A program made the position numbers and the translations under genes. From contig NZ_CP015880.1 of NCBI RefSeq assembly GCF_000697965.2, positions 3,429,001-3,493,000 on the forward strand: DNA of 64,000 nucleotides, given 5' to 3'. This DNA is from Ensifer adhaerens (GTDB lineage: Bacteria > Pseudomonadota > Alphaproteobacteria > Rhizobiales > Rhizobiaceae). Below, piece after piece: positions 1 through 64,000 of the stretch; the first letter of the stretch is position 1; each line of letters begins with the position of its first letter. Below the pieces are notes generated by a model, which had not been told where the DNA came from, made no database searches, and saw only the letters and a program-made list of their open reading frames with translations.

Positions 1-607
1 CGAAACGCTGCGGATCGCCGGCAAGTGCTGCCCGCTCGACCGCCGGACCACCCGGATACGGGAGGCCGAGCAGCTTGGCCGTTTTGTCGAAGGCTTCGCC
101 GAGCGCATCGTCGATCGTCGTGCCCCAGCGTTCGTATTCGCCGACGCCCTTGACGAGGATCAGTTGCGTGTGACCGCCGGAAACGAGCAGCATCAGATAG
201 GGAAAGGAGAGCCCATCGGTCAGCCGCGCGGTCAGCGCGTGGCCTTCGAGGTGATTGACGGCATAGAGTGGCTTGCCGGTTGCGCGCGCGATCGCCTTGC
301 CGGTCATCAGCCCGACGATCAGGCCGCCGATCAGACCGGGACCACTTGTCGCAGCAATGGCGTCGATGTCGGAAAGCGTGACGCCGGCCCTGAGCAGCGC
401 TTCCTCGATCAGCGTGTCGAGCGCCTCCACATGGGCGCGCGCCGCGATCTCCGGAACCACGCCGCCATAGGCGCTGTGCTCTTCCAGCTGGCTTAAGACC
501 ACGTCGCCGAGGATATGGCCCTTACCGCCGGAATCGCGCAAAATGACGGAAGCGGCGGTTTCGTCGCAGCTTGTTTCTATGCCGAGGATGCGCAGGGGCG
601 GAGACAT
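1..607 (-). CDS. tsaD: tRNA N6-threonylcarbamoyladenosine synthase TsaD, N-terminal part
   Basis: The ATG lies at 605-607 on the minus strand and the reading frame runs off the left edge, so about 202 of the usual 360 or so residues are visible. TsaD transfers the threonylcarbamoyl group from threonylcarbamoyl-AMP to A37 of ANN-decoding tRNAs in the cytoplasm. The start [14 protein letters not shown] is the ASKHA-fold signature, and the metal-binding HxxxH appears as HLEGH at residues 119-123. A glycine-rich VSGGHTQL stretch follows. It is divergent from hemC across a 74-base gap, a common arrangement in rhizobia. The identification is very secure; only the missing C-terminus cannot be checked. 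Confidence 0.97.
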
Positions 608-681
608 CGGGAACTACTCAAAGATTGCGGTCGCACCGAAAGGTGGGTACACGGAACTCCGGTAACAATGGATAGCCTTTG

Positions 682-1611
682 ATGCAAACAAAACCTTTCC
701 GGATCGGCACGCGCGGCAGCCCGCTGGCGCTCGCTCAAGCCCATGAAACGCGCGATCGCCTCGCAGCGGCGCATGGTCTGGCGCCGGAAATGTTCGAGGT
801 CGTCATCCTCTCGACCAAGGGCGACCGGATCACCGACCGCTCGCTCGCCGAGATCGGCGGCAAGGGCCTGTTCACCGAAGAGATCGAGCAACAATTGCTG
901 TCGGGCGAACTCGATTTCGCTGTGCATTCGTCCAAGGACATGCCGACGAAACTGCCTGACGGCCTCTGTCTTTCCGCCTTCCTGCCGCGTGAGGACATTC
1001 GAGATGCCTTCATCGGTCGGACGGCAAAAAAACTGCTGGAACTGCCGCAGGGCGTGACGGTCGGCTCGTCGTCGCTGCGCCGCCAGGCGCTGATCCGCCG
1101 GCTGCGTCCGGATATCAATGTCATCACCTATCGCGGCCAGGTGGAAACACGGCTGAGAAAGCTCGCCGAGGGCCAGGTCGATGCCACACTGCTTGCCTAT
1201 GCGGGCCTCAAGCGTCTCGGCATGACCGACGTTCCGACCGAACTGCTCGACCCCCAGGAATTCCCGCCGGCGCCGGCCCAAGGCGCGATCTGCATCGAGA
1301 GCCGCATCGGCGACAGCCGCATCAACGACCTGCTCGCAGCCATCGACGATCCCCGCACCCATGAGGCAGTCGCCTGCGAGCGTGGCTTCCTCGCGACGCT
1401 CGACGGCTCGTGCCGCACGCCGATCGCCGGTCTCGCCACCTCGGACGGCACCCATCTCAGCTTTTCCGGCATGATCCTCACGCCCGACGGCCAGACCCAT
1501 CACCGGGTTACGATCGAGGGCAGGGCCACCGACGCCGAAGCGCTTGGGCAAAAGGCCGGCGAAGAGATCCGCGCCAAGGCCGGCCCCGGCTTCTTTGCAA
1601 GCTGGACTTAA
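682..1611 (+). CDS. hemC: Hydroxymethylbilane synthase (porphobilinogen deaminase)
   Basis: A 309-residue HemC, which polymerises four porphobilinogen units into hydroxymethylbilane for heme, siroheme and cobalamin. Visible family motifs are [13 protein letters not shown] at the N-terminus, HSSKDMPT, the arginine-rich substrate site [10 protein letters not shown], and the cofactor-loop cysteine in [10 protein letters not shown]. The ATG at 682 is preferred over the TTG at 679. The gene is followed after four bases by hemD, so the two enzymes of the pathway are translated together. Length and motifs are normal. Confidence 0.97.
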
Positions 1612-1615
1612 AGCC

Positions 1616-2329
1616 ATGCGCGTGCTCGTCACCCGGCCGCTTCCCGCCGCCGAGGCGACGGTACGCCGGCTGGAAGCCGCCGGCCACCGGCCGATCCTGC
1701 TGCCCCTGATGCAGGCGACACATCTTGCTGCCGTCTCCGTTGCCGCGCTTGAAGTGCCGCATGCGGCGATCGTGCTCACCAGCGCCGAAGCCATTCGGAT
1801 GCTCGTATCGTCAGATGCAGACCTGTCACAGCATCTGGCGACCCCGTGCTTCTGCGTGGGCGCCGCCACGGCGCAAGCAGCAGCCGGGCTCGGTTTCTCC
1901 GATCTGCGCATAGCGGAGGGTACCGGCCAGTCCCTGGCGGAACTGATCGGCGCGACCATCGACACGCTGCCGCCACTTCCCCTGCTCTATCTGGCAGGAA
2001 CGCCGCGCTCCGAAGGGCTGGAAAAGGGGCTGAGACAACGCGGCATAGAGCACCGGACGGTCGAGTGCTACCGCATGGAGCCGATCGCCCATTCGCGCGC
2101 CGCGATCGAAGATCTGCGGCGGAGCAGCCGTCCCGACGCCGTGCTTTTATACTCGCGAGAGACCGCGCGACAGTTCGTTCGCCTGCTTTCCGAAGCCGGT
2201 GTCGATGCTGCTTCCTTTGCGCCGCGCTACCTCTGCCTCAGCCCCGTGGTGGCCGAGGCGCTGCCGGGTAACGTCGTGGCGGAGACCGCCGCAAGGCCCG
2301 ATGAAGACAGCCTTTTCAGTCTTCTCTAA
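1616..2329 (+). CDS. hemD: Uroporphyrinogen-III synthase
   Basis: A 237-residue HemD, which cyclises hydroxymethylbilane with inversion of ring D to give uroporphyrinogen III. The N-terminus MRVLVTRPLPAAEAT is the typical first strand of the two-domain fold. The C-terminal part contains LLYSRETARQF and CLSPVVAEAL, as expected for this poorly conserved family. The start is the ATG four bases after the hemC stop; the open frame extends further upstream only because it overlaps hemC. Position directly after hemC is strong support. Confidence 0.94.
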   Translation: MRVLVTRPLPAAEATVRRLEAAGHRPILLPLMQATHLAAVSVAALEVPHAAIVLTSAEAIRMLVSSDADLSQHLATPCFCVGAATAQAAAGLGFSDLRIAEGTGQSLAELIGATIDTLPPLPLLYLAGTPRSEGLEKGLRQRGIEHRTVECYRMEPIAHSRAAIEDLRRSSRPDAVLLYSRETARQFVRLLSEAGVDAASFAPRYLCLSPVVAEALPGNVVAETAARPDEDSLFSLL

Positions 2330-2348
2330 CATCGAATTCATCCAAAAA

Positions 2349-2381
2349 CGGAACGGAGGGGCTTTCCCTCACCGTTCCGGC
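2349..2381 (+). other. Hairpin between hemD and the Mic60 gene
   Basis: An imperfect inverted repeat with arms CGGAACGG and CCGTTCCG and an inner AGGG/CCCT stem lies 20 bases after hemD. There is no T-run behind it, so it is not a clear intrinsic terminator. It could stabilise or partly separate the hemCD and Mic60-HemY messages. Confidence 0.4.
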
Positions 2382-2431
2382 TGACTAGGTTTGAAGGAAG
2401 AGCCGACAGGCACTAACGGTAAGAGGTCACC

Positions 2432-3712
2432 ATGGTATCGGAAAACCCGCCGCGCCGCTCGAAGTCCGAGAAGGAACCGCTGACGATCGACCTCGAAGCG
2501 GAGAAAACCGTTGCGGAACCGGCCGGCCCGGAAGCAACCGGCGAGACGCTGGCAGACGCTGCGGCCGAGAACACAGCGCACAAAGCCGAGACGGATGAGC
2601 CGATAAGGGACACCAGCGACGACAGCGCCGCCGGATCCCGCCTGGACGAAGAAATCGAGGAGCAGCGCGCCGATGCCGCCGCCGACGCGGCCGCGGCCGT
2701 CTTCGCCGAAGAGCCGCCGCATGTGGCCCGCGAGCCCGAACCGGCACCGCCGCAGAAGCCGGTATCGAACTCCGGTGCGCTCGCAGCCGGCATCGTCGGC
2801 GGTCTCGTGACGCTGCTCGGCTTCGGCGGCCTGCAATATGCCGGCATCGTGCCTGGACTTGGGCCGACCCGCGGCGTCGAGCAGAACATTTCCGGCGAAC
2901 TGCAGGCCCTGCGCGACCAGATCGCGGCGCTGCCCACCCCCGCAGCCGTCGTCGACAACACCGCACTCGAAGGTCGTATCGCCGCGCTCGAACAGTCGGC
3001 CTCCCAACCGGCTGCGAGCGGCGCGCCGAGCGCCGAGGTCGAGACGCTGAAGGCGGAAGTCGACAATCTCACCAAGGAGCTTGCAGGCCTGAAGACGGCG
3101 CTCGCCGATGCGCAGCAGTCGGCAACCGCCGAGAAGGCGGAACTGACGAGCCGCATCGAGACCGCCGAGCAGAAGCTCAACGAGCCGGTCAACGATATCC
3201 AGATGGCGAAAGCCGTTGCGGTCACTGCACTGAAGTCGGCGATCGATCGCGGCGGGCCTTTCCTCGCCGAACTCGACGCGCTGCGCAGCATCGCGCCGGA
3301 TGAACAGGCCGTCGCCGCGCTCGCCCAGGATGCCCAGGTCGGCGTGCCGACCCGCACGGATCTGCGCCGCGAGTTCCCGAAAACCGCCGACGCCATGCTC
3401 GACGCTCTCAACCAGCCCGACCCGAACGAGGGTATCTTCGACCGGCTAGTGTCCAGCGCCATGTCCGGCATTCGCGTGCGTCCCGTCGGCAGCGTCGAGG
3501 GTGAAACGCCCGAAGCCGTCATCGCCCGGATCGAGGACAAGCTGAACAATGGCGACCTCAAGGGCGCCGCTCTGGAATGGAATGGTCTGCCCGACACCGC
3601 CAAGCCGGCGGGCGAGGCTTTCAAGGCCAAGCTCGACCAGCGTTTGCGGGTCGAAGCCGCGATCGATGCCGCCGTCGCTGCGACGATGGCAAAACCAGGC
3701 ACGGAAGGCTGA
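2432..3712 (+). CDS. Alphaproteobacterial Mic60 (mitofilin-like) membrane protein
   Basis: A 426-residue protein of the COG4223/mitofilin-related family. The first 110 residues are acidic, Pro/Ala-rich and probably disordered on the cytoplasmic side. One membrane segment covers about residues 115-140 (GALAAGIVGG...). A long Ala/Glu/Lys coiled coil follows to about residue 245, then an alpha-helical C-terminal domain that matches the position of the mitofilin signature domain. Location between hemD and a HemY-type gene is the known alphaproteobacterial context of the bacterial ancestor of mitochondrial Mic60, which shapes inner membranes. The SD is AAGAGG before ATG 2432. The membrane-shaping role here is inferred from the family. 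Confidence 0.85.
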   Translation: MVSENPPRRSKSEKEPLTIDLEAEKTVAEPAGPEATGETLADAAAENTAHKAETDEPIRDTSDDSAAGSRLDEEIEEQRADAAADAAAAVFAEEPPHVAREPEPAPPQKPVSNSGALAAGIVGGLVTLLGFGGLQYAGIVPGLGPTRGVEQNISGELQALRDQIAALPTPAAVVDNTALEGRIAALEQSASQPAASGAPSAEVETLKAEVDNLTKELAGLKTALADAQQSATAEKAELTSRIETAEQKLNEPVNDIQMAKAVAVTALKSAIDRGGPFLAELDALRSIAPDEQAVAALAQDAQVGVPTRTDLRREFPKTADAMLDALNQPDPNEGIFDRLVSSAMSGIRVRPVGSVEGETPEAVIARIEDKLNNGDLKGAALEWNGLPDTAKPAGEAFKAKLDQRLRVEAAIDAAVAATMAKPGTEG

Positions 3713-3723
3713 GGGAACCAGAT

Positions 3724-5370
3724 ATGATCCGCATTCTGATTTTCATCCTGATCGTGCTTGGTCTCGGCCTCGGCTTCGCCTGGCTCGCCGACCGGCCGGG
3801 TGAACTCTCGGTCGTCTGGCAGGGCCAGTTGATCGAGATGAGCCTGATGCGCGCGGCATCGCTGCTGATCTCGCTGATTGCCGCGGTGCTGATCGTCGTC
3901 TGGCTGGTGCGCACCATCTGGCTTTCGCCGCACACGGTCACCCGCTATTTCCGCGCCCGCAAGCGCGACCGCGGCTACCAGGCGCTGTCGACCGGCCTGA
4001 TCGCCGCCGGCGCCGGTGACGCCAATCTTGCCCGCAAGATGACCGCCCGCACCCGCGGCCTGATCAGCGCCGACCAGGAACCGCTGATCCACCTGCTCGA
4101 AGCCCAGACCGCACTGATCGAAGGCAAGTACGACGACGCCCGCCGCAAGTTCGAGCTGATGGCCGACGATCCGGAGACGCGCGAACTCGGGCTTCGCGGC
4201 CTTTATCTCGAGGCCAAGCGGCTCGGCGCCCACGAGGCCGCGCGGCAATATGCCGAGCGCGCCGCCGAAAAGGCGCCGCACCTGCCCTGGGCAGCGCTTG
4301 CAACCCTCGACAGCCAGAGCCAGGCCGGTCAATGGGACGATGCCCTGCGTCTGCTCGACCAGAGCCGCATCGCCCACGTGGTCGATCGCAAGGAAGCCGA
4401 TCGCAAGAAGGCAGTGCTGCTGACGGCGCGCGCAATGACGAAGCTCGAGGGCGACGTGAAAGGTGCACGGGACGATGCGCTTGCCGCGCTGAAGCTCGAC
4501 GAACATCTCGTGCCGGCGGCGCTGACGGCCGCCAAGGCGCTGTTTCGCGAGGACAACCTGCGCAAGGGCACCTCGATCCTGGAGAAGAACTGGAAGCACG
4601 AGCCGCATCCGGACGTGGCCCGGCTCTACGTGCGCGCCCGCGGCGGCGACACTGCGGTCGACCGGTTGAAACGGGCGCGCAAGCTCGAAGCCTTGAAGCC
4701 CAACAATGCCGTGGCGATGGCTGCCGTCGCCGAAGCCGCACTCGAAGCGCGCGAACTGCTTCTGGCTCGCACCAAGGCGGAAGCCGCCGCCCGGCTCGAC
4801 CCGACCGAGAGCATCTTCCTGCTGCTTGCCGACATCGAAGAGGCCGACACCGGCGACGAGGGCCGCATCCGTCACTGGATGGCGCAGGCGCTGAAGAGCC
4901 CGCGCGATCCGGCCTGGACCGCCGACGGCGTGACCTCGCCGACCTGGCTGCCGGTCTCGCCGGTGAGCGGCCGGCTCGATGCCTTCGAATGGAAAGCCCC
5001 GCCGCATACGCTTTCGGCCACCGTCGACCACGACCAGTCGAACGCCGACGAGGCGATCCGCAGCCTGCCCGCCGTGGTGGAGGCGCATGTGCACCAGCCC
5101 GCACCCGCGGCCCGGCGCAGCGAGACGCCCGTGATCCTCGAGGCCGAGCGCGAGGAGCCGCGTCCGGCACCGCAGCCGATCAAGGTCGCCGAGCGCAAGG
5201 CGCCGGAACCGGTTGCCGACAAGCCTCCGGTCAAGGCGGAGAAGGAAGAGGGCGCGAATGGCGAGCACAGGCCCGATCCCTTCTTCGGCCGCCCGCCGGA
5301 TGACCCCGGCGTGCGCGATCCGGCCGCTGGCGAGAAGGCGCCGGAAAAGACGACTTTCCGATTGTTCTGA
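3724..5370 (+). CDS. hemY: HemY-type TPR inner-membrane protein
   Basis: A 548-residue protein with two N-terminal membrane segments (about residues 2-22 and 41-66) matching the HemY_N domain, then a periplasm- or cytoplasm-facing region of TPR-like helices and a Pro/Ala/Glu-rich tail. This is the gammaproteobacterial-style HemY TPR protein found downstream of hemCD and is not protoporphyrinogen oxidase. Its exact role in tetrapyrrole metabolism is unsettled. The ATG at 3724 follows the Mic60 stop by 11 bases, indicating one transcript. The ORF can be read further upstream, but only by overlapping Mic60. Confidence 0.88.
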   Translation: MIRILIFILIVLGLGLGFAWLADRPGELSVVWQGQLIEMSLMRAASLLISLIAAVLIVVWLVRTIWLSPHTVTRYFRARKRDRGYQALSTGLIAAGAGDANLARKMTARTRGLISADQEPLIHLLEAQTALIEGKYDDARRKFELMADDPETRELGLRGLYLEAKRLGAHEAARQYAERAAEKAPHLPWAALATLDSQSQAGQWDDALRLLDQSRIAHVVDRKEADRKKAVLLTARAMTKLEGDVKGARDDALAALKLDEHLVPAALTAAKALFREDNLRKGTSILEKNWKHEPHPDVARLYVRARGGDTAVDRLKRARKLEALKPNNAVAMAAVAEAALEARELLLARTKAEAAARLDPTESIFLLLADIEEADTGDEGRIRHWMAQALKSPRDPAWTADGVTSPTWLPVSPVSGRLDAFEWKAPPHTLSATVDHDQSNADEAIRSLPAVVEAHVHQPAPAARRSETPVILEAEREEPRPAPQPIKVAERKAPEPVADKPPVKAEKEEGANGEHRPDPFFGRPPDDPGVRDPAAGEKAPEKTTFRLF

Positions 5371-5396
5371 GTTCTCAAGGGGCTGTGGCAAAATAC

Positions 5397-5879
5397 ATGT
5401 TTGAACGCTTACGGACGTTTCTCGATGGTCTGACCGGCCCGGCGAAGCGCATAGAGCATGGCGATCCGCGCGTGGCGGTCATCGCTCTCTGTTTCCAGGT
5501 GATGGAGGCCGACGGCCGGATCCTCGCGTCCGAGCGGCGCAAGATGCGCAAGGTCATCAAGGAGCATTACAAGCTCGACGATGCCTCGCTCTCCGCTTTG
5601 ATCGAAGCCGGCGAGACTGCCGAGAGCGAGGCGATCGACTTCTACCAATTCACTGCCGAGCTCAAGCGTCACCTCTCCGAGGAGCAACGCGTCGAACTCG
5701 TCGGCATGCTCTGGGACGTTGTCTATGCCGATGGCGAGCGCAGTGAGATGGAAGATCACGTGATCTGGCGTATTGCCGATCTGCTCGGCGTTTCCGGTCG
5801 CGACCGGGTGTTGCAGCGCCAGGAGGCGGCGGCCAGAAGCGACACGGTCGAGAAAGCCGAGTCACAACAGGATAACTGA
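5397..5879 (+). CDS. TerB-family protein
   Basis: About 160 residues, all alpha-helical. VAVIALCFQVMEADG and a second acidic DVVYADGERSEMED motif are the repeated metal-binding signature of TerB-like domains. Members occur in tellurite-resistance clusters but also, as here, as stand-alone cytoplasmic proteins of unknown role. No other ter genes are nearby, so a tellurite function should not be assumed. An in-frame GTG at 5385 is an alternative start. It is followed one base later by the amidotransferase gene. Confidence 0.78.
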   Translation: MFERLRTFLDGLTGPAKRIEHGDPRVAVIALCFQVMEADGRILASERRKMRKVIKEHYKLDDASLSALIEAGETAESEAIDFYQFTAELKRHLSEEQRVELVGMLWDVVYADGERSEMEDHVIWRIADLLGVSGRDRVLQRQEAAARSDTVEKAESQQDN

Positions 5880-5880
5880 A

Positions 5881-6621
5881 ATGCCGATGCCCGACGACAG
5901 CGCCCGAAAACCCGTCCTGATCATCCTGCATCAGGAGCGATCGAGCGCCGGCCGCGTCGGCCAGATACTCGAGCAGAAGGGTTTTGGGCTCGACATCCGT
6001 CGTCCGGCGCTCGGCGACGATCTGCCGGAAACGCTGGAACGGCACAGCGGCACGATCGTCTTCGGCGGTCCGATGAGCGCCAACGACGAGGAAGAGTTCG
6101 TCCGCCGCGAGATCGACTGGCTTTCCGTGCCACTCAAGGAAAACAAGCCCTATCTCGGCATCTGCCTCGGCGCGCAGATGCTCGCGCGCAACCTCGGCGG
6201 CTCGGTGGCACCCCATCACGAAGGCATGACCGAGATCGGCTGGTATCCGCTGGTTGCGACCGAAGCGGGCAAGGCGCTGATGGACTGGCCGGCCATGGTC
6301 TACCATTTCCACCGCGAGGGCTTCGACCTGCCTTCCGGCGCCGAGCTGCTCGCAACCGGCGACACCTATCCCAACCAGGCCTTCCGCTACGGTGACAATG
6401 CCTGGGGCATCCAGTTCCACGGCGAACTCACTCGCGCGATGATGCATCGCTGGGTGGTGCACGGCGCCCATCGCTTCGAGATGCCCGGTGCCCAGGTGGG
6501 CAAGGCCCATCTCGACGGCCGCATGCAGCACGACGGGCCGTTGCGCACCTGGATGGAGAACTTCCTGGAACTGATCTTCCTGCGCGATGAACGGCCGGGA
6601 GAAAAGGCGGAAAGCGCGTAA
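5881..6621 (+). CDS. Class I glutamine amidotransferase (GMP synthase-like, GATase1)
   Basis: A 246-residue stand-alone amidotransferase domain. The nucleophile is the cysteine of YLGICLGAQM (about C95) and the histidine of IQFHGELT supplies the rest of the charge relay. FGGPMSANDE forms the oxyanion region. Such proteins resemble the glutaminase part of GMP synthase but lack a synthase domain; their substrates are mostly unknown and may be gamma-glutamyl compounds. It begins one base after the TerB-like gene, so the two are probably co-expressed. Several longer in-frame starts overlap that gene and were not used. Confidence 0.85.
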   Translation: MPMPDDSARKPVLIILHQERSSAGRVGQILEQKGFGLDIRRPALGDDLPETLERHSGTIVFGGPMSANDEEEFVRREIDWLSVPLKENKPYLGICLGAQMLARNLGGSVAPHHEGMTEIGWYPLVATEAGKALMDWPAMVYHFHREGFDLPSGAELLATGDTYPNQAFRYGDNAWGIQFHGELTRAMMHRWVVHGAHRFEMPGAQVGKAHLDGRMQHDGPLRTWMENFLELIFLRDERPGEKAESA

Positions 6622-6642
6622 CGTGCTGTCCGCTCGCACCGC

Positions 6643-7884
6643 TTACTTGTGGTGATCGGGCACGTCGAGCGTATCGATCTTGCGCAATTGCGGAAAGCCA
6701 AGCGCCCAAAGCCCTGAGACGAGCAGCGTGCCCATGCCACCGAAGACGACGGCAAAGACCCCGCCGAAGCCGGACGCCATCATGCCGGCGCGGAATTCGC
6801 CAAGTTCGTTCGACGCGCCGATGAAGACCATGTTGACGGCGTTGACCCGGCCGCGCAGTTCGTCCGGCGTCCAGAGCGTGATCAGCGTCTCGCGCACATA
6901 GACCGAGACCATGTCGGCAGCACCCATGACGACGAGGGCCGCGATCGAGACCCAGGGGGTCGCTGAAAGGCCGAAGATAACGGTGCCGAGACCGAAGAGC
7001 GCCACGCCGATGAACATGTAGAAACCGGCGCGATGGCGGATCGGGTGCGCCGCCAGCCAGACCGCCATGGCAACGGCGCCGACACCCGGGGCCGCGCGCA
7101 ACAGGCCGAGCCCCCAGGGGCCGAGGTCGAGGATATCGCGGGCAAAGACCGGCATCAGCGCCACGGCGCCGCCGAGCAGCACTGCAAAAAGGTCGAGCGA
7201 TATGGCGCCGAGCACCACCTTCTCCGCCTTGATGTAGCGAAAGCCGGCGGTGATCGTCTGCCAGCTTTGCGCCGAGGCCTGGGTGCGCGTCGCCGGCTTC
7301 GGAATGGCAAAGACCATGAATGCGGAGGCGAGGAAGAAGCAGAAGCCGATGGCATAAGGAAAGACCGCGCCAAGCGCGTAGATGAGACCACCCGCGACCG
7401 GGCCGACGATCATCGCGATCTGCCAGGAGGTGGAGTTCCAGGCGATCGCGTTGGGCAGATCTTCCGGCGGCACCAGGTTTGGCGCCAGCGATTGCGACGC
7501 GGGTGCAAGGAATGCACGCTCGATGCCGAAGACCACGAGAACCGCATAAACCGGCCACGGCGAAAACAGCCCGGTAACTGTCAGCGCGAGCAGCGCCGCT
7601 GCGCAAAGCGTGCTGACCACCATGCAGACGCCCATGATCATGCGCCGGTTGTAGCGGTCGGCCACGGATCCTGTGACGAGGATCAGCACCAGCGATGGCA
7701 GGAACTGGAAAAGGCCGATCAAGCCAAGATCGAAGGGATCGCGCGTCAGATCGTAGATCTGCCAGCCGACGGCGACAGAGATGATCTGGATCGCGAAATA
7801 GGCGAGGAAGCGCGAGAAGAAGTAGCGACGATAGCCGACATGCCGAAACGCGGCAAAACGATGCGAGGCATGGACGGCGGACAT
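6643..7884 (-). CDS. MFS transporter (EntS/MFS_3 type)
   Basis: A 413-residue integral membrane protein with about twelve hydrophobic segments. The segment after TM2 reads TGSVADRYNRRMIMG, the conserved MFS loop 2-3 signature. The weaker repeat of that loop, DELRGRVNAVNMVF, lies between the later segments. The overall pattern resembles the MFS_3 subfamily, which includes enterobactin exporters and drug-efflux proteins. Nothing in the neighbourhood identifies a substrate. It converges with the amidotransferase gene. Confidence 0.88.
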   Translation of the reverse strand: MSAVHASHRFAAFRHVGYRRYFFSRFLAYFAIQIISVAVGWQIYDLTRDPFDLGLIGLFQFLPSLVLILVTGSVADRYNRRMIMGVCMVVSTLCAAALLALTVTGLFSPWPVYAVLVVFGIERAFLAPASQSLAPNLVPPEDLPNAIAWNSTSWQIAMIVGPVAGGLIYALGAVFPYAIGFCFFLASAFMVFAIPKPATRTQASAQSWQTITAGFRYIKAEKVVLGAISLDLFAVLLGGAVALMPVFARDILDLGPWGLGLLRAAPGVGAVAMAVWLAAHPIRHRAGFYMFIGVALFGLGTVIFGLSATPWVSIAALVVMGAADMVSVYVRETLITLWTPDELRGRVNAVNMVFIGASNELGEFRAGMMASGFGGVFAVVFGGMGTLLVSGLWALGFPQLRKIDTLDVPDHHK

Positions 7885-8121
7885 GAGGAAGTCGCTCCTG
7901 AAGCGGGTCGCGCAAAACTGGGTCGCGGTTTTGCGATAACGACAAGTGAAACGTCAATATTCAAAAGGCAGGCAGCGCATCTGAAGGATCGCGACATGCT
8001 CTCGTCGGCACCGACTGTCGAGCGGCCACACGTTAAACATGATCGCGCCCGATAAACCGGCGTACTTGCTCGTTTAGGTCTCAATGTCTACATGTCTGTC
8101 AATAACGATTTGGAGACCGGC

Positions 8122-8415
8122 ATGCTTGCTGTTATCGGCACCTTGAACTTCATCATCAACATCGCGTGGTTTCTGGTCATCGCGTCGGCCATCTTTTCCT
8201 GGCTCTACGCGTTCAATGTCATCAACGTGAACAACCAGGCGATCAACATGATCGGCCGCTCGCTTTACCAGTTGACCGAGCCGCTCTACCGCCCGATCCG
8301 CCGCATCCTGCCCGACATGGGCGGCGTCGACCTTTCGCCGCTGGTCGTTCTGGTAATCCTCTATTTCATCCAGCTTTTCCTGAACACGACGATCGCGCCG
8401 GCCTTGCTGGGCTGA
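8122..8415 (+). CDS. YggT family membrane protein
   Basis: A 97-residue protein with two hydrophobic helices separated by the conserved segment LTEPLYRPIRRILPDMGGVDLSPLVVL, which is characteristic of YggT. The family is linked to osmotic-stress tolerance, division and membrane organisation, but the mechanism is not settled. The ATG at 8122 is favoured because GGAG lies at normal SD distance and the length fits the family. An in-frame ATG at 8092 would add ten residues. The DUF167 gene follows after 21 bases, the usual YggT-YggU pairing. Confidence 0.88.
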   Translation: MLAVIGTLNFIINIAWFLVIASAIFSWLYAFNVINVNNQAINMIGRSLYQLTEPLYRPIRRILPDMGGVDLSPLVVLVILYFIQLFLNTTIAPALLG

Positions 8416-8436
8416 CGACGGCCGGCCAGGTGCAGG

Positions 8437-8754
8437 GTGAGTAGCACGGCCTTCACCGCGCATGGCGACCATGTTCGCCTGACGGTGCGCCTGACGCCGA
8501 ACGGCGGCCGTGATGCCATCGACGGGCTGGAAGCGGCTGCTGATGGCGAAGAATATCTGAAAGTGCGCGTCCGCGCGGTCCCGGAGAAAGGCAAGGCCAA
8601 TCAGGCACTGCTTGCCTTTCTTGCCAAGACGCTCGGGCTTGCCAAGAGCAAGCTCTCCCTCATCTCAGGCGAAACGCAGCGCAAAAAAATCCTCCGGATC
8701 GAGAGCGACCCGGAGGAGCTGATGAAACGCCTTGCCGAACTGGCCGGCAGATAA
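8437..8754 (+). CDS. DUF167/YggU family protein
   Basis: A 105-residue cytoplasmic protein beginning with GTG. It contains VRLTPNGGRDAI near the N-terminus and VPEKGKANQALLAFLAKTLGL, the signature of the DUF167 (YggU) fold. The function is unknown. Its coupling to yggT is widespread in proteobacteria. Its stop is only three bases from the convergent end of ppa. Confidence 0.87.
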   Translation: MSSTAFTAHGDHVRLTVRLTPNGGRDAIDGLEAAADGEEYLKVRVRAVPEKGKANQALLAFLAKTLGLAKSKLSLISGETQRKKILRIESDPEELMKRLAELAGR

Positions 8755-8757
8755 AGC

Positions 8758-9291
8758 TTACTTGGCGCCCTTGGCGCGCTCGACGGCTTCCTTGATCAGC
8801 TGGCGGGCGGTGGAAGCATCCTTCCAGCCGTAGATCTTCACCCACTTGCCGGGCTCCAGATCCTTGTAGTGCTCGAAGAAGTGCTCGATCTGCTTCAGCG
8901 TGATTTCCGGCAGGTCGGTGTACTCGTGAACCTTGTCGTATCGCTGCGTCAGGTGACCCGACGGAACGGCGATGATCTTCTCGTCCTGGCCGGAATTGTC
9001 TTCCATCATCATCACGCCGATCGGGCGCACATTGATGACGCAGCCCGGAACCAGCGGACGGGTGTTGCAGATCAAAACGTCGATCGGATCGCCATCGTCC
9101 GAGAGCGTATGCGGCACGAAGCCGTAGTTGCCCGGATAGGTCATCGGCGTATAGAGGAAGCGGTCGACGACCAGCGTGCCGGCTTCCTTGTCCATCTCGT
9201 ACTTGATCGGATGGCCGCCGACGGGAACCTCAACGATCACGTTGACATCTTCTGGTGGATTCTTTCCGATGGAAATCGCGTCGATGCGCAT
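8758..9291 (-). CDS. ppa: Inorganic pyrophosphatase (family I)
   Basis: A 177-residue soluble pyrophosphatase that hydrolyses PPi to two phosphates and pulls biosynthetic reactions forward. The family I signature DGDPIDVL provides the metal-binding aspartates. [14 protein letters not shown] and the C-terminal [12 protein letters not shown] also match. The start is the ATG at 9291 ([16 protein letters not shown]), which gives the normal length for rhizobial enzymes. Longer in-frame starts would add an untypical N-terminal extension. Confidence 0.96.
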
Positions 9292-9451
9292 GGATCTACT
9301 CCAGGGTCGGTTTGAGAAGTTTGCCCGTCGGATAAAGGGAAACATGCCGCGATGCAACATAACTTTCGTCCGTAGCGCAGATTCAACCGGTCGTTTTGCG
9401 CCTGCCCATCGACCTCTACAGGTCTGCCAATCGCGTTTGAGGGAGTTTTGT

Positions 9452-10051
9452 ATGAACGGAAGGGTTGCATGCCTGGCGCTGGTGCTTTTGTCCGCCGGCC
9501 CCGTCTTGGCCAATGAGAGCGTCTATACCGACATCGGCCGCGACAAGTGCAAGACGATCGCCGAAGAAGAGGGCATGTACGCGTTGATGACTTGCCCTGG
9601 TCATGCGGACTATCCCGTTCGCTTCAAGGAAGCCGACATCCGCCAGAGTGTCTCGTTCGGTCACCTGAACCAGCGCTATGCCGACGACGCTTTCGAGAGT
9701 TTCATTCCATTCAACCACGCCGGCACGACCGTGGAGTGGCGGGTTGCCAAGGATGGCAAGGCCGTAGCGACGATCCTGCGCTGGTTCATCGAGAACACGG
9801 ACGAGTCCGGCGCTTCGGTTCCTGCACTTCAGGGGCAGGTGCTCGTCATTTCCAAGGTGGCCGAGAAGGATGACGGCAAGGGCTGCGTCGCCGGCTATGT
9901 CGATGCGCTTGCCAATCCCGATCCGAATGCGTTCGCCCGCAAGATCGCCGACGAGGTGGCACCGACCTTCCGCTGCGGCGTCGACAAGCCCGCCTATCAC
10001 GGCACGCGGGGCGACAAGGCGGCCGATCCCAACAACGAACTGCCTGAGTAA
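9452..10051 (+). CDS. Secreted protein of unknown function
   Basis: A 199-residue protein with a clear Sec signal peptide: [20 protein letters not shown] is followed by a likely cleavage before NES. The mature part contains four or five cysteines ([11 protein letters not shown]..., [24 protein letters not shown]), suggesting periplasmic disulfides. I recognise no catalytic motif. A good SD (GAGGGAG) lies a few bases before the ATG. It is divergent from ppa and convergent with a GNAT gene. Confidence 0.8.
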
Positions 10052-10084
10052 GTCTTTGATTTCAGTGTCGCGGAGGCGTCGGGC

Positions 10085-10591
10085 CTAGTTCCAGGCGAAG
10101 CCGACCTTCTTCAGGTGCTTGTCGCCGAAATCTTCCATGCCTTCGGCGATATCGGTGCCGCCGGCACCCTGGAAGAACTGGTAGGCATGCTCGCTGTCTT
10201 CGAGGCACCAGACGACGAGGCCACGGCAGCCGAGCGAACGCAGCAGGCTCTTGGCCTCGCCGAAGAGAATGCGCCCGAGGCCGATGCCCTGGTATTCCGG
10301 CCTCAGGTAGATCTCGTAGATCTCGCCTTCCTGCGGCAGGGCCTTGGCGCGGCTGAGGCCGAGCGTTGCGTAGCCGGCGATGGTTCCGGCGACGTCGACG
10401 ACGAGCAGCGTGGCAGGACCGCGGGTCGCCTTGCGCCACCAGGTCTCGTCACGGCGATTGACCATCTGAACGAGCGGACGATGGGGAATGAGACCGCCAT
10501 AGGTCTGCAGCCACGAAACGCGGTGCACATCGGCAATTGCCGACGCTTCCTGCGGCTCTCCGGGCCGAATCTCTATCGAAACAGTCTTCAT
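10085..10591 (-). CDS. GNAT family N-acetyltransferase
   Basis: A 168-residue single GNAT domain. Motif A, the acetyl-CoA pyrophosphate loop, is seen as YEIYLRPEYQGIGLGRILF at about residues 90-108, and GLVVWCLEDSEHAYQFFQ matches the following helix and strand. The substrate cannot be inferred. The ATG at 10591 gives the usual N-terminus; a longer in-frame extension has no support. Confidence 0.87.
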   Translation of the reverse strand: MKTVSIEIRPGEPQEASAIADVHRVSWLQTYGGLIPHRPLVQMVNRRDETWWRKATRGPATLLVVDVAGTIAGYATLGLSRAKALPQEGEIYEIYLRPEYQGIGLGRILFGEAKSLLRSLGCRGLVVWCLEDSEHAYQFFQGAGGTDIAEGMEDFGDKHLKKVGFAWN

Positions 10592-10648
10592 GACTCGCGA
10601 CTCTAAACACACACAAGGCGAACAGGAATCCCGCCCGGTTGCCAGCCT

Positions 10649-10696
10649 GCGTTAACCCACAGGCAACTTTAACGGCACCCAATGGAAGGTTAACGC
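10649..10696. repeat. Nine-base inverted repeat GCGTTAACC/GGTTAACGC
   Basis: Perfect nine-base arms at 10649-10657 and 10688-10696 are separated by 30 bases. The right arm is followed on the plus strand by a T-rich stretch. It lies in the gap between the GNAT start and the typA terminator and could be a fold-back structure or a binding site. Confidence 0.5.
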
Positions 10697-10740
10697 CTTT
10701 TTAACTTTATCCGCAAGTCGCCCATCGGTGGCACACACAG

Positions 10741-10772
10741 CAAAAAACCCCGGATCGCTCCGGGGTTTTTCT
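10741..10772 (-). terminator. Intrinsic terminator of typA
   Basis: An eight- to nine-base GC stem (CCCCGGA/TCCGGGG) with a four-base loop is flanked by A-runs on the left and T-runs on the right, so it works as a U-tailed hairpin on both strands. It lies 30 bases beyond the typA stop. Confidence 0.9.
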
Positions 10773-10799
10773 GAAAGTCGTAGGATCGATCAGGATCGA

Positions 10800-12626
10800 T
10801 CAGGCAGCGCCAGCCGTGCGGGCCTTTTCGAAGCGCTTGCGATCGTTCGGGTCGAGGTGCAGCTTGCGCAGACGGATCGACTTCGGCGTCACTTCGACCA
10901 GCTCGTCGTCCTGGATCCAGGAGAGCGCGCGCTCGAGCGTCATGCGGATCGGCGGCGTCAGGCGAACAGCTTCGTCCTTGCCGGCAGCGCGCATGTTGGT
11001 GAGCTTCTTGCCCTTGAGCACGTTCACTTCCAGATCGTTGTCGCGGGTGTGGATGCCGATGATCATGCCGGCATAGACCTTCTCGCCGGCGTCGATGATC
11101 ATCGGGCCGCGGTCTTCCAGGTTGAACATCGCGTAGGCAACCGATTCACCGGCGTCGTTCGAAAGCAGAACGCCGTTGACGCGACCACCGATCTCGCCCT
11201 TGTAGGGCTGGTAGGCGTGGAACAGGCGGTTCATGATCGCCGTGCCGCGGGTGTCGGTCAAAAGTTCCGACTGGTAGCCGATGAGGCCGCGGGTCGGAGC
11301 GAAGAACACCAGACGGACGCGATTGCCGCCAGACGGACGCAGTTCGACCATCTCGGCCTTGCGCTCGGACATCTTCTGCACGACGACGCCCGAATGCTCT
11401 TCGTCGACGTCGATCACGACTTCTTCGATCGGCTCGAGCATCTGGCCGTTGTCATCCTTGTGCATGACAACGCGCGGACGCGAAACGGCAAGCTCGAAGC
11501 CTTCACGACGCATGGTTTCGATGAGAACCGCAAGCTGCAGTTCGCCGCGGCCCGATACGAAGAAGGAGTCCTTTTCCGAGGATTCTTCGATCTTCAGCGC
11601 AACGTTGCCTTCGGCTTCCTTGAACAGGCGGTCGCGGATGACGCGGCTCGTGACCTTGTCGCCTTCGGTGCCGGCAAGCGGGCTGTCGTTGACGATGAAG
11701 GACATGGTGACGGTCGGCGGGTCGATCGGCTGCGCAGTCAGCGCTTCGGCGACCGACGGATCGCAGAAGGTGTCGGCGACGGTGCCCTTGGTAAGGCCGG
11801 CAATCGCAACGATGTCGCCTGCCTGCGCTTCTTCGATCGGCTGACGCTCGATGCCGCGGAAGGCGAGGATCTTCGAGATACGGCCGGTTTCAAGCAGCTT
11901 GCCATCCTGGCCGAGAACCTTGACGGCCTGGTTCGGCTTGACGGTGCCCGAGTGAACGCGACCGGTGATGATGCGGCCGAGGAAGGGGTTGGCTTCGAGG
12001 ATCGTGCCGATCATACGGAACGGGCCTTCGGCAACCGTCGGCTCCGGCACGTGCTGCAGCACCAGGTCGAGCAGCGGCGCCATACCCTGGTCCTTCGGAC
12101 CTTCCGGGTTGACGTTCATCCAGCCATCGCGGCCCGAACCGTAGAGGATCGGGAAGTCGAGCTGCTCGTCGGAGGCGTCGAGGTTGGCGAAGAGGTCGAA
12201 GACTTCGTTGATGACTTCTTCGTGGCGACCGTCCGGACGGTCGATCTTGTTGATCGCCACGATCGGCTTCAAGCCGACCTTCAGCGCCTTGCCGACAACG
12301 AACTTCGTCTGCGGCATCGGGCCTTCGGAAGCGTCGACGAGAACGATGGCGCCGTCCACCATCGACAGGATGCGCTCGACTTCACCGCCGAAGTCGGCGT
12401 GGCCAGGGGTGTCGACGATGTTGATGCGCACGCCCTTCCACTCGACCGAAGTCGCCTTGGCGAGGATGGTGATGCCGCGTTCTTTTTCGATGTCGTTGGA
12501 GTCCATGACGCGTTCGGCAACGCGCTGGTTTTCGCGGAACGAGCCCGACTGCTTCAGGAGCTCGTCAACAAGGGTCGTTTTCCCATGGTCGACGTGCGCG
12601 ATAATCGCGATGTTACGAATGCTCAT
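10800..12626 (-). CDS. typA: Ribosome-associated GTPase TypA/BipA
   Basis: A 608-residue translational GTPase. The N-terminus MSIRNIAIIAHVDHGKTTL contains the P-loop. RGITILAKATSVEW is the switch I region, DTPGHADFGGEVER is G3, and NKIDRP is G4. EF-G-like domains II, III and V follow, with the BipA-specific C-terminal domain at the end. The family binds the ribosome and aids 50S assembly and growth under stress or cold. The ATG at 12626 is the family start. An upstream in-frame ATG would add an arginine-rich tail. Confidence 0.97.
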   Translation of the reverse strand: MSIRNIAIIAHVDHGKTTLVDELLKQSGSFRENQRVAERVMDSNDIEKERGITILAKATSVEWKGVRINIVDTPGHADFGGEVERILSMVDGAIVLVDASEGPMPQTKFVVGKALKVGLKPIVAINKIDRPDGRHEEVINEVFDLFANLDASDEQLDFPILYGSGRDGWMNVNPEGPKDQGMAPLLDLVLQHVPEPTVAEGPFRMIGTILEANPFLGRIITGRVHSGTVKPNQAVKVLGQDGKLLETGRISKILAFRGIERQPIEEAQAGDIVAIAGLTKGTVADTFCDPSVAEALTAQPIDPPTVTMSFIVNDSPLAGTEGDKVTSRVIRDRLFKEAEGNVALKIEESSEKDSFFVSGRGELQLAVLIETMRREGFELAVSRPRVVMHKDDNGQMLEPIEEVVIDVDEEHSGVVVQKMSERKAEMVELRPSGGNRVRLVFFAPTRGLIGYQSELLTDTRGTAIMNRLFHAYQPYKGEIGGRVNGVLLSNDAGESVAYAMFNLEDRGPMIIDAGEKVYAGMIIGIHTRDNDLEVNVLKGKKLTNMRAAGKDEAVRLTPPIRMTLERALSWIQDDELVEVTPKSIRLRKLHLDPNDRKRFEKARTAGAA

Positions 12627-12827
12627 TTTTCGTCTCGGAAGGTTCAGGGCAAGCCCCGATGGGCCACGCCGCTTTTTCAATGGTCGCGCTCATACAGGTT
12701 TTTTTGCGATTGCGAAAGGGGGGCGCGCGCATGAGCGTCGTGTTCAAATGCCGGTAGGCCATGGGTTTGCACTCGTCAGGGGTCTCGCGAACGCCGTTTG
12801 CAAAGCTGTTGGCCGCGACCGAATTCC

Positions 12828-14393
12828 TCATGCAATTGCGGCCGGATCGAGCGTCACGCGCCAGAGTTCCTGGTCCTGCCGGTCCATCAGCCGCACCGTC
12901 ATCTGCTGCGTCTGGCCGTTGATATCGACGATGCCGAAAAACTGCAGACCAGCTGATGGCGGCAGGTTCTGGTCGATGCCGCCGCCGGATGCCTTGATGA
13001 AGCGAACCTCCGGCCCGAAGGTCATGTCGAGGTCCTTCGGCCCATAGGTGCCGGAATGCAGTGGACCGGACACGAACTCCCAGAACGGCGTGAAATCCTT
13101 GAATGCGCCGCGCCCCGGATCGTAGTGATGCGCGGCGGTGTAGTGCACGTCCGCCGTCAGCCAGACGAGGTTGTCGATGCCGTTGTCGCGGACGAAGCGC
13201 AGGAGATCGGCAAATTCGCGTTCGCGCCCCGCGGGCGGACCGTTGTCGCCGTTGGCGATCGCGTCCGAGCCGCGCCGGTTGGTGTAATCGTCCCAGACGA
13301 CGAGACCGATCGGCATGTCGCAGGCGATCACCTTCCAGGTGGCCCGCGAGGCAGCAAGTTCGCGCTTAAGCCAGTCGACCTGCCGCCAGCCGAACAGGGC
13401 GCCGCCGCCGTCTTCTCCCTGGTTGGCGCCGCGATAGGATCTGAGGTCAACGAAGAACACGTCGAGCAACGGACCATAGCCGATCTTGCGGAAGATGCGG
13501 CCGGGCTGCGTTGCCGGCATGCGGATCGGCGTCATCTCGTTGAACGCCCGCGCCGCCCGCTCCGCATAGACGGCAACATCCTTTTCCGGATAGCGCGCGT
13601 CGTCGCGCAGGTCGGTCGAGGCCGACCAGTTGTTCAGCACCTCGTGGTCGTCCCATTGATAGAAAGTGGGGCACACGGCGTTGAGTTGCCGCACATGCTC
13701 GTCGAGCAGATTGTATTTCCATTGCCCGCGATATTCTTCCAGCGTCCGCGCCACGTCGCGCTTCTCATGCGTCACCACGCGGTTCTTCCAGACACCGCCA
13801 TCACGTAGCGCTATCTCGTCAGGGATCGGGTTATCGGCATAGATCGTGTCACCGGAATGAATGAAGAAGTCCGGCTCGTGCTGGCGCATGGTCGAATAGG
13901 TCTTCATGCCGACATCATCAATGCCCCAGCCCTGCCCGGCCGTGTCGCCAGACCAGACGAAGCGGATCGAGCGCTTGCGCAAGGGCGCGGTGCGAAACCG
14001 GCCGGTGACCGGCGCGGAGACGCGGTTGACGTCGTAGAGATCCGTGGCGGTGAAGCGGTAGAAGATATCCTGGTCCGGCAGCAGCCCGTCGAGCGAACAT
14101 TTGATCGCGCAATCCGTCTGCGGCGTCGCCGTCAGATCGGAAAGGCGAAGGGGGTTAGAGAAGCTCTCGGTGGTCGAGTATTCGACCGACACCTTCGACG
14201 GGCGATCCACCCGTGTCCAGATCATGCCGGAGGACGTATCGACATCGCCCGATTGCACGCCGTGAATGAATTCCGGCCGGCCGTAGCCGCGTGCATAAAA
14301 GGGTGTCGCAAGACCGGATGAGGCCACGAAGCCCGCGGCACCGGCGGAAAGCAGGAAAGAACGCCTCGAAAGCGTCTTGAGGATATCGGCCAA
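12828..14393 (-). CDS. phoD: Alkaline phosphatase D-type (PhoD) phosphodiesterase, Tat-exported
   Basis: A 521-residue protein with a twin-arginine signal, SRRSFLLSAGAAGF, at about residues 9-22, so it should be exported folded to the periplasm. An N-terminal Fn3-like PhoD_N domain leads into the PhoD metallophosphatase domain. VWSGDTAGQGWG, DFFIHSGDTIYAD and QWDDHEVLNNW carry the Ca/Fe-site ligands, and VWLTADVHYTAAHHYDP is the later histidine motif. The family releases phosphate from phosphodiesters. No Pho box was recognised upstream. Substrate choice remains inference. Confidence 0.92.
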   Translation of the reverse strand: MADILKTLSRRSFLLSAGAAGFVASSGLATPFYARGYGRPEFIHGVQSGDVDTSSGMIWTRVDRPSKVSVEYSTTESFSNPLRLSDLTATPQTDCAIKCSLDGLLPDQDIFYRFTATDLYDVNRVSAPVTGRFRTAPLRKRSIRFVWSGDTAGQGWGIDDVGMKTYSTMRQHEPDFFIHSGDTIYADNPIPDEIALRDGGVWKNRVVTHEKRDVARTLEEYRGQWKYNLLDEHVRQLNAVCPTFYQWDDHEVLNNWSASTDLRDDARYPEKDVAVYAERAARAFNEMTPIRMPATQPGRIFRKIGYGPLLDVFFVDLRSYRGANQGEDGGGALFGWRQVDWLKRELAASRATWKVIACDMPIGLVVWDDYTNRRGSDAIANGDNGPPAGREREFADLLRFVRDNGIDNLVWLTADVHYTAAHHYDPGRGAFKDFTPFWEFVSGPLHSGTYGPKDLDMTFGPEVRFIKASGGGIDQNLPPSAGLQFFGIVDINGQTQQMTVRLMDRQDQELWRVTLDPAAIA

Positions 14394-14656
14394 ACAGACC
14401 TCCGATTCGGCAGCGCCACCGCGCGTGCCGGACCTTTGGTCATCTGGGTGTCAGCGACGTAACAGGCGCATGAAACTATTTGAACGGTTTGGCGACAGTT
14501 CGGTGAAGGCCGGAGCTGGCCGCGGCGACAATGGGACGATGGCAAACGCCGCCAATGCTGTTATCAAAGGCGATCAGCGTTGGCCTTGGTGAATCCGGGC
14601 AACGAACCCGCCTCCTGCCCCCGTTCGGTGGCCACACAAATCGACAGGTGATCATC

Positions 14657-15967
14657 GTGTCCCATGCCGCCAACGTCTCCGTCCGCGACCGCCTGGAACA
14701 GATCCTGAGCCGGCTCAACAATCGTCGGCACGAGGAAAAGGCTTTTGTCCGGCTCTACGAAGAGCGCGCGCGGAGCGAGGCAGACGCGGCCGACCACCGC
14801 CGGCGGGCGGGGGACAGCCTTGGGCCGCTCGACGGCAAGATCGTTTCAATCAAGGACCTGTTGGATATCGCCGGCGAACCGACGCTTGCCGGCTCCATCA
14901 TCCGCCGCGACGCGCCGCCGGCCCAAAAAGACGCGCTCGTTGTCCAGCGGCTGCGTGCTGCCGGTGCGGTCATTATCGGCAAGACGCATATGACCGAATT
15001 CGCGTTTACGGCCGTCGGGCTCAATCCGCACTACCCCGTGCCCGGAAACGCCACCGACGAAAGCCTGATCCCCGGCGGTTCATCCTCGGGCGCTGGCGTG
15101 TCGGCAGCAGAAGGCACCTGTGACATTGCCATCGGTTCAGATACCGGTGGCTCGATCCGCATCCCCGCGGCGCTGAACGGCATCGTCGGCTTCAAGCCGA
15201 CGGCGAACCGCATCCCGCTCGATGGCGCCTTTCCGCTCTCGCCGGTTCTGGATTCGCTCGGACCGCTCGCCCGGACCGCGGCCGATTGTGCAGCGACCGA
15301 TGCTGTGATGGCCGGCGAGCAGCCAAGGCCGCTTGTCGCCCGTCCTGTCGCAGATCTTCGTATCGGCATCCCCCGTGGCAGGCTGTTTGAAGACCTCTCC
15401 CCCGAAGTCGCCGACGCCTTTGCGGCAAGCCTCGACCGACTGGCCAAAGCGGGTGCCAAGATCGTCGACTGCACCATCGATGACTTGATCGAGAAGCTCG
15501 GCCAAGCGACGCGGATCGGCTCGATTGCGGGCCTGGAGGCAAGCCGTATCCACGCCGGATGGCTGGGTGATGCGGCCGTCCCAGTCGACGAAAGGGTCAA
15601 GTTCTCGCTTCGCCGCCGCCTTTTGGTGCCCGACGCGACGATCTCGGCCCTGCTGCAAACCCGGCATGCGCTCGCTGCCGCCATGGACGAGCGGCTCTCG
15701 CCCTACGATCTCATCGCACTGCCGACGACGCCGATTGCGGCCGTGTCCATCGCAAGCGTCGACACCGACGCGGCGGAATACGACCGCGTGGAGAGCCTGC
15801 TGCTGCGCAACTGCCAGGTCGCCAACCAGTTCGATCTCGCCGCTATCACCCTGCCGATGCCGGGCCTTGTGCGGCCGGCCGGACTGATGCTGGTTGGGAG
15901 AAACGGAACCGATGCGACCGTACTGGCGTCAGCCCTTTCAGCCGAGGCGCTGCTTCAGGAAGCTTGA
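14657..15967 (+). CDS. Amidase-signature (AS) family hydrolase
   Basis: A 436-residue enzyme of the family that includes GatA and bacterial amidases. The Ser-cisSer-Lys triad is visible: lysine in GKIVSIKDLLDI (about K66), the serine cluster in GGSSSGAGVSAAEG (about 142-144) and the nucleophile in SDTGGSIRIPA (about S166). It lacks GatA-specific context, since gatB and gatC are absent, so it is probably a small-molecule amidase of unknown substrate. The start is uncertain: GTG at 14657 is chosen, with another in-frame GTG at 14648. Confidence 0.88.
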   Translation: MSHAANVSVRDRLEQILSRLNNRRHEEKAFVRLYEERARSEADAADHRRRAGDSLGPLDGKIVSIKDLLDIAGEPTLAGSIIRRDAPPAQKDALVVQRLRAAGAVIIGKTHMTEFAFTAVGLNPHYPVPGNATDESLIPGGSSSGAGVSAAEGTCDIAIGSDTGGSIRIPAALNGIVGFKPTANRIPLDGAFPLSPVLDSLGPLARTAADCAATDAVMAGEQPRPLVARPVADLRIGIPRGRLFEDLSPEVADAFAASLDRLAKAGAKIVDCTIDDLIEKLGQATRIGSIAGLEASRIHAGWLGDAAVPVDERVKFSLRRRLLVPDATISALLQTRHALAAAMDERLSPYDLIALPTTPIAAVSIASVDTDAAEYDRVESLLLRNCQVANQFDLAAITLPMPGLVRPAGLMLVGRNGTDATVLASALSAEALLQEA

Positions 15968-16440
15968 ACGGCGCGCCCGATGGTCATCGAATGAAACACC
16001 AGCCTGCAAGCAGTCCGGTTCGGCAGTCGTCGTCGAAGGACATCAAGCGGGCATGGATCCCGTTGAAATCGGAACTCCGCAACGCCTTGTTCTCTACGGC
16101 CAATTGCTCGCGCCTTGATGCGCCAAGCATGCCGAGCGATGTGCGCGCCGATTTTGCGACAGCGATATGCGATGAAGCAGACTTGATCTGCGACGCGCTT
16201 TAGCGTGAGCGCTTCGAGGCCTGAAGGATCAGCCAGACCGGTACGCCGATGACCGTATGCCAGATAGAAAATGTCATGCTTGTGCGTCTCCCCTAGCGCA
16301 AGCGATACGTGGCCGCGAACTCTCCCGACATCCGACGCGTCGCCGATTGAAACCCGGTCAGAACAGGACATCCCTGATTCGATTCGCAACCGATGGTGGA
16401 TTACGTTCGAAAAATAGTTCGTGGAGGAGACGCGCTCCGC
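15968..16440. other. Gap without a recognisable gene
   Basis: 473 bases between the amidase stop and a small minus-strand gene. Short frames exist on both strands, up to 144 codons on the minus strand. None has a recognisable domain or a convincing SD. No RNA or repeat was identified. Confidence 0.5.
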
Positions 16441-16602
16441 TCAATGCATCGTTTCGCCGGAGATCTCGTCACGGAGGATGCGGAAGGCATCTTCAAGCGC
16501 GGCGACCAAGACATCGGTCAGTTCGTCGCCGTCATTGTTCGCGAGATAGAGGGCAACCATCGTGTCGGATGGGTCGCGGTAATGCTCGATATCGTTTGAC
16601 AT
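16441..16602 (-). CDS. Small acidic protein of unknown function
   Basis: A 53-residue acidic protein starting MSNDIEHYRDPSD and ending ILRDEISGETMH. The start at 16602 is chosen because GAAGGA lies seven bases upstream. An alternative ATG at 16617 adds five residues. I do not recognise a domain. The sequence looks like a single amphipathic helix unit, possibly a small regulator or binding partner. It is isolated, with no operon partner. Confidence 0.55.
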   Translation of the reverse strand: MSNDIEHYRDPSDTMVALYLANNDGDELTDVLVAALEDAFRILRDEISGETMH

Positions 16603-16843
16603 ATCATTGTCCTTCATTCGCCGTGTCACATCCCGGCCATTGAGGTGACTATAGGCGAAGGGACTTGCGTAAAGCTGGATGCATGACATCAGGCGAAGGG
16701 CACAGCACGCAGCGTCGCGTTATTCTCCATGCGCTCCCTAACGGGGTCGACCGACAAAGGATAGAGGATAGCGACCTATTTCGCTCGCGCCGGGCGCACG
16801 AGCACGCTAGAGCATGTCGCCGACGAACGACGCGGGAATGAGC

Positions 16844-17347
16844 ATGTCGAAGAAAACCAAGAGCGACGAAACCGCGGACGTGCAGCGCCTGAAACTCGAT
16901 TTTCCCGACATCCATGCGGATCTGATCGCCGGCCGCATCCCGTCGCTACGCAAGGCGCTTATCGCGGCAGGGCTTAAGGACGAGCGCACGCGCCTCGACA
17001 AGCTCAAGAATTCCTGGACCAAGGCAAGCCCCACCGAGCGTGAAACGTTCCTCAAGTGGCTGAGCAGCAATGGCGGCCCGGACGGGCTTGCCCCACACGC
17101 TCATATCGATCCGCCGCTCGCAGCGCCCCCCGCGATTGCCAGCGGTCGCTACCTGCTCCCCGAAACGATCGCCGAAATCCGCACGATCATGAATCGCCGC
17201 CGGATGCGGGCGAACGACATCATGGCCGAGATGGGATTTGCCGGCGACGACCTGTCCCTCACCCGCGCCCTGTCCAAGGGCGCAAGCCTGCGGCTCTCGG
17301 TGATTGCCGCGCTGGAAACCTGGTTGCGCAACAACGCGGCGGAGTGA
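16844..17347 (+). CDS. Unknown protein with two helical, possibly DNA-binding, segments
   Basis: About 167 residues. The N-terminal half is helical and basic (LRKALIAAGLKDERTRLDKLKNSW). A Pro/Ala linker follows at about residues 85-100. The C-terminal 65 residues (from RYLLPETIAEIRTIMNRR to the end) have the spacing of a helix-turn-helix fold, but this is only an impression. Starts at 16814 and 16838 are in frame; 16844 has GGGA at normal SD distance. It lies 148 bases upstream of the PspA-flotillin operon on the same strand and could be a regulator of it. Confidence 0.6.
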   Translation: MSKKTKSDETADVQRLKLDFPDIHADLIAGRIPSLRKALIAAGLKDERTRLDKLKNSWTKASPTERETFLKWLSSNGGPDGLAPHAHIDPPLAAPPAIASGRYLLPETIAEIRTIMNRRRMRANDIMAEMGFAGDDLSLTRALSKGASLRLSVIAALETWLRNNAAE

Positions 17348-17474
17348 ACCCGCCGGACAATCGTCCGCTTTCAACGCGCCCCTCTTCCGCCCGCTGCAAC
17401 CCGCATTGCCGGCGCGCGACCGTTGCGCGCGTTCAGCAGAAGAAAATTGCAACTTAAACCTGAGCCAATCCTTG

Positions 17475-17495
17475 AAAGCACGAAAGTGGTGCTTT
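17475..17495 (+). promoter_or_regulatory. Perfect inverted repeat abutting the start codon of the PspA-fusion gene
   Basis: Seven-base arms AAAGCAC (17475-17481) and GTGCTTT (17489-17495) flank a seven-base loop and end exactly before ATG 17496. In RNA it would form a hairpin over the ribosome-binding region; in DNA it could be an operator. Either would control the whole operon. Confidence 0.55.
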
Positions 17496-18641
17496 ATGTT
17501 ATTGCTCATGGCTCAGGGCAACCACACGTCGATCTTGTACTACGATCTCGCGCCGGACGCGGAGGCCAGACGTGCGCTGGAAGAAACCTTCGTTGCCTAC
17601 GGCGACATGCTGGCGATGCTCGATGAACTCGCCGGCGAAAAGGCGGGCGCCAATCTCGTAACGTTGCATGAACTTGCCTACGAAACGGTCCGGGAGCGCA
17701 CCGGGCTTCCGGCGCGCATGGTCACGCTTGGACTGCGTGACTTCGCGGCAAACCGCGGACAGCAGGCCAATGCCGAAAGGCTGCCGCTGGACGACAAGCT
17801 TTTCGCAATCAAGGGACCGTCGGATCTGACCGTCGCCACCGTGCGTGGTCGCGTCGCGATCCCATACGACGTCGCCGGCTATTCGCCGGGCACTCTGAAT
17901 ATCTTCGCCGCCCAGCTCGTTGCACAGCACGGCGGCTATCAGATCCACATTGGCGTCACCACGCATTCCGACCGAACGGAGAAGAAAATGATGACGAATG
18001 AAGGCATCCTATCCCGTATGGGCCGCTTGATCGCCGGTCTCGCCAATGCCGCCGTCGACAAGGCGGAAGGCAGCAACAAGATCGTGATCGTCGAACAGGC
18101 ACTCCGCGAAATCGACGCGGCGGCTGAAGAGGCCCGGGTCGATATCGGCCAGGCACGCGCCGAGGAGTATCGCATCCTCAGCCGCCGCGACGAAATCGGC
18201 GCCGATCTCGAAAAGCTGGACGAAAAGATCAGCACCGCCATCTCTGCCGCCCGGGAAGACCTTGCCAAGGCCGGCGTCGCCCGCCAGATCGACCTGGAAT
18301 CGCAGCTCGCCGCCCTGGACAAGGCGCTCGCCGGCGCCCGCACCGATCTCGAAGAGGGCCAGCAGGCGCTGCAGGCGGTGCTTGCCACCCGCCGCGAGGC
18401 CGAGGCGCGGCTCGCCGATCTCAAGCGCAGCATCGCCCAGTTCCCCGAGAGCAAGGTTTCGGGCCTGGCGAAGCCCAGCCCGGTGGACGGTGCCGCCCGC
18501 GCCGCTGCCGCCGTCTCCCGCGCCACGGGCGTACCGGGCGGAGAACACGGCAACAGCGCCGAGCTGGACGAACTCGACCGCCTGCATCGCGATCGGGCGA
18601 TCGACGCGAGACTGGCCGCACTCAAGGCAAAGCAGCACTGA
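17496..18641 (+). CDS. TnpB-like N-terminal segment fused to a PspA/IM30 domain
   Basis: A 381-residue protein (377 if the ATG at 17508 is used). Residues 1 to about 160 lack any PspA resemblance. They carry the order LHELAYETVRERTGLPARM then FAIKGPSDLTVATVRGRV, which matches from memory the REC/wedge part of IS1341-type TnpB proteins. No RuvC nuclease part follows. From about residue 161 (NEGILSRMGRLIAGLAN) the protein is a PspA/IM30 coiled coil, the ESCRT-III-like membrane-stress scaffold. The frame is continuous with no stop, but ATG 17988 with GGAG upstream could also give PspA alone. It is followed closely by YqiJ-like and flotillin genes. The PspA part is firm; the TnpB relation needs a search. 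Confidence 0.75.
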   Translation: MLLLMAQGNHTSILYYDLAPDAEARRALEETFVAYGDMLAMLDELAGEKAGANLVTLHELAYETVRERTGLPARMVTLGLRDFAANRGQQANAERLPLDDKLFAIKGPSDLTVATVRGRVAIPYDVAGYSPGTLNIFAAQLVAQHGGYQIHIGVTTHSDRTEKKMMTNEGILSRMGRLIAGLANAAVDKAEGSNKIVIVEQALREIDAAAEEARVDIGQARAEEYRILSRRDEIGADLEKLDEKISTAISAAREDLAKAGVARQIDLESQLAALDKALAGARTDLEEGQQALQAVLATRREAEARLADLKRSIAQFPESKVSGLAKPSPVDGAARAAAAVSRATGVPGGEHGNSAELDELDRLHRDRAIDARLAALKAKQH

Positions 18642-18646
18642 CGCCG

Positions 18647-19276
18647 ATGCTGTTCTTCCTCGCCCCGGAATCCCTACCCTTCGCGGTTGCGGCGGTGATG
18701 TTGGCCGCCTTCACCGGCATCGAGCTCCTCTGCCTGCTGCTCGGCTTCTCACTGGGTGAGGCGATCGACAAGGCCTGGCTGGACGACCACAACGCATTGG
18801 GCGGGCTGATGTCCTGGTTCAATGTCGGCGGCGTACCGCTGCTCGTGCTGCTGATGCTTTTCCTCGGCCTCTTCGCGATGATCGGTTTTGTCATCCAGGC
18901 GGTGGCCGGGGCCCTGTGGGTGCCGCTGCCTGCCCTTGTCGCGGCGCTACCGGCACTCGCCGTCTCGCTGCCCGCAGTTCGGATGTCGAGCCGATGGGTG
19001 GCAAAGATCGTGCCGCGTGACGAAAGCTATGCCGTCGATCTCGGCGATTTCGTCGGCCGCAGCGGCGAAGTCACCGTCGGCCCACTGGACCAGGGCCTGC
19101 CGGGACGCATCCGCCTCAAGGATCGCCACGGCAACTGGCATGTGCTGCGCGCGCGCGCCGCCCGCAACGAGCAACCGATCGCCATCGGCGCGCAGGTGCT
19201 CGTCGTCGATCGCGTTTCCAACATTTTCATTGCGATATCGGCGCCGGCAGACCTGCTGACGCCGCCCAATCCTTAA
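18647..19276 (+). CDS. YqiJ-like OB-fold membrane protein
   Basis: A 209-residue protein with three or so N-terminal hydrophobic helices (LFFLAPESLPFAVAAVMLAAFTG onward) and a soluble C-terminal half (about residues 125-209) rich in beta strands. The pattern SGEVTVGPLDQGLPGRIRLKD fits the NfeD/OB-fold type found next to flotillins. It starts six bases after the PspA-fusion stop and ends 33 bases before flotillin, so the three form one operon. In E. coli, yqiJ-yqiK is the comparable pair. It probably tethers or modulates the flotillin assembly at the inner membrane. Confidence 0.78.
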   Translation: MLFFLAPESLPFAVAAVMLAAFTGIELLCLLLGFSLGEAIDKAWLDDHNALGGLMSWFNVGGVPLLVLLMLFLGLFAMIGFVIQAVAGALWVPLPALVAALPALAVSLPAVRMSSRWVAKIVPRDESYAVDLGDFVGRSGEVTVGPLDQGLPGRIRLKDRHGNWHVLRARAARNEQPIAIGAQVLVVDRVSNIFIAISAPADLLTPPNP

Positions 19277-19309
19277 AATTCCCACGTCTTAAAGTCTCAC
19301 GGAGCAACC

Positions 19310-20986
19310 ATGTTTTATGAACTCTTGGTGCCGGCCGGCATCGGCATCGTCCTGATCCTCGGCATCGGCTTTGTTCTTGCATCGCTCTATACCCGCTCGA
19401 GCCGCGACGAAGCCTATGTGCGCACGGGCCTTGGCGGCCAGAAGGTGGTCCTCGACGGCGGCTCCATCGTGCTGCCGATCTTCCACTCGATCGCCCGCGT
19501 CAACCTGAAGACGCTGCGCCTTGAAGTCCGTCGTGGCGAAGGCGACGCGCTGATCACCAAGGACCGCATGCGCGTCGATATCGGCGCGGAATTCTATGTC
19601 CGCGTGAAGCCCGATGCCTCCTCGATCGCGCTTGCAGCCCAGACACTCGGCGACCGTACCAACGATGCCGAACAGCTGCGCGTGCTGATCGAGGCCAAGT
19701 TCGTCGACGGTCTGCGCTCGGTCGCCGCCACCATGAGCCTCGACGCGCTGCAGGAACAGCGCATGGATTTCGTCAAGGCGGTGCAGGAAGCGGTCGGCGC
19801 CGACCTGCAGTCGAACGGTCTCGAACTCGAATCCGTTTCGCTGACCCGTCTCGACCAGACGGATATCAAGCACTTCAACGCCAACAACTTCTTCGACGCG
19901 CATGGTCTTGCGGCGCTGACCCGCATTACCGAGGGCCGCAAGAAGGAGCGCAACGAGATCGTGCGCGATACCGAAGTCGCGATCGCCCAGAAGGATCTGG
20001 AAGCCCGCCAGCAATCGCTGACGATCGAGCGCACCAAGCGCGAGGCGGAGCTGAACCAGGAACGCGACATCGCCAACAAGTCGGCCGCCACCCGCGCCGA
20101 AACCGCGCAGCAGGAACAGGCGGCCAAGCGCGCCGAGGAAGAAGCTCGCATCGCCGCCGAGCAGGCGATCGCCGAACGCGAGGCGCTTGCCAAGCAGGCG
20201 CGTGAAAGCGCCAACATCGACGCCACCCGCGCCGTGCAGCAGCGCGACACGGAAGCCCGCCGCGACCTGCAGATCGTTTCGCAGGAAAGCGCCATCGCGG
20301 TTGCCAACAAGAGCCGGGAAGAGTCCGAGGCGAAGGCCCAGGCTGAAACCGCCCGCGCGCTCGCCATCGCCGCGGAAGAAAAGGTGGAGACGGCAAAGGC
20401 CGTGGAAATCGCCGAACGCGAACGCCAGATCGCCGTCATCGACGCCCGCAAGAACGCCGAAACCGAAGCGACCGCCGTGACCGTCGGCGCCGAAGCCGAA
20501 AAGCAGGCGGCCCTCGACCAGGCCGATGCGATCAAGACGCTGGCCACCGCCGAGGCCGACGCCGCGATCATCAAGGCGAAGGGCGTGCTCGAAACCGGCA
20601 AGGCCGCAGCCGAGAGCGAGGCGCTGCTCAACGAGGCCCGCAACAAGCTGAGCTCCGCCATCATTGAATTCGAGATCCTGCGCGAACGCATCCGCATCAT
20701 TCCCGAAGCGCTGGCAGAAGCGGTCAAGCCGATCGAGAAGATCTCCGACATCCGCATCTTCGACACCGGCGGCATGCTCGGCCGCAACGGCGGCGGCGAC
20801 GGTGCTGCCAACGGCATCGGCCTTGGCGACGGGTTGGCGGGCCAGCTCCTGTCCTACCAGGCCAACAAGCCGATCGTCGACCAACTGCTGAAGGAAGCAG
20901 GCTTCAACGGCGAAAATGCGATCTCGTCGCTGCTCGGCAACCTGCAGGCGGCACCGTCGCCGGCGGAGAAATCGCCGAAGAAGTAA
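19310..20986 (+). CDS. Flotillin family protein (YqiK type)
   Basis: A 558-residue SPFH protein. One N-terminal membrane helix (about residues 6-26, LVPAGIGIVLILGIGFVLAS) leads into an SPFH/band-7 domain to about residue 195. A long Ala/Glu/Lys coiled coil of roughly 250 residues with EAK-type repeats follows, then a C-terminal segment with glycine-rich GGMLGRNGGGDGAANG. Flotillins oligomerise on the cytoplasmic face of the inner membrane and organise lipid microdomains. PspA and an OB-fold partner in the same operon suggest a membrane-repair or stress unit. The SD is ACGGAGCAACC before ATG 19310. Confidence 0.92.
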   Translation: MFYELLVPAGIGIVLILGIGFVLASLYTRSSRDEAYVRTGLGGQKVVLDGGSIVLPIFHSIARVNLKTLRLEVRRGEGDALITKDRMRVDIGAEFYVRVKPDASSIALAAQTLGDRTNDAEQLRVLIEAKFVDGLRSVAATMSLDALQEQRMDFVKAVQEAVGADLQSNGLELESVSLTRLDQTDIKHFNANNFFDAHGLAALTRITEGRKKERNEIVRDTEVAIAQKDLEARQQSLTIERTKREAELNQERDIANKSAATRAETAQQEQAAKRAEEEARIAAEQAIAEREALAKQARESANIDATRAVQQRDTEARRDLQIVSQESAIAVANKSREESEAKAQAETARALAIAAEEKVETAKAVEIAERERQIAVIDARKNAETEATAVTVGAEAEKQAALDQADAIKTLATAEADAAIIKAKGVLETGKAAAESEALLNEARNKLSSAIIEFEILRERIRIIPEALAEAVKPIEKISDIRIFDTGGMLGRNGGGDGAANGIGLGDGLAGQLLSYQANKPIVDQLLKEAGFNGENAISSLLGNLQAAPSPAEKSPKK

Positions 20987-21416
20987 CGCGAAACCGACGG
21001 GATCCCTGGCCTCGCGGCTGGGGATCAGACTATGGGTGCGGGCATCAGGTCAGGCCGGCCCGCGCGTGACCGCAAGCATCCTGCGGCGCTGTCGTCGCGA
21101 CCCTTAAACCGGCCCTGCGGCCGACGGTCCGCCTGCTTCCCTCCTGCCTCGGCTGCCGGGTCACGGGCCGCTCAACATGCTGGCGCACTAGCGCGCGTGT
21201 TCAATGCGCCACGTTCTGCCGTTTCCGCAAGTTGCCGAGAACTGGCCATTTACATCCACAAGTGCTAATATTTTTGGGCCGAAGGTTCCAGAGGAACCCG
21301 CCTCGCGACCGACAATCAGATAAACGCGAATTGCTTGCAGCCAATTGCCGCGCCGTCGGACGACCGCTCCATGAGCGCCGTCGATGTCCGACGACATCAA
21401 CGTGGAGGAAAAGCCA
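20987..21416. other. Gap without a recognisable gene
   Basis: 430 bases between flotillin and the DUF937 gene. An imperfect hairpin at about 21000-21027 (GATCCC/GGGATC outer arms), without a T-run, could end the flotillin operon. I see no convincing coding frame. Confidence 0.5.
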
Positions 21417-22523
21417 ATGGCCAGCAATCTTGTTTCGTATATCGCGCAGATGCTTACCCCTGACATGATCGCACGCATCGCTTCGGCGCTCGGGCTCGAC
21501 AGCAGCAAGGTGCAGGGCGCCGTCAGCGCCGCCATTCCCGCGGTGCTGGCGGGACTGACGGGTGTCGCCGCGCAACCGGGCGGGGCGCAGAAGATCGCCG
21601 ATACCGCCAGTCAACAAGGCGGATCGCTCGACAGTCTCATCGGGATGCTTCAGGGAGGCGATCAGGCGACGCTTAGCCAGAACGGGTCACAGATCATTTC
21701 GTCAATCTTCGGGGCAAAGGACGGCAGTGCGCTGGCAAGCGCCATCGGCGGGATCTCCGGCATGGACCCGCGGGCGAGCGGTTCGTTGCTGGCGACGCTT
21801 GCTCCCCTCGTGCTGGGTGGCCTTGCCCGGCAGAGCGGCGGCGATCTCAGCGCCAATGGCATTGCCGGACTGCTCGCGAGCCAGAAGGACAACATCGCGG
21901 CCGCCCTGCCCTCCGGCGCAAGAGAACTGCTTGGCGGAACAGGCTTGCTCGGCGGGCTCGGCGCTTCGGCACAGTCTGCCGCGGCCTCGGCGAGCCAGGT
22001 CGCCCGCGACGCCGCGACAGCGGCTTCGTCCGTCGGTGGAGCCGGTCAGCGCGCAGCCGAGGCGGCGACGCCGTCCGGGTCGCGCAACTGGCTCTACTGG
22101 GTGATTGCCGTGCTCGCGCTTGCAGCCGTGCTCTTCTATCTGTTCGGCAGACCGAGCGGAGAGGTCGCGCCACAGGCTGGCACGGCGGGGCAAAGCTTGA
22201 CGGTCGGCGGGGTCGACATCGGCCGGCAGGTCCAGGACAGCATGGCGAGCCTGCAGACAACGCTGACCGGTGTCACGGACGCCGCCTCGGCCACGGCCGC
22301 CCTGCCGAAACTGGAGGAGATTTCAGCCGGGCTCGACAAAGTCACGGGCGCCACCGGGCAACTGTCTGCCGAACAGAAGGCAGCCCTTTCCGCGCTCGTC
22401 GGGCCGATGATGCCAACGCTCAACGGGCTTTTCGACAAGGTGCTGGCGATACCCGGCGCTTCCGACATCGTGAAACCCGCAATCGATGCATTGAAGACCA
22501 AGCTCGCCTCACTGGCGACCTGA
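21417..22523 (+). CDS. DUF937 (YidB-like) membrane protein
   Basis: A 368-residue protein. The N-terminal 190 residues are Ala/Gly-rich helical repeats with VQGAVSAAIPAVLAGLTGVA and SLLATLAPLVLGGLARQSG, the DUF937 signature. A single membrane helix occurs at about residues 220-240 (WLYWVIAVLALAAVLFYLFG). The C-terminal part, about residues 245-368, has helical segments such as LPKLEEISAGLDKVTGATGQL. The function is unknown. The start at 21417 is chosen for its strong SD (GGAGGAA) over a longer frame from 21384. Confidence 0.8.
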   Translation: MASNLVSYIAQMLTPDMIARIASALGLDSSKVQGAVSAAIPAVLAGLTGVAAQPGGAQKIADTASQQGGSLDSLIGMLQGGDQATLSQNGSQIISSIFGAKDGSALASAIGGISGMDPRASGSLLATLAPLVLGGLARQSGGDLSANGIAGLLASQKDNIAAALPSGARELLGGTGLLGGLGASAQSAAASASQVARDAATAASSVGGAGQRAAEAATPSGSRNWLYWVIAVLALAAVLFYLFGRPSGEVAPQAGTAGQSLTVGGVDIGRQVQDSMASLQTTLTGVTDAASATAALPKLEEISAGLDKVTGATGQLSAEQKAALSALVGPMMPTLNGLFDKVLAIPGASDIVKPAIDALKTKLASLAT

Positions 22524-22615
22524 AGAACCAGCCCAAGCATGAGCTGCCGGCCCTGCATTCCGCACGGACCGTTGGCGATTGTCATCGACGAAACCGGATA
22601 GGAAGGAAGACGGCC

Positions 22616-23113
22616 ATGGCCGACAAATCGACATTCACCCCGGAAGAATGGACGCTGCTCCTGGAGAGCGTGATGATGGCCGGCATTGCCGTGACGGCCG
22701 CGGAGCCGAGCGGCCTCTGGGGGATGATGAAGGAAGGCATCGCCAACAGCAGCGCACTTCTGCAGGCAAAAGCCGATGCCGCAGCAAGCCCGCTCGTCAA
22801 GGCGCTGGTCGCCGACTTCGAAACCTCGGAGGGCCGGACCGCCGCTCGCGATGGGCTGCAGACGAAACTCAAGGGTGCCAAGCCGGAGGACATGAAGGCC
22901 AGGTGCATTGAAACGCTGAATCAGGCCCGGACACTCGTCGAGACCAAGGCGCAGGGTGATGTCGCAGCCTTCAGCACATGGCTATACCAGATCAGCCAGA
23001 AGGTGGCGGAAGCCGCCAAGGAAGGCGGCTTCCTGGGCTTCGGCGGCGTCGCTGTCAGCGATGCTGAGAAGGCCACCTTGTCGGAAATTTCCGCGGCGCT
23101 GAAAGTCGCCTAG
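22616..23113 (+). CDS. Conserved helical protein of unknown function
   Basis: A 165-residue soluble, probably all-helical protein beginning MADKSTFTPEEWTLLLESV. It contains SGLWGMMKEGIANSS and a C-terminal GGFLGFGGVAVSDAEKATLSEI. I do not recognise a catalytic motif. Its SD (AGGAAGA) is good. It follows the DUF937 gene by 92 bases on the same strand and both proteins have no assigned function, so a shared role in envelope stress is possible but only suggested by position. Confidence 0.75.
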   Translation: MADKSTFTPEEWTLLLESVMMAGIAVTAAEPSGLWGMMKEGIANSSALLQAKADAAASPLVKALVADFETSEGRTAARDGLQTKLKGAKPEDMKARCIETLNQARTLVETKAQGDVAAFSTWLYQISQKVAEAAKEGGFLGFGGVAVSDAEKATLSEISAALKVA

Positions 23114-23543
23114 GCAGCTGCGTTTCGCCGCGGAAGCACGAACGTGCCGTCAGCCCGGCCGCCGACGCCCTTGCCCGGTTCGCAACGGCATCGATGGCTA
23201 TAGTTCGGCAAACCGCAATCGCTGGCGACAACGCCGCGACATCGTTGTCAGATGGGTCACCCTTTGACGCGGCGCACGACCCGCGATCGCCATATCAGGG
23301 TGGGCTATCGGAAGCGCCGGATGACCGCTGGCAAGGAGAACGATCGATCGCCCCGCCTCCGACACAACAGGAACGTGCCCGCCCCCATCCTGAAACAGAT
23401 ATCGAGCCTGCTGGCGATTTTGTTTCCTGGACGCCGAAGTCGAGTTGATAGAGACGCGCGTTTAAACAACGAACCCCGGAAGCTTCCGTGAACCGCCCTG
23501 AAGTCGGGCTGCTTCGCATAGCACATGGTGGTGAGATAGATTA
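23114..23543. other. Gap without a recognisable gene
   Basis: 430 bases leading to tRNA-Ser. Frames of up to 84 codons exist (for example 23194-23448), but they overlap one another and show no domain or SD support. No repeat or terminator was identified. Confidence 0.5.
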
Positions 23544-23633
<90 letters not shown>

Positions 23634-23740
23634 GCTTTGCTGGTCGGCGCTTGTTCGGCGCGGTCGGGTTCATAGCGGCAGATTCGGGTGCTGGCAAGGG
23701 CCTTGTTTGAAGAATATGTAACGGCCTCGTTGCTTTCGCC

Positions 23741-23769
23741 TTGACACGCCTGTGCAAATCCTTGTAATC
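23741..23769 (+). promoter_or_regulatory. Candidate sigma-70 promoter for rplU-rpmA
   Basis: A perfect TTGACA at 23741-23746 is followed after 17 bases by GTAATC as a weak -10 element. It lies about 160 bases upstream of rplU, leaving a leader of normal length for a ribosomal-protein operon. Confidence 0.55.
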
Positions 23770-23928
23770 CGCGCAATGAAGTGGTGTGGCCTAGCTTCAC
23801 CGCAGCGGGTGTGATTTGCGCCCTTTCACCGGTGGATATCCGAAAAGGAGATCCACTCAACTGTCGACTGAGAAAAAGACGGCCTTGTCTTCGGGCAGAG
23901 AGCCGGATCGAACATGAAAGGATAAAAA

Positions 23929-24303
23929 ATGTTCGCAGTCATCAAGACCGGCGGTAAGCAGTACCGCGTGGCCGCCAACGACGTCCTCACCATCGAAAAG
24001 CTGGAAGGCGTTGCAGGCGACAAGATCGAATTCACCGAGATCCTGATGGTCGGCGTTGGCGCCGATGCAACCATCGGTGCTCCGTTTGTCGAAGGCGCCG
24101 TTGTCAGCGCTGAAGTTGTTGAGCAGGGTCGCGCCAAGAAGGTCATCGCCTTCAAGAAGCGTCGCCGCCAGAACTCCAAGCGCTCGCGCGGTCACCGCCA
24201 GCACCAGACGACCGTCCGCATCCTGGACATCGCTGCTGCCGGTGGCAAGGCAAAGAAGGCTTCGAAGAAGTCTGAAGCTGCCGCTGAAGCCGCTGCAAAC
24301 TGA
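23929..24303 (+). CDS. rplU: 50S ribosomal protein L21
   Basis: A 124-residue L21. The N-terminus [14 protein letters not shown] and the signature [21 protein letters not shown] confirm it. The C-terminus carries an extra 20 residues rich in Lys, Ala and Glu beyond the roughly 103 residues of the E. coli protein. It heads the L21-L27 transcript and rpmA follows after 33 bases. Confidence 0.97.
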
Positions 24304-24336
24304 GTTCAGGGATCTAAGGTTTAAAGGAGAACACCA

Positions 24337-24606
24337 ATGGCACACAAAAAAGCTGGCGGTTCGTCGCGTAACGGTCGCGATTCTGAGTCCAAGCGCCTTG
24401 GCGTGAAGAAGTTCGGCGGCGAGAACGTCATTGCAGGCAACATTATCGTGCGCCAGCGCGGTACGAAGTGGCATCCGGGCGCCAATGTCGGCCTCGGTAA
24501 GGACCACACGATTTTTGCACTTACGGCCGGCAACGTGGACTTCCGTACGAAGGCCAATGGCCGCGTGTACGTGTCTGTAATGCCGAAAGCCGAAGCAGCG
24601 GAATAA
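24337..24606 (+). CDS. rpmA: 50S ribosomal protein L27
   Basis: An 89-residue L27 starting [19 protein letters not shown]; the flexible N-terminal tail reaches toward the peptidyl-transferase centre. [22 protein letters not shown] is replaced by no unusual residues. The SD AAAGGAGA precedes the ATG. It pairs with rplU and is followed by a terminator. Confidence 0.97.
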
Positions 24607-24679
24607 GCCGGTAGCGCTCTAAAACAGCCGGCGTCTCATCGACCCGGCTGACGCACCTGATGGTTCCAAGCCAGACTTC

Positions 24680-24716
24680 AAAGGGGAGATGGGGCAATAC
24701 CCAACTCCCCTTTTTC
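24680..24716 (+). terminator. Intrinsic terminator after rpmA
   Basis: Arms AAAGGGGAG (24680-24688) and CTCCCCTTT (24705-24713), with an inner TGGG/CCCA pairing, are followed by a T-run. It ends the ribosomal protein transcript, although readthrough into the GNAT gene starting at 24733 is possible. Confidence 0.85.
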
Positions 24717-24732
24717 GTTTCTGGAGGAAACC

Positions 24733-25365
24733 ATGCAAACCGAGTTGTTGAGGGAAGACCAATCCCGGTCTCCCGAGCAGAGGCTGAGGCCCCAACGGTC
24801 AAGGACCGATTGCCCGATATTGTTGTCACCCCGGCTCGTTCTGCGCGCGCCCCATGAAGACGATATCGACGCCCTTGCCCATCTTGCCAACAATGCCAAT
24901 GTCGCGACCATGGTTTCGCGCATGCCGCACCCGTATACGACGGCCGATGCCGCCGACTTCGTGCGACGCGCGAAAGCCGGCACGATTGGCAAGTGCGTCT
25001 ACGCGATTACCAAAGCGGACAATGGCGCATTTCTCGGTTGTTGCGGTATCGAGCCGCATCCCGATGGCAAGACGGCGGAGCTCGGCTATTGGCTGGGCGA
25101 GCCCTATTGGAACCAGGGCTATGCCACCGAGGCCGCCCAGGTCCTGACCGACATGGCCTTCCGCACCCGCGACATCGACCAGATCGATGCGCGCTGCCGG
25201 GTCATGAACTTGGCATCGCGCCGGGTCATCCAGAAGTGCGGTTTCCAGTTCCAGGGCAGCGGCATGGTCGGCAGCCTGGCGCTCGGCGGCTCGATCGCCG
25301 TCGAATGGTACCGGCTCGACCGCAAGACCTGGGTCTCCTTGAGAAGCTGGGGAGGCATGCGATGA
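24733..25365 (+). CDS. GNAT acetyltransferase, RimJ/RimL type
   Basis: A 210-residue protein. After a variable 30-residue N-terminus, LLSPRLVLRAPHEDDIDAL opens the Acetyltransf_3 domain. AELGYWLGEPYWNQGYATEAAQVL is the acetyl-CoA motif and NLASRRVIQKCGFQFQG closes it. RimJ/RimL-like enzymes acetylate protein N-termini or small amines. A position behind rplU-rpmA makes a ribosomal or translation-related target plausible but unproven. The SD is GGAGGAAACC. It overlaps the next GNAT gene by four bases (ATGA). Confidence 0.86.
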   Translation: MQTELLREDQSRSPEQRLRPQRSRTDCPILLSPRLVLRAPHEDDIDALAHLANNANVATMVSRMPHPYTTADAADFVRRAKAGTIGKCVYAITKADNGAFLGCCGIEPHPDGKTAELGYWLGEPYWNQGYATEAAQVLTDMAFRTRDIDQIDARCRVMNLASRRVIQKCGFQFQGSGMVGSLALGGSIAVEWYRLDRKTWVSLRSWGGMR

Positions 25366-25946
25366 ACGCGCTCGCTTCCGAACGCCAGCGGATCGTTGCC
25401 CGCCCCGGTCCCGGCCCCTGCCCGGTCATCGAGACCAAGCGCCTGGTCCTGCGCCCGCATCGGCGAAACGACGCCGAGGCGATCGCCCAGTCGCTCGGCG
25501 ATTTCCAGGTGGCGCGCATGCTGGCGCGCGTTCCCGCGCCCTACGATCAGCAGGACGCGCTCGACTGGCTGACGGCGCAGACTTCGGGGCTGACGCCCGA
25601 CTGGACCTTCGCCGTCACCACCGGTGACGACGTGCACATCGGCTGCGTCGGCATCGAGCTCCGCCACGGCCAATGGCATGTCGGCTACTGGCTGAACCGC
25701 TTCTACTGGGGCAAGGGCTTTGCCTCGGAGGCGACCTATGCGGCGGTCGAGCGCTTCTTCCGCCGCATGCCCGAAACGACCCTGCATTCCGGCGTCTTTG
25801 CCGACAATCCGGGATCGCTGAAGGTGCAGGAGAAGATCGGCTTCCAGATCACCGGCTGCGCCCAGGTCTATGCGCTCGCGCGCAACGCCATGGTCGCCCA
25901 TATCGAGACGCGGCTGACCGCCGCCGATCTGCGCCGACCGCACTAG
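25362..25946 (+). CDS. GNAT acetyltransferase, RimJ/RimL type
   Basis: A 194-residue paralogue of the preceding gene. IETKRLVLRPHRRNDAEAI opens the domain, WHVGYWLNRFYWGKGFASEATYAAV is the acetyl-CoA motif, and NPGSLKVQEKIGFQITG follows. The ATGA overlap with the upstream gene shows translational coupling, so the two likely act in the same process or as a heterodimer. The substrate is unknown. Confidence 0.86.
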   Translation: MNALASERQRIVARPGPGPCPVIETKRLVLRPHRRNDAEAIAQSLGDFQVARMLARVPAPYDQQDALDWLTAQTSGLTPDWTFAVTTGDDVHIGCVGIELRHGQWHVGYWLNRFYWGKGFASEATYAAVERFFRRMPETTLHSGVFADNPGSLKVQEKIGFQITGCAQVYALARNAMVAHIETRLTAADLRRPH

Positions 25947-25952
25947 AGAACA

Positions 25953-25988
25953 TCCCCGCGAAGCTCGGGCTTCGCGGGGACCTTTTTT
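25953..25988 (+). terminator. Intrinsic terminator after the GNAT pair
   Basis: A near-perfect stem TCCCCGCGAAG/CTTCGCGGGGA with a short loop occupies 25953-25980 and is followed by CC and a six-base T-run on the plus strand. It ends transcription toward the opposed endonuclease-family gene. Confidence 0.9.
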
Positions 25989-25989
25989 G

Positions 25990-26850
25990 TCATGCGAGCG
26001 TGAAACCGACAGGCAGGTGGTCGGAACCCTTGGCCTCATAGTCGGTCCAGGCATCGGTGAGACGAGACGCAAGGCCGGCGCTCAAGAAACAATAGTCGAG
26101 ATGCATGCGTTTTTCGGGGTTTTCGGGATGGATCCAGCTATAGCTTTCAGGCGTCAGGCGGCCGAGATGGGCAAGCGCATCGACCGGATTCTCAAGCCGC
26201 AGCGAACGGCCGTAGAAGGCGTCGCGCGAGCCGGTCATCGCGCAGTATTCCGGCGTCTCCGGCTCCATGTTGAAATCGCCCATGACGACGAAGTCCTCCG
26301 GATGCGGCGGCTCGGCCATGCCGAAATCGGCCGCCCCGGTGATCGCGCCGCCTTCGAGCGGATAACCGAGCAGCCGCTCCTTGAGATAACGGATCTGGGC
26401 AATACGCTCGGCCGGCAGCACATGATCGAGATGCACGGAATAGACCCGGAGCGGACCGTCGGGCGTTGCGACCAGCGCTTCCGTCGCCCCGCGCTGCAGG
26501 TTCATCGGGCTGATCGTGCGGGTGCGCGGCAAGGGGATGAGCCGGGTTGCAAGGATCGGCCAGCGCGACAGGATCATGTTGCCGAACTGGAAGCGCCGGC
26601 TGACGGCGCGTCCATCCTCGATCGCCGAACCGATGTCGATGTCGCAAGGCGCGTGGAAGGCGGAGAAATGGCCGGGAAACAGCTTTTCGAAGCGGGTGAC
26701 GAGATCGACATGGCCGTTGCGGTGAAAGCCGCGCGTCACTTCCTGAAGCGCGATGATGTCGGCGTCCCCGATCGAAGCGGCGATACGCTCGGGATCGAAG
26801 CGACCGTCGAGGCCGATGCCGTATTGGATGTTGTAGCTAACGAACCGCAC
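25990..26850 (-). CDS. Endonuclease/exonuclease/phosphatase family hydrolase
   Basis: A 286-residue protein of the EEP fold. FVSYNIQYGIGLDGRFD near the start, DIIALQEVTRG, SVHLDHVLPAERIAQ, FVVMGDFNMEPETPEY and the terminal GSDHLPVGFTLA supply the metal-binding Asn, Glu, Asp and His residues of the family. Substrates range from DNA to phosphoinositides and sphingomyelin, so the target is undetermined. No signal peptide is seen. The start is GTG 26850 with GGAGGT 11 bases upstream; the longer frame adds an arginine-rich tail. Confidence 0.88.
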   Translation of the reverse strand: MRFVSYNIQYGIGLDGRFDPERIAASIGDADIIALQEVTRGFHRNGHVDLVTRFEKLFPGHFSAFHAPCDIDIGSAIEDGRAVSRRFQFGNMILSRWPILATRLIPLPRTRTISPMNLQRGATEALVATPDGPLRVYSVHLDHVLPAERIAQIRYLKERLLGYPLEGGAITGAADFGMAEPPHPEDFVVMGDFNMEPETPEYCAMTGSRDAFYGRSLRLENPVDALAHLGRLTPESYSWIHPENPEKRMHLDYCFLSAGLASRLTDAWTDYEAKGSDHLPVGFTLA

Positions 26851-26862
26851 GATATTCTTTGA

Positions 26863-28008
<1,146 letters not shown>

Positions 28009-28009
28009 G

Positions 28010-29179
28010 ATGACCAAGACCCGCAAGCCGCTTTTGAAGTATCGCCGGGTCGTCATCAAGATCGGGTCGGCATTGCTGGTCGACCGCGCCACCGGGCTGA
28101 AGAAGGCCTGGCTTGACGCCATGTGCGCCGACATCGCCGGCCTGAAGTCCAAGGGCGTCGAAGTGCTGGTCGTCTCCTCGGGCGCGATCGCGCTCGGCCG
28201 TACCGTGCTCAACCTGCCGGCAGGTGCCCTGAAGCTCGAAGAGAGCCAGGCGGCCGCCGCCGTCGGCCAGATTGCGCTCGCGCGCGCCTGGTCGGAGAGC
28301 CTTTCGACCGATGCCATCGTCGCCGGCCAGGTGCTGCTGACACTCGGCGACACGGAAGAGCGCCGCCGCTACCTCAACGCCCGCGCCACCATCAACCAGC
28401 TGCTGAAACTCGGCGCCGTGCCGATCATCAACGAGAACGATACGGTCGCGACCACAGAAATCCGCTATGGCGACAACGATCGTCTCGCCGCCCGTGTCGC
28501 CACTATGGTCGGCGCCGATTTGCTGGTGCTGCTCTCCGATATCGATGGGCTCTACACGGCCCCGCCGCATCTCGACCCGAACGCCCGCTTCCTCGAAACG
28601 ATCGCCGAGATCACCCCTGAGATCGAGGCCATGGCCGGGGGTGCGGCATCCGAGCTTTCGCGCGGCGGCATGCGCACCAAGATCGATGCCGGCAAGATCG
28701 CCACGACCGCCGGCTGCGCCATGATCATCGCCTCAGGCAAGCCGAACCATCCGCTGGCGGCGATCGAGGACGGTGCCCGTTCGTCCTGGTTCGCACCATC
28801 AGGCTCGCCGGTGACCGCGCGCAAGACCTGGATTGCCGGGCAATTGCTGCCGGCCGGAACGCTTGCCGTCGATGCCGGTGCCGAAGAGGCGCTGCGCTCG
28901 GGCAAGAGCCTGCTGCCGGCCGGCGTCCGTGACGTGACGGGCAGCTTCAGCCGCGGTGACACCATCGCCATTCTCGGCACCTCCGGCCGCGAGATCGCCC
29001 GTGGTCTTGCCGGCTACGATGCCGACGAAGCCCGCCAGATCGCCGGCAAGAAATCGGCCGAGATCGCCGCGATCCTCGGCTATGCCGGCCGCGCCGCCAT
29101 GGTGCACCGCGACGATATGGTGATGACCGGAAAACGCGCTGAGGCCGAGGGCAGCCGGAAGGATGAAGTCCATGCTTGA
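28010..29179 (+). CDS. proB: Glutamate 5-kinase
   Basis: A 389-residue kinase that makes gamma-glutamyl phosphate in the first step of proline synthesis. The amino-acid-kinase domain (residues 1 to about 265) shows [27 protein letters not shown], and [28 protein letters not shown]-terminal PUA domain is present (about 285-370). Immediately behind obgE and overlapping proA, so proB and proA are coupled. Confidence 0.97.
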
Positions 29180-30455
29180 CGAGGTGAAAAACAAGGGCGA
29201 CGTCGAGACCGTCATGCTGGAGATCGGCCGCAACGCCAAGGCCGCCAGCCGACCGCTTGCCATCGCCAGCGCCGAACGCAAGCACGCCGCCCTGATCGCC
29301 ATGGCCGATGCGATCGTCGCCCGCACGGACGAGATCCTGGCGGCCAATGCGATCGACCTTGAAAACGCCCGAGAAAGCGGCGTCGCCGCCTCTTTCATCG
29401 ACCGCCTGACGCTGAGCGAAGGCCGCATCCGCGACATGGCAAACGGCATTCGCGCGATTGCCGAGTTCAAAGATCCGGTCGGTGACATCATTGCCGAATG
29501 GGACCGGCCGAACGGCCTGCACATCGAGCGCGTCCGCACGCCGCTCGGCGTCATTGGCGTCATTTATGAAAGCCGGCCGAACGTGACGGCTGATGCCGGC
29601 GCGCTGTGCCTCAAGGCCGGCAACGCCGTGATCCTGCGCGGCGGCTCCGACAGCTTCCATTCCTCCAGCGCGATCCATGCCTGCCTCGTCGAAGGCCTCA
29701 AAGCCGCCGGCCTGCCGGAACATGCGATCCAGATGGTGCCGGTCTCTGACCGCGCGGCCGTCGGCGCCATGCTCTCGGGTCTTGGCGGCACGATTGATGT
29801 GATTGTACCGCGCGGGGGCAAGAGCCTCGTTGCCCGGGTGCAGAACGAAGCGCGCGTGCCGGTCTTTGCCCATCTCGAAGGCCTCTGCCACATCTATGTC
29901 GATGCCTCTGCCGATCTCGCCATGGCGGAAAAGATCGTCGTCAACGCCAAGATGCGCCGCACCGGTATCTGTGGTGCTGCCGAAACACTGCTGATCGACC
30001 GCAACGACGCCGACCGACTGGTCAAGCCGTTGCTGAACGCCCTGCTGTCAGCGGGCTGCGAAGTACGCGTCTCCGACGAGCTCTCAGGCGCGGTCGACGG
30101 CCTGAAGGAAGCGACCGACGAGGATTGGGCAACGGAATATCTCGACGCCATCATCTCCGTGAAGCTGGTTGACGGGATCGCCGGTGCGATCGAGCACATC
30201 GGGACCTGGTCGTCGGCCCACACGGAGGCCGTCATCGCTGAGGATCCCGAGGTCGTCGAGCGTTTCTTCTCGGAGATCGATTCCGCGATCTTGCTGCATA
30301 ACGCCTCGACCCAGTTTGCCGATGGCGGCGAATTCGGCATGGGCGGTGAAATCGGCATCGCCACGGGCAAGATGCATGCGCGCGGACCGGTCGGCGTCGA
30401 ACAGCTGACCTCTTTCAAGTATCGGGTGCGTGGTGCTGGACAGGTCAGGCCCTGA
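29172..30455 (+). CDS. proA: Glutamate-5-semialdehyde dehydrogenase (gamma-glutamyl phosphate reductase)
   Basis: A 427-residue NADPH-dependent reductase that acts on the ProB product in proline synthesis. Signature stretches are [29 protein letters not shown] and the catalytic-cysteine region [17 protein letters not shown]. The ATG at 29172 has GAAGGA eight bases upstream, better than the ATG at 29163 and giving the usual length. It overlaps the end of proB by eight bases. Confidence 0.96.
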
Positions 30456-30456
30456 G

Positions 30457-31080
30457 GTGACGGCAGGCAGGGTGAACACCCGCTACCTGCGCATGCCCCA
30501 TGTCGAAGCCGGCATGGTGGTGGGCCTCTTCGGCGGATCCTTCAACCCGCCGCATGAGGGCCATGTGCTCGTTGCCGACACGGCGATCCAACGGCTCGGG
30601 CTCGACCAGCTCTGGTGGATGGTGACCCCCGGCAATCCGCTGAAGGACCACAACAATCTGGCGCCGCTTGCCGACCGCATCGCCATGAGCGAAGCGATCG
30701 CGCACAACCCGCGCATCAAGGTGACGGCCTTCGAAAAGGCGTTGAGGCAGAGCTATACCGCCCGCACGCTCGAAATCGTGCAGGCGCGAAACCGCGACAT
30801 TCGCTTCGTCTGGATCATGGGCGCCGACAACCTGAAGAGCTTCCATCGCTGGCAGAACTGGCAGAAGATCGCCCGCACTTTTCCGATCGCCGTCATCGAT
30901 CGGCCGGGCTCGACGCTCGCCTATCTCTCCTCACGCATGGCGAAAACCTTCGACTATGCTCGCATCGACGAGGACGACGCGCGGCGCCTCCCCTTCCACC
31001 GCGCGCCAGCCTGGACCTTCATCCATGGACCGCGCTCATCGATGAGTTCGACGGCGCTTCGCGCCGCCGGTGGAGTATGA
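30457..31080 (+). CDS. nadD: Nicotinate-nucleotide adenylyltransferase
   Basis: A 207-residue NadD that joins nicotinate mononucleotide and ATP to give deamido-NAD. The nucleotide-binding GLFGGSFNPPHEGHVLVAD and LWWMVTPGNPLKDHN are diagnostic, and SMSSTALRAAGG is the C-terminal phosphate motif. The start is uncertain: GTG 30457 directly after proA or GTG 30472 are both in frame. The strong motif begins near residue 25. Confidence 0.93.
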   Translation: MTAGRVNTRYLRMPHVEAGMVVGLFGGSFNPPHEGHVLVADTAIQRLGLDQLWWMVTPGNPLKDHNNLAPLADRIAMSEAIAHNPRIKVTAFEKALRQSYTARTLEIVQARNRDIRFVWIMGADNLKSFHRWQNWQKIARTFPIAVIDRPGSTLAYLSSRMAKTFDYARIDEDDARRLPFHRAPAWTFIHGPRSSMSSTALRAAGGV

Positions 31081-31182
31081 TTTCCAGGGATTCAGTTCTG
31101 CTGTCTTGAAACAGCTACGGTTTGATGCCTACATTCATGGACGGTTCGATCTTTGTTCGAATCGGAAGTGCCTGTTCTGTTC

Positions 31183-31614
31183 ATGTGGAAAGGAAAGACC
31201 CTGACAACAGCACACGCCAAGGGATATGCGGTTACCGCATTCCCGCGCAGCACGGGATCTAGCGACGAAGCCGCTGTCCGTGCGCTTCAACTGGTCCTCG
31301 AGAGCCTAGAGGACTCGAAGGCAGAAGACATCGTCAGCATCAACATTGCCGGAAAGTCGGCGCTGGGAGACTTCATGGTCGTTGTCTCCGGGCGATCGAA
31401 CAGGCATGTGATGGCCATTGCAGATCACCTGACGACCGACCTGAAAGACGGGGGCTTTGGCAATGCCCGTGTCGAAGGTCTGGAAGGCGGTGACTGGGTG
31501 CTGATCGACACCGGTGATGTGATCGTTCACATCTTCCGGCCGGAAATCCGGGAGTTCTACAACATCGAGAAGATGTGGGCGGCTCCCGAGATCGAGGACG
31601 GCACCTTGCATTGA
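31183..31614 (+). CDS. rsfS: Ribosome silencing factor RsfS (iojap)
   Basis: A 143-residue protein of the RsfS/iojap family, which binds L14 and blocks subunit joining during starvation. The core reads LEDSKAEDIVSINIAGKSALGD, then FMVVVSGRSNRHVMAIADHL and WVLIDTGDVIVHIFRPEIREFYNIEKMW. The N-terminal 40 residues are variable. ATG 31183 is used; a TTG at 31153 would extend it. Its position between nadD and rlmH is the standard order. Confidence 0.94.
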   Translation: MWKGKTLTTAHAKGYAVTAFPRSTGSSDEAAVRALQLVLESLEDSKAEDIVSINIAGKSALGDFMVVVSGRSNRHVMAIADHLTTDLKDGGFGNARVEGLEGGDWVLIDTGDVIVHIFRPEIREFYNIEKMWAAPEIEDGTLH

Positions 31615-31877
31615 GACCGACCGGGTCGCCGCGCAGCTGAATGCCGGACGAGCCGAGTTGCGGTCATGCATGAATGTGAAGGGCTGGCGCCGCCTTGGGC
31701 GGCGTTGTCAGCCGGATATTTGTTGCGACTGATCGTAACCTGCAGGCCCGTCAACCGGACAAGGCGCGCAACGACGCTGCAAGGCTCCAGGAACGCGGTA
31801 TAAGATTCTCCTTGAATCGACCCGATTTCAGGAACTATGCAGTGCGCGTTGCAGCGCAAGCGAGGACGGACAAGGTC

Positions 31878-32360
31878 ATGCGTATCGGACTTTTCGCAGT
31901 CGGCCGCCTCAAGGCGGGGCCGGAAAAGGATCTTGCGGCCCGTTATCTCGATCGCTTCTCCAAGGCCGGTCCGGCGATCGGGCTTGAGCTTTCCCGCGTC
32001 GTCGAAGTCAACGAAAGTCGTGCTTCGAACGCCGAGACGCGCAAGCGCGAGGAAGCCGCACAGCTCGAAAAGGCACTGGCCGAAGGCAGTCTGCTCGTGC
32101 TCTTGGACGAACGCGGCAAGGCGCTGGATTCGGAAGGCTTCTCATCGCTTCTCGGCACGTTCCGCGACAGCGGCAAGCGTGACCTGATGATCGCGATCGG
32201 TGGCGCCGATGGTCTCGATCCGAGCCTTCATCCCCGCGCCGATGCGGTGCTGAACCTTGGAAAGATGACCTGGCCGCACCAGCTCGTGCGCATCCTGATC
32301 GCCGAGCAGCTCTATCGGGCCGTCACCATTCTCTCCGGCCACCCCTATCATCGGGTCTGA
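31878..32360 (+). CDS. rlmH: 23S rRNA pseudouridine-1915 N3-methyltransferase RlmH
   Basis: A 160-residue SPOUT methyltransferase. The start MRIGLFAVGRLKAGPEKDLA, the central LVLLDERGKALDSEGF and the C-terminal MIAIGGADGLDP plus GKMTWPHQLVRILIAEQLYRA (SAM-knot region) match the family closely. It modifies the 50S decoding-helix base m3Psi1915. It comes 263 bases after rsfS; that gap shows no gene. Confidence 0.97.
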   Translation: MRIGLFAVGRLKAGPEKDLAARYLDRFSKAGPAIGLELSRVVEVNESRASNAETRKREEAAQLEKALAEGSLLVLLDERGKALDSEGFSSLLGTFRDSGKRDLMIAIGGADGLDPSLHPRADAVLNLGKMTWPHQLVRILIAEQLYRAVTILSGHPYHRV

Positions 32361-32486
32361 AGCGGCGGGGCTGCTTTTCGGGCAACCTCTCCCGGTACAC
32401 GCGGCGATAACGAGAATATGCTTGGTCGTGCGCGCCAAATCAGATTAGGTTTTTTCCTCATATTTTCGGATGGACGCACGCAACGG

Positions 32487-33914
32487 ATGACGCCCCGAGG
32501 CAGGACCAGCGTTTTCGGCATGGGAAGAGACGACGCAGGACGGCTTGCCCGTACTGCGGCGGTCTTTGCGCTTGCGCTTGCGATCGGCCTGCCGGCGAGC
32601 GCCCAGGAGGCCACGCCGCCCGCCGCCGCGACCGGTCAGGAGCAGGGCCCGCCCGACCCCGCCGCCGACCTCACGCTTCGCCGCAACAGTACGCGCAGCG
32701 AACTGGATGCGCTCTCCAAGACGATCACGCTTTCCCAGGAGCGCGCCAATGCGCTGACGGAAACCATTGCCGAAATCGACAAGACCAACGAGACGCTGCG
32801 CGCCGCAATCGTCGAGTCCGCAAAGAAACGCCAGGATCTCGAACAGCAGATCGTCGATGGCGAGAAGAAGCTGAGCGACCTTAGAACCAAGGAAGACACG
32901 GTCCGTCGCTCGCTGCGCTCACGCCGGGGCGTGCTTGCCGAGGTGCTCGCCGCCCTGCAGCGGATGGGACGCAACCCGCCGCCGGCGATCCTGGTGACGC
33001 CTGAGGATGCGCTCGGCTCCGTGCGCAGCGCCATTCTGCTTGGCGCCGTCGTGCCCGGCCTGCGCAAGGAAACCGAAAACCTGGTGGCCGACCTCAAGGC
33101 GCTCGCCGACATCCGCACCGGCATCGACCGGCAGCGCGAGGACCTGACTGCGGCAATGACCGCCAATGTCGAGGAAGAGCGCCGCATGTCGATGCTGGTT
33201 GCCGAAAAGGAAAAGCTGCGCCAGACGAGCGCCAGCGAACTTGCGGCCGAGCAGCGCAAGGCGCAGGAACTGGCCTCGCAGGCGACCAATCTCCAGGGCC
33301 TGATCGGCTCGCTCGAGGACCAGATCTCCTCCGTTCGCGAGGCTGCCGAAGCGGCGCGCGCGCAGGAGGAAGAACGCCGTCGTATGAGCGAGGCAGAGCG
33401 CGAGGCGGCGCGGGAACTCGCCCGCAATGCGGTGCCTGACAAAAACCGCATTGCGCCCGCATATGTGTTTTCGGAGCTGAGGAACAAGCTTGCCTATCCG
33501 GCCGCGGGATCGCTGTTGCGCAAATTCGGCGATGCAGACGGCACGGGGCATTCCCTGCAAGGGATCATGTTGGAAACCAATCCCGGCGCGCTGGTGACTG
33601 CGCCGTCAGATGGCTGGATCGTCTATGCAGGCAATTTCCGCAGTTATGGGCAGATGATCATTCTCAACCCGGGCGACGGCTACCACGTCGTGCTTTCGGG
33701 GATGGAGAAGGTGAGCGTTCAGACTGGGCAGTTCGTCGTCGCCGGAGAACCGCTGGCGACGATGGGCGCAAAAAGAGTGGCGAGCGCTGCGGCCTTGGCG
33801 CTGGAAACGGACCGGCCGACGCTTTACATTGAATTCCGAAAAGACGGAAAACCGGTTGATTCCCGACCATGGTGGACCGCAGCAGAGGTTGGAAAGGCGC
33901 GAAATGATACGTAG
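32487..33914 (+). CDS. EnvC-like murein hydrolase activator
   Basis: About 475 residues. After a signal peptide (TAAVFALALAIGLPASAQ) come long coiled coils to about residue 335, then a LytM/M23-like domain. The domain lacks the zinc ligands: the HxxxD position reads HSLQGIML, the HxH is absent and HLHFE is replaced by TLYIEF. This is the pattern of EnvC activators, which turn on amidases and do not cut peptidoglycan. Alternative starts are 32418 and 32520; the latter gives the cleanest signal peptide. It overlaps ctpA by 11 bases. Confidence 0.88.
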   Translation: MTPRGRTSVFGMGRDDAGRLARTAAVFALALAIGLPASAQEATPPAAATGQEQGPPDPAADLTLRRNSTRSELDALSKTITLSQERANALTETIAEIDKTNETLRAAIVESAKKRQDLEQQIVDGEKKLSDLRTKEDTVRRSLRSRRGVLAEVLAALQRMGRNPPPAILVTPEDALGSVRSAILLGAVVPGLRKETENLVADLKALADIRTGIDRQREDLTAAMTANVEEERRMSMLVAEKEKLRQTSASELAAEQRKAQELASQATNLQGLIGSLEDQISSVREAAEAARAQEEERRRMSEAEREAARELARNAVPDKNRIAPAYVFSELRNKLAYPAAGSLLRKFGDADGTGHSLQGIMLETNPGALVTAPSDGWIVYAGNFRSYGQMIILNPGDGYHVVLSGMEKVSVQTGQFVVAGEPLATMGAKRVASAAALALETDRPTLYIEFRKDGKPVDSRPWWTAAEVGKARNDT

Positions 33915-35226
33915 GGCTTCACTTGTTCTGGTCGGGGCGCTGATGGGCGCGACCGCGATGGGCGTGGTTTATTCGGCTGTCGTTCCGGCCGTCGCTGCCA
34001 ACACCTCGACCTATCGCGAACTGGCAATCTTCGGCGACGTGTTCGAACGCGTGCGGGCGCAATACGTGACGCCGCCGCAGGACGACAAGCTGATCGAGAA
34101 CGCGATCAACGGCATGCTTTCCTCGCTCGACCCGCATTCGAGCTACATGAACTCGACCGATGCCGAGGACATGCGCACCCAGACGCGCGGTGAATTCGGC
34201 GGCCTCGGCATCGAAGTGACGATGGAAGACGACCTCGTCAAGGTCACGAGCCCGATCGACGACACACCTGCGGCCCGCGCCGGCGTGCTTGCCGGCGACT
34301 TCATTTCCAAGATCGACGGTGCGGATGTTCGCGGACTGAAGCTCGAAGACGCCGTCGAAAAGATGCGCGGCGCCATCGGCACCCCGATCAAGCTGACGAT
34401 CCTGCGCAAGGGCGCGGACAAGCCGATCGAACTGACGATCGTCCGCGACGTCATCGCCGTTCGTGCGGTCAAGTTCCGCACCGAAGGCGACGTCGGCTAC
34501 CTGCGCGTCATATCCTTCACTGAAAAGACCTATGACGACCTGAAGAAGGGCATCGAGAAGATCAAGGCCGAAGTGCCGGCCGATAAGCTGAAGGGCTACG
34601 TGCTCGACCTGCGCCTCAACCCGGGCGGTCTGCTCGATCAGGCGATCAACGTCTCCGACGCCTTCCTGGAACGTGGCGAAGTCGTTTCGACCCGCGGCCG
34701 CAACCCGGACGAGACCCGTCGCTTCAACGCCACGCCGGGCGATCTGACCGATGGCAAGCCGGTAGTCGTTCTGGTCAACGGCGGCTCGGCCTCCGCTTCG
34801 GAAATCGTCGCCGGTGCCCTGCAGGACCTGAAGCGCGCGACCGTGCTCGGCACGCGCTCCTTCGGCAAGGGTTCGGTCCAGACGATCATCCCCCTCGGCG
34901 AAGCCGGTGCGCTGCGTCTGACGACGGCGCTCTACTACACGCCGTCAGGCAAATCGATCCAAGGCACGGGCATTACGCCCGACATCAAGGTCGAACAGCC
35001 GCTGCCGCCGGAACTGCTCGGCAAGGTCGAGGCTCAGGGCGAGTCCGATCTGCGCGGCCACATCCAAGGCCAGAGCGAGACCGACGAAGGCTCCGGCTCG
35101 GTCGCCTATGTGCCGCCGGAAGCCAAGGACGACCTGCAGCTGAACTACGCGCTCGACCTTCTGCGCGGCAAGAAGACGGACCCGTCCTTCCCGGCGAGCC
35201 CCGAGCAGGCACAGTTGAAGAAATAA
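33904..35226 (+). CDS. ctpA: C-terminal processing protease CtpA (S41 family)
   Basis: A 440-residue periplasmic serine protease. An N-terminal hydrophobic signal/anchor (SLVLVGALMGATAMGVVY) is followed by a PDZ domain (about residues 95-185; GLGIEVTMEDDLVKVTSPIDD) and the S41 domain. The Ser-Lys dyad is visible as VNGGSASASEIVAGAL and TRSFGKGSVQT. It probably processes envelope proteins and acts with the upstream EnvC in cell-wall control. The ATG at 33904 overlaps envC by 11 bases. Confidence 0.96.
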   Translation: MIRRASLVLVGALMGATAMGVVYSAVVPAVAANTSTYRELAIFGDVFERVRAQYVTPPQDDKLIENAINGMLSSLDPHSSYMNSTDAEDMRTQTRGEFGGLGIEVTMEDDLVKVTSPIDDTPAARAGVLAGDFISKIDGADVRGLKLEDAVEKMRGAIGTPIKLTILRKGADKPIELTIVRDVIAVRAVKFRTEGDVGYLRVISFTEKTYDDLKKGIEKIKAEVPADKLKGYVLDLRLNPGGLLDQAINVSDAFLERGEVVSTRGRNPDETRRFNATPGDLTDGKPVVVLVNGGSASASEIVAGALQDLKRATVLGTRSFGKGSVQTIIPLGEAGALRLTTALYYTPSGKSIQGTGITPDIKVEQPLPPELLGKVEAQGESDLRGHIQGQSETDEGSGSVAYVPPEAKDDLQLNYALDLLRGKKTDPSFPASPEQAQLKK

Positions 35227-35243
35227 GCCTCACAGACACGAAA

Positions 35244-35281
35244 CGAAGCGCCGCATGTTCACCCGAACATGCGGCGCTTCG
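35244..35281 (+). other. Long perfect hairpin after ctpA
   Basis: Seventeen-base perfect arms (35244-35260 and 35265-35281) flank a four-base loop ACCC. There is no T-run after it, so it is either a Rho-assisted end, a stability element or a bidirectional attenuator between ctpA and the deacetylase gene. Confidence 0.75.
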
Positions 35282-35472
35282 CATTTGGCCCCATGACTCG
35301 GCCGGCCGATGCACTGGTCAAGCCTTCGCCACTAAATTATAGGGTTAGCAAGCGCTGCCGCGGCCACTGATTCTTTCGAAGGCATACGGCGTGCGACGGG
35401 AGAGGATCGGCACGCGTCCTGGCGCCGGCCTCGCTCTAGCGGCAACATCCCACAGCTCGACCGAGGCTTCGT

Positions 35473-36687
35473 TTGGGAACTGATCTCAATGCTCCGCTCG
35501 GCCAGAACCGGCGGGCCAAGCCAGTGTCGAAGCGCAATCCCCAGCGAACGCTCGGGTTTTCTCTTGCCGGCCTTTGCATCGCCGCGGTGATTGGCATTTC
35601 CGCCTGGAACACGCTTTCGCCGGACGGTTTGCGGCGTGATTCCGCATCGCCGGTCGTAACGGCCGAGAAAGCGAAGAGCCCAGGCGACAAGGCATCCAAC
35701 CCGGCCAGCGGCCAGACGGGCGTCGGCTCCGGAACGATGGCACCGGGAACGGCCTATTCCGGCGCCGATGTCGAGCGCACGCTTACCGACGACGGCTCCA
35801 CCGTCACGACGTTCTCGCCGCGCAGCCGCGACGGCAAGGGACCGGCCCTCATCAATGTCGGTCCGATCCGCGGCCAGGATCCGCGCATGGCGGCGATGCC
35901 CAATGACGACCTGCTGGAAGAAAGCCCCGCCGGACGCCTGCCGATCATCGGTCCCGACGGGCTGCGGCCGCTCGATCAATATGCGCGCCCCTGGTCGGGC
36001 GCGCGCGGCACACGCATCGCACTTGTCGTCGGCGGGCTCGGCCTCAGCCAGACGGGAACCCAGAAGGCGATCCGCGACCTGCCGGGTGAGGTGACGCTCG
36101 GCTTTGCCACGGCTGGAAACAGCCTGCAGCGCTGGATGCAGGAAGCGCGCCGCAGCGGCCATGAGATCCTGTTGCAGCTTCCGATGGAGCCGTTCGACTA
36201 TCCGGCCAACGATCCAGGCCCCAATGCGCTGCGCGTCGGCCTCGGCGAAAAGAAGAACCTCGCGGAACTGCACCGCAACCTCGCCGAGATCACCAATTAT
36301 ACCGGCGTCATGAATTATCTTGGCGGCCGCTTCCTGTCCGATGCCGATGCGCTGGAGCCGGTCATGCGCGATCTCGGCAAGCGCGGCCTGCTGTTCCTCG
36401 ACGATGGCACCTCGGCGCAGTCGCTGTCCGGCAAGCTTGCCGGCGCCTTCGACGTGCCGCACGGCTTTGCCGACCTGACGCTCGACAGCGAACTCAGCCG
36501 CAACGCGATCCTGAAGAAGCTTGATGAACTCGAACGCATCGCGCGCCGCAACGGTACCGCCATTGGCGTCGCTTCTGCCTTCGACGAGAGCGTCGGCGCG
36601 ATTGCCTCCTGGATCGGTGAAGCGCAGGGGCGCGGCATCGAGATCGTCGGCGTTTCCGCGCTCGTCAAGGATCCGCAACAGAACTAG
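35473..36687 (+). CDS. Divergent polysaccharide deacetylase (YibQ-type)
   Basis: A 404-residue protein with one N-terminal membrane anchor (about 26-46, TLGFSLAGLCIAAVIGISAWN) followed by a Pro/Ser/Gly-rich linker and a periplasmic catalytic-like domain from about residue 175. The domain has HEILLQLPMEPFDYP and GVMNYLGGRFLSDADALEPVM. Usual metal ligands appear altered: IDD becomes VGG in LVVGGLGL and LHLPMEP becomes LQLPMEP. It starts with TTG and has GAGG upstream. Position between ctpA and rppH is typical for rhizobia. Confidence 0.85.
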   Translation: MGTDLNAPLGQNRRAKPVSKRNPQRTLGFSLAGLCIAAVIGISAWNTLSPDGLRRDSASPVVTAEKAKSPGDKASNPASGQTGVGSGTMAPGTAYSGADVERTLTDDGSTVTTFSPRSRDGKGPALINVGPIRGQDPRMAAMPNDDLLEESPAGRLPIIGPDGLRPLDQYARPWSGARGTRIALVVGGLGLSQTGTQKAIRDLPGEVTLGFATAGNSLQRWMQEARRSGHEILLQLPMEPFDYPANDPGPNALRVGLGEKKNLAELHRNLAEITNYTGVMNYLGGRFLSDADALEPVMRDLGKRGLLFLDDGTSAQSLSGKLAGAFDVPHGFADLTLDSELSRNAILKKLDELERIARRNGTAIGVASAFDESVGAIASWIGEAQGRGIEIVGVSALVKDPQQN

Positions 36688-36739
36688 CTTAAAGCCGTCC
36701 CCACGGGACCAATGAACGTTTGCACAGAAGAGGCAGCCG

Positions 36740-37261
36740 ATGAGCAAGGACAAGAAACTGAAGGCGGATGACCTTCCCTATCGCCCCTGTGTCGGGGTGA
36801 TGGTGCTGAACCGGGCGGGCCTCGTCTGGGCCGGTCATCGTATCGCCGTCGGCAATTCCGAATATGACGGCTCGCCGCAGCAATGGCAGATGCCGCAGGG
36901 CGGCATTGACAAGGGAGAGGATCCGCTGAAGGCCGCCTATCGCGAGCTTTACGAAGAGACCGGCATGAGCACCGTCTCGCTGCTGGCCGAAGCGCCCGGC
37001 TGGATCAACTACGACCTGCCCGAACATCTGATCGGTATCGGCCTCAAGGGCAAGTATCGCGGCCAGACGCAGCGCTGGTATGCCTTCCGCTTTGAAGGCG
37101 AGGAAAACGAGATCGCCATCAACCCGCCGCCGGGCGGACATGAGCCGGAGTTCGACGCCTGGGAATGGAAGCCGATGCGCGACCTGCCGGAGCTGATCGT
37201 GCCGTTCAAGCGCAAGGTCTACGAGGAAGTGGTTGCGGCTTTCGCGCATCTGGCGCCGTGA
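36740..37261 (+). CDS. rppH: RNA pyrophosphohydrolase RppH
   Basis: A 173-residue NUDIX enzyme that removes pyrophosphate from mRNA 5' ends and so starts decay. The NUDIX box [23 protein letters not shown] is complete and is preceded by [12 protein letters not shown]. The N-terminus [18 protein letters not shown] is typical. The ATG 36740 has AGAGGCAG upstream. The following bidirectional terminator separates it from bfr. Confidence 0.95.
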
Positions 37262-37289
37262 ACCGGACCTGCCCGTTCCTGAAACGACA

Positions 37290-37315
37290 AAGGCCGGCGA
37301 TATCGCCGGCCTTTA
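37290..37315. terminator. Bidirectional terminator between rppH and bfr
   Basis: A perfect 12-base stem AAAGGCCGGCGA/TCGCCGGCCTTT with a two-base turn works on both strands, since each side ends in a short T-run. It ends rppH on the plus strand and bfr on the minus strand. Confidence 0.85.
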
Positions 37316-37337
37316 TGTTTGCAAGCTTTTACCAGGC

Positions 37338-37829
37338 TCAGTCGGCTTCGGCCTCGTTGGCCGGAGCGGCATTGAGCTGGCCGTATTTCTCTTCGCCGAT
37401 CTTGTCGAGCAGCTCGAGCTGGGTTTCGAGGAAGTCGATATGGCCTTCCTCGTCGGCAAGCAGCTCTTCGAAGAGCTTCATGGAGACGTAGTCTCCGGCG
37501 GCATGACAGATGTCGCGGGATTTCTTGTAGGCGGTGCGGGCGTCGTATTCGCCGGCGAGATCTGCCTTCAGCACTTCCTTGACGTTCTGGCCGATGCGCA
37601 GCGGCGCGACCGTCTGCAGGTTGGGATGGCCTTCAAGGAAGATGATGCGCGCGACGAGCTTGTCGGCATGTTGCATCTCCTCGATGGATTCGGCCCGCTC
37701 CTTCTTGGCGAGAAGCGTATAGCCCCAGTCTTCGAGGAGGCGGTAGTGCAGCCAATACTGGTTGACGGCACCGAGTTCGAGATAGAGCGCTTCGTTAAGC
37801 TGCTCGATGACTTTTTTGTCGCCTTTCAA
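37338..37829 (-). CDS. bfr: Bacterioferritin
   Basis: A 163-residue heme-containing ferritin that stores iron in a 24-mer. Ferroxidase ligands are seen as [10 protein letters not shown], the EEMQHAD helix with heme-axial Met, [13 protein letters not shown] and [15 protein letters not shown]. The start [15 protein letters not shown] is standard. It overlaps the upstream bfd by 35 bases, showing tight coupling of storage and release functions. Expression is probably iron-controlled from the bfd promoter. Confidence 0.96.
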
Positions 37830-38106
37830 GATCCGCCCTCCGGTTGTCGTCGTGGAATTGTCTGAGGCGGGTCATGAAATCAAATATCTCTGCGTCCGTC
37901 GAGTCGCGGTGCGCGTGATATTGCTCGGTGGTGCGGATGATGATGTCGACGACATTGGGGAAACAGCCGCAGCAACGGCCGCGTTTTTCCATCGCGTGGT
38001 AGACTTTCGCCGGCACGATCAGCTGCCAACAGTCCTCGTCGAGGAGACCAATGATCGTGTCCTCGATCTCTTTTTCCGTGATGAAATTGCAGCTGCAAAC
38101 CAGCAT
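37795..38106 (-). CDS. bfd: Bacterioferritin-associated ferredoxin
   Basis: A 103-residue [2Fe-2S] protein that reduces the bacterioferritin core to release iron. The four cluster cysteines occur in [14 protein letters not shown] and [15 protein letters not shown]. The family is normally 60-70 residues; the last 30 residues here, ending in RRQKSHRAA, form a basic extension. The ATG at 38106 has AGGCGAG upstream. It is the first gene of the bfd-bfr operon. Confidence 0.94.
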
Positions 38107-38145
38107 GTCGTCTCGCCTGTCGTACGCAACGCCCTGTATCAGCGC

Positions 38146-38174
38146 ATAAAGCAAAACAGGACATTTAGTGTCAA
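38146..38174 (-). promoter_or_regulatory. Sigma-70 promoter of bfd-bfr
   Basis: On the minus strand a perfect TTGACA (38169-38174) is followed after 17 bases by CTTTAT (38146-38151). Transcription would begin near 38139, leaving a leader of about 33 bases before the bfd ATG at 38106. Confidence 0.75.
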
Positions 38175-38179
38175 CTAAA
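38164..38179. promoter_or_regulatory. Operator-like palindrome over the bfd -35 element
   Basis: Arms TTTAGT and ACTAAA flank GTCA and cover the -35 box. The arms resemble half-sites of the Irr (ICE) element. A protein bound here would repress the bfd-bfr operon. Confidence 0.55.
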
Positions 38180-38206
38180 AACTCCGCGAGCGGAAGTTGC
38201 GGGTGG

Positions 38207-38223
38207 ATTAGAACGACTCTAAA
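38207..38223. promoter_or_regulatory. Irr/ICE-like box upstream of bfd
   Basis: ATTAGAA-CGA-CTCTAAA differs at two outer positions from the consensus TTTAGAA-N3-TTCTAAA recalled for rhizobial Irr. It lies about 35 bases upstream of the -35 element, and Irr control of bfr/bfd is predicted for rhizobia. Confidence 0.6.
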
Positions 38224-38466
38224 CTTGACAAAAAACTTCGCCTTTTCAGAATTTTAGAGATTCCTGAGCGACTGCGCCTGCAAACCCTGAATGGGTCATG
38301 AGGCGCACAGCCTGCGACATTTTTACACACCTCCGGTCGCGACGGCGGGAAACTCTGCCCATGACCCCGCGCCGGAAGCATTCCATGGAATCCCTCCGAC
38401 GTATCTGGCCGTCCCTTCGCCAAACCGCCCCACACAATCGGGAGACAGCAAAGCCGGGTCGGGCTT
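38224..38466. other. Gap between bfd regulatory region and dnaE2 end
   Basis: 243 bases beyond the bfd operators. Frames here overlap the dnaE2 end and show no domain. No terminator for dnaE2 was recognised. Confidence 0.4.
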
Positions 38467-41400
38467 TCAATGGAAATTGCGCCCCTTCGGCATCACGTCG
38501 GCCACCTCGGCTGTCGCTCGATCCGGGTTGCTGGAACTGCTGCCGGAATGGCGGGGGATCGGTAGGCGCTGGTCGCCTTGCGCCCGCTTCATGCGCGCGT
38601 CGCCGGTCGGTCTCAGTGCCTCATCGGCACGCTCGCTTGCGCCGAACCGCCGCGCTTCCTTGCGCAACAACCCGAGCATCGGCGTGATATCCTCGATGTG
38701 CTCGGCGACCACATGGATGACGCTGCTTTCGCGCTGCAGCCGGCCGCGGATCTTCACGAGACGCGCACCCATGACCACCGGCCGATAGGTCGGAAACACC
38801 TTCGGCCAGACGATCGCATTGGCAACACCGGTCTCGTCCTCGATCGTCATGAAGATGACGCCCTTGGCCGAACCCGGGCGCTGGCGGACGAGCACCAGCC
38901 CGGCAACGGTCACCCGCCGCCCGACCGGAGCGGTCGCAAGCATGCGGCTCTGGACGATCCCTTGCGCGGCAAGCGTGTCTCTGAGGAAGGAGACCGGATG
39001 CGCCTTCAGCGAGAAGGAGAGATAACGATAGTCGTTGATCACCTGCTCGCCTGCCAGCATCTCCGGCAAGATCATCGCGGGCTCCGGCCGCAACTCCTCT
39101 CTCGCAGCCCCCTCGAAAAGCGGCAGCCGCTCGGCCGCACTTTTTTCGTCGAGCGCCTTCACCGCCCAGAGCGCCTTGCGACGATCGAGCCCAATCGAGC
39201 GGAAGGCATCCGCATCCGCAAGCCTTTCGAGCGCGGAACGGGAGAGGCCGGAGCGCAGCCAGAGATCGCGAACCGATCCGTAACCGGCCCCCCTATTGGC
39301 GACGAGCTTGTCCTCGAGTTCCCTTTGGTTCAGCCCCTTGATCGAATTGAAGCCGAGGCGCATCGCCTTCGTCGTCCTGATCACAGTCTCCATCTCGCGG
39401 TGGCGCGGCTCGATGGCCCTCTTGTCGAGCCCCCCCTCTTCGAGATCCGCATCCCAGACCGAGTGGTTGATATCGACAGGCAGCACCCGGACCCCATGCT
39501 CGCGCGCATCGCGCACCAACTGACCGGGCGCGTAAAACCCCATCGGCTGCGAGTTCAAGAGCGCCGCGCAGAAGACATCCGGGTAATAGGTCTTGAGCCA
39601 GGACGAGACATAGACGAGCAGCGCAAAGGACGCGGCATGACTTTCGGGAAAGCCGTATTCGCCGAAACCCTCGATCTGCTTGAAGCAACGCTCGGCAAAA
39701 TCGCGCGGATAGTCGTTCCTGACCATGCCTTCGATCATCTTTTCGTGGAAGGTATGGATGGTGCCGGTGCGCTTGAAGGTCGCCATGGCCCGGCGCAACT
39801 GGTCAGCCTCGCCGGGCGAGAAGCCTGCGGCGGTAATCGCGATCTGCATCGCCTGCTCCTGGAACAACGGCACGCCCAGCGTTCGCTTCAGCACGGCCTC
39901 CAGTTCAGGACTTGGATATTCGATGGGAATTTTTTTATCCCGCTGCTCCCGCCGCTTCAGATAGGGATGCACCATGTTGCCCTGGATCGGCCCGGGCCGG
40001 ACGATCGCCACCTCGATGACGAGATCGTAGAAGATGCGCGGCTTCAGCCTTGGCAGCATGCTCATCTGCGCCCGGCTCTCGATCTGGAAGACGCCGATCG
40101 TATCGGCGCGACAGATCATGTCGTAGACGTCTTTCTGGTCATCCTTGAAGAGCTGATGCAGCGTTTTCTGCTCGTTGTAATGCCGGTCGAGAAGCTTGAA
40201 GGCACGGGCGATGCAGGTCAGCATGCCGAGCGCCAGTACATCGATCTTCAGGATCTTCAGCGTGTCGAGGTCGTCCTTGTCCCACTCGATCATGTAGCGG
40301 TCGGGCATCGCCGTATTCATGATCGGCACCACCTCGTCGAGCCGGTCGCGGGTCATCACGAAGCCGCCGACATGCTGGGAAAGATGGCGCGGGAAACTCA
40401 TCAGCTCGGTGGCGTAATCGAGCACCTTCACCGTCGTCGGATCCTTCGTATCGAGCCCGGCCGCCTGCGCCTCGCGCTCCGAGAGATCGGCGACCGACCA
40501 GCCCCAGACGGAACCGGCAAGCGCCGATTGCACGTCTTCTGAGAACCCGAAGGCCTTGGCGGTCTCTCGGCCGGCCGAGCGCGCCCGGTAGCTGATGACA
40601 GCCGCCGTCAGTCCCGCATGCTCCTTGCCGTAGGTGCGGTAGATATGCTGGATCACCTCTTCCCGCTTCTCATGCTCGAAATCGACGTCGATATCCGGCG
40701 GCTCGTCCCGTTCGGTCGAAAGGAAGCGATCGAAGAGCAGGGTGGTCTTAAGTGGATTTACCTCGGTGATGCCAAGGCAATAGCAGACGGTGGAATTCGC
40801 CGCCGACCCGCGGCCCTGGCACAGGATGTCGGCGCCGCGCGCGAACTGCATGATGTTGCGCACTGTCAGGAAGTAGGGCTCGTAGCGTTTCTCTGCGATC
40901 AGGCCGAGTTCGTATTCGATCTGCCTGGAAACCTGTTCGGAAATTCCTTCGGGATAACGCTCGCGCGCGCCCTCCATCGTCAGCCGCCGCAGCGTCTGCG
41001 TCGGCGTCTCGCCCGGAATGCTCTCATCCGGATATTGATATTCGAGATCCGACAGCGAGAACTTCAGCCTCTCGAAGAAATGCCCGGTATTGGCGATCGC
41101 TTCCGGATAGTCGCGGAAGATGCGGATCATTTCGGCGGGCGTCTTCAGATGCCGCTCGGCATTGGCATGCAGCCGATAGCCTGCGGTCGCGATCGTCACA
41201 TGCTCGCGGATGGCTGTAACGACATCGGCAAGCGGCCGGCGGCCGGCGGCATGAAACAGCGGACTGTTGGTGGCGACGAGCCTGACCGACGCATGGCGGG
41301 CAATGGTTGCAAGCCCGGCAAAGGCGAACTGATCGAAGCCATCGTAACGCGGCACCAGCGCCAGATAGAGCCGATCGGCGAAATGCGGTTTCAGTCGCTT

Positions 41401-41835
41401 GAGAAAATCGGCAAGCAGGGTTGCCTCCGGCGCGCCGATGACAGGACCCGGCAGCACCGCGAGAAGCAAATCCTCGCCCCATTCGATGAGATCGGTCTCG
41501 TAGAGCGTGCAGGTGCCCTTCTTGGCCCGCAGGTTTCCGGCGCTCAGCATTCGGCAGAGATTGCCCCAGCCGCGGCGGTTTAAGGGATAGGCGAGCACGT
41601 CGGGCAGGTCTTCGGCAAAGGTGAGCCGCGCACCGGGCTGGAAAGCCGACTTCTCCACCTTGGCCTGCGCATGGGCGCGCACCACGCCGGCGACCGTGTT
41701 GCGATCGGCAATGCCGAGGCCGCCAATACCGAGGCGGCTCGCCGCAACGACCATCTCACCCGGATGGGAAGCGCCTTCGAGGAAGGAGAAATTCGACCAG
41801 GCACCGATCTCGAAATAGGGGGTAGCGTCGCTCAT
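38467..41835 (-). CDS. dnaE2: Error-prone DNA polymerase III alpha subunit DnaE2
   Basis: A 1122-residue C-family polymerase for SOS-induced mutagenic translesion synthesis. An N-terminal PHP domain ([22 protein letters not shown]) is followed by the palm with [20 protein letters not shown] and [21 protein letters not shown] holding the metal-binding aspartates. The (HhH)2 and OB-fold regions follow to the C-terminus. The start overlaps the end of imuB by four bases. It is the third gene of the imuA-imuB-dnaE2 cassette, and DnaE2 depends on ImuB for clamp access. Confidence 0.96.
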
Positions 41836-43454
41836 GCGAAGACTCCATGCATGAACCAGCGCGGCGGAGCGCTCGCGCCATAATGCCCCTCGCGAAACAG
41901 CCAGAACCGCCGGCCGCTATCGTCCTCCACCCGGAAATAATCACGCTCCAGCGCCGGCTCGCCATCAAGCCACCATTCGCCGGCGATCCGCTCCGGCCCC
42001 TCAGCGCGCGCGATACGGTGCAATGTGCGCCGCCAGCGAAAGCTTCTCGGCGGCCCCTCCGGCACTTCGGCCACCGCCTCCACCGGTTCGGGACTTGGAA
42101 AGAGCCGCTGCGGCCGGGCGGCGGCAGCAAGCAGGGGCGCCGGGATGTTGTTACCCGGTTCCTCTGCCTTGCCGATCAGCGCCAGATCCGTGAGCGGCCG
42201 GAAGCTTGCCGCCCGCTCCGGCACATGGCTTTCCGAGAGCGCCGGCACCATGAGGCTTTCTGCGCCGAAGCGCGCCATGACCCGGTCGGCGAAGGCGGCA
42301 AGCGGACGCTCGCGATCCGGCGTGCCAGAGAAATCCTCCTGCATCACCTCGTATTTTTCGCTCTTCGGCACCGAAAGCCTGAGGATTTCGAAGCCGAAGC
42401 CGGCATCGAGATCTTCGTGCACCGCCTGCAGGCGTTCGCGGAAGAGACCCGCGACGCGACGCGGCTCGTTGAGCGGCGAGGACGTGCCGGCGGCGATGCG
42501 AAAGACCGCACCGTCGACGCGGAAAAGCAGCAGTTCGAACAGGCGCCCGCCCTCGCCGCGCTTCTCCAGTTCCGGTTTCAGCCGCAACGCCAGTTCTTCC
42601 GTCAGGCCCAAAATATCGTCTTCACCCTGGACCGGCTCGCCGAGCCGCCGCTCTGCCGAAAGGGCAGCGACGGGCAACCGTGGCGACAGCGGCTCGTCCT
42701 CGCGCCCGAGCGCCTGGTCGAGACGCAGAAGCAGGGTTGCGCCGAACCGGCGGGCGAGCGGTGCGCGCGGCGCCTCGATCAGGTCGCCGATCTGCTTGAG
42801 CCCGACCCGGCCGAGTGTTTCGATCGTTTCCTGCGGCAGCCGCAGCGCCGCCATCGGCAAGGGTGCCAGCGCTCGCACCGCCTCGTCCTCGGCAAGGATA
42901 GCGTCGGAGCCGAAACGCGCCACCGCCCAGGAGAGCCCGGCGGACGAAGAGATCGCCGCCCGGGCCTCGACCCCCAGATGAAAGAGGCGAGCGAGCAGAT
43001 CGTCGAGCAGCGCTTTTTCCCCGCCGAGAAGATGGGCGCAGCCGGTGATGTCGAGAAAGAGGCCGCTGTCGCCATCGAGCGCGACGAGCGGCGTGTAGCG
43101 GCAACACCAGGCCGCCAGCCCTGCAAGCAGCGCCCGGTCGGCGGCGGGATCGGCCGGCAGCACGTCGATCTCGGGACACATGGCCCGCGCTTCGGCGACA
43201 CCCTGGCCGATATGAAACCCACGCTTTTCAGCGAAACCATCGAGCGCAACGAGACGCATTGCGCTCTTCACCTTGTCGGCGAAGACGACGGGCGGATGCT
43301 CAGGACGCCCGCGGGAAAGCCACGAGTTCCCCCAGCGCTTGCGCGCGACCCGATCGGCCGGAAGATGCGGAAAGGCGAGCGACAGAATGCGCTGATTCTG
43401 GATCTGCCGCAGCAGCGGCTGGTAGGGGCTCGACGGGGTAAAGGCGGCGGTCAT
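41832..43454 (-). CDS. imuB: ImuB, Y-family-like mutagenesis protein
   Basis: A 540-residue protein related to Y-family polymerases but without the acidic catalytic triad: the start reads [13 protein letters not shown] where active enzymes have a DMD motif, and [17 protein letters not shown] lacks the SxDE pair. Fingers, thumb and little-finger regions can be followed to about residue 370. Near the C-terminus, [11 protein letters not shown] fits a beta-clamp binding QxLF motif. It acts as the scaffold that links DnaE2 and ImuA to the clamp. Its start at 43454 overlaps the imuA end by 155 bases. Confidence 0.92.
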
Positions 43455-44253
43455 GGGGGTTCCACTCCAGGAAGAAGCCGAGCGGCGCAGGAGCCCTGCT
43501 CTTCTCGGCAATGACGTGAAAGACGGGATGGCCGATGCTGCCGCGAAGCATCGATCCATCCGGTAGCGGTCGCTCACGCGCCGGTGCCGGCTCGACGAGG
43601 AAGCGGAAGAAGGCGCTGCTCGCCTCCTCGTGTCCGGATTGGCGCAGAAGCAGAAGGGGGACGTGGCCAGCGCGCGAGCGCACATGCAGGCGTCGGCTCT
43701 CGCTGAGTGCCAGGGCAGCCGGGTTGCCGCGAATTTCAAGGATGACGGCACAGAAGCTCGGCACGGAAAGCGCGGCCTCGGCGATCCAGAGCGCATCCTT
43801 TATCGTGCGTGGCAGGCTGAAGACGAGGCCGCGGACATCGAGACCAAAGGCCTTCAGACCCAACCCATAGGGCATGCCCGCCTCGGTGGAAGCCATCGAC
43901 TGGCTGATCCAGAGAACGGGGGCGGCCGGCTCGCCCTTTTCAAGCCGCGCCCGTTGACAGAGCACGCTGAGTGCTGCGGCAAAACCGGCGGCTGCACCGG
44001 CATCGCGCGTCTCGGCATTGCGGATTTCCGTCATGCCTTCGAGCGGCAGGCCGCCTTCGAGAAGATCGTCCAGATCGGGAACGCCGAGCGCCAGCGCCTT
44101 GCGGCCAGGCTCGTCTTCTTCCCGTTGACGGAAGCCGCCGGGATCGGCCGCCTTGGCGGCGCGCACGACGCCCGGAAGCCGACGGTTTTCGATCCTGGCT
44201 ATGGTTTCTCGGAGCGAAAGTACCGTCTCCCGCTGCACGGCTGTGTCGGCCAT
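43300..44253 (-). CDS. imuA: ImuA, RecA-like mutagenesis cassette protein
   Basis: A 317-residue RecA-fold protein. ALALGVPDLDDLLEGGLPLEGMTEI is the core strand-turn and AAAGFAAALSVLCQRARL follows, with FCAVILEIRGNPAAL later; the typical Walker A residues are not conserved. [16 protein letters not shown] ends the conserved region, and about 50 Ser/Ala/Arg-rich residues follow. The start is the ATG at 44253. It is first in the cassette, 23 bases from a LexA box, and its 3' end overlaps imuB by 155 bases in another frame. Confidence 0.88.
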   Translation of the reverse strand: MADTAVQRETVLSLRETIARIENRRLPGVVRAAKAADPGGFRQREEDEPGRKALALGVPDLDDLLEGGLPLEGMTEIRNAETRDAGAAAGFAAALSVLCQRARLEKGEPAAPVLWISQSMASTEAGMPYGLGLKAFGLDVRGLVFSLPRTIKDALWIAEAALSVPSFCAVILEIRGNPAALALSESRRLHVRSRAGHVPLLLLRQSGHEEASSAFFRFLVEPAPARERPLPDGSMLRGSIGHPVFHVIAEKSRAPAPLGFFLEWNPHDRRLYPVEPLPAAAAADPESAHSVARLSASSGRSGRAQALGELVAFPRAS

Positions 44254-44275
44254 GACGGTCAACTCCCATCAGAAT

Positions 44276-44290
44276 GTTCATGTTATGTTC
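44276..44290. promoter_or_regulatory. LexA (SOS) box of the imuA-imuB-dnaE2 operon
   Basis: GTTC at 44276-44279 and GTTC at 44287-44290 are separated by exactly seven bases, the direct-repeat SOS box of alphaproteobacterial LexA. It sits 23 bases upstream of the imuA ATG, where bound LexA would block transcription until DNA damage. Confidence 0.88.
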
Positions 44291-44422
44291 TATTAGATTC
44301 CAGAGCTTCCTAAATGAGTCAACAGCCAATTCTAAGAATTTATTCCTGTCCCTGTGGTCAAGGAATTCAACACTCGAAAAACAAAGGCAAAATCGCTATA
44401 TGGAGGGCAACAAGGAGTGCCT

Positions 44423-44857
44423 ATGGCCCGCATTGACCAGACCGATGATTGGCGGGAACGCCACGCACCGACGCTTACCACTTTCGAGCAGCTTGCGCTG
44501 GAGGCCTATGGCCACCTGCCGCAGGAATTCCGCCAGCTGACGACCGACCTTATCATCGAAGTTGCCGACTTCCCGAGCGACGACGTTTTCGAGGACATGG
44601 CGCTGGAAACGCCTTTCGACCTGCTCGGCCTCTTCGAAGGCCGCGGCATCAGCGAACGCTTCACCATGGAAACCGGCCAGTTTCCGAACCGCATCACCCT
44701 CTACCGCCGCCCGATCATCGACTATTGGGCGGAGAACGAGGAGACGCTGGGCGACATCATCACCCACGTGCTGATCCACGAGATCGGCCACCATTTCGGC
44801 CTCTCCGACGACGACATGGAACGGATCGAGGCCAGCGTCGAGCACGTCGGCGGCTGA
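44423..44857 (+). CDS. Zincin-like metallopeptidase family protein
   Basis: A 144-residue small protein with one HExxH zinc motif, VLIHEIGHHFGLSDDDMERIE, at about residues 115-135. The rest (FEQLALEAYGHLPQEFRQL, ADFPSDDVF) matches the small cytoplasmic zincin-like family related to MPN/DUF1025 proteins. The substrate is unknown. The SD AAGGAG precedes ATG 44423; a longer frame from 44354 is unlikely. It is divergent from imuA. Confidence 0.82.
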   Translation: MARIDQTDDWRERHAPTLTTFEQLALEAYGHLPQEFRQLTTDLIIEVADFPSDDVFEDMALETPFDLLGLFEGRGISERFTMETGQFPNRITLYRRPIIDYWAENEETLGDIITHVLIHEIGHHFGLSDDDMERIEASVEHVGG

Positions 44858-44885
44858 CACTTCATTTGCCTATCATCGCGCGGTG

Positions 44886-45083
44886 AGGAAGCCTCTCATC
44901 CGCCTGCCGGCACCTTCTCCCCGCAGGCGGGGCGAAGGAAACTCGCGATACGCATCCCAATCGGAGCACGACCGATTCCAGAAAGCAGGCCTCACACGCC
45001 GATTGTGAGCATCAACCGCGTCCCCTCGCCCCGCCTGCAGGGAGAGGGTTAGTCCTCGGGCTAAACCCGAGGAGAGGGGCAAA
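44886..45083. repeat. Rhizobial palindromic intergenic repeat, copy A
   Basis: Hairpins at 44913-44938 (CCTTCTCCCCGC/GCGGGGCGAAGG) and 45054-45072 (CCTCGGG/CCCGAGG), with outer CCCCTC/GAGGGG arms, match the RIME-type mosaic elements of rhizobia. Shares the CCTCGGG...AGAGGGGCAA end with copy C at 56.7 kb. Confidence 0.75.
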
Positions 45084-45108
45084 CCTGCACGACGGCAAAC
45101 AGCCTCGA

Positions 45109-45315
45109 CTACTGCTCCGACAGCTTGATATCCGGGGTGTATTCCTTGCCTTCGACCTCCTTGACCACCGCCTGGCCGCACTGCATGTGCTGCGTGTCGG
45201 CATTGAAAGCATAGGTGGGCGAGCCATGCAGGCTCCAGCCCTGGTTTAGCGCCGCCGTCACCTTGTGGCAGAAGGAAGCGTCGTCAGGGCCGGTCAGGAA
45301 GCGGAAGAGTTTCAA
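45109..45315 (-). CDS. DUF1737 family small protein
   Basis: A 68-residue protein with FLTGPDDASFCHKVTAALNQGW followed by CGQAVVKEVEGKEY, the DUF1737 signature. The function is unknown; it has no signal peptide. Its ATG overlaps the stop of the CitE-like gene by four bases, so it is translated with that gene. Confidence 0.83.
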   Translation of the reverse strand: MKLFRFLTGPDDASFCHKVTAALNQGWSLHGSPTYAFNADTQHMQCGQAVVKEVEGKEYTPDIKLSEQ

Positions 45316-46217
45316 GATCTTGTCTTTCGTTTTTCGATGAGGTCCGCCTTGGCGGCAAGCGTGACGGCCTGGTCGAGGTGCAGCCGCTCGACCATCCGCC
45401 CGCTGAGGTTGATGACGCCCTTGCCGACGTTTTCGGGCAGCGCAAAGGCGGCGATGATCGCGCGCGCCTCGTCGACGGCGATCTGATCGACGCCGAAGCG
45501 CTCGTTCGCCGGGCCAATCTGCGCTGGATGGATCAGCATTTTGCCGTCATAGCCCATGTCGCGGCCCTGCCGGCATTCCTCGTCGAAACCGGCACCATCG
45601 CGGAAATCGTTGAACACGGCGTCGATGACATCGAGCCCGCCGCCGCGCGCGGCAAGCAGGATCTGCATCAGCCAGGGGATGAGATAGGGCCGGCCCGGAC
45701 GATCCGGAACGCCGGTCTCCTTGCGCAGGTCGTTGAGGCCGACGACGAAACAATCGAGCCTGCCACTGAAGGTACGGCCGGCCTCGGCGATTGCCGGCGC
45801 GTTGATCACCCCGCGTGGCGTCTCGATCATTGCCCAGAGGCGCAGCGTCTCCGGCGCATCGTTCTCGTCGAGCCAGTCGGCCGCCGCCTGGATATCCGCC
45901 GGGCTTTCGACCTTCGGCAACAGGATGGCGTCGGGATTGGCCGCAAGCGCCGCAGCAAGATCGCCCTGACCATAGTCGGAGCCGATCGCATTGATGCGAA
46001 TGACAATCTCGCAATCCGGCCGGCTCGCCGTCAGATACTGCACAAGCGCCGCACGCGCTTCCACCTTGCGCTCGGGCGCTACCGCATCCTCGAGATCGAA
46101 GATCGCGACATCCGTCGCGAGTTCCGCGACCTTGGCAAGCGCGCGGGCATTGTCGGCCGGCACGCAAAGCACCGAGCGGCGCAGGCGTACAGGGTGATGT
46201 TCGCTCGATTTGTTCAT
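45312..46217 (-). CDS. HpcH/HpaI aldolase-family CoA ester lyase (CitE-like)
   Basis: A 301-residue TIM-barrel enzyme. RSVLCVPADNARALAK at the start, VAIFDLEDAVAPERK and IVIRINAIGSDYGQGDL carry the metal and CoA ligands, and KMLIHPAQIGPANERF is the conserved end of the barrel. Relatives cleave citryl-, malyl- or beta-methylmalyl-CoA. No other citrate-lyase subunits are present, so a malyl-CoA or similar lyase is more likely. DUF1737 follows in the same operon. Confidence 0.88.
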   Translation of the reverse strand: MNKSSEHHPVRLRRSVLCVPADNARALAKVAELATDVAIFDLEDAVAPERKVEARAALVQYLTASRPDCEIVIRINAIGSDYGQGDLAAALAANPDAILLPKVESPADIQAAADWLDENDAPETLRLWAMIETPRGVINAPAIAEAGRTFSGRLDCFVVGLNDLRKETGVPDRPGRPYLIPWLMQILLAARGGGLDVIDAVFNDFRDGAGFDEECRQGRDMGYDGKMLIHPAQIGPANERFGVDQIAVDEARAIIAAFALPENVGKGVINLSGRMVERLHLDQAVTLAAKADLIEKRKTRS

Positions 46218-46342
46218 GCTTCAGTTGTGCCCGCCTTTGCCGCGTTCCGCAAGACGAGGCGAACCGCCGCACCCCTTTCGAAAGCCCGCCTCTTGCAAGT
46301 CCGAAGGCGCGCCCCCACATCGCCATCAGAAAGGTGACGATT

Positions 46343-46597
46343 ATGCAAAGCATTCGCTCTGTTCTCTTTACGGCCGCAGCCCTGACCATCACGTTCGCGG
46401 CCTTTGTGCTTACCGCCTCGCTGGCGCTGGCACTGGCCGGCATCGCCGCCGTCGTCGTGGTCGGCAGCGCCATTGCCACCCGGCTGAATTTCAGGCCTGC
46501 CCGCGCCACCGCGCGCCCGGCTGCCGCAGGTGCGACCCAGAGCCAGCGCGAGATGCGCATCTGGAACGACGGCCGCGGCACGATCATCGACCTCTGA
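46343..46597 (+). CDS. Small membrane protein of unknown function
   Basis: An 84-residue protein with a long hydrophobic stretch (SVLFTAAALTITFAAFVLTASL and LALALAGIAAVVVVGSAIA), probably two membrane helices, and a short Arg/Ala-rich tail ending MRIWNDGRGTIIDL. ATG 46343 has AGAAAGG upstream; a GTG at 46334 is an alternative. I do not recognise a family. It is divergent from the CitE-like gene. Confidence 0.7.
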   Translation: MQSIRSVLFTAAALTITFAAFVLTASLALALAGIAAVVVVGSAIATRLNFRPARATARPAAAGATQSQREMRIWNDGRGTIIDL

Positions 46598-46650
46598 TCC
46601 CCCTGGGTGTCGAAATCGATCCCCGGGCGTCGGAATCGATCCCCGGCGAT
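46596..46650. repeat. Short 20-base tandem repeat
   Basis: About two and a half imperfect copies of a unit of CGATCCCCGGGCGTCGGAAT type occur with a period of 20 bases, starting at the stop codon of the small membrane protein. Confidence 0.6.
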
Positions 46651-46821
46651 CATTGCAATCGGGCCGATCCGTGATCGGCTCGAACCCTGTTGGTGGCCTT
46701 CAAAAACCGTCATGCAGCCGGCCGCGATTTTTTTTCGACCCCATGTCGGATCGGAGATTCCATGTCCGTCCTTGAGGCAGGCCAGCACGGTCCTGGCTCT
46801 TCGAACAGGATGGAGAACGAT

Positions 46822-47238
46822 ATGGATACCCAGACGCAGCAGCCGGCACCGGTCCTCAACGGCCTTCTGCCCTATCTTCAGGTCGATGGCGCCGCCAAGG
46901 CGTCCGAATTCTACCAGCGCGCCTTCGGGGCCAAGGAAGTGGGCCGGCACCCGCTCGACGAGCAGGGCCGCACGATGCACATCCACCTCTATGTCAACGG
47001 CAGCTCGCTGATGCTCGCCGATGCCTATCCGGAATACGGCCATCCGCTGGAAAAGCCGCAGGCCTTCACCCTGACGCTCACCGTCGACGACATCGATGCC
47101 TGGTGGGACCGTGCGGTTGCCGCCGGCACCGAGGTCGTGATGCCGATCGAGGTGATGTTCTGGGGCGACCGCTACGGCCAGCTCCGCGATCCCTTCGGCG
47201 TTCTCTGGGCCATGAACAGCCCGGTGAAGGCAAGCTAA
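46822..47238 (+). CDS. VOC superfamily protein (glyoxalase/PhnB-like)
   Basis: A 138-residue protein. LLPYLQVDGAAKASEFYQRAFGAKE opens one betaalphabetabetabeta unit and AFTLTLTVDDIDAWWDRAVAAGTEV the second; WGDRYGQLRDPFGVLWAM ends it. The pattern is of the PhnB/DUF1428-like VOC group, with a metal-site aspartate, His and Glu not clearly identified. The substrate is unknown. ATG 46822 with GGAGAA upstream is preferred over the ATG at 46810. Confidence 0.84.
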   Translation: MDTQTQQPAPVLNGLLPYLQVDGAAKASEFYQRAFGAKEVGRHPLDEQGRTMHIHLYVNGSSLMLADAYPEYGHPLEKPQAFTLTLTVDDIDAWWDRAVAAGTEVVMPIEVMFWGDRYGQLRDPFGVLWAMNSPVKAS

Positions 47239-47393
47239 GTCCCTGCAGACAATCGAGATCCGGACGAAGCTCTCGCCGGGCGGGCATTTTCACCCGCCCG
47301 GCGAAGCGTATTTGAACAGATTTTCCTTCATTTCGGCGCAAAACTCATCTAAACGCTAGCGCAACATTCTTCTGAAATCGAAGGCCTGAAGTT

Positions 47394-47999
47394 ATGGAAA
47401 AATTCGTCAAGCTCACCGGTGTCGCTGCCCCCCTCCCCGTCGTCAACATCGACACGGACATGATCATTCCGAAGGACTACCTGAAGACGATCAAGCGCAC
47501 CGGCCTTGGCAAGGGCCTCTTCGCCGAAGCCCGCTACAATGAAGACGGCTCGGTCAACCCCGACTTCGTGCTCAACAAGCCGGCCTACCAGAACGCCAGC
47601 ATTCTCGTTGCCGGCGATAACTTCGGCTGCGGCTCCTCGCGCGAGCATGCTCCGTGGGCGCTGCTCGACTTCGGCATCCGCTGCGTGATCTCCACGTCCT
47701 TTGCCGACATCTTCTACAACAACTGTTTCAAGAACGGCATCCTGCCGATCGTCGTCAGCCAGGCTGACCTCGACAAGCTGATGGACGACGCCTCGCGCGG
47801 CTCCAACGCCATCCTCTCGGTCGACCTGGAATCCCAGGAAATCACCGGTCCGGACGGCGGTTCGGTCAAGTTCGAGGTCGACGCCTTCAAGCGTCACTGC
47901 CTGCTGAACGGCCTCGACGACATCGGCCTGACGCTGGAAAAGGCAACCGCCATCGACAGCTTCGAAAAGACGGTCGGCGCCGCGCGCCCCTGGGCTTAA
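47394..47999 (+). CDS. leuD: 3-isopropylmalate dehydratase small subunit
   Basis: A 201-residue LeuD that completes the aconitase-like enzyme with LeuC in leucine synthesis. [22 protein letters not shown] and [17 protein letters not shown] (swivel-domain substrate loop) are diagnostic, as is [22 protein letters not shown]. No leuC lies in the window, the usual split in rhizobia. RidA follows after nine bases. Confidence 0.97.
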
Positions 48000-48008
48000 A
48001 ACGAAGAT

Positions 48009-48389
48009 ATGGCGCGCAAGCTCATCTCCTCGGGCTCGCCCTTCGAAAAGACGGCAGGCTATTCGCGTGCCGTCGCGATGGGTGACTGGTGCTTCGTCTC
48101 CGGCACGACCGGCTATGACTACGCCACCATGACCATGCCCGAGACGGTGGAAGAGCAGGCGCGCAATTGCCTGAAGACGATCGAGGGCGCGCTGAAGGAA
48201 GCGGGCTTCTCGATGAAGGACGTGGTGCGCAACCACTATTACGTCACTGATGCCAGCTTCGCCGACCGGGTGTTCCCGATCTTCGGCGAAGTCTTCGGCG
48301 AAATCCGCCCGGCCGCAACGATGATCGTCTGCGACCTGATCCGCCCGGAAATGCTGATCGAGATCGAGGTCACCGCGCTTCGCGGCTGA
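48009..48389 (+). CDS. RidA family protein
   Basis: A 126-residue protein of the RidA/YjgF fold. SGTTGYDYATMTMPETVEEQARNCLKTIEGAL and PAATMIVCDLIRPEMLIEIEVTAL are characteristic; the arginine that binds 2-aminoacrylate is expected in IRPEMLIEIE. It removes reactive enamines made by PLP enzymes. It starts nine bases after leuD. Confidence 0.88.
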   Translation: MARKLISSGSPFEKTAGYSRAVAMGDWCFVSGTTGYDYATMTMPETVEEQARNCLKTIEGALKEAGFSMKDVVRNHYYVTDASFADRVFPIFGEVFGEIRPAATMIVCDLIRPEMLIEIEVTALRG

Positions 48390-48492
48390 CCCCTTGATCG
48401 CGCCCACCCTCAAAACGATTCCGATTTAAGCCATTATGCGATAGTCCATAGGGCATGACTTCGCCTGACTTACGCTGAACCGGAAGACGCCC

Positions 48493-49332
48493 ATGCAATT
48501 TCAAGGCACCGCCGACTATATCGCCGACAAGGACCTGATGATCGCCGTCAACGCCGCGATCCGGCTGGAGCGCCCACTGCTGGTCAAGGGCGAGCCCGGC
48601 ACCGGCAAGACCGAGCTTGCCCGCCAGATCGCCGCCGCCCTTGGCCTCGAACTCATCGAATGGAGCGTCAAGTCGACGACCAAGGCACAGCAAGGCCTCT
48701 ATGAATATGACGCCGTGTCGCGGCTGCGCGACAGCCAGCTCGGCGACGAGCGTGTCAACGAGGTCCGGAACTATATCCGCAAGGGCAAGCTCTGGCAGGC
48801 CTTCGAGGCCGATCGCCGCGTGGTGCTTCTGATCGACGAGATAGACAAGGCCGACATCGAGTTTCCGAACGACCTGTTGCAGGAGCTCGACCGCATGGAA
48901 TTCCATGTCTACGAGACCGGCGAGATGATCGGCGCGCGTCACCGGCCGATCGTCATCATCACCTCCAACAACGAGAAGGAGCTGCCGGACGCGTTTCTGC
49001 GCCGCTGCTTCTTCCACTATATCCGCTTCCCCGATGCAGACACGCTCGCCCGCATCGTCGAGGTGCATTATCCCGGCATCCGCAAGACGCTGCTTTCGGC
49101 GGCGCTCGCCGCCTTCTACGACATCCGCCAGGTGCCGGGCCTGAAGAAGAAGCCCTCCACGTCAGAGGCGCTCGACTGGATCCGCCTGCTCGTCGCCGAC
49201 GAGGTCGATCCGGCCGACCTCAGGGCCGATGCCAAGACCATGCTGCCGAAGCTGCATGGTGCGCTCCTGAAGAACGAACAAGACGTGCACCTCTTCGAGC
49301 GCCTCGCCTTCATGGCCCGCCGCGACGGATGA
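48493..49332 (+). CDS. MoxR family AAA ATPase
   Basis: A 279-residue ATPase. VKGEPGTGKTELARQIAAA is the P-loop, RRVVLLIDEIDKADIEFPNDLLQELD is the Walker B region, and PIVIITSNNEKELPDAFLRRCFFHYI is the sensor 1/arginine-finger region. MoxR proteins act as chaperones that mature complexes together with von Willebrand A proteins. The cognate VWA gene appears at 51.1 kb, 1.75 kb downstream, separated by a NUDIX gene and metA. The NUDIX gene overlaps by four bases. Confidence 0.93.
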   Translation: MQFQGTADYIADKDLMIAVNAAIRLERPLLVKGEPGTGKTELARQIAAALGLELIEWSVKSTTKAQQGLYEYDAVSRLRDSQLGDERVNEVRNYIRKGKLWQAFEADRRVVLLIDEIDKADIEFPNDLLQELDRMEFHVYETGEMIGARHRPIVIITSNNEKELPDAFLRRCFFHYIRFPDADTLARIVEVHYPGIRKTLLSAALAAFYDIRQVPGLKKKPSTSEALDWIRLLVADEVDPADLRADAKTMLPKLHGALLKNEQDVHLFERLAFMARRDG

Positions 49333-49772
49333 GGCCGGACGCGCACAAGGTCCTGATCTACGCCACCTGGCAGGACCGCCTGCTGGTCTTCGACGAGCCG
49401 GATTTCCCAGACATCGAGCTGCAGGTGCCCGGCGGTACGATGGAACCAGGCGAAAGCCCGGAGACATCGGCTCAGCGGGAATTCATCGAGGAAACCGGGC
49501 TGACGCCGCCGGAAGCACTCACCCATCTCGTCACGCAGGACTACCACTACCCGAAGGACGGCAGGACGATCTGTCATCGGCGGCACTACTTCCACATCGC
49601 CCTTGCCGGCGAGCAACGGCAGACCTGGATACATCAGGAAATGACGCCCTTTGGCGGCGGTGACCCGATCCGCTTTCGTTTCTTTTGGCTCGGTATCGAT
49701 CAGGCTGACCGCCGGCTGGGTTATGGCATGCGGGATGCTCTACGCCTGCTGCAGACCAGCCACTCTCCCTGA
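49329..49772 (+). CDS. NUDIX hydrolase
   Basis: A 147-residue protein. The NUDIX box is GTMEPGESPETSAQREFIEETGL, slightly relaxed at its end. The substrate is unknown. It overlaps the MoxR stop by four bases (ATGA), and is followed by palindromic repeats. Confidence 0.86.
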   Translation: MRPDAHKVLIYATWQDRLLVFDEPDFPDIELQVPGGTMEPGESPETSAQREFIEETGLTPPEALTHLVTQDYHYPKDGRTICHRRHYFHIALAGEQRQTWIHQEMTPFGGGDPIRFRFFWLGIDQADRRLGYGMRDALRLLQTSHSP

Positions 49773-49938
49773 CCCTCTCCCCGCAGGCGGGGAGAGGGGA
49801 CGAGGACGACGGCTGCCCCCAAGCCGAGACGTGCCGACAGCGAACCCGGCTACCAAGATGGGCCGAACGGCCGCTGAGCTTAACTCGTGGAACGATCGGG
49901 TGCGGCAAGGCCACTTCTCCCCGCCAGCGGGGAGAAGT
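49773..49938. repeat. Rhizobial palindromic intergenic repeats, copy B
   Basis: Two hairpins, at 49773-49798 (CCCTCTCCCCGC/GCGGGGAGAGGG) and 49913-49938 (twelve-base perfect arms ACTTCTCCCCGC/GCGGGGAGAAGT), share the CTCCCCGC core with copies A and C. About 110 bases separate them. Confidence 0.75.
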
Positions 49939-50022
49939 CGCAGCAGCGGGATGAGGGGCAGCCGCCCCCAACGCGAATCGTTTTTCTTGACCCCCGCGGC
50001 CCACTCGCGCTATCAAATTCTC

Positions 50023-50081
50023 CGTGGTGATTTGGCCGGCCGGCTTGCAGCCACGTTAAACAAGTCGCTAAAGGGCCGAGG
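50023..50081 (+). ncRNA. SAM-II riboswitch
   Basis: The stretch from 50023 begins CGTGGTGATTTGGCCGG and continues with a purine-rich CTTGCAGCCACGTTAAACAAG and AAAGGGCCGAGG, the conserved core and pseudoknot of the SAM-II class found ahead of metA in alphaproteobacteria. Binding of S-adenosylmethionine should lower metA expression. Confidence 0.92.
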
Positions 50082-50098
50082 AAAGTTGGATTTCCGAG

Positions 50099-50131
50099 GA
50101 CCGGTCGCGATCAATCGCTGCCGGTTTTTTT
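50099..50131 (+). terminator. Intrinsic terminator between SAM-II and metA
   Basis: Arms ACCGG...CCGGT with an inner GCGAT/ATCGC stem and a short loop are followed by seven to eight T residues. It lies between the riboswitch and the metA ATG, which suggests control by attenuation. Confidence 0.8.
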
Positions 50132-50152
50132 GTATTGATCGAGTGGAAGCCC

Positions 50153-51079
50153 ATGCCCATCAAGATTCCCGATACGCTGCCCGCCTTCGAAACCCTCGCG
50201 CATGAGGGCGTGCGGGTGATGACCGAGACCGTGGCGATCCGTCAGGATATCCGCCCGCTCCAGATCGGGCTCCTGAACCTCATGCCGAACAAGATCAAGA
50301 CAGAGATCCAGATGGCGCGCCTGATCGGCGCTTCGCCGCTGCAGGTGGAACTGTCGCTGGTGCGCATCGGCGCGCACCGCGCCAAGAACACCTCGGAAGA
50401 TCACCTGCTCTCCTTCTACGAGACCTGGGAAGAAGTGCAGGGCCGCAAGTTCGACGGTTTCATCATCACCGGCGCCCCGGTCGAGACGCTCGAATACGAA
50501 GACGTCACCTATTGGGACGAGCTGAAGCGCATCCTCGACTGGACCGAGACCAACGTGCATTCGACGCTCAACGTCTGCTGGGGCGCGATGGCGGCAATCT
50601 ATCACTTCCACGACGTGCCGAAGTATCCGCTGAAGGAAAAAGCCTTCGGCGTCTATCGTCACCAGAACCTCAACCGCTCCTCCGTCTATCTCAACGGCTT
50701 CTCCGACGATTTCGCCGTCCCCGTTTCGCGCTGGACCGAAGTGCGCCGCGCCGACATCGACAAGGTGCCGAGCCTCGAAATCCTGATGGAATCGAAGGAG
50801 ATGGGCGTCTGCCTCGTGCACGAGAAAAAGGGCAACCGGCTCTACATGTTCAACCACGTGGAGTATGATTCGACCTCGCTGTCGGACGAATACTTCCGCG
50901 ACGTGGATGCGGGCGTGCCGATCAAGATGCCGCACGACTACTTCCCGCACAACGATTCGACCCTGCCGCCGCAGAACCGCTGGCGCAGCCATGCACATCT
51001 CTTCTTCGGCAACTGGATCAACGAGATGTACCAGACGACGCCCTACGATCTCGCGGAGATCGGCACCGGGAAAAGCTGA
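50153..51079 (+). CDS. metA: Homoserine O-acetyltransferase MetA-type (MetAA)
   Basis: A 308-residue enzyme of methionine synthesis. The nucleophile is in [13 protein letters not shown] (about C142), with the FNHVEYD histidine and glutamate. Residue 111 in [10 protein letters not shown] is glutamate, the residue that favours acetyl-CoA over succinyl-CoA in this family, so acetylation is likely. ATG 50153 is the family start. Controlled by the SAM-II riboswitch upstream. Confidence 0.95.
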
Positions 51080-51085
51080 GGTCAG

Positions 51086-52270
51086 ATGTTCATTCCCTTC
51101 TTCCTCGAACTCAAGGCAGCGAAGGTCCCGGTCACGCTCCGGGAATTCCTGTCCTTGATCGAGGGGATGGAGGCGGGCATCGCCACCTTCGACGTCGAAG
51201 CCTTCTACTATCTGGCGCGCACGGCACTGGTGAAGGACGAACGCCATATCGACCGCTTCGACCGGGTGTTCCAGCACTGCTTTTCGGGTCTCGAAGCAGT
51301 CAACCCGATGGAAGCGAGCGAAGAGGCGGTCATCCCCGAGGATTGGCTGCGCAAGCTCGCAGAGAAGCATCTGAGCGAGGAAGAAAAACGCCTGATCGAG
51401 GCACTCGGCGGCTTCGACAAGCTGATGGAGACCTTGCGCCAGCGGCTGCAGGAGCAAAAGGGCCGCCATCAGGGCGGCTCAAAATGGATCGGTACCGCCG
51501 GCACCTCGCCCTTCGGCGCCTATGGCTACAATCCCGAGGGTGTGCGGATCGGCCAGGACCAGTCGCGCCACCGCCGCGCCGTCAAGGTTTGGGACCGGCG
51601 CGAGTTCAAGGATTATGACGACACGATCGAGCTCGGCACGCGCAACATCAAAGTTGCGCTGAAGCGGCTCCGACGCTGGGTGCGCCAGGGTGCCGCCGAC
51701 GAACTCGACCTCTCCGGCACCATCCGCGCCACCGCCGAACACGGCTATCTCGACGTGGTGACGAGGCCGGAGCGCCGCAATGCGGTGAAGCTTCTGATGT
51801 TCTTCGATATCGGCGGATCGATGGACGATCATATCCGCATCGTCGAGGAGTTGTTTTCAGCGGCCCGCAGCGAGTTCCGCCATATGGAGCATTTCTACTT
51901 CCACAATTGCGTCTACGAGGGCCTGTGGAAGGACAATCGCCGCCGCCGTGTCGACATTACCCGTACGACGGAAGTGCTGCGCACCTACGGCGGCGACTAT
52001 CGCGCCATCTTCGTCGGCGACGCTTCGATGAGCCCCTATGAAATCAGCCACCCCGGCGGCTCGGTGGAGCACTGGAACGATGAGGCGGGCGCCCTCTGGC
52101 TCTCTCGTCTGACGGCTCATTTTCCGCGCTCCATCTGGCTCAATCCCGTGCCCGAGCAGCACTGGGGCTATACCCAGTCGATCACGATGGTGAAGAGCCT
52201 GTTCGAGGGACGCATGTTCCCCTTGACGCTCGCCGGCCTGCAGGAGGCCACCAAGCAGCTGTCGCGCTGA
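51086..52270 (+). CDS. VWA domain protein (CoxE-like), putative MoxR partner
   Basis: A 394-residue cytoplasmic protein. A helical N-terminal half (LKAAKVPVTLREFLSLIEG) is followed by a von Willebrand A domain. The MIDAS motif is unusual: LMFFDIGGSMDDH where a DxSxS would be expected, but the pattern of a GSM motif occurs in CoxE-like proteins. MoxR and VWA proteins work as pairs, and the only MoxR here is at 48.5 kb. It begins six bases after the metA stop. Confidence 0.85.
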   Translation: MFIPFFLELKAAKVPVTLREFLSLIEGMEAGIATFDVEAFYYLARTALVKDERHIDRFDRVFQHCFSGLEAVNPMEASEEAVIPEDWLRKLAEKHLSEEEKRLIEALGGFDKLMETLRQRLQEQKGRHQGGSKWIGTAGTSPFGAYGYNPEGVRIGQDQSRHRRAVKVWDRREFKDYDDTIELGTRNIKVALKRLRRWVRQGAADELDLSGTIRATAEHGYLDVVTRPERRNAVKLLMFFDIGGSMDDHIRIVEELFSAARSEFRHMEHFYFHNCVYEGLWKDNRRRRVDITRTTEVLRTYGGDYRAIFVGDASMSPYEISHPGGSVEHWNDEAGALWLSRLTAHFPRSIWLNPVPEQHWGYTQSITMVKSLFEGRMFPLTLAGLQEATKQLSR

Positions 52271-52279
52271 CATGTCTGC

Positions 52280-52330
52280 CGAGAGGTCGCTGTAGCACCT
52301 TGAATAGCTGGATGTTTTCGCTCTCAGGCC
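52280..52330 (-). repeat. Rhizobial small palindrome repeat, minus-strand copy
   Basis: Read on the minus strand this stretch contains ATTCAAGGTGCTACAGCGACCT, matching the start of the second copy (ATTCAAAAGTGTACGGCGACCT) at 52.45 kb. Two copies in opposite orientation lie in the same 260-base gap. Confidence 0.6.
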
Positions 52331-52453
52331 GGAGACGGCGCCAGGCCGCATTTAGTATGATTTTCCGGTTGCCGTGCCTTTGGAAATGACGCAGGTTGCT
52401 GCGATCGCACCGTTGCATGTTTCCTTGGATCCTAACCGAGCCAAGGACAAAAC

Positions 52454-52515
52454 ATGCAGCAATTCAAAAGTGTACGGCGACCTTTGTGCGTCTGGGGAGA
52501 CGCGCAGCGCTGTAG
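52454..52515 (+). repeat. Rhizobial small palindrome repeat, plus-strand copy
   Basis: Begins ATTCAAAAGTGTACGGCGACCT and contains a hairpin with arms GCGTCT and AGACGC, then CGCTGTAG at the end. It lies 12 bases upstream of the aldose epimerase start and overlaps its leader. Confidence 0.65.
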
Positions 52516-52527
52516 TGGGAGCCAGCG

Positions 52528-53550
52528 GTGAATATGCATCAGAACACGGAAATCTTCGGCCACCTGCCATCCGGCGAGCCGGTCCATCGTGTGGTGCTCT
52601 CCGGTGGCGGCCTCACCGCCCATGTCTTGACCTGGGGCTCGGTGATCCAGGACCTGCGCCTGGAAGGCCATGAGCCGCCGCTGGTGCTCGGTTTCACCGA
52701 TCTCGAAAGCTATCTCGCCCATTCGCCCTATCTCGGCGCCACGCCTGGACGCTGCGCCAATCGCATCGGCAACGGCCGCTTCACGCTCGATGGCGAGGCC
52801 TACCAGCTCGAACTGAACGAGAAGGGCGTCACGCATCTGCACGGCGGCAGCGACAATATCGGCAAGCGCAACTGGACGATCCTAAAGCAGACGCCCGACA
52901 GCATCACGCTCGCCATTACCGACCCGGATGGCCGCGCCGGTTATCCCGGCAACTGCAAGGTCACCTGCACCTACCAGCTGAAGCCCGGCGGCGTCTTGAG
53001 CGTCGTCTACGAGAGCGAAACCGACCAAGCGACGCTCGCCAATGTCTGCCAGCACAGCTATTTCAATCTCGACGGCAGCGCCGACGCCCTCGGCCACGAC
53101 ATCATGATCGCTGCCGACCATTATCTGCCCACCAGCGAACGCCAGGTGCCGACGGGCGAGATCCGCCCGGTCGAGGGCACTGCCTTCGATCTGCGGGAAA
53201 TGACGCGGCTCAGCCGCCAGACCGAAGGCGAGCGTATCGCCTACGACCATAATTTCTGCCTTTCGAACGAACGCATGGCGAAACATTCGGTGGCGCTTGC
53301 TCGCAGCATCGATTCGGGTGTCACGATGGAAGTGCTGACGACCGAGCCCGGCGTGCAACTCTATACCGGCGCAAAGCTGAACATCCCCGTCCCCGGCCTC
53401 GAGGGCCGCCGTTACGGCGCCTTTGCCGGCTTCTGTCTCGAAACCCAGATCTGGCCGGATGCGGCCAACCACGCCGGCTTCCCGAACGCGGTACTTCGCC
53501 CCGGCGAGATCCGCCGGCAGGAGACGGACTACGTGTTCATGAAGAGCTGA
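52528..53550 (+). CDS. Aldose 1-epimerase (galactose mutarotase)
   Basis: A 340-residue galactose-mutarotase fold enzyme. GATPGRCANRIGNGRF and GVTHLHGGSDNIGKRNW near the start, HSYFNLDGSADALGHDI with the catalytic histidine, and PNAVLRPGEIRRQETDYVF near the end are typical. It interconverts sugar anomers. The start GTG 52528 has GGGAG upstream; ATG 52534 is an alternative. Confidence 0.9.
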   Translation: MNMHQNTEIFGHLPSGEPVHRVVLSGGGLTAHVLTWGSVIQDLRLEGHEPPLVLGFTDLESYLAHSPYLGATPGRCANRIGNGRFTLDGEAYQLELNEKGVTHLHGGSDNIGKRNWTILKQTPDSITLAITDPDGRAGYPGNCKVTCTYQLKPGGVLSVVYESETDQATLANVCQHSYFNLDGSADALGHDIMIAADHYLPTSERQVPTGEIRPVEGTAFDLREMTRLSRQTEGERIAYDHNFCLSNERMAKHSVALARSIDSGVTMEVLTTEPGVQLYTGAKLNIPVPGLEGRRYGAFAGFCLETQIWPDAANHAGFPNAVLRPGEIRRQETDYVFMKS

Positions 53551-53716
53551 GCGCGGAAACGGCGACCGGCTTTACCAACAAAGGCAAAATGCAAAAGGAG
53601 CCGTCTCGGCGGTCCGAACCACATGGTGCGGACGGCACTATCGGCGCATGGAATGCCTGACGGCAAATGCCGTTTCATTCCAGAAATGACTGTGAAATGA
53701 AGTGGTTGGGAGAAAT

Positions 53717-53791
53717 TGGAGCGGGTGAGGCGATTCGAACGCCCGACCCCAACCTTGGCAAGGTTGTGCTCTACCCCTGAGCTACACCCGC
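53717..53791 (-). tRNA. tRNA-Gly (anticodon GCC)
   Basis: On the minus strand 75 bases form a class I tRNA: acceptor GCGGGTG/CACCCGC, discriminator T and encoded CCA, D-stem AGCTC/GAGCA, anticodon stem-loop CCTTGCCAAGG with anticodon GCC, and the T-loop GTTCGAATC. Confidence 0.97.
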
Positions 53792-54042
53792 TCATCATCC
53801 AAGGTCCGGGGGTAGTCGGTGGACCGTGGCGTCGGCGCTGTCTTGCGGCGACGGGCGGTATATGGCCTAAGCGATTTTGGAATGCAACAGGGAAATGACG
53901 AGAAATCGAATATTTTTTTGGACACCCTTCGCAAAGCCCGGAAATGCCGCGTTTTCGGCCGGCCTCGCCGCCTGTGAGATTGCGTCCTGACGGCCTTCTC
54001 CCCTAAAGCAGAGACGAAACGAACGCCGTGGGGATGAGAATC

Positions 54043-54552
54043 ATGCGTGAATCACAGCCGAAAACCGCCGAAGACCTCTTCAATTTTCTCGATGGACTTG
54101 GAATCGAGTATAAGACGAAGAACCACGCTCCGGTTTTCACCGTGGCCGAATCGGTGGCGCTTCGTGACGAGATGCCCGGTGGCCACACGAAAAACCTCTT
54201 CGTGAAGGACAAGAAGGACAACTATTTCCTGCTCACCGTCGAGGAGCACGCGACGGTGGACCTGAAGACCGTGCACCAGGTGATCGGCGCGGCAAGCAAG
54301 GTATCCTTCGGCAAGCCGGAGAAGCTGATGGAGTATCTCGGCGTCATTCCGGGGGCCGTAACCGCCTTCGGCGCGATCAACGACACCGGAGGCAACGTCA
54401 AGGTCATCCTCGACGAGGCGCTGATGACGTTCGATATCGTCAACTGCCACCCGCTTTCCAACGACGCAACGACCTCGATCGCTTCGAAGGATCTGTTGCG
54501 CTTCATGGAAGCGACCGGACACGAACCGCTTGTCTTGAAAGTCACGGCCTGA
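54043..54552 (+). CDS. YbaK/ProX-type aminoacyl-tRNA deacylase
   Basis: A 169-residue single-domain protein of the YbaK/ProX family. KTKNHAPVFTVAES and GGHTKNLFVKDKKDNYFLLTV are conserved. It edits mischarged tRNA such as Ala-tRNA(Pro). ATG 54043 has GGGGA at SD distance; ATG 54034 and GTG 54028 are in frame. Confidence 0.86.
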   Translation: MRESQPKTAEDLFNFLDGLGIEYKTKNHAPVFTVAESVALRDEMPGGHTKNLFVKDKKDNYFLLTVEEHATVDLKTVHQVIGAASKVSFGKPEKLMEYLGVIPGAVTAFGAINDTGGNVKVILDEALMTFDIVNCHPLSNDATTSIASKDLLRFMEATGHEPLVLKVTA

Positions 54553-54610
54553 CATACGATCTTTGGCGCGAATGCAGTAAGCTGGCGGACGAGCCGGCGA
54601 GGAGAGAAGA

Positions 54611-55585
54611 ATGACGGGCAGCGACAATCCCTATGCAGGGTCTTTCGGCACTCAGATGACGGCTTCGGCCTCCTTCGGCCAGCCGGCGCCGGCGGCCGCG
54701 TCGGGCGGTGACCTGATCAAGGAAACCACCACTGCCAACTTCACCAAGGACGTGCTCGAAGCCTCCAGGCAGCAGCCCGTTCTCGTCGATTTCTGGGCGC
54801 CCTGGTGCGGTCCCTGCAAGCAGCTGACCCCTGTCATCGAAAAGGTGGTCACGGAAGCCGCAGGCCGCGTCAAGCTCGTCAAGATGAACATCGACGATCA
54901 TCCCTCGATCGCCGGCCAGCTCGGCATCCAGTCGATCCCGGCCGTCATCGCCTTCGTCGGCGGACGCCCGGTCGACGGCTTCATGGGCGCAGTTCCGGAA
55001 AGCCAGATCAAGCAGTTCATCGAAAAGATCGCCGGTCCCGCCGTTGACGACAGCAAGGCCGAGATCGAGGCGGTTCTCGCCGACGCCAAGGCGCTCATCG
55101 ATGCCGGCGATGCCGAGAACGCCGCCGGCCTCTATGGCGCCGTGCTGCAGGCCGACCCGGAAAATGTCTTGGCGATCGCCGGCATGGTCGATTGCATGAT
55201 CGCGCTCGGCCAGCTTGCCGAGGCCCGCGAGGCGCTGTCCAGCCTACCGGAAGATCTTGCCAAGGATGCCGGCATTGCCGCCATCGGCAAAAAGCTCGAC
55301 CAGATCGAGGAAGCCCGCAAGCTCGGCGATCCCAACGAGTTCGAACGGCGCCTCGCCGCAAACCCCGATGATCACGAGGCGCGCGTGCTGCTCGCCAAAA
55401 TCCGCAACGTCGAGGGCGACCGGATGGCTGCGGCCGACCATCTGCTCACGATCATGAAGCGCGACCGGGCTTACGACGACGACGGCGCGCGGCGCGAGCT
55501 GCTTTCGTTCTTCGAGGTTTGGGGCCCGAAGGATCCGGCAACCATCGCCGCGCGACGCAAGCTCTCGTCGATCCTGTTCTCCTGA
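54611..55585 (+). CDS. CnoX-type thioredoxin chaperedoxin with C-terminal TPR domain
   Basis: A 324-residue protein. The thioredoxin domain (about 35-140) has a full active site VDFWAPWCGPCKQL (C66/C69). The C-terminal half is a TPR domain (LLAKIRNVEGDRMAAADHLL). E. coli CnoX has lost the first cysteine, whereas alphaproteobacterial members retain the CxxC and may be active oxidoreductases. It hands substrates to GroEL/DnaK during oxidative stress. Confidence 0.9.
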   Translation: MTGSDNPYAGSFGTQMTASASFGQPAPAAASGGDLIKETTTANFTKDVLEASRQQPVLVDFWAPWCGPCKQLTPVIEKVVTEAAGRVKLVKMNIDDHPSIAGQLGIQSIPAVIAFVGGRPVDGFMGAVPESQIKQFIEKIAGPAVDDSKAEIEAVLADAKALIDAGDAENAAGLYGAVLQADPENVLAIAGMVDCMIALGQLAEAREALSSLPEDLAKDAGIAAIGKKLDQIEEARKLGDPNEFERRLAANPDDHEARVLLAKIRNVEGDRMAAADHLLTIMKRDRAYDDDGARRELLSFFEVWGPKDPATIAARRKLSSILFS

Positions 55586-55603
55586 GCCGTCAGACATGTT
55601 TTT

Positions 55604-55630
55604 GAAAGGGGCGCTATCTGCGCCCCTTTT
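55604..55630 (+). terminator. Intrinsic terminator after cnoX-type gene
   Basis: Arms AAAGGGGCG (55604-55612) and CGCCCCTTT (55620-55628) with a seven-base loop and a short T-tail lie 18 bases beyond the stop codon. Confidence 0.88.
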
Positions 55631-55777
55631 CGTAAGCGGATCCGATCACGATCCATCTTCACCTGTGAAGATCGACGGGCTCGTCCCTTGAGATTTTCAA
55701 GCAGCGCACCATCTTTTGATCTGGTTGACCACGCTTCCTTGGCGGGGCAAAGCGAATACCGGCAGGGTCTATCGGAA

Positions 55778-56458
55778 ATGCACGTCGGAAATGCACGCTA
55801 TCTCGGTCCGAAGGACTTGCCGGAGATCATTCCGGTGTTTCCGCTGACCGGTGCATTGCTGCTTCCCGGCGCCCAGCTTCCCCTCAACATCTTCGAGCCG
55901 CGCTACCTCGCCATGCTCGATGACGCCCTTTCCGGCAACCGCCTGATCGGCATCGTACAGCCGTCCTTCTGCGAGGGCCGCAACGACACCGCCACCGGAC
56001 CGATGCAGGCGCTCTGCGAGGTCGGCTGCATCGGCCGCATCACCTCCTTTGCCGAGACCGGCGACGGCCGCTACATCACCTCGCTCACAGGCGTCTGCCG
56101 CTACCGGCTGTTTTCGGAAGTCGGGGGCACCCGCGGCTACCGTCGCTTCCGTATCGGCCCCTTTGCGGCAGATCTCGAAAACCGCGACGACGAGACCCTC
56201 GTCGACCGGGCAGCGCTTCTGGCCGCCTTCAAGGCCTATCTCGAAGCCAACAAGCTGAAAGCCGACTGGGAAAGCGTCGAGCGGGCGAGCAACCGCACGC
56301 TCGTGAACTCCATGGCGATGATGTCGCCCTATGGCCCGGCGGAGAAACAGGCGCTGCTCGAGGCTCCCGATCTCAAGACCCGCGCCGAAACCCTGATCGC
56401 CATCACCGAAATCGTGCTTGCGCGCGACTTCGGCGATATGGACAGCATTTTGCAGTGA
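55778..56458 (+). CDS. Lon N-terminal substrate-binding domain (LON) protein
   Basis: A 226-residue protein without an ATPase. IPVFPLTGALLLPGAQLPLNIFEPRYLAM is the LON domain start; CEVGCIGRITSFAETGDGRYITSLTG forms its core. Such proteins are related to the N-domain of Lon protease and may bind unfolded proteins. The Trm112-like gene begins 11 bases later. Confidence 0.88.
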   Translation: MHVGNARYLGPKDLPEIIPVFPLTGALLLPGAQLPLNIFEPRYLAMLDDALSGNRLIGIVQPSFCEGRNDTATGPMQALCEVGCIGRITSFAETGDGRYITSLTGVCRYRLFSEVGGTRGYRRFRIGPFAADLENRDDETLVDRAALLAAFKAYLEANKLKADWESVERASNRTLVNSMAMMSPYGPAEKQALLEAPDLKTRAETLIAITEIVLARDFGDMDSILQ

Positions 56459-56469
56459 GCAACGGATAG

Positions 56470-56658
56470 ATGGATATCAACGCCAGCAAGGTCGATCCGA
56501 AACTGCTCGAACTGCTCGTCTGCCCGCTGACCAAGGGACGCCTCAGCTATCACGCCGAAGCCAATGAACTGATCTCGGAAAAGGCGCGCCTCGCCTATCC
56601 CATCCGCGACGGCGTACCGATCATGCTGATCTCGGAAGCACGCAAGATCGAGGATTGA
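56470..56658 (+). CDS. Trm112-like zinc-ribbon-type protein
   Basis: A 62-residue protein with [43 protein letters not shown], the Trm112 (YcaR) signature. The second zinc cysteine pair of canonical members is not seen, so metal binding may be lost. It begins 11 bases after the LON gene. Confidence 0.88.
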
Positions 56659-56692
56659 GGGCCGCGTCGGCCCGTTACCCGTAGAGTTCTCG

Positions 56693-56808
56693 ACTGCCCC
56701 TCATCCGGCCTGCCGGCCACCTTCTCCCCGCAAACGCAGCGAGGCGTCCCCTCTCCCATCCTGCGAGGAGAGGGCTAGTCCTCGGGTTTAACCCGAGGAG
56801 AGGGGCAA
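56693..56808. repeat. Rhizobial palindromic intergenic repeat, copy C
   Basis: Contains CTTCTCCCCGC near the left and arms CCTCGGGT/ACCCGAGG (56780-56787, 56791-56798) on the right, with AGAGGGGCAAC at its end. The right half is nearly the same as the right half of copy A. Confidence 0.75.
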
Positions 56809-56824
56809 CCCCAGCCGTAAAGCC

Positions 56825-58039
56825 TCAGATCGGCTGACCCGACAACAACCGCGGATCGGTCTCCCCGGCAATACCGGCCGCCTGGCGGATAAAGAAGCTC
56901 TTGAGAGATGGCAGCCGGTCGACGAGGCCCAGGCCGAAATCCCTGGCGATCCGGACCGGGGTGATGTCGTTGGAAAACAGCCGGTTGAGCACGTCGGTCG
57001 TAACACCCATGCGGAACGTGTCGAAACGCCGCCAGCTCTGGTAGCGCTCAAGCACCGCGAGCGAACCGATGTCGAGCCCGAGACGATCCGCCTCGACGAT
57101 GGTTTCGGCAAGTGCTGCCACATCCTTGAAGCCGAGATTGAGCCCTTGCCCCGAGATCGGGTGAATGCCATGGGCGGCGTCACCGGCAAGCGCGAAGCGT
57201 GGTTTCACGAAATCGCGGGCAAGCGTCAGGCCGAGCGGAAAGGCCCGCCGTCCGCCGACCACCTTCAGGTGACCAAGCTTGTGGCCGAAGCGGCGCTCCA
57301 GTTCTTCCTCGAACAGGAAATCGTCGCCCTTGACCAGGCGTTCGGCGTCCTCGGTGCGCTCGGTCCAGACCAGTGACGAGCGATTGTTCTTGAGCGGCAG
57401 GGTGGCGAAAGGCCCGGCCGGCAGGAAATGCTCCTCCGCCGTGCCCTCGTGCGGCCGCTCATGCTCGACGGTGGTGACGATGCCGGACTGGCCATAGTCG
57501 AATTCGACGGTCTTGATGCCGGCGGCATCGCGCAGCTTGGAGCGCACGCCGTCACAGGCAACCAAAAGACGGGCCTCCAGTTCTTCGCCGCCGGCAAGCG
57601 TAACGGCAACTGCGTGGTCGCCGCTCTTGAAGCTCTCGACCATGGTCGACTGGCGATTGACCACGCCGAGCGCCGAGCAGGCACCGCGCAGTGCGCCGAC
57701 CATCGCCGTATTAGGCACCATATGGGCAAACGGACGACCCTCGCCGCCGTCACCGTCGAAGGTCAGGAACACAGGCCGCACCGGATCGGCCGCCTTCGAA
57801 TCGGTAATCACCATGCGGCGGATCGGCTCGGCCTCCGGCGCGATCTCATCCCAGACGCCAAGCACGTCGAGCATGCGCTCGGCCGCGGACGCAACGGCGG
57901 AAGCGCGCTGGTCCTTCTTCCAGGCGCCTTCCGGCGCGCCGTCGATCACCATCACGTCGAGATGAGGCGCCGCCTTCTTCAGCGAAACCGCGAGCGAAAG
58001 GCCGACATAGCCGCCACCGGCAATCAAGACATCGAGCAT
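56825..58039 (-). CDS. FAD-dependent monooxygenase, UbiH-like
   Basis: A 404-residue flavoprotein. VLIAGGGYVGLSLAVSLKK is the FAD-binding Rossmann motif and FALAGDAAHGIHPISGQGLNLGFKDVAAL is the conserved GD motif. Both fit hydroxylases of ubiquinone synthesis (UbiH/COQ6). No other ubi genes lie beside it. It is divergent from tesB. The start at 58039 (MLDVLIAGGG) is used; the longer frame adds an arginine-rich tail. Confidence 0.9.
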   Translation of the reverse strand: MLDVLIAGGGYVGLSLAVSLKKAAPHLDVMVIDGAPEGAWKKDQRASAVASAAERMLDVLGVWDEIAPEAEPIRRMVITDSKAADPVRPVFLTFDGDGGEGRPFAHMVPNTAMVGALRGACSALGVVNRQSTMVESFKSGDHAVAVTLAGGEELEARLLVACDGVRSKLRDAAGIKTVEFDYGQSGIVTTVEHERPHEGTAEEHFLPAGPFATLPLKNNRSSLVWTERTEDAERLVKGDDFLFEEELERRFGHKLGHLKVVGGRRAFPLGLTLARDFVKPRFALAGDAAHGIHPISGQGLNLGFKDVAALAETIVEADRLGLDIGSLAVLERYQSWRRFDTFRMGVTTDVLNRLFSNDITPVRIARDFGLGLVDRLPSLKSFFIRQAAGIAGETDPRLLSGQPI

Positions 58040-58123
58040 CGGCTTTCTCCGTCGCACTTGAGCATCGTTTTATGTCTATATAGATCAATGCCATCGACGT
58101 TCCTACCATCGGAGAAAGCCGAA

Positions 58124-59008
58124 ATGTCGCGCCCCACCGAGACCGCCACCCCCATGGATGCGCTGCTGGCCATTCTCGATCTCGAAAAGCTCGAGGAAAA
58201 CCTGTTCCGCGGCCGTAGCCCGCAGGTCGGCTGGCAGCGCGTCTTCGGCGGCCAGGTGATCGGCCAAGCGCTGGTCGCCGCGCAGCGAACCGTTGATGAG
58301 GGGCGTTACGTGCATTCGCTGCACGCCTATTTCATGCGGCCGGGCGATCCTTCCGTACCTATCATCTATGAAGTCGACCGCATCCGCGACGGTTCGAGCT
58401 TCGCCACCAGGCGGGTGGTCGCCATCCAGCACGGCAAGGCGATCTTCTCGATGTCCGCCTCTTTCCAGTATGACGAAGATGGTTTCGACCACCAGATCGA
58501 CATGCCTGATCTCGCCATGCCCGAGACGCTTCCGGGCGAACAGGAACTCAAAGAGAAGTTTCTCGTCCACGCGCCCGAAGCAATCCGGCGCTATTGGGAA
58601 AGGCCGCGGCCGATCGAGATCCGGCCGGCGTCGCTGCAGCACTATTTTACCCGCAACGACGGCAAGCCGATCCAGGATGTCTGGGTCAAGGCCGTCGGCA
58701 CGGTTCCGGACGAGCGCCATATCCAGGCAGCGATCCTTGCCTATCTCTCCGACATGACCCTGCTCGACACCTCGCTCTATGCGCACGGCACTTCGGTCTT
58801 CGACCGGAACCTGCAGGTGGCGAGCCTGGATCACGCCATGTGGTTCCACCGGCCCTGCAAGATGGACGACTGGCTGCTCTATACCCAGGACAGTCCGAGT
58901 GCGCATGGTGCCCGCGGGATGACCAGAGGCAGCCTTTTTACGCGTTCCGGTGTGCTGATCGCCTCCGTCGCCCAGGAAGGGTTGATCCGGAAAAAGGCAT
59001 CTGAATAG
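58124..59008 (+). CDS. tesB: Acyl-CoA thioesterase II TesB
   Basis: A 294-residue double hot-dog thioesterase that hydrolyses acyl-CoA to free acid. LFRGRSPQVGWQRVFGGQVIGQAL and YVHSLHAYFMRPGDPSVPIIYEVDR are typical of the first hot-dog half. AAILAYLSDMTLLDTSLYAHG and ASLDHAMWFHRPCKMDDWLLYTQDSPSAHGARGMTRGSLF supply the Asp-Thr-Gln catalytic network of the second. The ATG at 58124 has GGAGAAAGCC upstream. Confidence 0.94.
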   Translation: MSRPTETATPMDALLAILDLEKLEENLFRGRSPQVGWQRVFGGQVIGQALVAAQRTVDEGRYVHSLHAYFMRPGDPSVPIIYEVDRIRDGSSFATRRVVAIQHGKAIFSMSASFQYDEDGFDHQIDMPDLAMPETLPGEQELKEKFLVHAPEAIRRYWERPRPIEIRPASLQHYFTRNDGKPIQDVWVKAVGTVPDERHIQAAILAYLSDMTLLDTSLYAHGTSVFDRNLQVASLDHAMWFHRPCKMDDWLLYTQDSPSAHGARGMTRGSLFTRSGVLIASVAQEGLIRKKASE

Positions 59009-59015
59009 GAAATAA

Positions 59016-59040
59016 GCAGAATCTTCGTTCTGCCTATTTT
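59016..59040 (+). terminator. Terminator after tesB, first hairpin
   Basis: Arms GCAGAA and TTCTGC with a TCTTCG loop (a stable UUCG-type loop) are followed by CTATTTTTTAA, a T-rich tail. Confidence 0.8.
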
Positions 59041-59071
59041 TTAATCTTCTAAAGTGACGATTTTTTGATGC

Positions 59072-59105
59072 GCCGCAGCAATCGTGCTGCGGCTTTCTTT
59101 TTTTC
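59072..59105 (+). terminator. Terminator after tesB, second hairpin
   Basis: Nine-base arms GCCGCAGCA/TGCTGCGGC with an ATCG loop are followed by TTTCTTTTTTTT. Two terminators in tandem insulate glnK from tesB. Confidence 0.92.
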
Positions 59106-59142
59106 TATTTGTTTTCATTACTTTAAGTCGAGCGTCAGAATC

Positions 59143-59157
59143 TGGCACGCCCCTTGA
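59143..59157 (+). promoter_or_regulatory. Sigma-54 promoter of glnK-amtB
   Basis: TGGCACGCCCCTTGA fits the -24/-12 consensus TGGCAC-N5-TTGC except for the last base. It lies 86 bases upstream of the glnK ATG, as expected for NtrC-activated nitrogen control. Confidence 0.88.
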
Positions 59158-59236
59158 ATGTCATGGTTCGGTTGCACGGCGCTCTGGCGCTCCGCAGCAA
59201 GGAGAGACGGCCTCCGCCGGAGGCGAACAAGGATGA

Positions 59237-59581
<345 letters not shown>

Positions 59582-59609
59582 ACCACGCCGTTCAGGGAGC
59601 ACTACCTCG

Positions 59610-60965
59610 ATGTCATCACTTAAGCTTTCCACCTCTCTTGGACGCCTGGGCGCAATGACCGCCGCCCTGCTTGCGCCGGCCGTGGCCTTCGCGCAGGAAG
59701 CGGCACCGGCGGCGGCCGCAGCTGTACCGGTGCCGGACAAGGCCGATACCGCCTTTATGTTCATCTCGACGCTTCTCGTCTTCTTCATGCTGATCCCGGG
59801 CCTCGCGCTGTTCTACGGCGGCCTGGTGCGCGCCAAGAACATGCTCTCGGTGCTGATGCAGTGCACCGTGATCGGCGCGACGATGATGATCGTCTGGGTC
59901 GTCTACGGTTACTCCTTCGCCTTCGGCGGCTCGACCAGCCCCTATTTCGGCGGCTTCGCCAAGATGTTCCTCGCCGGCGTCACCACTGAGAGCACGTCGG
60001 CCACTTTCTCGGAAGGCGTCGTCATTCCGGAATACATCTTCATGCTGTTCCAGATGACCTTCGCGGCACTGACCCCGGCGCTGATCGTCGGCGCCTTTGC
60101 CGAGCGCATCAAGTTCTCCGCAGCCGTGCTCTTCTCGGTACTCTGGGCGACCTTCGTCTACTTCCCGATCGCCCACATGGTCTGGGACGGCAACGGCCTG
60201 CTCTTCGGCATGGGCGCGCTTGACTTCGCCGGCGGCACCGTCGTTCACATCAATGCCGGCGTGGCTGGCCTGATCGGCGCGATCATGGTCGGCAAGCGCA
60301 CCGGCTACGGCCGCGACATGATGGCACCGCACTCGATGACGCTGACGCTGGTTGGTGCTGCCATGCTCTGGTTCGGCTGGTTCGGCTTCAACGCCGGCTC
60401 GAACCTCGAAGCCTCGGGCGGCGCCATGCTCGCGACCGTCAACACCTTCCTTGCAACCGCAGCCGCCATCCTTTCCTGGTCGGCCGTCGAAACCTTCACC
60501 CGCGGCAAGGCCTCGATGCTGGGCGCCGCCTCGGGCATGATCGCCGGTCTCGTCGCCATCACGCCCGCCGCCGGCATTGCCGGCCCGATGGGCGCGATCG
60601 TCATGGGCGTGCTCGTCTCGCCGCTCTGCTACTTCTTCGTCTCTGTCGTGAAGAACAAGTTCCACTATGACGACACGGCAGACGTCTTCGGCGTCCACGG
60701 CGTCGGCGGCTTCTTCGGTGCGCTTGCCACCGGCATCTTCGCCTCCTCGTCGCTCGGCGGCATCGGTTATGCCGACGGCGTCACCATGGGCGGCCAGTTC
60801 ATGACCCAGCTGACCGCGGTTGCCATCACCATCGTCTGGTGCGGCGTCGTCTCCGTCATCCTCTACAAGCTGGTGGACTCGATCGTCGGCCTGCGCGTCT
60901 CCGTCGAAGCCGAACGCGAGGGCCTCGACCTCTCGTCGCACGGTGAAGCCGCCTACCACAGCTAA
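59610..60965 (+). CDS. amtB: Ammonium transporter AmtB
   Basis: A 451-residue Amt channel. An N-terminal signal peptide (AALLAPAVAFAQ) is present, then eleven membrane helices. The twin-histidine pore appears in FAGGTVVHINAGVAG and FGVHGVGGFFGALATG, and FYGGLVRAKNMLSVLMQ is the amt signature start. It imports ammonia and is regulated by GlnK, encoded directly upstream. ATG 59610 has AGGGAGCA at SD distance. Confidence 0.97.
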   Translation: MSSLKLSTSLGRLGAMTAALLAPAVAFAQEAAPAAAAAVPVPDKADTAFMFISTLLVFFMLIPGLALFYGGLVRAKNMLSVLMQCTVIGATMMIVWVVYGYSFAFGGSTSPYFGGFAKMFLAGVTTESTSATFSEGVVIPEYIFMLFQMTFAALTPALIVGAFAERIKFSAAVLFSVLWATFVYFPIAHMVWDGNGLLFGMGALDFAGGTVVHINAGVAGLIGAIMVGKRTGYGRDMMAPHSMTLTLVGAAMLWFGWFGFNAGSNLEASGGAMLATVNTFLATAAAILSWSAVETFTRGKASMLGAASGMIAGLVAITPAAGIAGPMGAIVMGVLVSPLCYFFVSVVKNKFHYDDTADVFGVHGVGGFFGALATGIFASSSLGGIGYADGVTMGGQFMTQLTAVAITIVWCGVVSVILYKLVDSIVGLRVSVEAEREGLDLSSHGEAAYHS

Positions 60966-61036
60966 GCGGATCGCGGCGCCGGCAATCCGGCGCCGCCTAC
61001 AGTCCCGTCGCGATCCGCCCCACGCGGATCGCCCTT

Positions 61037-61065
61037 GGCCCGGATCGGAAGCTCCGGGCCTTTTT
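61037..61065 (+). terminator. Intrinsic terminator after amtB
   Basis: Arms GGCCCGGA (61037-61044) and TCCGGGCC (61053-61060) are followed by five T. It separates amtB from ftsK. Confidence 0.9.
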
Positions 61066-61200
61066 CGTGCCGATCGGTCCGGCTGCGACTGCTATTTTAG
61101 CGCCAACTACGCATGGTTAATGTCGCATTAACCGTACACCGCTTAGGTTGATTCCATGGCGCGCAATGCGCCGTGAAGATCGAGACGGGCAGCAGGCAAC

Positions 61201-63858
61201 ATGAGCAGAAGCAATCCGGCAGCGCTTGACAGCCGTTCCAACCGGTTCGTGCTAACCACCTTCGTTTGGCGACAGATCGCGTCGCTGGCGGGCTTTGCGC
61301 TGTTCGGCGCATTGGCGCTGGCCGTCGCAGCGCTCTCGACATGGAACGTCGCCGATCCCAGCTTCTCCTACGCTACGTCACAAGCGCCGACCAACGTGCT
61401 CGGTTACACGGGTGCTGCCTTTGCCGACATCTTCATGCAGTTCTTCGGGCTGGCCAGCGTCGTCGCCCTCCTGCCGGCCGTCGCCTGGGCCCTGGTGCTG
61501 ATCGGCGGCAAACGTTTCGACAAGGTCTTCAAGCGCCTCGGTCTCTGGTTCGTCGGTTCCGTCCTAGCCGGCGCAGCACTCAGCTGTGTTCCCGCCCCCA
61601 TCACCTGGCCGCTGCCCAACGGCCTTGGAGGCGTCTTCGGCGACATGATCCTGCGCTTCCCCGCGCTCTTTACCGGCGCCTTTCCGACCGGCACGCTTGC
61701 GACCATTCTTGCCTGCATCTTCGCCGTCCCCGCCGCCTGGTGCCTGGTCTATAGCGCCGGCCTGATCGGCGTCAGCGACGAGGAGGAGGAAGAGGAAATT
61801 GCCGAGCCGACGCCGAGCAAGGCGCGCACCGTGCGCGACGAACTGGACGAGGACGACAGCGAAGGCCCCTTCACCCTGCTGATGGGCTCCTTTGCCCATA
61901 TGCGCTACACCATGCACGCGCGCATGCGCCGCATTTTCGGCATGAGCGGCACCCGCGCCACGCCCAAGCGCCAGTACGACGAACCCTATGATTTCAACAA
62001 CGACGAGTTCGGCACGCTGAACGAACCCGCCCGGCCGAAGCCGATGGCCGCCGGCGACCGCATCGAGCCCTCGCTCGACCGCTCCGAGCGCCGCATCCTC
62101 ACCCCGCCGCCGATCATGGCCGACGACGAGGATGACGACCTGCCCTTCGACATTGACGAGCGCCGCCCCGCCGGCATTCTGCCTGACGACGAAGACTACG
62201 ATGCAGCCGCCGACTGGGCGCCGAAGGCGGCACCGCCGAAGCAGGGCCTGCCCAAGGGCGGCTCGCGCGTTTCGACGCCTGCTCCTCGCCCGAAGACGGG
62301 CCAGCGCGTCGAGCGCGAAGCCCAGCGCTCCTTCGTCGACGACAACGATGGCGACTTCACGCTGCCGCCGATGCATTTCCTTGCCGAGCCGAAAAACGTC
62401 GGCCGCGACGCCTCGCTCTCGCCCGATGCGCTGGAGCAGAACGCCCGCATGCTCGAAGGCGTGCTTGAAGATTTCGGTGTCAAGGGCGAGATCATCCACG
62501 TTCGCCCTGGCCCGGTCGTTACCCTCTACGAACTGGAACCGGCGCCGGGCATCAAGTCCTCCCGCGTCATCGGCCTTGCCGACGACATCGCCCGCTCGAT
62601 GAGCGCGATCGCCGCGCGCGTCGCCGTCGTTCCCGGCCGCAACGCCATCGGCATCGAACTGCCGAACCAGCGGCGCGAAACCGTCTATCTGCGCGAACTC
62701 ATCGGCTCGCGCGATTTCGAGACCTCCAAGGCCCGCCTTGCCATGGCGCTCGGCAAGACGATCGGCGGCGAGCCCGTCGTCGCCGATCTCGCCAAGATGC
62801 CGCATCTGCTCGTCGCCGGCACCACCGGTTCGGGCAAATCGGTCGCGATCAATACCATGATCCTGTCGCTGCTCTATCGGCTGAGCCCCGATCAGTGCCG
62901 CCTGATAATGATCGACCCGAAGATGCTCGAACTTTCCGTCTATGACGGCATCCCGCACCTGCTTTCGCCGGTTGTGACCGACCCCAAGAAGGCGGTCGTC
63001 GCACTGAAGTGGACGGTGCGCGAGATGGAAGAGCGCTACAAGAAGATGTCGAAGATCGGCGTGCGCAACATCGACGGCTTCAACAGCCGCGTCGAGCAGG
63101 CGCTTGCCAAGGGCGAACAGATCACCCGCACGGTGCAGACCGGCTTCGACCGCCAGACCGGCGAAGCCATGTACGAGACGGAAGAATTCGATCTGGCGCC
63201 GATGCCCTACATCGTCGTCATCATCGACGAAATGGCCGACCTGATGATGGTCGCCGGCAAGGACATCGAGGGCGCCGTGCAGCGACTCGCCCAGATGGCC
63301 CGCGCCGCCGGCATCCATGTCATCATGGCGACGCAGCGCCCCTCGGTCGACGTCATCACCGGCACGATCAAGGCCAACTTCCCGACCCGCATCTCGTTCC
63401 AGGTGACCTCGAAGATCGACAGCCGCACCATCCTTGGCGAACAGGGCGCCGAACAGCTGCTCGGCATGGGCGACATGCTCTACATGGCCGGCGGCGGCCG
63501 CATCCAGCGCGTCCACGGCCCCTTCGTCTCCGACACCGAGGTCGAAGAAGTCGTCGCCTACCTGAAGACGCAAGGCGTACCGCAATATCTCGATGCCATC
63601 ACCGAGGATGACGACGAGGATGGCGAGGGCGGCGGCCCGGCCGGCACCTCCAATCTCGCCGATTCCGACGATCCTTACGACCAGGCGGTTGCGGTCGTCC
63701 TGCGCGACGGCAAGGCCTCCACTTCCTACGTGCAGCGTCGCCTCGGGATCGGTTACAATCGTGCCGCATCGCTGATCGAGCGCATGGAGCAGGAAGGCAT
63801 CATCGGGCCGGCGAACCACGCCGGCAAACGCGAGATCCTCGTTCCGACCGAAGAGTAA
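61201..63858 (+). CDS. ftsK: DNA translocase FtsK
   Basis: An 885-residue division protein. Four hydrophobic helices in the first 190 residues anchor it at the septum, then a long acidic, Pro-rich linker to about residue 400. The motor has the P-loop AGTTGSGKSVAINTM, the Walker B region YIVVIIDEMADLMMVAGKD and the C-terminal winged-helix gamma domain (SYVQRRLGIGYNRAASLIERMEQEGIIG) that reads KOPS. It segregates the chromosome dimer region. The visible start ATG 61201 has GGCAGCAGGC upstream. Confidence 0.97.
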   Translation: MSRSNPAALDSRSNRFVLTTFVWRQIASLAGFALFGALALAVAALSTWNVADPSFSYATSQAPTNVLGYTGAAFADIFMQFFGLASVVALLPAVAWALVLIGGKRFDKVFKRLGLWFVGSVLAGAALSCVPAPITWPLPNGLGGVFGDMILRFPALFTGAFPTGTLATILACIFAVPAAWCLVYSAGLIGVSDEEEEEEIAEPTPSKARTVRDELDEDDSEGPFTLLMGSFAHMRYTMHARMRRIFGMSGTRATPKRQYDEPYDFNNDEFGTLNEPARPKPMAAGDRIEPSLDRSERRILTPPPIMADDEDDDLPFDIDERRPAGILPDDEDYDAAADWAPKAAPPKQGLPKGGSRVSTPAPRPKTGQRVEREAQRSFVDDNDGDFTLPPMHFLAEPKNVGRDASLSPDALEQNARMLEGVLEDFGVKGEIIHVRPGPVVTLYELEPAPGIKSSRVIGLADDIARSMSAIAARVAVVPGRNAIGIELPNQRRETVYLRELIGSRDFETSKARLAMALGKTIGGEPVVADLAKMPHLLVAGTTGSGKSVAINTMILSLLYRLSPDQCRLIMIDPKMLELSVYDGIPHLLSPVVTDPKKAVVALKWTVREMEERYKKMSKIGVRNIDGFNSRVEQALAKGEQITRTVQTGFDRQTGEAMYETEEFDLAPMPYIVVIIDEMADLMMVAGKDIEGAVQRLAQMARAAGIHVIMATQRPSVDVITGTIKANFPTRISFQVTSKIDSRTILGEQGAEQLLGMGDMLYMAGGGRIQRVHGPFVSDTEVEEVVAYLKTQGVPQYLDAITEDDDEDGEGGGPAGTSNLADSDDPYDQAVAVVLRDGKASTSYVQRRLGIGYNRAASLIERMEQEGIIGPANHAGKREILVPTEE

Positions 63859-64000
63859 GTCACCGGACCACAGGGCAATTCCCGCAGATTCGCGTGAGGC
63901 GAATGCATTGATAGAAAAGACGCCCGGCGGATGCGGGCAGAGGCTCTGCATAAAGGGCCAAACCGGTAACAGTCATGTGAGAGCGCGAGCGAAAAAGCTC
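63859..64000. other. Right end of the window, no gene seen
   Basis: 142 bases after ftsK contain no recognisable frame or hairpin. The next gene begins beyond the edge. Confidence 0.5.

Follow-up and report, generated by a model that had tools for sequence, protein, structure and literature searches.

In E. coli, PspA restrains the DNA-binding regulator PspF, an AAA+ sigma-54 activator, depending on the state of the membrane. A survey of PspA homologues reported little variation in domain architecture for more than 98% of them, naming as fusions those with NlpC/P60, those with PspAA and tandem repeats, and described YjfJ-type PSP operons in which genes for PspA, YqiJ and flotillin lie together; its main text contains no occurrence of TnpB, Cas12 or transpos- (PMC11237479). 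TnpB itself (IS200/IS605/IS1341) is best introduced through ISDra2 TnpB, for which it is reported that the WED+REC lobe grips the TAM duplex, a dsDNA that sits in the WED/REC cleft, that residue F77 contacts TAM bases and its replacement (F77A) lowers cleavage, and that WED together with RuvC provides most of the hold on the guide-RNA scaffold (PMC10097598). Domesticated descendants of TnpB, the TldRs, are described as having an inactivated RuvC, as keeping gRNA and DNA binding, and as being RNA-guided (PMC13418256).

Here we describe a gene that is, virtually beyond doubt, a RuvC-less TnpB WED+REC lobe joined in one frame to PspA/IM30. Its lobe is collinear with that of TnpB, has the same topology (beta1, helices, beta2-7) and shares conserved positions including Y58, R62, D95, T111, G114 and R115. 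Unlike TnpB, the fusion lacks RuvC and the zinc-ribbon (TNB), is accompanied by no guide RNA detected in our Rfam and upstream search, and is joined to PspA in an operon with membrane genes, the PspA, YqiJ and flotillin genes standing together as in YjfJ-type operons. It resembles TldR as a domesticated TnpB descendant that lies beside non-transposon genes and probably has a transcriptional role, but TldR keeps its inactivated RuvC whereas the fusion has none at all, and in the fusion a putative palindromic operator would replace the guide. A literature search, with most subscription papers outside its coverage, returned no TnpB-PspA fusion, no RuvC-less TnpB lobe used alone, and nothing for PspA combined with Rhizobium and flotillin.

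Results

The window, by which we mean the whole 64,000-nt stretch of DNA analysed, belongs to a 7.27 Mb genome whose nearest named relatives, judged by the fusion gene, are Ensifer. On the plus strand, the fusion gene (17508..18641) encodes a long product of 377 aa that comprises the TnpB-derived lobe (17508..17990, 161 aa as cut for profiles) and the PspA/IM30 part (17988..18641). The PspA_IM30 coiled-coil domain (PF04012) spans residues 170-305 with an E-value of 1.3e-13 and 51.5 bits, above the Pfam cut-off of 33.9, which makes the protein a member of the PspA/IM30 family. Short gaps separate it from the second and third genes of the operon, both also on the plus strand: a YqiJ-like membrane protein with YqiJ_N and an OB fold (18647..19276; PF21001 3.3e-17, PF07290 6.5e-11) and a flotillin with SPFH and Flot domains (19310..20986; PF15975 3.2e-27, PF01145 2.5e-17). 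The first-pass annotation of this DNA had proposed an in-frame TnpB-PspA fusion at the head of a flotillin operon, and this is what we find: the frame from 17496 to 18641 is open and free of stops up to and through the PspA junction, with YqiJ and flotillin downstream. RefSeq annotates the copy on an Agrobacterium plasmid as a single CDS, 'PspA/IM30 family protein'. Around the operon, a 177-aa upstream neighbour (16814-17347) has no convincing family match and adjoins the fusion in several Ensifer relatives, and a DUF937 protein followed by a 165-aa protein with no Pfam match occupies 21384-23113, 3' of flotillin.

Searched alone as a single sequence, the first ~165 residues had no match in Pfam, NCBIfam, PHROGs, PADLOC or PDB sequences, and a profile of the lobe had none among PDB sequences either. 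The motifs of the lobe are collinear with the TnpB series 'LHxxxYxxxR..GLsAQ ... YDxR ... VSxxTVxGR', and hhalign scored lobe against TnpB at 121.6, whereas 30 column shuffles gave 8.5-21.7, a reversed profile gave 18.4 and the PspA part gave 12.7; on these controls, chance similarity was rejected. The alignment to TnpB stops ahead of GxDLG, with PspA following, so that WED+REC (the REC lobe of the nuclease) is present and the RuvC domain with its D-E-D is absent. The motifs quoted in the first-pass annotation are present in the translation with the REC/wedge likeness ascribed to them, the TnpB motif that it gave is correct, and the loss of the nuclease part is confirmed. In a tree, 15 fusion lobes fell on one side of a 100/100 branch and 46 TnpBs on the other. 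Weaker searches delimit the relationship: PF12323 (HTH_OrfB_IS605) reached at best an E-value of 0.12, in 2 of 7 lobes, the remaining weak matches being to unrelated families, and the lobe profile matched classic IS605 TnpBs (11 rows) with a probability of only 1.7. The link to TnpB thus goes via the fold and an IS1341-like subgroup. Searches for a source transposon were negative in the genomes covered: PF01385 had no match in 41 genomes including our own, and TIGR01766 had none in our own genome.

The fusion is kept across the Rhizobiales, and beyond. Scanning a one-genome-per-species collection with a 7-sequence lobe alignment yielded 57 loci, all of which encode lobe and PspA in one ORF, with YqiJ and flotillin matches downstream of it in every case; an oddity of a single genome was rejected on this evidence. 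Titles of fusion records include Ensifer, Rhizobium, Neorhizobium, Martelella, Bradyrhizobium, Xanthobacteraceae, Reyranella, Vineibacter, Dongia and Rhodospirillales. The distribution is patchy: the gene is carried by 8 of 16 same-genus genomes and by 4 of 289 genomes in a class-level draw made with a single-sequence search (own genome counted in both), and two order-wide profile searches, which overlap with the earlier genomes, matched 8 of 76 and 4 of 17 genomes and returned only one unfused lobe. The lobe codons are under purifying selection, with dN/dS between 0.075 and 0.18 in 10 of 11 pairs; the most distant pair reaches 0.40.

The promoter and start signals were compared over 62 distinct sequences, obtained by collapsing identical coding sequences among the lobe-PspA loci of L001-L071 other than L011 (68 loci). 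In the window, reading of the plus strand gives a -35-like element TTGAAA, preceded by C, at 17472..17477 and, 17 nt past it, a -10-like element TATGTT at 17495..17500. The ATG at 17496-17498 sits inside this -10-like element, and a start there was rejected; it is also contradicted in the congeners G001, G008 and G012, where a TAA within the stretch matched from 17496 leaves a 379-aa frame. The true long start is almost surely the ATG at 17508, and of the ORF 17496..18641 that had been annotated, the open frame stands and the start gives way to 17508. At a fixed offset, the -35 reads TTGAAA in 30 of the distinct loci and one-base-shifted TGAAAA in 26, or 56 of 62 together. The long start codon lies 10-12 nt past the palindrome described below in 61 of 62 loci, and 2 nt past it in L064; because this distance is fixed, the -10-like element ends only a few bases ahead of the start codon (7 nt in the window). 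A Shine-Dalgarno sequence precedes the long start in 3 of 62. Such spacing is the geometry of a leaderless mRNA and suggests a putative leaderless-type start for the fusion. By inspection, several TnpB relatives also have a -10-like element a few bases ahead of the start. Within 90 nt upstream of the start of many IS1341-like TnpBs (L113, L119, L127, L129, L139, L155 and others) we noted a hairpin, CCCxCGGCTTTAGCCGxGGGAGGAAT, that resembles an RNA scaffold end placed 5' of the gene.

A further start signal lies at the junction. All 62 distinct sequences have an ATG at the PspA boundary, represented in the window by ATG codons at 17988 and 17991 that would yield a short product, and in 61 of them a Shine-Dalgarno sequence precedes it (GGAG at 17978..17981, plus strand, within CGGAGAAG), compared with 11 of 247 other internal ATGs. 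Synonymous diversity at the Shine-Dalgarno codons 156-158 falls to 0.24, 0.09 and 0.00, whereas the 276 columns average 0.446. The gene thus carries two conserved start signals: a leaderless-type start from which the fusion would be read and, further in, an ATG with a Shine-Dalgarno sequence that would serve PspA on its own. This arrangement is new here. Translation solely from 17988, the case that the first-pass annotation had named against its own reading, sits poorly with the conservation of both.

Overlapping the promoter spacer is a palindrome, AAAGCAC-GAAAGTG-GTGCTTT (17475..17495, plus strand). Over the 50 nt upstream, 42 of the 62 distinct loci have a best inverted repeat of 7/7, 18 have one of 6/7 and 2 have one of 5/7 (the best repeat being elsewhere in L021 and L033, and in another register in L064), whereas shuffles reached 7/7 in 57 of 3100. 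At fixed register, pair 5 is C-G in 39, C-A in 9, G-C in 5, T-G in 5 and T-A in 4, so that symmetric variants (C-G, G-C, T-A) exist beside 14 half-changed ones (C-A, T-G). Upstream conservation in 24 loci is limited to about -26 to +5 around the palindrome. As a promoter-overlapping, conserved inverted repeat, it has the form expected of the operator of an autoregulator with a palindromic site, and we regard it as a putative operator. The general pattern AAAG-N9-17-CTTT occurs within 60 nt upstream of 60 of the 62 fusions but of none of the 46 TnpBs; descent of the operator from a TnpB promoter element is accordingly unsupported. In L064 and L225, which come from the same Rhodospirillales contig, the palindrome does not overlap the promoter spacer but follows the -10-like element and precedes the start codon, and a further half-site lies upstream. 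Since the L064 palindrome is downstream of the likely -10, the palindrome is not merely promoter sequence.

Within genomes, the pattern AAAGNACN7GTNCTTT occurs once in our own genome and once in each of 7 congeners carrying the gene. Over 30 same-family genomes it is found in all 8 carriers and in none of the 22 non-carriers, and the real sites are all at the gene; the reversed pattern, used as a control, has 0-2 matches per genome, so that an isolated site could arise by chance. In G323, G097 and G246 the gene is accompanied by the corresponding distant-clade pattern, which G097 also has at one site elsewhere; four lobe-free or unfused-control genomes lack the pattern. A promoter palindrome, AAAGCAC-N7-GTGCTTT, found once per genome and exactly in the 8 of 30 same-family genomes with the gene is new here, and this co-occurrence could reflect shared inheritance of one locus.

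One lobe position varies together with the half-site. Every one of the 52 near-clade sequences has R at residue 70, as does L064; the other 9 distant sequences have Q there. For all 53 R70 proteins, GCAC stands in one arm (14) or both arms (39) of the site, and for all 9 Q70 proteins it is missing from both; likewise, L229 has R70 with GCAC in both arms, and L224 has Q70 with no GCAC. Of 11 columns that separate the clades almost completely, only 70 and 102 show the near-clade state in L064. Residue 70 aligns with Q61 of L103, a position that is Q in 37 of 46 TnpBs, and Q61 maps in turn to the TAM-contacting F77 of ISDra2, although the step from this TnpB to classic TnpB is a modest profile match (probability 73). 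It is possible that residue 70 reads the half-site. The association requires one change on the tree, and the covariation is therefore a single event rather than a replicated one.

Operons that lack one of the two partners were also found. Among 31 genomes matched, we read the 7 strong lobe-free matches together with L009, and in all eight of these PspA-YqiJ-flotillin operons (L009, L177-L182, L185) a separate RHH-like gene of ~170-190 aa replaces the lobe. Its RHH identity was called by eye at the N-terminus and was unconfirmed by Pfam and PDB profile searches. AAAG-N9-17-CTTT is present in 0 of 8 within the 120 nt upstream of the replacement gene, and by inspection the promoters carry other, ATGCATACA-like repeats. 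Conversely, G554 holds a stand-alone lobe gene of 159 aa (L229, 1489-1977, minus strand) with no PspA after it and YqiJ next, and this locus retains AAAGCAC-CCGATCG-GTGCTTT, 11 nt ahead of its GTG. The private promoter palindrome follows the lobe. Both observations are new here: an RHH-like gene in the lobe's place without such a palindrome in eight operons, and a lobe and palindrome retained where the operon has lost PspA.

Discussion

We consider it reasonably likely, from comparative sequence evidence, that the fusion is a DNA-binding autoregulator coupled to the state of the membrane rather than an RNA sensor. The lobe would retain the reading of dsDNA that TnpB uses for TAM recognition, would bind the palindrome as a dimer or within a PspA oligomer, and would repress, or tune, its own, putatively leaderless promoter. 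Under envelope stress, recruitment of PspA to the membrane would draw the fused lobe away from the promoter, and removal of the lobe would induce the operon, supplying short PspA, YqiJ and flotillin. That sequestration of PspA at the membrane relieves repression is suggested by analogy with E. coli PspA-PspF. The proposed logic is the same, with one polypeptide possibly doing the job of two; in place of an AAA+ sigma-54 activator, the regulator would be a TnpB-derived domain fused in cis.

The first-pass annotation had instead suggested that RNA binding by the lobe could connect the sensing of RNA with membrane repair. TnpB is indeed RNA-guided, and WED is reported to give part of the RNA contact in ISDra2 (PMC10097598), so a guide-like or regulatory RNA might be the ligand. 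The domain that grips much of the RNA scaffold, RuvC, is gone, however, and mean net charge is -1.7 (range -6 to +4) over 67 fusion loci, some identical, as against +6.3 (range -16 to +20) over 46 TnpB N-lobes. Nor did the locus present an RNA feature: no Rfam family reached threshold near the operon (one sub-threshold match, RT-15, E 0.25), the 110 nt upstream in 24 loci hold no conserved block besides the promoter and palindrome, and the gaps between the operon genes are short. The RNA search covered the families known to Rfam and the region upstream of the coding sequence, and its negative outcome applies to these. The missing RuvC, the lower charge and the lack of an RNA feature make RNA sensing less likely, and we judge it improbable. 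The same charge, low and not net basic on average, calls for caution about strong DNA binding by the lobe.

It is also conceivable, though on balance unlikely, that an unlinked regulator acts at the palindrome, or that the palindrome belongs to a special promoter, and that the lobe serves protein-protein contacts or assembly and controls PspA oligomers, like the CesT/Tir chaperones beside other PspAs. CTTGAAA resembles heat-shock -35 elements. A slightly acidic average lobe would suit an assembly role, and one class of PspA-flotillin-YqiJ operon is reported to pair PspA with a CesT/Tir chaperone-like partner (PMC11237479). Against this, a site that is unique in the carrier genomes and absent from the non-carriers is unlike that of a multi-target regulator, lobe and site persist in an operon without PspA, and half-site type tracks residue 70; a trans-acting regulator dedicated to this single site is nevertheless conceivable. 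Still more remote is the idea that short PspA, from 17988 or 17991, is the sole product and the upstream frame goes untranslated. The strong, conserved internal Shine-Dalgarno and the rarity of such a sequence at the long start agree with it; selection on the lobe codons, the single ORF in all 57 fusion loci, a conserved promoter geometry that puts the long start at the expected 5' end of a leaderless mRNA, the stand-alone lobe gene and the single CDS in RefSeq all speak for a translated lobe.

Returning to the autoregulator, we give about an even chance to the fuller proposal that a TAM-reading lobe, after loss of the nuclease half and the guide RNA, became a sequence-specific, RNA-independent transcription regulator linked covalently to an ESCRT-III-like membrane scaffold, that membrane stress removes this repressor, and that the nested start supplies free scaffold. 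The mechanism is directly testable with a 161-residue domain and a 21-bp site. If it is correct, a PAM/TAM-reading lobe could serve as a DNA-binding domain in the absence of RNA, residue and half-site would have been exchanged naturally at a TAM-contact position, and the PspA stress response would have a one-protein design that combines membrane sensing with control of its own operon.
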